From positions 1 through 33,312 of the forward strand of contig JABGSX010000009.1 in assembly GCA_018647505.1 (NCBI GenBank): a stretch of DNA of 33,312 nucleotides, read 5' to 3'. This DNA comes from a bacterium. GTDB taxonomy: Bacteria > Babelota > Babeliae > Babelales > JABGSX01. The first letter of the stretch is position 1. The number at the start of each line of letters is the position of its first letter. This document shows positions 1 to 33,312 of the stretch, in pieces. The notes below the pieces were generated by a model. That model saw only the letters and a program-made list of their open reading frames with translations, was not told where the DNA came from and made no database searches. The position numbers were made by a program, and so were the translations under genes.

Positions 1-780
1 AAGTTTTTCTTCAGCTCCAACACGAACGTCATCGACACGCGCTGCGACCTCAGCTCTTTTCTCATCTGCCAATATACGGCCCTCTTCAAGTTTTTCTTCA
101 ACTCCAGCGCGCATATCACCAATCCTGTCTTCAACATCTGTACGAACTTGTCCAAACTCTTCGCCCGCCCTAGACTGCAACTCGCCAAGACCACTTTGTG
201 CCATATCAGACAAACTCTGGCCTCCGCCAAATCCGCCACCAAAACCACCAAGTGAATCCATACCTAATCCACCGCCAAGACCACCGTCACCGCCGAATCC
301 AGAAGATCCACCAAAACCATCATCTGAACCAAATGAACTAAACTGATCCCTTGTATCACTTACCTGGGATCTAGCATCATCAAATGTTGATCTTGCCCCA
401 GCTCCAAAATCCTGCGCCTGGTCCCTTAAAGAACCAATGTCCCCAGTAATATCCGATTTAAATTGATTAACACTATCCATAGGTACAAAATCACTCAAAC
501 TTGGACGGTCAAACGCCGGTGGTTTAAAATCTTCTTTAGCCTGCGCAACCCTATCCCGGAAGCCCTGTTTAACCGAATCAACCCTGCCAGTCACAGAGTC
601 CCTTGCACTACCAATACGCCCAGAAACATCGGCTTTGGCACGTGAATACTCACCCACCGCAGCGTCCTTAACCCCGGAACCAATAGCAGAGCCCATATCT
701 CTTAGCGATAATGGGTAGACATTACTTACTTGCAAACCTATTAATAAAATAGAAACGAAAAACAATTTCAGAAACTTCAT
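1..780 (-). CDS. Exported helical-repeat protein with Gly-rich linker (3' end missing)
   Basis: An open frame reads on the minus strand from an ATG at 780 through the window edge without a stop, giving at least 260 residues. It begins with a signal peptide (MKFLKLFFVSILLIG) and is preceded by an AGGAGA ribosome-binding site. The middle is a glycine-rich linker (GGLGGGLG and GGFGGGFGGG). On either side are charged amphipathic helices rich in D, R, E and A. Near the window edge a 29-residue unit containing VEEKLEEGR / AEEKL repeats: 1-33 closely matches 88-120, an 87-bp period. This looks like an apolipoprotein- or LEA-like helical repeat protein of the periplasm or surface. I do not recognise the family and infer no function. 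The remaining C-terminus lies outside the window. Confidence 0.8.
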   Translation of the reverse strand, partial: MKFLKLFFVSILLIGLQVSNVYPLSLRDMGSAIGSGVKDAAVGEYSRAKADVSGRIGSARDSVTGRVDSVKQGFRDRVAQAKEDFKPPAFDRPSLSDFVPMDSVNQFKSDITGDIGSLRDQAQDFGAGARSTFDDARSQVSDTRDQFSSFGSDDGFGGSSGFGGDGGLGGGLGMDSLGGFGGGFGGGQSLSDMAQSGLGELQSRAGEEFGQVRTDVEDRIGDMRAGVEEKLEEGRILADEKRAEVAARVDDVRVGAEEKL

Positions 781-824
781 GACACTCTCCTTTTTTTCAA
801 TAAGGTATCCTTTCCTATACTCTC

Positions 825-854
825 AGGGTACCGAAATGTTTTTCTATTTGTCAA
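825..854 (-). promoter_or_regulatory. Candidate promoter for the minus-strand gene at 780
   Basis: On the minus strand a perfect TTGACA (854-849) is followed after 18 bases by TACCCT (830-825), a weak -10. The -35 is convincing, the -10 is not. Confidence 0.35.
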
Positions 855-887
855 TAGTTTTTTGATTCTATGCTTTTAAAAATAGCA

Positions 888-919
888 CAAAAAAAGAGGC
901 GCATTTTAAATACGCCTCT
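888..919 (-). terminator. Rho-independent terminator of the minus gene at 947-1750
   Basis: On the minus strand AGAGGCG (919-913) pairs with CGCCTCT (901-895) around an AT-rich loop and is followed by a run of seven T. It lies about 28 bases past the stop codon at 947-949. Confidence 0.85.
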
Positions 920-946
920 AAAAGTATCGGTAGTATAAAAATTTAA

Positions 947-1750
947 TTATCGTTTCATGTCTTCTATTAACATATCAATAAGAGATTGCCCAACAGAACT
1001 GTTCATAGGAAACTCAAGATAATTTTGCCTGGCTCGCTCTTTAAATCCTGCAAAGCCCCTTGCCATTCCTTCTTCTACTAATCTTTCTTCTGCGCGTCTA
1101 AAAAAATCAGCTTTCGACCAAGCTTCTTCTACTGCAGCCTCTCTTGCAGGTCCCGCAGCACCATCTTCAAATGCAGCCTCTGCTCGCGCTGCTTCTTCAG
1201 CAACATGGGCTGCACGGTCAAGACGTCTCGCTGAACCAATCGCCATGTCCAAAGCCCTAAGGTGTCTTGAATGTACTCGCCTTCTCATAGCAGTCAATCT
1301 TTTAATAAAGTCAGCACGGGCTTCATCTCTACCCTGTATCATATCAAGCTCACCAAGTTCTTTACTCTGTGCCGTTTTTGCAAATCTCGAATCAGCCTCT
1401 ACTCTAAGGCGCATTGCATCTAATCTTTCTTGCTCAAGTCTGGCAACTCGTTCTTTAATTGTTTCTTTTCTTTCTCCACCTCTTGCGGCACCTAATTCTC
1501 TTAACTCTCGTTTTACTCCATCTCTACCACCTTCATGAGGAAGAAAAGATGTTCCTCTTGCTACGCTCAGATCCCATTTTTTACCCTTATAGCCACCCTT
1601 TGGTGCTGGTGCAGCCTCTTCACGAGCTCCACCTCTTTCAAACCTTGCGGCCAATGCACTAACACTACCGCCTCTTTTTTCACCAGCAAAAGCCATTCCG
1701 GACGAGGCCAATAAGGCTAATCCAATAATTTTTTTTATAAACATTTTCAT
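947..1750 (-). CDS. Exported coiled-coil protein, unknown function
   Basis: The frame stays open up to 1822, but I place the start at the ATG at 1750. It follows a GGAGGG ribosome-binding site and opens a textbook signal peptide (MKMFIKKIIGLALLASSGMAFA, cut before GEKRGG), giving 267 residues. The upstream ATG at 1822 sits next to a probable -10 element, so it is unlikely to be used. The mature protein is highly charged: a basic Gly/Arg-rich N-terminus, then long Ala/Arg/Glu helices with coiled-coil character and almost no hydrophobic core. The family is not recognised. A promoter lies upstream and a terminator downstream, so it appears monocistronic. A periplasmic or secreted structural role is inference. 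Confidence 0.8.
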   Translation of the reverse strand: MKMFIKKIIGLALLASSGMAFAGEKRGGSVSALAARFERGGAREEAAPAPKGGYKGKKWDLSVARGTSFLPHEGGRDGVKRELRELGAARGGERKETIKERVARLEQERLDAMRLRVEADSRFAKTAQSKELGELDMIQGRDEARADFIKRLTAMRRRVHSRHLRALDMAIGSARRLDRAAHVAEEAARAEAAFEDGAAGPAREAAVEEAWSKADFFRRAEERLVEEGMARGFAGFKERARQNYLEFPMNSSVGQSLIDMLIEDMKR

Positions 1751-1824
1751 GGTATAGACCCTCCGTACATACATTAATAAATCATAATCTCTAGGCACCA
1801 AATTAATTTTGATACCATACACTA

Positions 1825-1853
1825 AATGTAATATAAAAATTACAACTTGTCAA
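1825..1853 (-). promoter_or_regulatory. Candidate sigma70-type promoter for the gene at 1750
   Basis: On the minus strand TTGACA (1853-1848), a 17-base spacer and TACATT (1830-1825). Transcription would start near 1818, consistent with the ATG at 1750. Confidence 0.5.
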
Positions 1854-1974
1854 GAAAAAATGGTGTTGAAAAAATTACAAAAAATTGCAAAAAAAAATCT
1901 ATGCTATAACCTACTGAAAACAATTTTATATTGAATTCACACAAAACACTACACAATAGAAAGGATTTGTGACT

Positions 1975-2775
1975 ATGAAAAAGACAATGTATTCAACAAT
2001 GCTTGGCCTTACGTTGTTGGCTGCACACACCGTTGTTAAAGCTGACGAACCTAATGCGCAAGACATTGCCGCAAACCAGCGTCTTTCTGGAATTTACTCA
2101 TCAATATGGAACGGCACACGAAACCAACTTAGGCTAGGACAACACAAAATTGATGAACGTTGGAAAAAAGATGCTGGCATCCGAGTGTACTCTTTGGACA
2201 TATCTATAAGGATTGTCGGTGAACCTTATTACAGACTTGCTCTTGTTCTAGACACACTTAAAAGAATAGAACCTGCGCAGTATTGTCTAGACCCTGAATG
2301 GTTGCACATCACAATACTCTTATTAGACCTTGGAGACTCCGAAGAAACAGAACCTGCACAACTTGACCAAATGCTAATGGAGAAATATGGAGATATTCTT
2401 TCTCGCGCTCTAGCAGAAACACCAAAATTTGAAATTCAATTCAAGGGTATAGCAGCTACGTCTGGTGCTATAATTGCACAAGGATTTGCAGGAACAGCAA
2501 TTTACTCGATGAGAGACGCCATTAGAAAAGAACTTTCAGCCGAAGGAATAGTACTTGGCAAACAAACTGGTCTTACACATTCAACCTTGGTTCGCTTTAT
2601 AGAGCCCCTTAACAACCCAACCGAACTTGTACGAGCAATTAATATACTAAACAACGCAGATTTGGGTTCATTCCAAGTTGATAGAATTTCATTTGTCGCA
2701 CATGACTGGATTCCACAAGAAAACGGATATGCGACTCTTAGAAAAACACCAATTAGATCCTTTGAATTAGTTTAA
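1975..2775 (+). CDS. Exported 2H phosphoesterase-like (LigT/AKAP7-type) protein
   Basis: 266 residues from the ATG at 1975; AAAGGA at 1959-1964 gives a 10-base spacing, and an in-frame GTG at 1969 is the alternative. The N-terminus is a signal peptide (MKKTMYSTMLGLTLLAAHTVVKA, cut before DEP). Two H-x-T motifs appear in hydrophobic strands: HIT at residues 111-113 (within LHITILLL) and HST at 202-204 (within THSTLVRF). Two such motifs about 90 residues apart are the signature of the 2H phosphoesterase superfamily, whose members cleave 2',3'-cyclic phosphates or 2'-5' phosphodiester bonds in RNA and oligonucleotides. Well-known bacterial members such as ThpR are cytoplasmic, so the export signal is odd. 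The substrate cannot be told from sequence. A terminator follows directly. Confidence 0.75.
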   Translation: MKKTMYSTMLGLTLLAAHTVVKADEPNAQDIAANQRLSGIYSSIWNGTRNQLRLGQHKIDERWKKDAGIRVYSLDISIRIVGEPYYRLALVLDTLKRIEPAQYCLDPEWLHITILLLDLGDSEETEPAQLDQMLMEKYGDILSRALAETPKFEIQFKGIAATSGAIIAQGFAGTAIYSMRDAIRKELSAEGIVLGKQTGLTHSTLVRFIEPLNNPTELVRAINILNNADLGSFQVDRISFVAHDWIPQENGYATLRKTPIRSFELV

Positions 2776-2782
2776 AAAATAG

Positions 2783-2812
2783 CCCCGGTTTTTTCAACCG
2801 GGGTATTTTTTA
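2783..2812. terminator. Bidirectional terminator between convergent genes
   Basis: CCCCGGTT (2783-2790) pairs with AACCGGGG (2796-2803). The stem is flanked by A-rich sequence on the left and a T run on the right, so it can serve both the gene ending at 2775 and the minus gene ending at 2810. Confidence 0.85.
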
Positions 2813-3169
2813 CCATTCGTACGCGCCCCACTGTTTTTCAATAAAAGCTCTGTTGTCATAAACAACGTCACCAACCAAAAAATCAACCATTTTAATTGCT
2901 ACGCTTTTATTAAACCTCTCACCTGAATAATAATGGGTTATAACCTCTGTAAACTCTTCTATTACGGAATCCAATGCCAACAGCGGTGTTTGCAAATCAA
3001 GATTTTTAAGTAAACGCTTTCCCGCCGTTTTTGCATAGTCATTAATTTGCCTATCCCCCCACATTGAAGAACTTCCTAACAACGGAGTTGTTGAATATTC
3101 AAATGAATAACTTTTAAAAAAAATAGGTGTTATAAATAAAAAAATAACCACAAAAACTGTTTTATCCAT
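2810..3169 (-). CDS. Small exported protein, unknown function
   Basis: 119 residues starting at the ATG at 3169, with GGGAGA just upstream. A hydrophobic N-terminal segment (MDKTVFVVIFLFITPIFF) acts as signal peptide or membrane anchor. The rest is soluble and mildly charged, with a Trp-containing C-terminus (KQWGAYEW). I see no catalytic motif and do not recognise the family. It is transcribed away from the operon starting at 3319 and ends at the shared terminator. Confidence 0.7.
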   Translation of the reverse strand: MDKTVFVVIFLFITPIFFKSYSFEYSTTPLLGSSSMWGDRQINDYAKTAGKRLLKNLDLQTPLLALDSVIEEFTEVITHYYSGERFNKSVAIKMVDFLVGDVVYDNRAFIEKQWGAYEW

Positions 3170-3223
3170 ATTCTCCCTTTCTAAAGAATTTTAATTCAAT
3201 TTATTTAAGTTAAACAAGAAACA

Positions 3224-3254
3224 TTTCTTTTTACAATATATTGGTAAAAAGAAA
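3224..3254. repeat. Inverted repeat between divergent genes
   Basis: TTTCTTTTTAC (3224-3234) is repeated as its exact reverse complement at 3244-3254 around a 9-base AT spacer. It sits between the divergent genes at 3169 and 3319. It could be an operator or a hairpin in the leader; the sequence does not decide. Confidence 0.5.
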
Positions 3255-3318
3255 CAAAAAATGGTAAACATTAAATTATTTTTGTTGTAATTTTGTAACT
3301 TATAGACAGGAAATAAAC

Positions 3319-4545
3319 ATGAAAAACGGTGCGGTTAAAATTTTTACGTTGGCACTATTATGTTTCGGTAGTTTGATGGCAATAGAAAAAACAAGTAAAG
3401 ACATTTTTGGAAAATGGCAAAAAACACAAAGGGTTTTTGACCGTGTTAACATCTCAAAACAAAAAGATTTATTTTCTCACAAACAATTTGATTCTAAAAA
3501 AGCAGAAGGACCATACGAACAATTGGAACAGCTACTATCTAAGTCTAGTTCTTTTGATCAAATTGAAAACAACTTAAATGACCTTATAGAACAAATAAAA
3601 ACTATTAAAGATTTTGCCACAGACAAAACAAATAAAAAAGAAAAAACAGAAGTATTCAATGACGTTCTTGCACGTTATTTGGTTATTTTTGATACTGTTT
3701 TTAACAGCACTGACTATTACGGAATAAAAAGAAAATTTATATTTAATGTTGCAAACAAATTTAGCCAATATTGTTTTGCCCCAAATACAAATAAGTTTTT
3801 TAAAGTACTTCTAAATAACAACAAATACCACCCTATTGTAAGAATGCTTTACGCAATTATATGGAAGCATTTATCAGGAATAGGCTGGTGCCATTGGAGC
3901 CAAGAATGTCTGTCGAATATTAAAAAAAAGACCAAACAAAAGCATGAAATTGTGTACATTGCAGGAGGAAGCGATATATACCAACTGCTTACTAATGGAG
4001 TTTATAATATAAGAGTAATAGATCCACAACTTACAACACAGCCAAAATATTATTCAGAAGGATGGACATTTCTTATTAATGGAAATGTTGGTGACACAAT
4101 AAAAATACCAGAGGCAAATCTCATTTTAACCAGAATAAGCCAAACCAAAACAGAAAAAACATTTAAAGCTCCGGTATCTAGAACAGAAAAAGAAAGCATC
4201 CCAGAAGAAACAATTGTATGGAAAATCTCAAACATACAAAATCCAAAAAATAAGCTTGGGAGAGTTACGTTCGAACGAAGATTTGCAATACAAAAAGACT
4301 TTGAAATTGCACCACAAAAAACAATATTGCTCTCCTTTAACGAACTTTACTTTATTGCGGCTCCAAGCAATTTTGAAGGGTGGGGAATTGATCCAGATAA
4401 ATTTGATAGAAATATACAATTGTACATAAAACAACTACACCAGCCGATTAACAAAAAAATGGTTTTAAACATGACAGATGCTATAAAAAGTAAATTTAGC
4501 TTCATAAAGCTTGGTACAAACACAGTTTTTGCACCAGGACACTAA
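3319..4545 (+). CDS. Exported AGG(S/T)DIY-family protein, paralogue 1
   Basis: 408 residues starting at ATG with AGGAAA upstream. A signal peptide (MKNGAVKIFTLALLCFGSLMA) is followed by a mostly helical, Lys/Asn-rich N-terminal half. The C-terminal half has the best conserved blocks of the trio: KYHPIVRMLYA, then YIAGGSDIYQLL, a short gap and IRVIDPQ, later VTFERRFA and LSFNELYF. The AGGSDIY block followed by a predicted strand ending in D is loosely reminiscent of a nucleotide-binding Rossmann turn, but I cannot assign an enzyme. It is the first gene of a tight operon running to 7959 and very similar to the next gene, indicating recent tandem duplication. Confidence 0.8.
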   Translation: MKNGAVKIFTLALLCFGSLMAIEKTSKDIFGKWQKTQRVFDRVNISKQKDLFSHKQFDSKKAEGPYEQLEQLLSKSSSFDQIENNLNDLIEQIKTIKDFATDKTNKKEKTEVFNDVLARYLVIFDTVFNSTDYYGIKRKFIFNVANKFSQYCFAPNTNKFFKVLLNNNKYHPIVRMLYAIIWKHLSGIGWCHWSQECLSNIKKKTKQKHEIVYIAGGSDIYQLLTNGVYNIRVIDPQLTTQPKYYSEGWTFLINGNVGDTIKIPEANLILTRISQTKTEKTFKAPVSRTEKESIPEETIVWKISNIQNPKNKLGRVTFERRFAIQKDFEIAPQKTILLSFNELYFIAAPSNFEGWGIDPDKFDRNIQLYIKQLHQPINKKMVLNMTDAIKSKFSFIKLGTNTVFAPGH

Positions 4546-4568
4546 TACAAGTCAAACAGGTAATAAAG

Positions 4569-5816
4569 ATGAAACGTTGTATAGTAAAAGCATTTACTTT
4601 AGCTATATTGTTTTTATATTCGTTCACAACAATTGCGGAAGAAAAAACAAGTCAAGAAATCTTTGGAAAATGGCAAAGAACACAAAGGGTCTTTGACTAT
4701 GTTAATATATCAAAACAAAAATATCTTTTTTCTCATAAAAACTTTAAATCTAAAGAGCCAGCCGGACCATATGAAAAATTAGAACAATTACTATATAAGC
4801 CTAGCTCATTTGATTTAATTGAATACAATTTAGACGACCTTATAGAACAAATCAAAAACATTAAAGAATTTGCTTCAGAAGAAACAAATAAAAAAGAACT
4901 ATCTAACGATGTTCTTGAACATTACTCCGTAATTTTTGATATAGGCTCGACTAAAATTGGACAAATGGTTTTTAACAAAACAAACTTTTACGAAAGAAAA
5001 AGACAGTTTATATTCAACATCGCAAACAAAATTAGCCAATACTGCTTTAACCCAAGTACAAATAAATCTTTTAGAGTCCTTTTAAATAACAATAAATATC
5101 ACCCTATTGTACGAATGCTTTACGCTATTATGTGGAAACATTTTTCAGGAATTGGCTGGTGCAATTGGAGCCAAGAATGTCTGTCTAATATTAAAAAAAT
5201 GGCCAAACAAAAACATGAGACTGTATACATTGCAGGAGGAAGCGATATTTACCAGCTTCTTATAAACGGAATTTACAATATAAGAGTAATAGATCCGCAG
5301 CTTAAAACACAGCCAACATATTACTCAGAAGGATGGAGTTTTCTAATTAATGGAAGTATTGGCGATACAATAAAAATACCAGAGGCTGATATAATTTTAA
5401 CCAGAATAAGCAAAACTAAAACAGGAAAAATATTTAAAGCTCCAGTGTCTAGAACAGAAAAAGAAAGTATCCCAGAAGAAACAATTGTATGGAAAATCTC
5501 AAACATACAAAATCCAAAAAAAGAACTTGGAATACTTACATTCGAACGAAGATTTGCAATACAAAAAGACTTTGATTTTTCACCACAAAAAACAATTGTG
5601 CTTTCATTTAACGAACTTTATTTTATTGCAACTCCAGAGAACTTTGAAGGATGGGAAATTAATCCTGATAAATTTGATAAAAACATACAACTATATATCA
5701 AACAACTACACCAACCATTTAACAAAAAAATGGTCTTAAATTTAACAGATTCTGAAAGAAGCCAATTTAGATTCATAAAGCTTGGTTCAAACACAGTTTT
5801 TGCACCGGAACACTAA
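4569..5816 (+). CDS. Exported AGG(S/T)DIY-family protein, paralogue 2
   Basis: 415 residues, starting 23 bases after paralogue 1 stops, with ACAGGTAATAAAG before the ATG much as in paralogue 1. The signal peptide has changed (MKRCIVKAFTLAILFLYSFTTIA), but the mature protein is nearly collinear and shares long identical stretches such as YIAGGSDIYQLL, SRTEKESIPEETIVWK and the C-terminal NTVFAP. It carries a small insertion around IGSTKIGQMVF that paralogue 1 lacks. The high nucleotide similarity points to a recent duplication with both copies intact. Function is unknown, as for its neighbours. Confidence 0.8.
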   Translation: MKRCIVKAFTLAILFLYSFTTIAEEKTSQEIFGKWQRTQRVFDYVNISKQKYLFSHKNFKSKEPAGPYEKLEQLLYKPSSFDLIEYNLDDLIEQIKNIKEFASEETNKKELSNDVLEHYSVIFDIGSTKIGQMVFNKTNFYERKRQFIFNIANKISQYCFNPSTNKSFRVLLNNNKYHPIVRMLYAIMWKHFSGIGWCNWSQECLSNIKKMAKQKHETVYIAGGSDIYQLLINGIYNIRVIDPQLKTQPTYYSEGWSFLINGSIGDTIKIPEADIILTRISKTKTGKIFKAPVSRTEKESIPEETIVWKISNIQNPKKELGILTFERRFAIQKDFDFSPQKTIVLSFNELYFIATPENFEGWEINPDKFDKNIQLYIKQLHQPFNKKMVLNLTDSERSQFRFIKLGSNTVFAPEH

Positions 5817-5838
5817 TGACACAAAGAAAAGAATAAAA

Positions 5839-7074
5839 TTGAAAAGCAACATAAAGTTACTTTATATAATACTTATACTAGTCATCTCTACCATTTGCGC
5901 ATACATTTTTTGCAATAAACCAATAACAAAACAAGCGAATGAAATATTCAGAAAAACTTCTGGCAAACATATTGTTATTCCAAATATTAACATTGCAATA
6001 TGCGCACAATATTCCAATCCGCAAAAATTTACTAACTTTGCATGGCCCAACACAACCGGAGATGACTTAATTTTATACCTTCAAAAACCATACATATTCG
6101 ACAGGCTCGAAAACAATACAACAAAGTTTGTAAAATCTCTAATGAAAAGCAACTTTGCTACTGAAAGTTTAAATAATCAAGAACTTGCAGAACCTATTAA
6201 TGTCACTTTAAAAAAGTATGACTTAGTTATAGAGACCTTGTGCAAAATATCAAACAGCTCTCTATCTTTTCCCATTTTACTTTCTATAGCAAATAAATTC
6301 TTTGAATTTTGTTTTGATAATCATAGCAATAAATTGTTTATTGAGCTTATCAACAACCCAAAGTATCATCCTATTTTGCGGTTTATTTACACCACAATGC
6401 AAAAATATTTGGCTAGCACAGGATGGCGTTTGTGGAATTTGCAATGCATAAAAAATCTTAAATCAAACAGCTTAAATAAAAAAGAAATCGTTTACCTTGC
6501 TGGCGGAACAGATATTTACACCATGCTTGAATGTGGCATATACAAAATTCGGATTATAGACCCCCTTTTCCCAACGCAAAACAAATTTTACGCACATGAC
6601 TGGAAGTTTTTAATAAAAGGTAAAATAGAAGACAAAATTATTTTTCCATTCAAAACAAAACCAATTGTCTTAAAACGCGCAAAATATAAGAAAATAAAAA
6701 ACTCATTCTCCGCAAAGCTATCAACAAATAAAACAGAAATTTTCAACAAAAATATAACCACGTGGAATGTGTTTGATGAAAAAGAAAAGAACCTTTTAGG
6801 CTCAGTAACATTTGAACGCAGATTAATTACACAAAACGATTTTAAACCTTCCCCTGAAAAAACTCTTTTAATATCATTTAACGAATTATTTTACACAACA
6901 CCTTCCGTGCGATCTGATTCATGGGGAATTGACGCACATAAATTTCACCCAGAAACAAAACTATACATCAAACAACTTTGCAAGCCTGTTACAAAAAATA
7001 TTTTGTGCAACTTTTCTTACGCAATAACTCAGAGAAAGTTTACTTACATAAAACTTGGAACCGAAATAAATTAG
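5839..7074 (+). CDS. Membrane-anchored AGG(S/T)DIY-family protein, paralogue 3 (TTG start)
   Basis: The frame stays open back to 5782 inside the previous gene, but a start there would overlap and precede the hydrophobic segment by many charged residues. I choose TTG at 5839: it sits 22 bases after the previous stop, in the same position as the starts of paralogues 1 and 2, and gives 411 residues, matching 408 and 415. The N-terminus (KLLYIILILVISTICAYIFC) looks like a transmembrane anchor or lipoprotein-like segment rather than a cleaved signal. Conserved blocks are retained: KYHPILRF, YLAGGTDIYTML, IRIIDP, VTFERRL and ISFNELF. It is clearly more divergent than the other two. No ATG is available near this site. 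Confidence 0.7.
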   Translation: MKSNIKLLYIILILVISTICAYIFCNKPITKQANEIFRKTSGKHIVIPNINIAICAQYSNPQKFTNFAWPNTTGDDLILYLQKPYIFDRLENNTTKFVKSLMKSNFATESLNNQELAEPINVTLKKYDLVIETLCKISNSSLSFPILLSIANKFFEFCFDNHSNKLFIELINNPKYHPILRFIYTTMQKYLASTGWRLWNLQCIKNLKSNSLNKKEIVYLAGGTDIYTMLECGIYKIRIIDPLFPTQNKFYAHDWKFLIKGKIEDKIIFPFKTKPIVLKRAKYKKIKNSFSAKLSTNKTEIFNKNITTWNVFDEKEKNLLGSVTFERRLITQNDFKPSPEKTLLISFNELFYTTPSVRSDSWGIDAHKFHPETKLYIKQLCKPVTKNILCNFSYAITQRKFTYIKLGTEIN

Positions 7075-7082
7075 GAAACATT

Positions 7083-7343
7083 TTGGATTTAAAAATTAAG
7101 GATCTTACAAAAATTCCAGGTGTTGGAAAAAGTATAGCACAAGATCTTATAGACCTTGGAATAAACCAAATTGCAGACTTAAAACAGCAAAATCCAGACC
7201 AAATGTATCAACAACTATGCAGGCTAAGAGGATGCCACATAGACCGATGCGTTTTATACGTTTTTCGTTGCGCAGTTTACTTTGCAAGTGAGCAAGAACA
7301 TGACCAAGAAATGCTTAAATGGTGGAACTGGAAGGACAAATAA
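7083..7343 (+). CDS. Helix-hairpin-helix protein, Cdd1/'pathogenicity locus' family
   Basis: 86 residues if started at TTG 7083, which has AGGAAA upstream; the frame is open further back, but that part overlaps the previous gene. Residues near the N-terminus (LTKIPGVGKSIAQDLIDLGI) form a helix-hairpin-helix of the kind that binds nucleic-acid backbones. The C-terminus carries the family hallmarks CRLRGCHIDRCVLYVFRCAVYFA (shown here only as landmarks C-x5-C-x4-C and VLYVFRCAVYFA) and ends in LKWWNWKD, typical of the Cdd1/mitomycin-resistance McrB-like family of about 90 residues. The biochemical role of that family is not established. It starts 8 bases after the previous stop and ends one base before the next gene, so it is co-transcribed. 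Confidence 0.75.
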   Translation: MDLKIKDLTKIPGVGKSIAQDLIDLGINQIADLKQQNPDQMYQQLCRLRGCHIDRCVLYVFRCAVYFASEQEHDQEMLKWWNWKDK

Positions 7344-7344
7344 A

Positions 7345-7959
7345 ATGAAGATTATAGATCTTAGCCAAACTTTTAAAACAGGAATGCCCGTTTTTCCAGG
7401 AGAACCAGGAGCAACACTAGAAGAGTATGCAAAAATAAATACACACGGCTATAGCAACCATAAACTTTGTATTAACATGCACACAGGAACTCACATAGAC
7501 GCCCCAGGACACATGCTAGAAAACGGAAAACTTATAACCGATTTTCCTGCTTCAAAATTTATAGGTCAAGGTATTTTGCTAGATGCTCGTGGAAAAAGCA
7601 CTCTTGATAAATCGATTATAAACAAAAAAATCCCCAAAAATAGTATCGTTCTATTGTTTACGGAACATGACCAGTTTTTCGGACAAGACAAATACTATTC
7701 AAAACTTCCGCCAATACAACCCGATTTGGCCGAAAAGCTAATTCAAGCAAATGTTAGCGCAATAGGAATGGATATGCCTAGCCCAGACTATGCACCATTT
7801 GATGTTCATAAACAACTTTTCAAACGCAATATTATTCTTATTGAAAACTTAACAAATCTAAAAACTCTGGTTAAGGTAGAACTTTTTGATATTATAGCAC
7901 TACCAATAAAGAGTGCAACAGGAGGAGCTCTGGCCAGAGTTATCGCAACAACAAGATAA
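7345..7959 (+). CDS. Cyclase / kynurenine formamidase-like metal hydrolase
   Basis: 204 residues from ATG 7345, with GAAGGA upstream and one base after the preceding stop. The N-terminus (IIDLSQTFKTGMPVFPG) and the metal-binding motif H-T-G-T-H-I-D-A-P-G-H at residues 46-56 define the cyclase family (PF04199), which includes kynurenine formamidase and other amide or ester hydrolases using a divalent metal. Further family landmarks are GMDMPSPD and the C-terminal IKSATGGALARVIA. Length matches the family. No tryptophan-degradation neighbours are present, so the real substrate is open. It closes the five-gene operon; a new promoter follows. Confidence 0.85.
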   Translation: MKIIDLSQTFKTGMPVFPGEPGATLEEYAKINTHGYSNHKLCINMHTGTHIDAPGHMLENGKLITDFPASKFIGQGILLDARGKSTLDKSIINKKIPKNSIVLLFTEHDQFFGQDKYYSKLPPIQPDLAEKLIQANVSAIGMDMPSPDYAPFDVHKQLFKRNIILIENLTNLKTLVKVELFDIIALPIKSATGGALARVIATTR

Positions 7960-7964
7960 ATACA

Positions 7965-7992
7965 TTGACAAATATAGCAAACAAAGTACAAT
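7965..7992 (+). promoter_or_regulatory. Promoter for the gene at 8033
   Basis: A perfect TTGACA (7965-7970), a 16-base spacer and TACAAT (7987-7992). Transcription would begin near 8000, about 33 bases before the start codon. Confidence 0.65.
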
Positions 7993-8032
7993 TACAAATA
8001 TAAATTACCAAATATAAATGGAGGTTATATTT

Positions 8033-8917
8033 ATGTTTAAAAATGTACTTAAAATTACGTTGCTTTTTTCAGCTATCTTAGGGACTCAAAATCTTATTCC
8101 ATCTGCACCACCCGCACCAACAGAAACTCCCGCAGCAGGGTCAGCATTCTTATCTATCGACGATCTTATGGCGAACCATTTAAAAGGACGAGCAGGGCTT
8201 AAAGAAAAAATTAAACAACCTGAAGTAAGAGCTGACGTTGAAAGATTAAAACGTCTAATGGAAAAAATCCGAAACATAGAAACTCTTTTGGCACTAGACT
8301 GCCTAGAAAAAATAACAATCATAGAATCTGAACTAGAAGAAGAAGACAATGATACTGTAATTGCAGAAAAATCAGCAAAAATTGGGGCCTTGATAGAAGA
8401 AGGGAAAAGAACGTCTTTCATGTTTAGGTCTAAGACCTTTGAAATTTTTACTGATTGGTTAATGTTAATCGGTTTTAATAAAAAAGTTAGAGAATATCTT
8501 GCAGCTGGGGCCCTTCTAGAAATTGATACACATATCGAAGAAAATGAACAATTATTAGAGGCTATTTTAAGAATTGGGGGAAAAGCATTGTTAAACGCAC
8601 AAACCCTTGAAAAAAAATTAGAAACAGCAACAGACTTTGAGGCAACCGTTCTTTCTATGTTAACCCTAACTGTAAGCATTAATGGGCAACTTCCAATTAT
8701 GGCCACCCTTATAAAAGACCCAAAAGCATCTGCAGAAACTAGAGGTTTAGGTATATCTAAAAGCTTATTAATAACAATCGCAATTTCAGAAGACCATGAA
8801 ACAAAGTTCATGCTGCAAAGCATAGGAAAATCACACCCACATCTTCATAGATACATATCGACACAAATAGAAGCGTTTAATACCTTAAAAGGTGATGCCA
8901 TAAAAATTGCTGAATAA
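8033..8917 (+). CDS. Exported all-helical protein, unknown function
   Basis: 294 residues from ATG 8033. An upstream in-frame ATG at 8018 contains the ribosome-binding site GGAGGT (8020-8025) itself, so 8033 is the start. A signal peptide (MFKNVLKITLLFSAILGTQ) is followed by a short Pro/Ala-rich stretch and then only predicted helices, with acidic segments (ESELEEED) and no catalytic motif. Its leader GGAGGTTATATTTATG is shared with four other exported genes in the window. It has its own promoter and a terminator 14 bases past the stop, so it is monocistronic. The family is not recognised. Confidence 0.8.
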   Translation: MFKNVLKITLLFSAILGTQNLIPSAPPAPTETPAAGSAFLSIDDLMANHLKGRAGLKEKIKQPEVRADVERLKRLMEKIRNIETLLALDCLEKITIIESELEEEDNDTVIAEKSAKIGALIEEGKRTSFMFRSKTFEIFTDWLMLIGFNKKVREYLAAGALLEIDTHIEENEQLLEAILRIGGKALLNAQTLEKKLETATDFEATVLSMLTLTVSINGQLPIMATLIKDPKASAETRGLGISKSLLITIAISEDHETKFMLQSIGKSHPHLHRYISTQIEAFNTLKGDAIKIAE

Positions 8918-8930
8918 TATAATGAATGTA

Positions 8931-8963
8931 AAAGGTCACGTTGTCGCGTGACCTTTTTTTTTA
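8931..8963 (+). terminator. Rho-independent terminator
   Basis: AGGTCACG (8933-8940) pairs with CGTGACCT (8947-8954) and is followed by nine T. Confidence 0.9.
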
Positions 8964-9011
8964 TACAATCTTTTTATAATCAAATAATAACTTTGTACTC
9001 ACGGAGTAATT

Positions 9012-9443
9012 ATGCTTATACAAAAATGGCACTCATGGCTGGATATGCCAAAATTTTGCGAACAATGGCACAAAGACGATATCGCCGACGAACTACAAGA
9101 ATTAAAAGAAGCCTGCGGCTTTTTTAAACGATGGAGCGAAAAATCTGACGTTGTTTATACATATACTCGAGCAAAATGGTCCGGATATAAAAATTTTAAA
9201 TGCCCTCTTAATTTTTTTGAATATATATTTGGTCTTTTATATATGTTTCCAAAATATACTCTTCGCTTTCTTTTCTTTTTACACGTTGGAAAATGCATAG
9301 ACAAAACAAAACGAGTTAAAGGAATAAGAAACCCAAAAAAACCAAAAAAGTTATACGAGATGGCCAAGGAAAATAAAATTGACCCAGAGCTTTTTGTAAA
9401 ACTTTGCCAAAAAAAACTAAAATATTGGCCTCTATTGCCCTGA
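9012..9443 (+). CDS. Hypothetical protein, basic and aromatic-rich
   Basis: 143 residues with GGAG upstream of the ATG. There is no signal peptide. The N-terminus is Trp-rich (KWHSWLDMPKFCEQWHKDD) and acidic; a central hydrophobic, aromatic segment (FFEYIFGLLYMFPKYTLRFLFFLHVG) could be one membrane-embedded or re-entrant helix, given here as residues of roughly 70-95. A strongly basic tail follows (KKPKKL). I do not recognise it. It sits alone between a terminator at 8963 and a promoter at 9458. Confidence 0.65.
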   Translation: MLIQKWHSWLDMPKFCEQWHKDDIADELQELKEACGFFKRWSEKSDVVYTYTRAKWSGYKNFKCPLNFFEYIFGLLYMFPKYTLRFLFFLHVGKCIDKTKRVKGIRNPKKPKKLYEMAKENKIDPELFVKLCQKKLKYWPLLP

Positions 9444-9457
9444 AATTACATAAGTCG

Positions 9458-9486
9458 TTGTACCTATTATTTGAACATGCTATTAT
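9458..9486 (+). promoter_or_regulatory. Candidate promoter for the LysE-type gene
   Basis: TTGTAC (9458-9463), a 17-base spacer and TATTAT (9481-9486), placing a transcript start near 9493, about 45 bases before the start codon. Confidence 0.5.
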
Positions 9487-9537
9487 TCTCCAAAGTAGTA
9501 ATATTGTTTAATTATTTAGAGTAGTTGTACGGTACAG

Positions 9538-10185
9538 ATGATTATAAGTTTGGGATTATTAATACGTAGTTTTTGTATTGGTTTTGTTATTGCAACACCT
9601 GTTGGAGCAGCAAGTATTTTGTGTTTACGCAGAATCTTAACCCAAGGTTATATTGTTGGTTTTTTATCGGCACTTGGAATTGCCATTGGAGATCTTTTTT
9701 ATATCTCTGTGGCCGTTTTTAGTTTAAACGCAATTTCAGACCCAATAATCCGCTATCAAGCATTTATAAAGCTAGCAGGCGGAATTATATTAGTTTTTAT
9801 AGGTACAAAAATTTTCTTGAAGGTAAAAGCCGTAGCGGCATGCCCACTATACGGAATCAATTATTTTCACGCATTAACATCAACATTTTTACTTACTATC
9901 TCAAATCCATTTATTATTATCTTTTTGGCCGCAATTTTGACAAGCATCGGGATACAAGAGGCGCCAGACACAATAATTGATTCTGTTACATTAATAAGTG
10001 CCGCTTTTGCGGGATCAATGTCATGGTGGGTAATTATCATTGGCTCAGTACTTTTTTTCAAGTACCAACCAAATCCAAATACACTTAAAATAATTAACAA
10101 AGTTTCAGGAGCTTTGCTGTCTATTGCAGGCCTTCTTTTTATTATAAAAAGCATGATATCATTCAATTATATTCCTAGCATTTAA
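9538..10185 (+). CDS. LysE/RhtB-type amino-acid exporter
   Basis: 215 residues with about six hydrophobic membrane segments. The N-terminus carries the LysE-family signature: a first helix with P-V-G in GFVIATPVGAASILC, then LRRILTQGYIVGFLSALGIAIGD, landmarks being TPVG and the G-x-G-D-type second helix. Residues near SNPFIIIF match the usual S-N-P of the fourth segment. Family members export basic amino acids, homoserine or threonine by proton exchange. The substrate is not evident here. The upstream ribosome-binding site is weak. The last codons form one arm of the terminator shared with the convergent yccA-like gene. Confidence 0.85.
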   Translation: MIISLGLLIRSFCIGFVIATPVGAASILCLRRILTQGYIVGFLSALGIAIGDLFYISVAVFSLNAISDPIIRYQAFIKLAGGIILVFIGTKIFLKVKAVAACPLYGINYFHALTSTFLLTISNPFIIIFLAAILTSIGIQEAPDTIIDSVTLISAAFAGSMSWWVIIIGSVLFFKYQPNPNTLKIINKVSGALLSIAGLLFIIKSMISFNYIPSI

Positions 10186-10230
10186 AAAGGCCTCGCTAAT
10201 TAGCAAGGCCTTTTTAAATGCTAGGAATAT
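10169..10230. terminator. 62-bp bidirectional terminator palindrome overlapping a CDS end
   Basis: Two 31-base arms (10169-10199 and 10200-10230) are inverted copies with a single mismatch and essentially no spacer; the core is AAAAAGGCCT...AGGCCTTTTT. It covers the last codons and stop of the LysE-type gene and ends 12 bases before the stop of the convergent gene. Confidence 0.85.
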
Positions 10231-10241
10231 TCCAAAATTTA

Positions 10242-10928
10242 TTAGTCTCTTCGTCTTCCAAGCAAACGAAGCAAAAATAGAAATAAGTTAATAAAATCAA
10301 GATACAAAGTTAAAGCCCCTAAAAGAGCAACTTTTGAAAGATTCTGCCCAGAACCATACAGCTGCATATAAAGACGCTTGATTTTCTGAACGTCATATGC
10401 TGTTAATAGACTAAATACAATAACACCTATAAATGAAATCATATATTCAAACTGCGCACTACGAAAGAACATGTTTACAAATTGGGCAATAATTAAACCA
10501 ATTAGAACCATAAAAGAAATACTCCCAACACTGGTCAAATCAGCCTTGGTGAAATAACCATAAATGGAAAGCGCTGCAAACATACCTGCTGTTGTTAGAA
10601 AAGTAGAATAAATTGATGCCTCAGTGTATATAAAAAAAACAGATGCTAAAGTAACCCCATTTAAAAATGCATATGTCATATAGGCTATAACCGCCGTGGA
10701 ATAATCAATTTTTTGAATGGCCGCGGATATAAAAACGACAAGACCCAACTCTGCCAACACAATGACCATCAATAACAACGGATTGGCAACAAGTTTCAAG
10801 AAAAAATCAGTTGTGCTAATGTAGTACGCAACGGCCGCAGTCATTGCCAAGGCAAAAGACATCCAACCGTATACCTTTTGCATAAATTGACCAACTGTTT
10901 GTTCCATTTGGTATTCTGAATAACGCAT
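10242..10928 (-). CDS. BAX inhibitor-1 / YccA family membrane protein
   Basis: 228 residues with seven hydrophobic segments, starting at ATG 10928 with AAGGAG upstream. Family landmarks are the N-terminal FMQKVYGWMSFALAMTAAVAY segment (key features: VYGWM and a following alanine-rich helix), the T-A-Y-D-V-Q motif after the sixth helix and the C-terminal LYLDFINLFLFLLRLLG ending in a basic tail. The length is typical for bacterial YccA/YbhL proteins, which sit in the inner membrane; in E. coli YccA interacts with the FtsH protease, while other members behave as calcium leak channels. It is divergent from the gene at 11122. Confidence 0.93.
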   Translation of the reverse strand: MRYSEYQMEQTVGQFMQKVYGWMSFALAMTAAVAYYISTTDFFLKLVANPLLLMVIVLAELGLVVFISAAIQKIDYSTAVIAYMTYAFLNGVTLASVFFIYTEASIYSTFLTTAGMFAALSIYGYFTKADLTSVGSISFMVLIGLIIAQFVNMFFRSAQFEYMISFIGVIVFSLLTAYDVQKIKRLYMQLYGSGQNLSKVALLGALTLYLDFINLFLFLLRLLGRRRD

Positions 10929-11038
10929 AAGAAACTCCTTATAAAAACATATTTTTAAAGCCTAATATTATAATTTTATTTTATCATGAGACCCTAAAAA
11001 ACAAAACTTTTACAACAATTATAAGAGCAACCTCTTCT

Positions 11039-11068
11039 TTGACATAGAAAAAGTAAATGTAATATAAT
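11039..11068 (+). promoter_or_regulatory. Near-consensus promoter for 11122-12004
   Basis: Perfect TTGACA (11039-11044) and perfect TATAAT (11063-11068) with an 18-base spacer. It should drive the exported protein at 11122 and the thioredoxin behind it, with a leader of roughly 45 bases. Confidence 0.8.
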
Positions 11069-11121
11069 AGGAACGTTGTTATGGCGTCTAAAATAAACCG
11101 TTTCAAATAAAGGAGTCAGTT

Positions 11122-11658
11122 ATGAAAAAAAGTTTAGTAATTTTAAGTATTGCGCTGCTTGTGCTTGCAGCAAATTATTCTGATAATAAACGCTCAACAG
11201 AAAAACGCCCAAAACCAAGCGTCAATTTCAGTGGAACAGTTACAGACGTCTCAGGAAAAACAATGAAGGTTAAAAACTTGGTAATAGACAGACAACATGA
11301 ACAAATAAAAGTATACGGACCGGGAGTATATGATCCCAAGCATCCAACAGTTCTGAAAAAAGATCCTGAGCACCAAAAAACACTGTTAGACTTAAACGAA
11401 GTAAAAATACTAGAAAGAGATAAAAAAGATTCAAAAGTTGTTTATCAAGGTGAAGGCCAAGGCAAAAAAAAATACGTTAAAATTATTGTAACATTCACAG
11501 ATGGATCTGTTAGAAATTATTTGGCAAAAACGAGAACCCCAATACATTGCGATGAAGATCTTAAATCTGGTCCAAATGAAAAGCAACTTTCCTTTTTAGG
11601 AATTGATAAAATAGAGATTGAAAAATATAAAGCTAGCGATAGCGAGGATAAAAACTAA
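11122..11658 (+). CDS. Exported protein co-transcribed with thioredoxin, unknown function
   Basis: 178 residues, AAAGGAG upstream. A signal peptide (MKKSLVILSIALLVLAAN) precedes a Lys-rich, predicted beta-type domain: VNFSGTVTDVSGKTMKV followed by strands separated by charged turns, with landmarks GTVTDVSG and ITVTFTDGS-like IIVTFTDGSV. The acidic tail (ASDSEDKN) ends the protein. The single Cys (HCDED) is not in a CxxC. I do not recognise the family. The strong promoter and the thioredoxin only 19 bases downstream indicate a two-gene operon, but a redox role for this protein is not supported by its residues. Confidence 0.8.
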   Translation: MKKSLVILSIALLVLAANYSDNKRSTEKRPKPSVNFSGTVTDVSGKTMKVKNLVIDRQHEQIKVYGPGVYDPKHPTVLKKDPEHQKTLLDLNEVKILERDKKDSKVVYQGEGQGKKKYVKIIVTFTDGSVRNYLAKTRTPIHCDEDLKSGPNEKQLSFLGIDKIEIEKYKASDSEDKN

Positions 11659-11677
11659 ACAACGGTAAGGAAACGCA

Positions 11678-12004
11678 ATGATAATATCAATAACAAAAGA
11701 TAATATTGAAAAAGAAGTTACAAATTCAAAACTTCCAGTTGTCATGGATGTTTACGCTCCTTGGTGCGGACCATGCCAACACATGCTTCCTATATTTGAA
11801 GAATTAGCAAAAGAGATGGAAGGCAAGTGTATTTTTGTAAAATTAAACGTAGACGAAGCACGAGACCTTTCAATTCAATACGGTGTCACATCAGTTCCAA
11901 CTTTCATCTTCATTAAAAACAATGAAGTCAAAGGCCGAGACACAGGCTATAAAAGCAAAGAGGATCTAAAAGAAATTGTAGAAAAATTCATTGAACAAAA
12001 TTAA
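11678..12004 (+). CDS. trxA: Thioredoxin
   Basis: 108 residues, the normal thioredoxin length, with AAGGAAA upstream of the ATG. The active site W-C-G-P-C is at residues 29-33 and the cis-proline in the VTSVPTF strand is present, as is the central D of the PVVMDVYAPWC strand. No signal peptide, so it is cytoplasmic, acting as a general disulfide reductase fed by thioredoxin reductase. It is the second gene after the near-consensus promoter at 11039 and is followed by a strong terminator. Confidence 0.95.
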   Translation: MIISITKDNIEKEVTNSKLPVVMDVYAPWCGPCQHMLPIFEELAKEMEGKCIFVKLNVDEARDLSIQYGVTSVPTFIFIKNNEVKGRDTGYKSKEDLKEIVEKFIEQN

Positions 12005-12010
12005 GAAGAC

Positions 12011-12036
12011 TAAGGGCCGCTTTCCAGCGGCCCTTA
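12011..12036. terminator. Bidirectional terminator between trxA and cysS
   Basis: TAAGGGCCGCT (12011-12021) pairs with AGCGGCCCTTA (12026-12036), a GC-rich stem with a 4-base loop lying between two convergent genes. The T run is short on the plus side. Confidence 0.8.
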
Positions 12037-12051
12037 AATAATACAAAAATT

Positions 12052-13386
12052 TTATAATTTTTTATCTTGGATCTTTACACCCATTGCAACCAATTTATCA
12101 CGCATTTCATCTGCTAGTGACCAATTTTTGTCGTTTCGAGCCTGCTCACGATCATCAATAAGTTTTTGAATTTCTGGTGTTATTTTTACAACTTTTTCTT
12201 TTAGTTGCTGCAACGGAAGACCAATGACATCAACCAAGAATGTTGCAACTGACTGTGCCTTCATTTCGTCTTTTTCCAAAGAATCAAGACTTTCAAACAA
12301 TACCCCAAATGCACCAGGGGTATTTAAATCATCTAGTAAAAATTCAAGCATTTTTTTTACCGTCTCAGATTTTAACATAGTATCTTTGTCGACTACACTT
12401 TTCGCATAAGGACCAAGCACTCGAACAAGTCGATTATAACTTTTAGCCAGTGATTCTATGTCGTTTAATGAAAAATCAACCGGCGCACGATACTGGTGAG
12501 AAAAAAAATAAAAGCGTAATAAAATTGGATCATATTCCTTAAAAAGATCCGATAAGAAAAAAACATTACCTAAAGATTTTGACATTTTTTCATCTTTAAG
12601 CCGTATAAACCCGTTGTGGACCCAATAGCGAACAAACTCTCTACCAAGCAAGCCTTCAGATTGTGCAACTTCATTTTCGTGGTGAGGAAAAATCAAATCT
12701 CGGCCACCACCATGAATGTCAATTTGTTCTCCCAAATATTTCAACGCCATTGCAGAGCATTCTATGTGCCATCCCGGACGACCATATCCCCAAGGACTTT
12801 TCCAAAAAGTTCCCTCTTTTTCTGATTTCCACAAAGCAAAATCTAATGGATTTCTTTTTTTCTGGTCGACCTTAACCCTTGCTCCAACTTGCAAGTCTTC
12901 TGTTTTATGCTTTGACAATTTTCCATACTCAGAAAAGCTTTCAACAGAAAAGTAAACATTACCGTCAACCGCATAAGCCTTTTCTGCGTCGATTAACCCT
13001 TGTACAAAATCTATAATTTCTGGAATATTTTCTGTAACTTTTGGTTGATAATCTGGAGTCTTGCAGTTGAGATCCAACATATTTTGCTTATACAAATTAA
13101 TAAACTTTTCTGCAATTTCTTTGTACCGGCTACGATCTCCAAACTCCTGCTTGGCTTTGTTTAAAAGCTTATCATCAACATCGGTAAAATTTCTGCAATA
13201 AGTAACCTTATAACCTAGAAAAGACAACAACCTATATAACAAATCGAATGCAACATAACATCTACCATGACCAACATGGGTTTTGTCATATGGAGTTACT
13301 CCACATACATACATGCCTACATGTCCCTGTTTTATTGGCTTAAATTCCTCTTCTTTTCCGGAATACGTATTGGTTAATTTTAACAT
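12052..13386 (-). CDS. cysS: Cysteinyl-tRNA synthetase
   Basis: 444 residues from ATG 13386, preceded by AGGGGTAG; the frame extends to 13503, but that stretch has no family similarity. It charges tRNA-Cys in the cytoplasm. Class I signatures are present: HVGH at residues 37-40 (HIGH motif) and KMSKS at 267-271. Zinc ligands are visible as C28 in MYVCGVTPYD, the Cys of GWHIECSAM and the His pair of FPHHENE. The C-terminal helical part (LLDDLNTPGAFGVLF, then LADEMRDKL) carries the usual anticodon-binding region. Length is slightly below the typical 460. It converges on trxA and diverges from 13640. Confidence 0.97.
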   Translation of the reverse strand: MLKLTNTYSGKEEEFKPIKQGHVGMYVCGVTPYDKTHVGHGRCYVAFDLLYRLLSFLGYKVTYCRNFTDVDDKLLNKAKQEFGDRSRYKEIAEKFINLYKQNMLDLNCKTPDYQPKVTENIPEIIDFVQGLIDAEKAYAVDGNVYFSVESFSEYGKLSKHKTEDLQVGARVKVDQKKRNPLDFALWKSEKEGTFWKSPWGYGRPGWHIECSAMALKYLGEQIDIHGGGRDLIFPHHENEVAQSEGLLGREFVRYWVHNGFIRLKDEKMSKSLGNVFFLSDLFKEYDPILLRFYFFSHQYRAPVDFSLNDIESLAKSYNRLVRVLGPYAKSVVDKDTMLKSETVKKMLEFLLDDLNTPGAFGVLFESLDSLEKDEMKAQSVATFLVDVIGLPLQQLKEKVVKITPEIQKLIDDREQARNDKNWSLADEMRDKLVAMGVKIQDKKL

Positions 13387-13639
13387 TTTTCTACCCCTAT
13401 GGGTTTTCATTTTGTATATAATTACATTTACACAAGCATACATTTTTTTTGAAATTTTGAATACGAACCAACGACGAGCACAGACATTATTGCATGTACA
13501 CAAAAACGCGTTATTTCCTTTTGAAATTAAAGCGGTAGCAAAAAAACAAAACCTGGATAAGGTTGTAATTTATTGTTAAATTTATTACTGGACTTAAGAA
13601 TTTATTTTTTGATTATTCAGATATGGTGGAGGTTATATC

Positions 13640-14725
13640 ATGAGGTTATCACGTCTTTTATTATTGAATTTATTATTCGCAATGTTATTTACAACATCCG
13701 CAGTTCCAGCACAACAAAAATCTACTCTTAGAGGACTTTTTGTATCTGCACTCGTCATAAGTGCAGTTGGCACAGCGGCAACAACCGTTGCATACATTAA
13801 AGGCGACGAAGCACGTAGAGGGAAAATTAAGGCGGGTCTTCGTTCAGCCGGAGGAAAAATTGCACGATTAACTGATCTTACTCTTTACGGAATAGGCAAA
13901 GGAACACACAAGCTTAGAATAGCTCTAGGTTTTGTTCCAGAAGGTGTAGAAGAACTCCATGAAGCAGCAACAGTAGCATGTGATCATGCAGAACAACTTG
14001 AAGAACTTCGAGCCTTGAAAGCAGCTGATACCAAACAAAAAGAACTCATCGGACAACTTCAAGAAGCGATAAGTTCATTAAGAGCTCAAGCCACAAAACA
14101 CACAGCAACAGCTGGCTTAGCAGGTGATACATCTGCCTTACTACAATCACAAGAAGAAACAAGACGTGCGAATGAACAACTTGATGTATTATCTGAAAGG
14201 CTTAGAGTCGCCACCAGAGCAAACGAAACTCTAGAACAACAAATAGCAAAAAAAAATGCCGCAATCACCAGGCTTGGAGCACAAATAAGAGAATTAAAAA
14301 TAGCGCCCAAGACTAGGCTCGCTGAAACAATGCCGGCCCCTCCTCCTGTAGCCACAGGAACACCACCAGTAGTTACTCCAGCAAAACCCACACCACAACC
14401 AAGGGCTAGACAAAGAAGAGCAACCGTAGCAACAGTAGCGCCATCATCAACTTTGGGTAGCTTAATAGCTTCTGAAGCAAGGAAACTTATCGCTATAGTT
14501 GAAACAGCAAAAGAGAATAATAAAACGGATCTTACACCTCTTGAAAAATTTGAAACAGAAAACATTGGGTACCAAGGAGCTTTAAAATCTTTAGTAGAAG
14601 CAATGTCAGCATGGAACAGCGCTGAAGGCATGGTAACAAAAATGCAAAAAAAATCTGCTGTCCAAAGAACCGCCAGCTCAGTAATTACTGAGCTAGACCG
14701 CATTGCTTTGCGTGCCAGCAGATAA
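13640..14725 (+). CDS. Exported coiled-coil protein, member 1 of a mosaic trio
   Basis: 361 residues, with the strong leader GGAGGTTATATC directly before the ATG. Order of parts: signal peptide (MRLSRLLLLNLLFAMLFTTSAVPAQ), a hydrophobic helix (GLFVSALVISAVGTAATTVAYI, residues about 31-53), a basic segment ending in LTDLTLYGIGKG, a long coiled coil (about residues 110-215), a Pro/Ala/Thr linker (PPPVATGTPP) and a helical C-terminus. The N-terminal 90 residues align with those of the gene at 16656 (shared TTVAY, NGD/KGD, TDLT and GIG landmarks). The protein probably stays in the periplasm or inner membrane with its coil projecting outwards. Family unknown. Confidence 0.8.
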   Translation: MRLSRLLLLNLLFAMLFTTSAVPAQQKSTLRGLFVSALVISAVGTAATTVAYIKGDEARRGKIKAGLRSAGGKIARLTDLTLYGIGKGTHKLRIALGFVPEGVEELHEAATVACDHAEQLEELRALKAADTKQKELIGQLQEAISSLRAQATKHTATAGLAGDTSALLQSQEETRRANEQLDVLSERLRVATRANETLEQQIAKKNAAITRLGAQIRELKIAPKTRLAETMPAPPPVATGTPPVVTPAKPTPQPRARQRRATVATVAPSSTLGSLIASEARKLIAIVETAKENNKTDLTPLEKFETENIGYQGALKSLVEAMSAWNSAEGMVTKMQKKSAVQRTASSVITELDRIALRASR

Positions 14726-14755
14726 TAGAATTAACATAAAAAAATAATTTAATTT

Positions 14756-14785
14756 GGGAGGCTTTAAGCGCCTCCCCTTTTTTTA
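14756..14785 (+). terminator. Rho-independent terminator
   Basis: GGGAGGC (14756-14762) pairs with GCCTCCC (14770-14776), followed by CTTTTTTT. Confidence 0.85.
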
Positions 14786-14840
14786 CACTCTTACGGATTG
14801 TCACATTCACAGGTTAAAGAACTAAGGTGTTATTTTCTAT

Positions 14841-14868
14841 TTGACAATTTATGTTTTTTATTTATACT
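14841..14868 (+). promoter_or_regulatory. Promoter for the gene at 14940
   Basis: Perfect TTGACA (14841-14846), a 16-base spacer and TATACT (14863-14868). It follows the terminator of the previous gene, so 14940 is independently transcribed. Confidence 0.65.
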
Positions 14869-14939
14869 CAGAAATATAGAGTTAAAGAATCTGTTTTTAG
14901 TATTGTTTTGTACTTATTTTATATCTTGGAGGTTATAAA

Positions 14940-16571
14940 ATGTTTAATTTTAAATCACACTCATTATTAGTATTATTGTTACTTGGTGCCTTGCCAGCTG
15001 GCGCAGCAGCACCAAGACAAAGGTCTTTTGGTCTTAAAGAAAGCGCTCTATTGGGAGCCGGTGTAACAGTTGGAATGCTTGTAAAGCACTTTTTGTTTCC
15101 TAGCAAACCAAAAGTTGAAGTTAGAGAAGTTGAGAAAGAAGTTTTTGTAGATAGACCTGTTGAAGAAGTTCTTACTGCAGATGGCTTCGCCCAAACTGAC
15201 GAGAATGAAGAATTAAGAGAATTAAAATTGGCTCAAGTAAGAGATACTTTAGAGCTTCGTGAAGCTTTAGAAAGAGCCGAAAAAGCTTTAGCACAAACAC
15301 AATTAACAGGATATTTTTCAACGATGGAAAGAGTCGCTAGAAAAGAAAAAGCACATCAACTCAGACGCGGATTTCAAGCATTTAAAGATCATGCTCAAGC
15401 AACAAGGCTACAAGAACTTACAGCTAGATTTGACACTGAAATGGACGCGCAACAAGCAGCTTTACTAGAAAAATTAGAACTGGTTAAAGGACGCCTTGCA
15501 GGAATAGAAACAGATGTCGCACGAGCCCTTCCACCAGTTAAGGCTTTAGTTGAAAGGCTACAAACAGAAGTTCAAAGACTTTCAACAGCTCTAGGTACAG
15601 AAGCAGCCGCTCGAAGGCTTGCTGAAACTACAGCGCAGGAAACAATGGATAGAGAAGCCGCTGCAAAAGAAGAAGCCTCAACAGTTCAAGAAGAATTACT
15701 TGCAAAAATTGAGCAACTTAAACTAGAAGTCGCCGAACTTACACAAGAAGCAAGACAAATGGAAATTGCAAGACAACGTTATGAATTAGTTATGAAAAGA
15801 AAGTGTTTTGATGGCTTTGTACAAAATTTAAGACTCGCTAGAGAAGAAGCAAGAAAAACTGCATTGGCGCAAGAACTCTCTAATAGACATACACTTGCAA
15901 GAACATTTGGCGCATGGGCAAAACTTCCAGAAACTAACAGGGAAGAAACAAGAAGAACCGCTCAGTTGTCAGCGATTGCTACAAGAACAGAAGCAAAATT
16001 ATTATCAAGTGTATTTGCAACATGGAGAGCACAAATTGCAGCAGCTAGAACAGCCACTGAAACAGATGCAGTATTGCCAGAAGATTCTCCATCAGCAGAA
16101 GCGCTTGTACTTGCAGCAAAAGAAGAAGAAGCTAGATTGAGAGAATTAGAACTTGCAACAGCAGCAGAAGCAGCCACAGAGCCTTCAGAAGAAAAAGTGG
16201 CAGAAGCCACAAGAAAAGCTGCTTTGGCAGAGAGAATGTCCAGATTAAGCACAGGTGGTACTCCAGTTGTTGATCCTACAAGCGTAAGGCTTAAATCATG
16301 CGTACGACGCAGAGAAAGCTCTGTTGGCATTAGACACGCAAAAATGGCAGCACTACAAGGTCTTGTAGAACAAGCAAGGGATAACTTCGAGAAAACAACA
16401 GAAGAAACACTTGCTCCATTGGTTGAATATAAAGCAGAAAGAGGTGCTCCAACAAGAGAAATTGATAGCTTCATGGCAGCATTTCAAAAAGCAAAGAAAC
16501 CAGGGTCAAACGGTATAGCAAAAAGACTTCTTGGAATTCAAGCTGGAACATTGTTAAGCAAATTGGTTTAA
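14940..16571 (+). CDS. Exported coiled-coil protein with Sfi1-like repeats, mosaic trio member 2
   Basis: 543 residues after the leader GGAGGTTATAAA. A signal peptide (MFNFKSHSLLVLLLLGALPAGAAA) and a hydrophobic helix (ESALLGAGVTVGMLV) are followed by a V-E-K-E-V-F-V-D-R-P-V-E stretch and long Ala/Glu/Arg coiled coils. Within these, short units fit A-x7-L-L-x3-F-x2-W: around F126, F145, F293, F323 (TLARTFGAW, A at 310, W326) and F359 (LLSSVFATW, W362). This is the consensus of centrin-binding repeats in eukaryotic Sfi1. The last 57 residues match the C-terminus of the gene at 16656 (both contain APTREID). Host centrin binding is inference; the repeats could also be an independent helical motif. 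Confidence 0.8.
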   Translation: MFNFKSHSLLVLLLLGALPAGAAAPRQRSFGLKESALLGAGVTVGMLVKHFLFPSKPKVEVREVEKEVFVDRPVEEVLTADGFAQTDENEELRELKLAQVRDTLELREALERAEKALAQTQLTGYFSTMERVARKEKAHQLRRGFQAFKDHAQATRLQELTARFDTEMDAQQAALLEKLELVKGRLAGIETDVARALPPVKALVERLQTEVQRLSTALGTEAAARRLAETTAQETMDREAAAKEEASTVQEELLAKIEQLKLEVAELTQEARQMEIARQRYELVMKRKCFDGFVQNLRLAREEARKTALAQELSNRHTLARTFGAWAKLPETNREETRRTAQLSAIATRTEAKLLSSVFATWRAQIAAARTATETDAVLPEDSPSAEALVLAAKEEEARLRELELATAAEAATEPSEEKVAEATRKAALAERMSRLSTGGTPVVDPTSVRLKSCVRRRESSVGIRHAKMAALQGLVEQARDNFEKTTEETLAPLVEYKAERGAPTREIDSFMAAFQKAKKPGSNGIAKRLLGIQAGTLLSKLV

Positions 16572-16590
16572 AAAAAATATATATAAATAA

Positions 16591-16622
16591 AAAAGGAGCT
16601 CGGGTTTGAGCTCCTTTTTTTA
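16591..16622 (+). terminator. Rho-independent terminator
   Basis: AAAGGAGCTC (16592-16601) pairs with GAGCTCCTTT (16608-16617) and is followed by a T run. Confidence 0.9.
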
Positions 16623-16655
16623 AGTTAATATTAAAAACATGATGGAGGTTATATC

Positions 16656-17345
16656 ATGAAATTATCTTATCTTTTATTATTTAGTTTGTTGTTTGCAACT
16701 CCTATGTTGCCAGCGCAAGAACACAGAGGCTCATCTGCCATTAGAACAATAAAAGGGCTTTTTATTTTAACAATAGTAACAGGAACAACAGTAGCTGCAA
16801 CAACAACTGTCGCTTATGTTAATGGTGACGCAGAACAAAAAGCTAGAATTGAGAAAATGGTTGCTTCAGCAAGAAGAAGACTTTCCACAGCAACCGACCT
16901 AACATGTCGTGGAATAGGCTTTATGGTAAGCGCAACAATAAACTTACTCAGCCCAAGCACACCCGCAACAGAAAGACATGAAGAAACACCTGAGCCAACC
17001 ACACCAGTTGTTCAAGTTGCAAAGGTTCTTTCCGTAGCATCAGTATCAAAAGCTACAACGGAAACTCCAGTTGTTCAGGTTGCTGAGGTTGTTCATGCAC
17101 CACCAACAATTATTGATCTTGAAACACTAAAATTAGTAATTAATTCTTCAATAGAAGATTTGGTACTAATAACAGAAGAGGTTTTGGGTACATTAGCTGA
17201 ATACAGAGAAACAGATAGCGCTCCAACAAGAGAAATTGATGCCTTTACAGAGGCACTTGAAGCAACAAAGGCTCACGGAGCAAACAGACTTCAAACAATT
17301 CAGTTTCAAACGAAAGCAAGAGAACTGTTAAGAAAATTACCATAA
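16656..17345 (+). CDS. Exported protein combining ends of its two neighbours, mosaic trio member 3
   Basis: 229 residues after the leader GGAGGTTATATC. Its N-terminal part (signal peptide MKLSYLLLFSLLFATPMLPAQ, then a hydrophobic helix with TTTVAYVNGD and a basic stretch with TDLTCRGIG) corresponds to the gene at 13640. Its last 57 residues (EEVLGTLAEYR, APTREIDAF, ARELLRKL) correspond to the gene at 14940. The coiled coil of both neighbours is missing. In between lies a short Thr/Val linker in which TPVVQVA(K/E)V occurs twice. It looks like a natural fusion or a shortened family member made by recombination. No enzyme motif is visible. Confidence 0.8.
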   Translation: MKLSYLLLFSLLFATPMLPAQEHRGSSAIRTIKGLFILTIVTGTTVAATTTVAYVNGDAEQKARIEKMVASARRRLSTATDLTCRGIGFMVSATINLLSPSTPATERHEETPEPTTPVVQVAKVLSVASVSKATTETPVVQVAEVVHAPPTIIDLETLKLVINSSIEDLVLITEEVLGTLAEYRETDSAPTREIDAFTEALEATKAHGANRLQTIQFQTKARELLRKLP

Positions 17346-17360
17346 TATTATATTGTTTAA

Positions 17361-17393
17361 ATTAAAAGGGGCTCAAATTTGAGCCCCTTTTTT
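17361..17393 (+). terminator. Rho-independent terminator
   Basis: AAAAGGGGCTC (17365-17375) pairs with GAGCCCCTTTT (17381-17391) around AAATTT, followed by more T. Confidence 0.9.
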
Positions 17394-17410
17394 GTGTCCA
17401 TTTTTTACAA

Positions 17411-17624
17411 TTCGTATGCATCCCTTCGATTCGGCATTATGCCTCGCTCAGGGCTATCAGACATTCTTTTGTGTTCGTATACGTTCGACTTCATTCGCGT
17501 TGCTCACTCCGCTCAGTACGAACGGGAATAACTTCTACAATTATCCAAAAGCAAATTCAATAGCAAGCTTGCTTGCCGTTCGCCCTGAGTAAGTCCGTAG
17601 GACGCATCGAATGGGTACGAACGG
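17411..17624. repeat. Cluster of palindromic, GC-richer repeat units
   Basis: Three related units lie in a non-coding gap. Unit A (17411-17454) contains TTCGTA, CCCTTCGATTCGGC and GCTCAGGGC. Unit C (17581-17624) is an inverted relative containing GCCCTGAGTAAG, CATCGAATGGG and TACGAACGG. Unit B (17474-17526) repeats TTCGTA, TTCGACTTC and GCTCAGTACGAACGG. The units share their ends rather than their centres and are clearly richer in G and C than the surroundings. This fits a short dispersed palindromic (REP- or MITE-like) element in several decayed copies. No reading frame here looks like a gene. Confidence 0.7.
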
Positions 17625-17847
17625 ACCAATCAAGTTTAATGTTAAATAACATCTTCACCAAGGCCTTTCGATTAACTTTTTTATTCAAAATAAGTGCATA
17701 AAATAAATATAAACAAAAATTTTATCTCAACAGCACCCAGACGACCATTATTCATTTTTAATTCTGGCCAATTTTCAAAAAAATAGTATCATTAGGTATT
17801 CATGAAAAACAAATGGTAGTAACTATAAAGATGCAGGAGCATTTTGT
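17625..17847. other. AT-rich non-coding stretch upstream of bamA
   Basis: Together with the repeat cluster this forms a gene-free gap of about 450 bases from 17394. I see no reading frame, tRNA or clear promoter in this part, though the bamA promoter must lie here or nearby. Confidence 0.5.
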
Positions 17848-20310
17848 ATGTCATCTTTGCGAAAAATAATAAAAACAAGTCTCTTTTCTTTTTTGATAAT
17901 TTCATCCACTTTAACACCAAATAAAGAAGCTATTGCAAGCACAGAAAGCGTGGTTCCAAAACAAGAAAACCAACACTTAGAAGAAAATACAAACACAGAT
18001 TTTGAAAAAACAAAACACGTAATTAGCAACATAACAGTCCTCGGCAACAAAACAATTCCAGCCAAGGCAATTATGAACATAATCCCGTATAAACTTGGGG
18101 ATTATTTTGACCCTATTTTTTCAAATCAATTAATTCACAGATTATACAAGCTTGGGTATTTTAAAAATGTCGAACTGCGCATTAAGCCATATGGTGAGAA
18201 TACAGTCGACCTGTTCATAGTTGTTGAAGAAAAGAAAAAGCTAAAAGAAGTAATTTTCAATGGTAACACCCAGGTAAAAACAAAAGAAATTTATAAAAAA
18301 GTTCCATTCGAAGAAATACCAACCATCGACAAAGCAGAGCTTAAAAAATACGCAAAAATGATTCAAGCAATCTATATCGAAAAAGACTACCATCTGACAA
18401 AAATCGATTACGAATGGATTGAAGACAAAAACTGTGTCACTGTCGTGTTTAACATTCATGAAAACAAAAAAGTTCTTGTAAAACAGGTCCACTTTAAAGG
18501 AAACAAGCACATATCAAGCAAAAAATTGCGCTCGAAAATTTTTACCCGCGAAGATTGGGTATTTGGCTTTATGAACAAAGCCGGAAGTTATCAACCTGAC
18601 GCAATTGAGTACGACAAATACACCTTGGAAAATATTTATCAAAACAACGGATTTTTAAACGCGAAGATTGTAGACGCTAAAGTTGATTTAAACAAAGAAG
18701 CAAAAACAATTAATGTCACATATACCATCAATGAGGGTGATCAATACGTAATAAGTGAGGTTAATGCATCCGGAAACAACATTATTCCAGACAAAGATCT
18801 GGTCTATAACAGCATGATTCGTCCAGGGCAAATTTACTCAAAAGAAAGACTCAAAAAAGGAATGGAATCAATCCGATTTTTATGGGGAAAACACGGGTAC
18901 TTATACGCTGACGTTGAACCATCAGTTGAACCGGACGAAAAAACTAAAACTGTAAAAATATCTTTCTACACACAGTTGGGCGACAAGGTTTATCTTAACA
19001 GAGTTAACATAATCGGTAACAAAAAAACACGAGACAAAGTAATTCGCAGACAAATTGTCCTAGATGAGGGAGAGCTTTTAACAACGGATAAGCTAGAAAT
19101 CTCTAAAACTAGAGTTGAACTTTTAAGCTACTTCGATCCAAATGGCGGAGTAAACTACAATGTCCGCAAGCTAGATTCTGATACAGCAGACGTTGACTTT
19201 CTTTTAAAAGAAATTAAGACAGGCCGGTTCCAATGGAAGCTTGGTTTTGGTGGGTCAGGGCAGGACATGTCATCACCATCAAAGTCTTTAACCGCCGGAA
19301 TGGAGTTTGCAGACAAAAACTTTATGGGTAAAGGAATTCAAGTCGAATTCAACGCTGAGGGTGGTAAAGAATCAAAAACATTCAGCTTAACCTTGGCCGA
19401 CCCTTGGCTATTTGACCAACACATCACCGGAATTCTTGGGCTTTTCTTTAAACGCTCAACATATGATGAACTTAGAAAGGTTAAACAAGCCCCTGTTGAA
19501 ACTCTTTATGGTGGCTCCATGGGTCTTGGATACACACCAAAAAAATTTGACATGCAACTTCTTGGCGAAGTCGGATTAGACGGAATAAAATACAGCAAAA
19601 GCCCTATAGCAAATATAACCTCAAGCTCTGGAGCTCAAACTGAATATCAAAGAATCCTAGATAAACGATTTACACAAGGGAACACAGTTTGGTTTAGTTT
19701 AGTAACTTCTCAGGACAGGCGAAACCATTCAGTACACGCAAGCAGAGGTCACAGATGGACCGTTTCCAGTAAAATTGGTTTACCAGTAGACAACTTAGGG
19801 TTTTTCAAAATTGAAGGTGATGGAACATGGTATACACCGTTAATTGGAGAAAACGCTCTTACCCTTTCATTACACGGACATTTTGGTCTTGTAACCGGTG
19901 TCGGAAACAGCCAGATTCCATATAGAGAACTGTTCCATATTGGTGGTCCCGCAAGCGTAAGAGGATTTAATTTTGGTCAAATTGGACCAAACTTCTTGGG
20001 TGATTCTATTGGTGCAAAAAAAGCATTCTTCTTAAATACAGAACTCATTTTTCCAATTAAAAAAGACTTCTCTATGAAGGGTGTCGTTTTCTACGACGGT
20101 GGTGCAGGATGGGATACACCGGACGCCAACGATATTTCCTCAACATACCTACAGGACAATAATTTCAACTACAGGCACTCGATTGGTTTTGGCATTCGAT
20201 TAACAAGTCCCACACCAATTCAGGTTGATTTTGGATTTAAACTTGATCGCAACAAAAAGCGTGGTGAAAAAATTAGTGAGGTACACCTAACGGGTTATCA
20301 CGAATTTTAA
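17848..20310 (+). CDS. bamA: BamA, outer-membrane protein assembly factor (Omp85)
   Basis: 820 residues with AGGAG upstream of the ATG, the usual BamA length. It folds and inserts beta-barrel proteins in the outer membrane. After an export signal (about residues 1-30) come five POTRA repeats, recognisable by recurring GN(K/T) turns (ITVLGNKTI, IFNGNTQV, HFKGNKHI, VNASGNNI, VNIIGNKK), then the 16-strand barrel from about residue 455. The Omp85 loop-6 motif VRGF is at residues 704-707 after GGPAS, and the protein ends in an aromatic residue (TGYHEF) as barrel signals do. No other bam gene is adjacent. Its stop overlaps the stop of the convergent gene at 20307. Confidence 0.96.
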   Translation: MSSLRKIIKTSLFSFLIISSTLTPNKEAIASTESVVPKQENQHLEENTNTDFEKTKHVISNITVLGNKTIPAKAIMNIIPYKLGDYFDPIFSNQLIHRLYKLGYFKNVELRIKPYGENTVDLFIVVEEKKKLKEVIFNGNTQVKTKEIYKKVPFEEIPTIDKAELKKYAKMIQAIYIEKDYHLTKIDYEWIEDKNCVTVVFNIHENKKVLVKQVHFKGNKHISSKKLRSKIFTREDWVFGFMNKAGSYQPDAIEYDKYTLENIYQNNGFLNAKIVDAKVDLNKEAKTINVTYTINEGDQYVISEVNASGNNIIPDKDLVYNSMIRPGQIYSKERLKKGMESIRFLWGKHGYLYADVEPSVEPDEKTKTVKISFYTQLGDKVYLNRVNIIGNKKTRDKVIRRQIVLDEGELLTTDKLEISKTRVELLSYFDPNGGVNYNVRKLDSDTADVDFLLKEIKTGRFQWKLGFGGSGQDMSSPSKSLTAGMEFADKNFMGKGIQVEFNAEGGKESKTFSLTLADPWLFDQHITGILGLFFKRSTYDELRKVKQAPVETLYGGSMGLGYTPKKFDMQLLGEVGLDGIKYSKSPIANITSSSGAQTEYQRILDKRFTQGNTVWFSLVTSQDRRNHSVHASRGHRWTVSSKIGLPVDNLGFFKIEGDGTWYTPLIGENALTLSLHGHFGLVTGVGNSQIPYRELFHIGGPASVRGFNFGQIGPNFLGDSIGAKKAFFLNTELIFPIKKDFSMKGVVFYDGGAGWDTPDANDISSTYLQDNNFNYRHSIGFGIRLTSPTPIQVDFGFKLDRNKKRGEKISEVHLTGYHEF

Positions 20311-20774
20311 TCATCAGCTTCTTCATCAACATTGCGAATTAATTTGAATATGAAGCCTTTAACTCCAATAGGGAATGTCATTCTAACAGAAAAATTATTG
20401 TCAGCCTGAACACCAAAATACAACGATGCCATTCTACCACCCACTTCTTTTACCATGGCCCAATACAACTCTCCGGCAGATGGTACCGCAACAATTCTAC
20501 CAAGGTCGGCCCTGTTTATAACTGATGGCACAAACCTTTCTCGTTCTCTTATAACAACCGGCTGCGCAAGAAACAACTCCGCTCTTTTACAATCATACTC
20601 AGAAGCGACTTCACGATCGTCATCAGGAAACCCTTGCCAAGCGTCTACCTTTTCGTGTCTAGAAACATAGTGTGGCATGCAGTCGTGTAGTGATCTAAGA
20701 TCACAACCATCCATACAGACACACTTAATTGAAAAGAATAAAGATAAGATTAAAATAGATACACTTTTTCTCAT
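20307..20774 (-). CDS. Small exported Cys-containing protein, unknown function
   Basis: 155 residues from ATG 20774 with AGGGGAG upstream. A signal peptide (MRKSVSILILSLFFSIKCVC) is followed by a Cys-containing N-terminus (MDGCDLRSLHDCMPH), a charged centre and a C-terminal part with beta-like hydrophobic stretches (MASLYFGVQ, VRMTFPIGVKGFIFKLI). The cysteine spacing would allow a disulfide after export. The family is not recognised. It converges on bamA; both stop codons share the palindrome TTAA and there is no terminator between them. Confidence 0.7.
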   Translation of the reverse strand: MRKSVSILILSLFFSIKCVCMDGCDLRSLHDCMPHYVSRHEKVDAWQGFPDDDREVASEYDCKRAELFLAQPVVIRERERFVPSVINRADLGRIVAVPSAGELYWAMVKEVGGRMASLYFGVQADNNFSVRMTFPIGVKGFIFKLIRNVDEEADD

Positions 20775-20861
20775 AGCTACTCCCCTAATAACAAAATCCC
20801 CGAAAAAACATTTTGTCTTAATAAATTATACTAAACTCGTCTTTCAAAATTCAATACATTC

Positions 20862-20889
20862 TTGCAAGTTTGTATCTCAAAACTTGCAA
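20862..20889 (+). promoter_or_regulatory. Dyad overlapping a candidate promoter of the ftsL-ftsI operon
   Basis: TTGCAAGTTT (20862-20871) and its exact inverse AAACTTGCAA (20880-20889) are separated by 8 bases. The right arm ends in TTGCAA (20884-20889), which with a 17-base spacer and TAAGAT (20907-20912) forms a plausible promoter. A repressor bound at the dyad would block the -35. No regulator is known. Confidence 0.4.
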
Positions 20890-20955
20890 CTTTATAAACT
20901 AAAAAGTAAGATACTTTGTAGTTTTAACAGTATTTATAGGTACTGGGAGAGTTTT

Positions 20956-21231
20956 GTGAAAAAAATACCATTCGCGGTTTTATTCGTAGCCACTCAAATA
21001 CTTTTCGCAGTTTTAATAATCTATAAACAAAGCCGCAAAATTGAACTTTCGTACAAAAAACAACAATACGAAAGACAACAAGAACAGCTAAAAAAGCAAA
21101 AAGAAACATTAACCCAAAAACTTTATTCTCTAAAAAGCCATTCATCCATTAAAAAATTTGCTCGTAAAAAAAATATGAAAAAAATGCGGCTAAGTCATAT
21201 TAAAACTGTCACGCTGGCAGAATTACAATGA
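20956..21231 (+). CDS. ftsL: FtsL-like division protein (GTG start)
   Basis: The frame is open from 20677, but I choose GTG at 20956, which has GGGAGA six bases upstream and opens directly into a membrane segment (KKIPFAVLFVATQILFAVLII). This gives 91 residues: a short cytoplasmic tail, one transmembrane helix and a coiled coil (YERQQEQLKKQKETLTQKL), the standard FtsL layout. FtsL proteins are poorly conserved in sequence, so the call rests on size, topology and position: its stop overlaps the start of the ftsI-like gene (ATGA). It would act at the division site in the inner membrane together with the transpeptidase. Confidence 0.7.
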   Translation: MKKIPFAVLFVATQILFAVLIIYKQSRKIELSYKKQQYERQQEQLKKQKETLTQKLYSLKSHSSIKKFARKKNMKKMRLSHIKTVTLAELQ

Positions 21232-22949
21232 AAAAAGAATATAATATACGATCATTTTTTATCTTTATTGGTTTCATTGTTTTTTACGCAATACTTATTA
21301 TCGCACTGTATAATATTCAAATTTTGCAAAAAAACTTTTTTTCGCAGCTTGGCGAAAAACAATACGAAACCAGCATAACAACAACTCCACCACGCGCACC
21401 TATTTTTGACCGAAACGGCAATATGCTAGCACTAAACAAAGATATAGTTTCAGCATTTTTGCTTCCAAAACAAATCAAAGATCCAAAGAACTTAGAAACT
21501 TTCCTTAAAAAACATTTCCCTGAATCCCACAAGCGTTTAGACAAAAACCTTAGAAAACACTTTATATTCATCAAACGAAAATTATCTAAAAAAGATATCA
21601 AACTCATAAAAGACAGCAATGTTGAAGATATTCATCTTTTAAAAGAACCAAATCGCTACTATTCTCTTGAATGCGCAGGACCAATAGTTGGAATAACAGA
21701 CATAGATAATAACGGACAATTTGGAATCGAATATCTATTTAACAAACAACTTTCTGGAACTCCAACAACGTCCTCCCTAGAAAAAGACGCACGCTCTGGC
21801 CTGTTTTACATAAAAAAAGAAACAACTGTTCAGGGAGCACAGGGAACGCCGGTAAGATTGACAATAGACAGTGATTTACAATTTTTATGCCAAGAAGAAA
21901 TTGAGGAGGTTGTAGACCGTCTGGAAGCCAGAGAAGGATGCGCAATGATTCTCAACCCTACAAACGGAGATATTCTTGCTATTGCAAATTATCCAACATT
22001 CAACCCTAATAACACTACAAAAATAGACATAGGGTTAACAAAAAATAGAGCCGTCTCAGATGTATACGAACCTGGATCAGTTGTAAAAGCATTTATGGCC
22101 ATGGCTGCGTTGGAAGAAAACGTCACATCTCCTGATGAAATTATAAACTGCCGAAGCACCAGATTTACCACAATAGATAGAATTCCTGTTAGCACAATTC
22201 AAGCGCACGGACACCTTTCATTTACAGATGTTATTGCAAAATCAAATAACATCGGCGTTGTGTTAATCGCAAAGCGTCTTGGTAAAACACTATATGACTA
22301 TTACAAAAAAGTTGGCTTTGGGGCAAAAACAGGAGTGTTGCTACCAGGGGAAGAATCTGGTTTTGTTAATCCTCCAGAAAAATGGTCTGCATATTCTTTG
22401 CGGTCGCTGTCTTTTGGTTATGAAATTACAACCACTCTTTTGCAACTGGCTCAGGCGTTTTCTATCATTGCAAACGATGGCTACATGATACGCCCAAGAA
22501 TAATTCTGGACGACAACACAAATTTACAACAAAAAATTGGGCCTATGTTCTCAGAAAAAACACTGTTAACTATCAAAGAAATTTTAGAAACATCTATAAC
22601 AAAAGGAACATCTCGAAGAGCTGCAATTAGGGGATATTACATTATAGGAAAAACAGGTACTGCAAACATAATTATTGACGGTGAATATAGTCCAAACAGG
22701 AGTGCTTATACATTTTCAGGAATAATTGGTAAAGGATCATACAAGCGAATTATTGTTACAATGGTCAAAGACTCCCCAAAGAAAAATTTATACGCTGCAA
22801 ATGTTGCCGCGCCACTTTTTGAACAAATAGCAGAAAAAGTTTTAATACATGACCGTGTAATAAAAAAACCTAAAAAAAAGGTAAAACGTGAAAAACAAAA
22901 TTTTTATTCCCGTGGATATTCCACAAAAAATACAGGAACTGTTTCTTAA
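21228..22949 (+). CDS. ftsI: Peptidoglycan transpeptidase, FtsI/PBP2-type penicillin-binding protein
   Basis: 573 residues. An N-terminal transmembrane helix (FFIFIGFIVFYAILIIALY) anchors the protein. A PBP-dimerisation domain starts at PPRAPIFDRNGNMLA. The transpeptidase domain has all three active-site motifs: SVVK at residues 284-287 (catalytic Ser), SNN at 339-341 and KTGT at 475-478. It cross-links septal peptidoglycan in the periplasm, so this organism probably makes a cell wall. The Lys-rich C-terminus (KKPKKKVKREK) overlaps the start of the aldolase gene by 62 bases. It begins inside the stop of the ftsL-like gene (ATGA), indicating coupling. I prefer FtsI over PBP2 because of that neighbour. 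Confidence 0.92.
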   Translation: MKKEYNIRSFFIFIGFIVFYAILIIALYNIQILQKNFFSQLGEKQYETSITTTPPRAPIFDRNGNMLALNKDIVSAFLLPKQIKDPKNLETFLKKHFPESHKRLDKNLRKHFIFIKRKLSKKDIKLIKDSNVEDIHLLKEPNRYYSLECAGPIVGITDIDNNGQFGIEYLFNKQLSGTPTTSSLEKDARSGLFYIKKETTVQGAQGTPVRLTIDSDLQFLCQEEIEEVVDRLEAREGCAMILNPTNGDILAIANYPTFNPNNTTKIDIGLTKNRAVSDVYEPGSVVKAFMAMAALEENVTSPDEIINCRSTRFTTIDRIPVSTIQAHGHLSFTDVIAKSNNIGVVLIAKRLGKTLYDYYKKVGFGAKTGVLLPGEESGFVNPPEKWSAYSLRSLSFGYEITTTLLQLAQAFSIIANDGYMIRPRIILDDNTNLQQKIGPMFSEKTLLTIKEILETSITKGTSRRAAIRGYYIIGKTGTANIIIDGEYSPNRSAYTFSGIIGKGSYKRIIVTMVKDSPKKNLYAANVAAPLFEQIAEKVLIHDRVIKKPKKKVKREKQNFYSRGYSTKNTGTVS

Positions 22950-23739
22950 AAACTATCAATCAATAGTAAACAAAAAAGGAAACCTGTTTTTATTCGCCGC
23001 TGACCAAAAGATAGAACACTTGCATGATGATCTTGCTGGCCCAACTCTTCCTGAAGAAATTGCAGACCCAGAACACTTTTTTAAAATAGCTAAAAAAGGA
23101 AAAATTGGTGCATTTGCAACACAACTTGGTCTTATTGCAAAATACGGAAAAGATTATCCAGAAATTCCTTATATAGTAAAACTTAATAGCAAAACAAACG
23201 TTGTTCCAGCAAAGCACGACGACCCTTTAAGTTCTCTTTTATGGGATGTAGAAGATGTTGTAACATTCAAAGAAAACTCCGGGTTGAATATTTGTGGTAT
23301 TGGATACACGCTTTACCTTGGAAGCCTTTATGAAGAAGAAATGCTAAGCCAAGCTGCTCAAGTAGTATTTCAGGCACATCAAAACGGTCTTGTTGCAATT
23401 TTATGGGTATATCCAAGAGGAAAACATATAAAACACGAACGGGACCCACACATTCTTGCAGGAGCAACCGGCGTTGCAGCATGCCTTGGAGCCGACTTTG
23501 TAAAGATTCAAACACCACAAAGAATAGACAAATCTCTACAGGAAGTTGTTCGCTCTGCTGGTAGAACAAAAGTTATTTGCGCAGGAGGACCATCCAAAAA
23601 AGAAGACTCCTTTTTAAAAGATTTAGAAAAACAGGTCTCTGTAGGTAAAATAAACGGATTTGCTATTGGAAGAAATATTTTCCAAAAAACACTTAAAGAG
23701 GCTATTAATTTAACAAAAAAAATAGCAAAAATATTATAA
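22888..23739 (+). CDS. Class I fructose-bisphosphate aldolase, DhnA/archaeal type
   Basis: 283 residues from GTG 22888 with AAAAGG upstream; no later Met could start before the conserved N-terminus. The enzyme splits fructose 1,6-bisphosphate into two triose phosphates, using a Schiff-base lysine, in the cytoplasm. Family landmarks are FAADQKIEHL near residue 35, AILWVYPRGKH, the Schiff-base Lys at about residue 206 in ADFVKIQTP, CAGGPSK and the phosphate-binding GFAIGRNIFQ. It overlaps the 3' end of the ftsI-like gene by 62 bases in another frame, which is unusual, and the first exported protein of the next cluster starts 10 bases downstream. Confidence 0.92.
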   Translation: MKNKIFIPVDIPQKIQELFLKNYQSIVNKKGNLFLFAADQKIEHLHDDLAGPTLPEEIADPEHFFKIAKKGKIGAFATQLGLIAKYGKDYPEIPYIVKLNSKTNVVPAKHDDPLSSLLWDVEDVVTFKENSGLNICGIGYTLYLGSLYEEEMLSQAAQVVFQAHQNGLVAILWVYPRGKHIKHERDPHILAGATGVAACLGADFVKIQTPQRIDKSLQEVVRSAGRTKVICAGGPSKKEDSFLKDLEKQVSVGKINGFAIGRNIFQKTLKEAINLTKKIAKIL

Positions 23740-23749
23740 TCAACCACAT

Positions 23750-24238
23750 ATGAATGTAAAATTAATATTGGCCATAACATTATTCATAATCCATTCAAGA
23801 GTCTTTTGTGGTGACCTAGAGAGACTTTTTCATGGTTTGGATGAGTTTGAGTTGTCATATATAAGCTCAAATCCAAGGCTTCTTTTGTCTTTAAGAATGA
23901 AGCATGAAAAAGCAAGAAACCAATATTTTCTTGCCACAGCTATTATGGCCGCAGCATATTTTGACACCAGGCGTTTCCTTCAAATAATGTCTCTTGAACC
24001 AGAACCGCCCGAATCTGTAAAAAATGCCATGCGACAAACAGATTCAGCTGATGAAAGAGCAAAAATTCGCTGTGACTGGCTATGCAAAAAGCCAGATGAC
24101 TCAATTGCCCCTGAATTACAAGAAGCTCTTTTAGAAATAGAGGAAGAAAGATATAAACGGTATAAAAACAAACATATCTTAGCAGCTATAAACTACTTAA
24201 AGCCAATCGTTGAGGGCCAAATACACCTAGTCATTTAA
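23750..24238 (+). CDS. Small exported protein, tandem pair member 1
   Basis: 162 residues. A signal peptide (MNVKLILAITLFIIHSRVFC) is followed by an all-helical domain. The block IMSLEPEPPE, then ERAKIRCDWLC, is shared with the next gene (FMSLEPIED, ERARHRCLRLC), with equal order and similar spacing, so the two are tandem paralogues. The conserved RC-x3-C cysteine pair could form a disulfide after export. No strong ribosome-binding site precedes the ATG; translation may be coupled to the aldolase stop 10 bases upstream. The family is not recognised. Confidence 0.75.
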   Translation: MNVKLILAITLFIIHSRVFCGDLERLFHGLDEFELSYISSNPRLLLSLRMKHEKARNQYFLATAIMAAAYFDTRRFLQIMSLEPEPPESVKNAMRQTDSADERAKIRCDWLCKKPDDSIAPELQEALLEIEEERYKRYKNKHILAAINYLKPIVEGQIHLVI

Positions 24239-24251
24239 AAATGGGAGCAAA

Positions 24252-24776
24252 ATGAAAAGGCAAGGTCTTATTATTTTATTATTATGCATAAAATGCTTAG
24301 CCAGTGATGAAGGTGATGCGCCAATGATAGACCATGATTTTGGCGTGGCACCAACATGCACAGAAATGGGGGGAGACCCCTTTTTACGCGGGCCTTTTTC
24401 ATTAGAAAGCTTTCTTTATAGCCCAAGAAGAGCCATTTGCCACACATTGCGGATCAAAGGAAATGCAAATAGAGAGTTTGTTAGGGCAGCAGCCTATATT
24501 GCCTCCAAATATACCGCAGCAGAATTATTATTTTTTATGTCGCTTGAACCAATAGAAGACTTAGAGCAAGCAACTGTAGCGGAAAACGTGGAAGAAAGAG
24601 CTAGGCATCGTTGCTTGCGATTGTGCATGAATGAAGGTGGAGAGTTTGATTTCGAAATAGCAAAAAGCCTTCTAGTTGTGGAACATAGACGAAAAGAAAT
24701 ATTTCCAACCCCGCTTATCACAGCAACGATATTATTTTTAGAACAAACGCTAGAGCAAGCACCCCAAGAGCACTAG
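24252..24776 (+). CDS. Small exported protein, tandem pair member 2
   Basis: 174 residues with GGGAG upstream, 13 bases after its paralogue. Signal peptide MKRQGLIILLLCIKCLAS, then an acidic, Pro/Gly-rich insert absent from member 1 (GDAPMIDHDFGVAP), then the shared helical core with REFVRAAAYIASKYTAAELL, FMSLEP and ERARHRCLRLC as landmarks. Similarity to member 1 is low overall but collinear, indicating an old duplication. No terminator is visible after it. Function unknown. Confidence 0.75.
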   Translation: MKRQGLIILLLCIKCLASDEGDAPMIDHDFGVAPTCTEMGGDPFLRGPFSLESFLYSPRRAICHTLRIKGNANREFVRAAAYIASKYTAAELLFFMSLEPIEDLEQATVAENVEERARHRCLRLCMNEGGEFDFEIAKSLLVVEHRRKEIFPTPLITATILFLEQTLEQAPQEH

Positions 24777-24873
24777 AAAAAGGTGGACAAACTGTCAAAA
24801 ATAGATTAATATAATTTATAGTTATTTAGGTTTAGAACTATTATTATTTTTTGAATTATTTGTGGAGGTTATC

Positions 24874-25755
24874 ATGCAATTCAAAAAAACTATTTTATTA
24901 TGTACACTTTTCTCAGCTGCAACCGCAGCAAACGGCGCAAGTATATTTGGTCCATCATCACCAGAAAGAGATACAAAAAAAATGGCCGATCAAATGTCAG
25001 CAGCAATCTTTGGACCATTAGCAGAAACTCTAGAAGAAGCATACCCAACGCCTGAATGGTTGGAAAGACACGCCGACGGTAAACCAATGGACAACAGGGG
25101 TCTTGTTGCAAGACTACATGCATGCGCAGAAGGCCGTAGGCCAACTGATAGTTGTAATCTTGTAAGATTATTGTCAACTGCTTCAACACGCACAACTGGT
25201 CGAACTTTAATATCACTGATGGCAAGCGTACCGGATGTAGCAACTGTAGGCGGTTATTTTTCTTCATCAACAAGACAGCCCGACGAAATAGGAAAAGCTG
25301 TTGTTGCATTTGAATATCTTTGTGGATTTCCAGGAAGCAGATGTGTAGACGGTACATGTGTAGACAGATTACAAAAATTAAGTACAGCATTTGTCAGACT
25401 TGGAGCAACAGCACACCTTCCAGCATCAACAGAAAAAGTAGATCCTGTAACAAGATTAAGTCGAGCAATGACACAAGCACAACAAAGATTAGAATCAGAA
25501 GGTAGACTTCTTAGCTCTGTTCCATTGAAGCTCAGTCTCCTTGGTCCAGCACAAAGAGAATTAGCAGAAAGATCTAGAGAACTTGGAAGAACTGGTCTTG
25601 CAAGCGCAAAGGTATACGGCACAAGAGGCTTAGAACGCGTAAGAAAACTTGGAAGAACTGGCTTGGAAAGGTTTAAAGCTTATTCCGCAACAATTCTAGT
25701 TGATCCTAACGGAGCTGAAGACACAGCACGAGATATAATATCTTATCTTTCATAA
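24874..25755 (+). CDS. Exported helical protein with 22-residue repeat, unknown function
   Basis: 293 residues from ATG 24874. An in-frame GTG at 24862 lies upstream, but it overlaps the ribosome-binding site GGAGGT (24864-24869) and is rejected. Signal peptide MQFKKTILLCTLFSAATAANG. Near residue 50 is PTPEWLE, shared with the next gene. A Cys cluster (LCGFPGSRCVDGTCVD) suggests a disulfide. Towards the C-terminus LGRTGL(A/E) recurs with a 22-residue period (DNA copies at 25582 and 25648, 66 bp apart). The rest is Arg/Ala/Leu-rich helix. It has its own strong terminator. Family not recognised. Confidence 0.78.
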   Translation: MQFKKTILLCTLFSAATAANGASIFGPSSPERDTKKMADQMSAAIFGPLAETLEEAYPTPEWLERHADGKPMDNRGLVARLHACAEGRRPTDSCNLVRLLSTASTRTTGRTLISLMASVPDVATVGGYFSSSTRQPDEIGKAVVAFEYLCGFPGSRCVDGTCVDRLQKLSTAFVRLGATAHLPASTEKVDPVTRLSRAMTQAQQRLESEGRLLSSVPLKLSLLGPAQRELAERSRELGRTGLASAKVYGTRGLERVRKLGRTGLERFKAYSATILVDPNGAEDTARDIISYLS

Positions 25756-25776
25756 AAACATCACTGTATAAAAGTA

Positions 25777-25808
25777 AAAAAGCTCCGGTTTTCCGGGGCT
25801 TTTTTTTG
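25777..25808 (+). terminator. Rho-independent terminator
   Basis: AGCTCCGG (25781-25788) pairs with CCGGGGCT (25793-25800) with one G-T pair, followed by eight T. Confidence 0.9.
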
Positions 25809-25919
25809 TGCCAAAAAAATTATTCAACCGCCCTTGCCCAACAAACAAAACTGTGCTAGCTTGTTACGATTATTATTGCATTTTAACCTAAAAAACATTA
25901 CACAAGGAGCTTTAACTCT

Positions 25920-26630
25920 ATGAACTTTAAAAAGACTATTTTGGCCGCATGCATACTGGCCTCTACCGCACTACAAAGTTACGATGACACCTCATTTATC
26001 TACAAAAACATGGAATCATTTCCTACCCCAGAATGGTTAAAAGCCGAAACAGGTAATGAATTATTTAAAGAAGGATTAAAATACTTTTCTGAACTACAAA
26101 ACTTAGAAAATCCAGAAAATTTCCCACAAGAGGAAAGAAGTTCCGTTAGAGCAAAAAACTTACATGTTATATCCGGCGCATTCGCAACAGCCATTAAACT
26201 TATGTATCATCCGGTTGTAATAAAAATGATTGGTGTTGCGTTTGAAGGTATTGAAGAACTTGCTGGCCTTGAAACCCTATCAGACAAAGCATGTATTAAT
26301 GTTTTCAAGAAAATTATTAGAGAAATTATTTTAACAATAATAAAAACTGAAAAAGGCTTTGACGAAAAAACAGCAATAAATATTAAAGTTTTTATTATAA
26401 ATCTCGCTAGAACAATAGGAATTCCATATCCACTTTGCCTTAAAACTTTTAAAATTGAAGAACAAGAAATGTCAGCCTCAACTATTATTTCTAAAACAAT
26501 AGATGAAGTTTTTGAAGAATTTATTCCAACATCAGTTGAGGAATTCCAAGTTGACCAAGAGTGTCCAATTGAAGAACCAGAAGAGACAACAAACGATTCT
26601 ACGGAAATCCCGATAGAAGAAGAAAAATAA
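25920..26630 (+). CDS. Exported helical protein with PTPEW motif and acidic tail
   Basis: 236 residues with AAGGAG upstream. Signal peptide MNFKKTILAACILASTALQS closely resembles that of the gene at 24874, and PTPEWLK occurs at a comparable place near residue 38, so the two probably share an ancestor although the remainder has diverged. The middle is hydrophobic helix (IIREIILTIIKTEKG, FIINLARTIGIPYPL). The last 40 residues are strongly acidic (EEPEETTNDSTEIPIEEEK). Two cysteines flank the central helices. No enzyme motif is visible. Confidence 0.78.
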   Translation: MNFKKTILAACILASTALQSYDDTSFIYKNMESFPTPEWLKAETGNELFKEGLKYFSELQNLENPENFPQEERSSVRAKNLHVISGAFATAIKLMYHPVVIKMIGVAFEGIEELAGLETLSDKACINVFKKIIREIILTIIKTEKGFDEKTAINIKVFIINLARTIGIPYPLCLKTFKIEEQEMSASTIISKTIDEVFEEFIPTSVEEFQVDQECPIEEPEETTNDSTEIPIEEEK

Positions 26631-26641
26631 GACTACAAATT

Positions 26642-26666
26642 ATGCTTTAATAAAGGCATAATTTAA
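26642..26666 (+). other. AT-rich stem with a 16-bp motif repeated at 27424
   Basis: AAATTATGC and GCATAATTT form a 9-bp stem around TTTAATAAAG just after the stop at 26630. The right half (26651-26666, TAAAGGCATAATTTAA) is repeated exactly at 27424-27439 without the left half. Confidence 0.5.
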
Positions 26667-26699
26667 CAAATTTCATAATATTTGTTATAATGTATATAA

Positions 26700-26737
26700 C
26701 CCTCCAAACTTTTAGAATAAGGTTGGGGGGTTTTTTA
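26700..26737 (+). terminator. Terminator before the gene at 26769
   Basis: CCCTCCAAAC (26700-26709) pairs imperfectly with GTTGGGGGG (26722-26730), followed by six T. A TATAAT at 26686-26691 lies just upstream. Confidence 0.65.
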
Positions 26738-26768
26738 TTATCAAACAAAATATTAAAAGGAAAATATT

Positions 26769-27332
26769 GTGAAAAAATTACTTTTACTCTTAACTCTTGT
26801 GGCACTAACCACATTTAATTTTAAAATTCTTTGTGCAACAGCTCTGACAGAAAAAGAACATATTCACGCATTCTTGGCTGTCCAGGCTGAAAATGCACTC
26901 TCCGGAAGGCTAAAAGACGTTGAAACGGCATGCATGGGAGAAGACTATCCAGCTCCAGACGAGGAAACAGCCGAAAAAGCAAGACAAGCTTTTCGGGAAA
27001 CAAATAGATTTGGGGAACCGGCCTCTATGTCTAAAAAAGCCATCGCCAAAAACAGTTGGGTATGGGCCAGAACCATTTGTAGATGGCTTACAAAAGAAGA
27101 AGACACCGATACACCAAACATAGAAGCTCTAGAAAGCCTTGGAGCATTACTGTTTCTTGCTCAAGAATCTATACTAGGTCCATTAGAATATGAGCCAGCG
27201 TTGATTTTACCAAAAAATAAAACATTAAGAAATCGATATGTTAGGGCTCTTGTAGATTATTGCGGTATCGCAAAAAAGCATGTTGGATATCCTTATGTGA
27301 AAAAAGATGGAAGAATTTCCCCAACACCTTAA
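26769..27332 (+). CDS. Small exported protein (GTG start), unknown function
   Basis: 187 residues from GTG 26769 with AAAGGA upstream. Signal peptide MKKLLLLLTLVALTTFNFKILCA. The mature part is helical with charged stretches (DEETAEKARQAFRE) and the block WVWARTICRWLTKEED, whose position and R-x-IC-x2-WL pattern vaguely recall the ERAKIRCDWLC block of the gene at 23750. The C-terminus is basic. No family recognised. It is bounded by a terminator before it and an AT-rich gap of about 190 bases after it that contains no gene I can see. Confidence 0.7.
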   Translation: MKKLLLLLTLVALTTFNFKILCATALTEKEHIHAFLAVQAENALSGRLKDVETACMGEDYPAPDEETAEKARQAFRETNRFGEPASMSKKAIAKNSWVWARTICRWLTKEEDTDTPNIEALESLGALLFLAQESILGPLEYEPALILPKNKTLRNRYVRALVDYCGIAKKHVGYPYVKKDGRISPTP

Positions 27333-27523
27333 AGAGCTCCATCCACAGCTAAAACGACCACCTGTTATGAAGTTTAATCTAAGTAGCTTTGTAATTTTTA
27401 CAACACTAACGATTTTCCTTTTTTAAAGGCATAATTTAATATAAAAATTCACTTATGCATAAAAACTGCTACACTTACACACAATAAATATACTGTTCTT
27501 TAACACTAAAAAATTAGGACACT

Positions 27524-28054
27524 ATGAAGGTTATATATTTGTTGGTTTTTTGTGTTTTTCTGTTTTTTCAAGCGAATATAAAAGCAGATGTCTTCGTGGG
27601 AGCAGAACACCACACGCATGAGTTTTTCCTAGGATCCGAATACACACCAGACCAAGACGCCGTGTCTCCGTTTTTAGCCGCAGGCGAATCTTTGCCAGAA
27701 GAACACAGTGTTGAGATATTGGCCACGGCCATGGATGCTATAAGACGGGAGATTAGACCTATATTCTTAATGATAGCGCATCCTGACACCGTCTTTCCCG
27801 ACTTACTACTACCAGAAGAAACAAGAACAAAAGTTATAAAAATAAGAGAAGAGGAAGGAATTCCAGCGGATATAAAAGCAGCAGATCTTTTGGGAGAATT
27901 GTGCGTAGATGTAGATGGACGTTTTTCTCCAACAACAGGTAGGTTATTTTTAAAATCCGCTGAAGAACTTGAAGCCGAATCTATCATCCCGAGTGATATT
28001 AGAAAAATTTTAATTATTCTTTTACGTCAAGTATTACCATTGTATGAAAGATAA
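27524..28054 (+). CDS. Small exported acidic protein, unknown function
   Basis: 176 residues with TTAGGA upstream. Signal peptide MKVIYLLVFCVFLFFQANIKA. The N-terminus of the mature protein is His-rich (EHHTHEF). The remainder is acidic and helical (LPEETRTKVIKIREEEGIP), ending in a hydrophobic helix (IRKILIILLRQVLPLY). It overlaps the next gene by 11 bases, so the two are translated together. Neither a promoter nor a motif of known function is visible. Confidence 0.7.
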   Translation: MKVIYLLVFCVFLFFQANIKADVFVGAEHHTHEFFLGSEYTPDQDAVSPFLAAGESLPEEHSVEILATAMDAIRREIRPIFLMIAHPDTVFPDLLLPEETRTKVIKIREEEGIPADIKAADLLGELCVDVDGRFSPTTGRLFLKSAEELEAESIIPSDIRKILIILLRQVLPLYER

Positions 28055-29000
28055 AAATACGTCTGTTTACCTTATATACAGCATGTTGTTCCTTTACATA
28101 AACACAATGCATTGTGCTGAACCACTATGGCCAAGAATAATGGATGATACAGATATGGTTACACAAAAACAACTTTCTCCTTCTCTATGCTGGTATTTTG
28201 GATCAAATCCTACGCTAGATCCCGTATTTGAAACAGCACTTTTAGATCATGGTCCTGGAGCAGAAGAATTTGTAGAAGAAGGCCCCCCATGGTGGGAGCT
28301 TGATATTTTTGGTGAGACTATAGCAATCTCCAATCTACCACACCAAACAGTATTGCGCGTATCATCTTCAGATAATGGTCCTTTCTTTTTAGTTTCTAGT
28401 TGTCCAATTGAAAGACATCTAAAGGGAGACAGAATTGTAGACCCCAGAAGTTTTTTGGAAATCATTTCCCATACATTTGCGCTCGAGACAGTTGACGATA
28501 TAGCCCGTGTTATTTGCCAAGCCTGCTGCAAAAAAGAGGAAGATCTTTTACAAACTTCTAGAAGATTGGATCTTATTTCAGAAAAAGACGGATTAAAATT
28601 CGTAGAAATTGATAATATCGGTAGACAATACAGAAGAATGCTAGATTTTGAAAAGATTTCTACTATCTACCATCTTGTAGTCGAGCTACCAAACAATTTT
28701 AATTCTATACTATCTCTAAAAATAAAAATGCGATTGCTAAGTATAATCGCTAAAAGGCTTCCATGCTACTTGTGTTTAGTCTTTTACAGAACTTTACCAA
28801 AAGAATTAATATCATCAATCTTGGGAGTAAAAACACCAGAAGAAACATTTTCTCATCCAGCTTTTTATAATGAGAAAGAAACTTTTGATAATGCTACCGC
28901 ACTAAATTTTACAGATATAGTTTCCGGAGTATTTGGAAAAACAAACCCACACACCATAGAACATATAGAATACCTACATTCAATAACTGAGGATTTATGA
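28044..29000 (+). CDS. Exported protein of 318 residues, unknown function
   Basis: Largest protein of this cluster. It starts inside the previous gene (11-base overlap) with no clear ribosome-binding site of its own. A hydrophobic segment (SVYLIYSMLFLYINTMHC) follows a short charged tail and serves as signal or anchor. The N-terminal domain looks beta-rich and aromatic (PWWELDIFGETIAISNL, landmarks PWWELD), followed by a Cys-containing helix (VICQACCKKEED) and further helices with IIAKRLPCYLCLVF. It ends overlapping the next start by four bases (ATGA). Not recognised. Confidence 0.7.
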   Translation: MKDKNTSVYLIYSMLFLYINTMHCAEPLWPRIMDDTDMVTQKQLSPSLCWYFGSNPTLDPVFETALLDHGPGAEEFVEEGPPWWELDIFGETIAISNLPHQTVLRVSSSDNGPFFLVSSCPIERHLKGDRIVDPRSFLEIISHTFALETVDDIARVICQACCKKEEDLLQTSRRLDLISEKDGLKFVEIDNIGRQYRRMLDFEKISTIYHLVVELPNNFNSILSLKIKMRLLSIIAKRLPCYLCLVFYRTLPKELISSILGVKTPEETFSHPAFYNEKETFDNATALNFTDIVSGVFGKTNPHTIEHIEYLHSITEDL

Positions 29001-29389
29001 AAAAACAGCATTTGTTAATTACACTATTGTTTTTATCAGCACAAACTGTGTATATTTTACCATCATCGCGACCTACTTTGGTTAGAACATATCTTAATCA
29101 TCTGGCACAGCTAATTTCTACAGGCAGAAACATGGAGGCCAGAAAAGAACTAATGACACCACCAGCGCAAATATCTGAGCTTAAACAAGTTCTAAGCGAC
29201 GACCCACAAGAAAGAGCAGAAGCAATTTTACAATTTTGGTGCATAGATCAGACAGGAGTTGATAGAGAAGCAGTTGTAAGCCTATTAACAATACAAAAAT
29301 GGGCACAAGGAAAACAGATGACACCAAATCAGGCCAAAACCGTAGCAAAGCTAATATCACTAGCAGAAAGTAAATACGAATCTGCTTAA
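28997..29389 (+). CDS. Small exported helical protein, unknown function
   Basis: 130 residues. It starts in the ATGA overlap with the previous stop, with GAGGA three bases upstream. Signal peptide MKKQHLLITLLFLSAQTVYIL. The rest is predicted helix with polar, Gln-rich segments (SELKQVLSDDPQERAEAIL) and a single Cys next to Trp (FWCIDQTG). No domain recognised. It is the third gene of an overlapping set starting at 27524. Confidence 0.7.
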   Translation: MKKQHLLITLLFLSAQTVYILPSSRPTLVRTYLNHLAQLISTGRNMEARKELMTPPAQISELKQVLSDDPQERAEAILQFWCIDQTGVDREAVVSLLTIQKWAQGKQMTPNQAKTVAKLISLAESKYESA

Positions 29390-29426
29390 TAATGAATGTT
29401 AACCATATAAAACAAAGGGACCTTAT

Positions 29427-29912
29427 ATGAAAAAAGCATACTTACTATTGTCAATATTGCTCGCAATTGGAACAATTGCAAGCGCAGCATCAGATGAAAC
29501 AGGTGTAGCCGCAGAACTAGGCGACTTGCATCTTGTAGCTACAGTTAAAGCCATTGATGATCCAATGTTTCGAAGACAATATACTGCAAGAGGAGATGAG
29601 CTAGAAGCCATTGGAGCATGCGCTGGAGATCTAGTTAAATCTGGAAAAACACTAGCAGATCTAATGTGCCCAGACGGAAAAGGCGGAGTAGATGCAGGAA
29701 GAGCTCGCAAATTATTATTAGAAGAAGAAGAGCGAGAAAGAAGAGCAACAGAAGCCAAGGACTCACATCACCCAGAATTTGATGAAGGATCACCATCATT
29801 TAGAGCAAGAACAGCCTTTTTGGATGCTCTATCAGAGGCAGCCGGATTAACAAAACCTGGCAAACCTGAAAGCCGACTCTTAGCTGCCTTAGCACGAGCA
29901 ACAAGAAAATAG
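29427..29912 (+). CDS. Small exported protein with VKAIDD motif
   Basis: 161 residues with AAAGGGA upstream. A clear signal peptide (MKKAYLLLSILLAIGTIASA). The mature part begins with Ala/Glu-rich sequence, then VKAIDDPMF, two cysteines (GACAGD and LMCPDGKGG) and a charged helix (EEEERERRATEA). The next gene carries VQAIDDGTW at a similar distance from its N-terminus, hinting at distant relationship. It is separated from the next gene by only 10 bases. Function unknown. Confidence 0.72.
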   Translation: MKKAYLLLSILLAIGTIASAASDETGVAAELGDLHLVATVKAIDDPMFRRQYTARGDELEAIGACAGDLVKSGKTLADLMCPDGKGGVDAGRARKLLLEEEERERRATEAKDSHHPEFDEGSPSFRARTAFLDALSEAAGLTKPGKPESRLLAALARATRK

Positions 29913-29922
29913 TAACGTTATT

Positions 29923-30354
29923 ATGAATAAAAAATATCTTTTTATTTTTCTAGCGTTTATATGTTTATACAGTTCAATTGTAATGACATGTGACGTAGTG
30001 GCTGTCCGAATGCCCTCAATGGAGTCCGAGCTTAAACAAGCTGTACAAGCTATTGACGATGGAACATGGGAAAAATTTGCAGAAAGCAGTTGTTTACTAA
30101 TTCCACAAATTCACATGTCTCTTGAACAACTTGAGGAATCAGATGCAGAAACTGCAGCAGAAGAGCTTTTTTACGCAACGAGTGTAAGAGAAAGCTTTCG
30201 CACAAACCACGGAGCTCTTGGAAATCTGCTAACAGTTCTTGGAGAACTTACTGATGGATATGAGGCTCTGGAAGAAGGAGTTGATCCTGACAAAATTGAC
30301 GATTTAATTGAAGCCCTTAGAAAAAAATCTAGGAAACGAAGAAGAAAAGAATAA
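29923..30354 (+). CDS. Small exported protein with basic C-terminus
   Basis: 143 residues. Signal peptide MNKKYLFIFLAFICLYSSIVMT. The motif VQAIDDGTW parallels the neighbour at 29427. The middle is acidic helix (LEQLEESDAETAAEEL). The last dozen residues are strongly basic (KKSRKRRRKE). No strong ribosome-binding site is visible, and translation may depend on the gene 10 bases upstream. It is the last member of the exported cluster that began at 23750. Confidence 0.7.
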   Translation: MNKKYLFIFLAFICLYSSIVMTCDVVAVRMPSMESELKQAVQAIDDGTWEKFAESSCLLIPQIHMSLEQLEESDAETAAEELFYATSVRESFRTNHGALGNLLTVLGELTDGYEALEEGVDPDKIDDLIEALRKKSRKRRRKE

Positions 30355-30456
30355 CGGTTGGGAGCAGCGCAAAAAGACTCTTGTTTTTGTTTGCAAGCTG
30401 GAATAAGCTAAGAATAATGTAAACGAAAATAATTTTACCAAAAAAGGACGAATCTT

Positions 30457-31863
30457 ATGATCAAGAGAAGGTTTCTTTTTGCAGCGTTGCTCCTTATTCC
30501 ATTTCAAAATACAAACACAACCGACAACAGAACTGCAAAAACATTCATGGCGACAAGGCCAATTTACCAAAATATAAACGCATCTCAATTTCTGTTTCAT
30601 GACGCAATTTACTCGGATAAAAATAGCCTTATACAAATAACCCCTTTATACCAAAAATCAATGGCCTACGCTGCAAACAAAGAATATTTTTTAATTAATA
30701 ACAAACAAAGCTTACGAATAAAAGGAAGTAACAGTAGCGAGGCGAACCGCGATATCTGTGCAAACTGGCTCGAAATTAGTAATACAAACTTTTCAGGCAA
30801 TGTAACCGTTTCCCCAGAGCAAACACAATACGGTGTTGTTGCAGATTACAATTTGAGCTTAAAAGATGTTTCTGACTGGACATTTTTTAAAAACTTGTGG
30901 ATTGGATTTTCTATTCCTTGGGTATGCGCAAAACAAAATTTAAAATTATCACAAGAGAACGTTCAAAATGAAGGTGATGCGACAGGACCAACAGACATTG
31001 CACAAGCTTTGAAGCGTAACAACTTAAAATACAGTAGAATGGACGACACAGAACGAACCAAAATAGACGTGCCAGAACTTAGACTTAAATTTGGTGCAAA
31101 ATATGAAGGCAAAAATGGATTTAAAATACGAACACAATCTTCACTTATAATACCACTTGAGTCCAAACCAGACCCAACATATTTGTTTGATCCTACACTT
31201 GGAAATAACGGCCATTTTGGTACAACATCTGGCGTTTATTTTGATATCCCGTTGACAGAAAAAGATGAGGCCCCAGAATTTAATATTTTCATTTACGGAG
31301 AATATAATTATTACTTTAAAAATACGCAAAAAAGAACAATTGAGTTATACAATAAACCTTGGAGCCGTTACCTTCTGCTTAGAAAAAATGGTGAACCGGC
31401 AACAATTCCTGCAGCCAATGAATTAACCTTGGATGTAAAGGTTGAACCATATAACTTTGCAGAGGTTTCATTAGGATTGAGGTTAAAAGCTGGTTCATGT
31501 CAGGCACAAATTGGTTACGGAATTTGGGCACATGGAACAGAAACATTGTCTCTAACTGAAACATTTACAACCGAATACGGCATTGCAGGACCTGGTACAG
31601 GGTCAGCAAACGCTAGCACAATGTTGTCATGGCCAACATCTGATGACACAAACTTTACAACAATTCGAGAATCCGACTTAGATCTTAATTCAGCTGCGGC
31701 ACAATCAGCCGTTGTACACAAAATACATGGTGAAATCGGAATGCTCTTTGAGAAGAAAAAACTTGATACCTTTGTTGGAGTAGGTGGATCATTGGATATT
31801 CCACATTACAACACAGCCTTAAAAAACTGGTCTTTATGGGGTAAAGTTGGTTTGAATTTTTAG
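30457..31863 (+). CDS. Probable outer-membrane beta-barrel protein
   Basis: 468 residues with AAGGA upstream. An N-terminal signal (MIKRRFLFAALLLIPF) precedes many alternating polar/hydrophobic stretches typical of transmembrane strands (GVVADYNLSL, LWIGFSIPW, LRLKFGAKYEG, FNIFIYGEYNYYF, FAEVSLGLRLKAG, QIGYGIWAHG, TFVGVGGSLDIP). The last strand ends W-G-K-V-G-L-N-F, an aromatic C-terminus as recognised by BamA. There is no TonB box or plug-like domain in view. A porin-like or adhesin role is inference; the family is not recognised. A microsatellite follows directly downstream. Confidence 0.75.
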   Translation: MIKRRFLFAALLLIPFQNTNTTDNRTAKTFMATRPIYQNINASQFLFHDAIYSDKNSLIQITPLYQKSMAYAANKEYFLINNKQSLRIKGSNSSEANRDICANWLEISNTNFSGNVTVSPEQTQYGVVADYNLSLKDVSDWTFFKNLWIGFSIPWVCAKQNLKLSQENVQNEGDATGPTDIAQALKRNNLKYSRMDDTERTKIDVPELRLKFGAKYEGKNGFKIRTQSSLIIPLESKPDPTYLFDPTLGNNGHFGTTSGVYFDIPLTEKDEAPEFNIFIYGEYNYYFKNTQKRTIELYNKPWSRYLLLRKNGEPATIPAANELTLDVKVEPYNFAEVSLGLRLKAGSCQAQIGYGIWAHGTETLSLTETFTTEYGIAGPGTGSANASTMLSWPTSDDTNFTTIRESDLDLNSAAAQSAVVHKIHGEIGMLFEKKKLDTFVGVGGSLDIPHYNTALKNWSLWGKVGLNF

Positions 31864-31879
31864 GAGAAAAAAATGTAGC

Positions 31880-31903
31880 AAATAAATAAATAAATAAATA
31901 AAA
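31880..31903 (+). repeat. (AAAT)n tetranucleotide microsatellite
   Basis: About six uninterrupted copies of AAAT/AATA lie 35 to 55 bases upstream of the start codon at 31937. Such a tract can vary in length by slippage and alter spacing in a promoter or leader. Confidence 0.85.
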
Positions 31904-31936
31904 GCTTTTACACAATTTTTATAAAGGACACATGTA

Positions 31937-32977
31937 ATGAAAAAACTATTATTACTTTTAAGCATCTTTATTATTACAACGCCACTACTAGGTAGAACAT
32001 ATCTAAGCAAGCGTGTAACTAAAAAAATATGCAAATCTGTGACCATAAATAATATAACAGATAGGCTATTCAAAATAAGCATTGACAGACAAAATGTAAC
32101 ACTTTCTAGCCTCAAAGGAAACACGTATAACACTATTATGGACAAATTTGCACCGAAGGCCACACCTAGAATGCATGCCGGAATAAGCAGTGTGCAAGGT
32201 CCCGTTTATAAACTGCTCCTTAAGCCAATAAAAATCAATAAAATTGTAACAATAACAGGCCTGGATGTAACATCAGAAAATGTACCAGAACAACTAAACA
32301 GCCCAACAACATATTACTACAAACTAACAGCTAATTTTGGAACAGGAAAAAGTAGAAAAACAAAAACATACTGTGGAATAAGAGTTAGCAAAAACGCTAC
32401 GATAATATCCCCGGATCCAGACAACCCACCAGTAGGAAACAATCCTCCAACACAGCCAAAGAAACCAGCTCCGAAACTTACAAAAAGTATAATAAACATA
32501 GTTTCACAAAACAACAGCTCTATTATCGCAACAATTAATGGACAAACTATAACTTTATCCTCAGACAAACCAGAAATAGATTATTTTGTACCTAAACCTC
32601 GTGGCCAAATAACATCAGGCGTAGGAATCCAACAAACATCTGTTAAGCCCCTTATAACACAACCATTAGTTATCAGCAAAAAATTAACAATAACAAGACT
32701 ATCTACAACATCCACATACGTAGGAGGAGAAGAACACACTCCAACAACAAACTACTACAAACTAACAGCGAATGTTGGAATAGGAAGAAGCAAAACAACT
32801 AAGACATACTGGGGATCTGTAACAAAAAATCGCGATGGATCAATCTCAGAACCACCAGACGAAAGACCAGGACCACAAGAAGAAGAACATGAAGAAGGAC
32901 CAGAAGAACCACCAGAAGCACCAGAAGCAGAAAAAGGAAATCAAGTAAGAATACAGGATTTTGGACAATACTACTAA
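31937..32977 (+). CDS. Exported protein with a duplicated domain and acidic Pro-rich tail
   Basis: 346 residues with AAAGGA upstream. Signal peptide MKKLLLLLSIFIITTPLLG. Two homologous domains of about 125 residues follow. The first (about residues 33-160) and second (about 182-310) share, in order, VTLSS/ITLSS, an aromatic-FxP-K stretch, a K-P-x-x-I block, (V/L)TITxL, the block TxYYKLTANxGxGxS and KTY(C/W)G. A Pro-rich linker (DPDNPPVGNNPP) separates them and a Pro/Glu tail (EEGPEEPPEAPEAE) ends the protein. Predicted mostly beta, possibly adhesin-like. Family not recognised. Confidence 0.78.
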   Translation: MKKLLLLLSIFIITTPLLGRTYLSKRVTKKICKSVTINNITDRLFKISIDRQNVTLSSLKGNTYNTIMDKFAPKATPRMHAGISSVQGPVYKLLLKPIKINKIVTITGLDVTSENVPEQLNSPTTYYYKLTANFGTGKSRKTKTYCGIRVSKNATIISPDPDNPPVGNNPPTQPKKPAPKLTKSIINIVSQNNSSIIATINGQTITLSSDKPEIDYFVPKPRGQITSGVGIQQTSVKPLITQPLVISKKLTITRLSTTSTYVGGEEHTPTTNYYKLTANVGIGRSKTTKTYWGSVTKNRDGSISEPPDERPGPQEEEHEEGPEEPPEAPEAEKGNQVRIQDFGQYY

Positions 32978-32984
32978 ACACAAA

Positions 32985-33012
32985 AGAGGCCCGGAAATTT
33001 CCGGGCCTCTTT
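32985..33012. terminator. Bidirectional terminator between 32977 and groL
   Basis: AGAGGCCCGGAAA (32985-32997) and its exact inverse (32998-33010), a perfect 26-base palindrome with A and T flanks, between convergent genes. Confidence 0.92.
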
Positions 33013-33036
33013 CTATCGATTTCTTAAAAAATCAAA

Positions 33037-33312
33037 TTAGTACATGCCTGGCATTCCGCCACCCATGCCGCCCATGCCACCGCCTGGCATTGGAGGAGCG
33101 TCTTTTTTATCTTCTGGTATTTCTGCAATTATCGCTTCAGTTGTAAGCAACAATCCAGAAATGGATGACGCATTTTGTAAGGCTGTACGTGTAACTTTGG
33201 CAGGATCAATAATCCCTGCTTCAATCATGTTAACATACTCACCCGTTGCTGCATTAAAGCCAACGTTCTTGCCTTTAGAACGAATTTCGTTTACAACAAC
33301 AGAAGCTTCATG
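33037..33312 (-). CDS. groL: GroEL chaperonin, C-terminal part (start outside window)
   Basis: 91 codons plus stop remain; the 5' part lies beyond the window edge. The visible protein includes [16 protein letters not shown], then [15 protein letters not shown] and SGLLLTTEA, with GxNAATGEY and DPxKVTRxALQNA being invariant in the equatorial domain of bacterial GroEL, which encloses unfolded proteins and refolds them with ATP and GroES. It ends in the usual Gly-Met-rich tail ([16 protein letters not shown]), unusual only in its final Tyr. groES, if adjacent, would lie upstream, outside the window. Confidence 0.96.

Follow-up and report, generated by a model that had tools for sequence, protein, structure and literature searches.

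The window, by which we mean the whole stretch of 33,312 nucleotides that was analyzed, carries a three-gene cassette between cysS and bamA. These two genes are divergent and adjacent, with a gap of at most 415 bp, in 39/39 relatives where both were seen. Here the gap is 4344 bp (13504–17847) and holds P0003, P0001, and P0002, as seen in the following list.

13640–14725, + strand: P0003, 361 aa, with putative signal peptide, hydrophobic segment, and coiled coil (from sequence)
14756–14776, + strand: terminator-like hairpin past P0003 (from sequence)
14841–14868, + strand: promoter-like TTGACA-16-TATACT before P0001 (11/12 bases)
14940–16571, + strand: P0001, lineage-specific coiled-coil protein containing the reported units
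14940–15014, + strand: signal-peptide-like N-terminus of P0001, residues 1–25, with an AxA-type cleavage site (from sequence and hydropathy)
15042–15098, + strand: second hydrophobic segment, residues 35–53, a possible membrane anchor (hydropathy 1.53)
15300–15326, + strand: unit F126, residues 121–129, QLTGYFSTM, Met in place of Trp, unsupported (from sequence)
15357–15386, + strand: unit F145, residues 140–149, QLRRGFQAFK, Phe in place of Trp (from sequence)
15792–15821, + strand: degenerate unit F290, residues 285–294, MKRKCFDGFV, Phe in place of Trp (from sequence)
15855–16061, + strand: 69-aa core, residues 306–374, with a sub-threshold Pfam Sfi1 match (profile search)
15867–15917, + strand: unit F323, A310 to W326, TLARTFGAW, L-F-W triad complete (from sequence)
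15975–16028, + strand: unit F359, residues 346–363, LLSSVFATWR, L-F-W triad complete (from sequence)
16341–16568, + strand: C-terminal helical domain of P0001, 33% identity to P0002
16589–16620, no strand assigned: terminator-like hairpin past P0001 (from sequence)
16656–17345, + strand: P0002, 229 aa, N-terminus P0003-like, C-terminus P0001-like (sequence comparison)

The gene at 14940–16571 is real, with an open frame of 543 aa and a ribosome-binding site, TGGAGGTTATAAAATG. The original prediction had placed a coiled-coil gene at 14940, and this was borne out by the frame and its long predicted helix. Searches of Pfam and NCBIfam assigned P0001 to no family. All three cassette proteins have a signal-peptide-like start followed by a second hydrophobic segment. 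The first 100 residues of P0002 are 42% identical to P0003, its last 75 residues are 33% identical to P0001, and on these comparisons the three are mosaic paralogues with common ends. The order was sampled with 101 genomes including this one, about 0.5–2.4 Mb each, a number that searches across the phylum also covered, and the cassette genes or their parts were found in 0/100 of the others. Therefore, the cassette is lineage-specific. The viral contigs searched held no relative of P0001.

A near-identical 16-nt leader, TGGAGGTTATATCATG, precedes each cassette gene (13627–13642, 14927–14942, and 16643–16658), and three matches to it were seen in 0/100 shuffles. Hairpins with T-runs come after all three genes. 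Since one of these terminator-like hairpins stands after P0003, P0001 is probably transcribed on its own. The promoter-like sequence before P0001 belongs to a type of site that is, overall, no commoner than in shuffles. Between the cassette and bamA, the stretch 17400–17640 is GC-richer and has the look of a dispersed repeat, and the one pattern tried retrieved no second copy in the window. Elsewhere in the window, two adjoining ORFs of 408 and 415 aa at 3319–5816 have no Pfam family.

The signal peptide, the second hydrophobic segment, and the helix of P0001 are predicted only. Hydropathy reaches 1.72 at residues 6–24. The protein had been called exported, and the signal-peptide-like start agrees with this. 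However, export is not established because the second hydrophobic segment (residues 35–53) comes after the signal peptide, and the coil could lie in the periplasm, be membrane-anchored, or even face the cytoplasm. One possible explanation is that P0001 is a cell-structure protein, with a coil anchored at the inner membrane and facing either the cytoplasm or the periplasm, which never leaves the cell; we consider this unlikely. Its task would be to organize the envelope or division, a role we also rate as rather doubtful. The second hydrophobic segment is found in all three cassette proteins (stronger in P0002, at 1.69, and P0003, at 1.93, than in P0001) and is followed by Lys/Arg-rich sequence, as this explanation would have it. 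The insertion also adjoins bamA and lies near an FtsI-type penicillin-binding protein at 21228–22949 in the same window. On the other hand, P0001 occurs in none of the other genomes sampled from the order, in which it differs from core genes of the envelope or of division, and its probable status as a separate transcription unit also argues against such a role.

AlphaFold2, run on the single sequence with no alignment, predicted helices at residues 88–234, 236–326, and 331–374 with low to moderate confidence (mean pLDDT about 40–73 across 236–374). A break at 327–330, which contains P330, falls immediately past W326. Foldseek with the predicted structure found nothing, and searches of the PDB by sequence and by fold gave no relevant match to P0001.

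The consensus of the Sfi1 repeat is AX7LLX3F/LX2WK/R, it recurs every 33 aa, and centrin grips its W-F/L-L triad (PMC9406199, PMC5112337). Four units fitting this consensus or a close variant had been reported for 15264–16031, which corresponds to residues 109–364 of P0001. Two of them, F323 and F359, stand with a full triad (L319/F323/W326 and L355/F359/W362), while F126 and F145 do not, since they have no Trp and no profile support. LLSSVFATWR (354–363) matches LL-x3-F-x2-W-R, although the consensus Ala is absent, with I346 at its position flanked by A345 and A347. TLARTFGAW (318–326) has A310, L319, F323, and W326 in place but is missing the first Leu and the K/R. QLTGYFSTM and QLRRGFQAFK exist as written with the Trp replaced, but these fragments gave no Sfi1 match. 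No unit in P0001 satisfies the complete consensus. A further unit that the original prediction missed, F290 (MKRKCFDGF), also has no Trp and lies exactly 33 aa upstream of F323, which is the Sfi1 period. F323 and F359 are 36 aa apart, so the spacing rests on only three units, one of them degenerate; F126 and F145 are 19 aa apart. Both Trp residues of P0001 fall within LxxxFxxW units. We looked for a tandem duplication of the units at the DNA level and found none.

These units raise the possibility that P0001 mimics Sfi1 and would bind host centrin through F323 and F359, F290 adding a weak third site. The two L-F-W triads 36 aa apart and the degenerate unit at 33 aa speak in favor of this, but we consider it quite unlikely. 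Such a protein would need to get into the cytosol of the host or to the vacuolar membrane that faces the host, which is just as improbable. It might then tether the bacterium to basal bodies or the centrosome, or disturb them, and this too we regard as a long shot. The predicted break directly past W326, the count of only two to three units, and the putative nature of delivery to the host cytosol all argue against centrin binding.

An L-F-W pattern at i, i+4, and i+7 is also ordinary helix-core (d-a-d) spacing. Two LxxxFxxW units were seen in 0.12% of plain shuffles and in 0.4–1.1% of shuffles preserving the hydrophobic/small/polar pattern, and four LxxxFxx[WFYM] units in at most 0.04% of shuffles. 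A chain score for spacings of 28–38 aa, the weights of which were set post hoc, reached the observed value in 1/3000 pattern-preserving shuffles. Paired units 25–40 aa apart occur in three other proteins among the 1619 ORFs of the fetched loci (a set that includes the window and its copies), and none of the three is a coiled coil. The shuffle and ORF counts therefore suggest that the L-F-W pattern in P0001 is not trivial, although it is post hoc.

Profile searches gave a mixed result. Pfam Sfi1 (PF08457) was the top family of the core, residues 306–374, with 17.3 bits and an E-value of 0.0018. Class-preserving shuffles of the core matched Sfi1 in 0/40 cases, and this contrast supports centrin mimicry. 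Three unrelated fragments with paired units likewise gave no Sfi1 match. However, the curated cut-off for PF08457 is 22 bits, which P0001 does not reach, the whole protein has no Pfam Sfi1 match at E ≤ 1, and neither does the F290–F323 fragment alone show one. The comparison with shuffles that had been proposed as a check was thus narrowly favorable for the core, but not at the curated cut-off or for the whole protein, and on these scores P0001 would not be counted in the Sfi1 family. Other coils of P0001 match HAUS5 and betaPIX_CC at E-values of 0.006–0.007, both sub-threshold. Because these matches are similarly strong, an Sfi1 E-value of about 0.002 is close to noise. In addition, profiles made from the bacterial units did not retrieve the yeast Sfi1 chains from the PDB, whereas an artificial Sfi1 consensus does, and this weighs against mimicry. 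A search with PF08457 over the 101 genomes of the order gave nothing above the cut-off and two weak irrelevant matches; this search is insensitive because P0001 itself escaped it. The resemblance to Sfi1 exceeds that of shuffles but does not suffice as proof of kinship or of centrin binding.

Another possible explanation for part of this region is that residues 297–326 (15828–15917) are the remnant of a FAN1-type SAP domain, since Pfam FANC_SAP (PF18081) scored 22.6 bits there against a cut-off of 23. Only profile positions 22–51 were matched, the score was 16.9 bits in the whole protein, and a DNA-binding SAP domain would be implausible in a Sec-targeted coil. We find this reading extremely improbable and think that the match is due to chance.

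Unit profiles (A5 and A7) run over the order found only P0001 and one other protein, besides noise. A match in G002, a peptide-ligase-like enzyme, and one in G036, with a single unit, were dropped. The other protein is encoded in G023, a genome from another family of the order, and has 1316 aa (L165, contig 52, 1658–5608, minus strand). Its units KALKKKVFTAW and QLGRSFGAWK are exactly 33 aa apart from F to F, and it aligns without gaps over 59 aa to residues 278–336 of P0001, which is a further point for centrin mimicry. In this alignment, the degenerate F290 unit is opposite LKKKVFTAWV, a full F-x-x-W unit. The pair has a BLASTP E-value of 2e-5 as a single comparison, its BLOSUM score of 80 exceeds the 74 that the best of 60 pattern-preserving shuffles reached, and a reverse search with the G023 stretch returned P0001 as the sole match outside G023. 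The per-genome E-values were 0.0016 (over 85 genomes) and 0.005, and an unrelated coil scored 0.0014. Since values of this size are no more than noise when many genomes are searched, the kinship is suggestive only, which counts against mimicry, as does the finding that the trimmed 56-aa G023 pair had no Sfi1 match. The G023 protein shares with P0001 a signal-peptide-like N-terminus, a further hydrophobic segment, and two LxxxFxxW-type units. It is otherwise unrelated, with no detectable homology between the N-termini and with a marginal ankyrin-like stretch of its own. With the third unit, the shuffles, and the G023 protein, the resemblance to Sfi1 is slightly stronger than the original prediction could show, but it lies under all accepted thresholds. 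It is conceivable, although improbable, that some lineages of the order bear Sfi1-type units on Sec-targeted proteins with no other relationship, such as P0001 and the G023 protein, to hold host centrin. That the units would then have been acquired or have evolved convergently is part of the same reading and equally unlikely.

Centrin mimicry presupposes a eukaryotic host. The genome, of which the window is contig 42, is 1.08 Mb and has five ATP/ADP-carrier (TLC) genes above the curated cut-off, and none were found in 14 control genomes. A eukaryotic host, which the original prediction had only supposed, is supported by the five carriers and the small genome, and the gene content fits an obligate intracellular energy parasite, most likely one of the Dependentiae/Babelales. 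The five genes lie in two clusters, on contigs 15 and 52 of G000 (L137–L142). A precedent for the contact is CteG of Chlamydia trachomatis, which binds centrin-2; like P0001, it is made by an intracellular bacterium and could come into contact with centrin of the host. Unlike P0001, CteG is a type III effector, and the text of the CteG paper names no Sfi1-type repeat (PMC10193975).

P0001 resembles the eukaryotic Sfi1/SFR proteins in its two full triads, one degenerate unit, and predicted long helix. It differs in having two to three units below the Pfam cut-off compared to their roughly 20, and in being bacterial, with a putative signal peptide and a predicted helix break past W326. Tetrahymena Sfr1 has three repeats (PMC5112337). 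In Chromulinavorax destructans, a member of the Dependentiae, signal peptides are found on 44% of genes and are enriched in orphans (PMC6561590). Like the orphans of this predicted secretome, P0001 is lineage-specific and has a putative signal peptide and no known domain, but, unlike them, it is a coiled coil with an Sfi1-like stretch.

We think that P0001 is probably a lineage-specific, Sec-targeted, membrane-anchored coiled coil, for which a structural or host-interface role is most likely. After Sec targeting, the protein would probably be anchored in the membrane, and its long amphipathic helices may pack together or against partner proteins. The L-F-W units would then supply bulky residues to the cores of these helices and are not proven centrin sites, and the coiled coil would serve a structural role or one at the host interface. 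Helix packing by itself does not predict that both Trp residues fall in triads with near-Sfi1 spacing, that Sfi1 is the top family, or that the G023 protein has a pair at 33 aa. Should the units turn out to bind centrin, we know of no earlier case in which a bacterium uses the Sfi1 repeat, and P0001 would provide a handle on how bacteria of this kind manipulate protist basal bodies. Otherwise, P0001 adds to the lineage-specific coiled-coil orphans, and it cautions that Sfi1-like triads arise within amphipathic helices.

Also, an N-terminal module of ~130 aa is common to six otherwise different G023 proteins (L165, L196, L200, L202, L204, and L205). No paired units were present in the stretches compared of the five paralogues of L165. 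The module consists of a putative signal peptide and two further hydrophobic segments, and it resembles a shared targeting unit joined to variable passengers.
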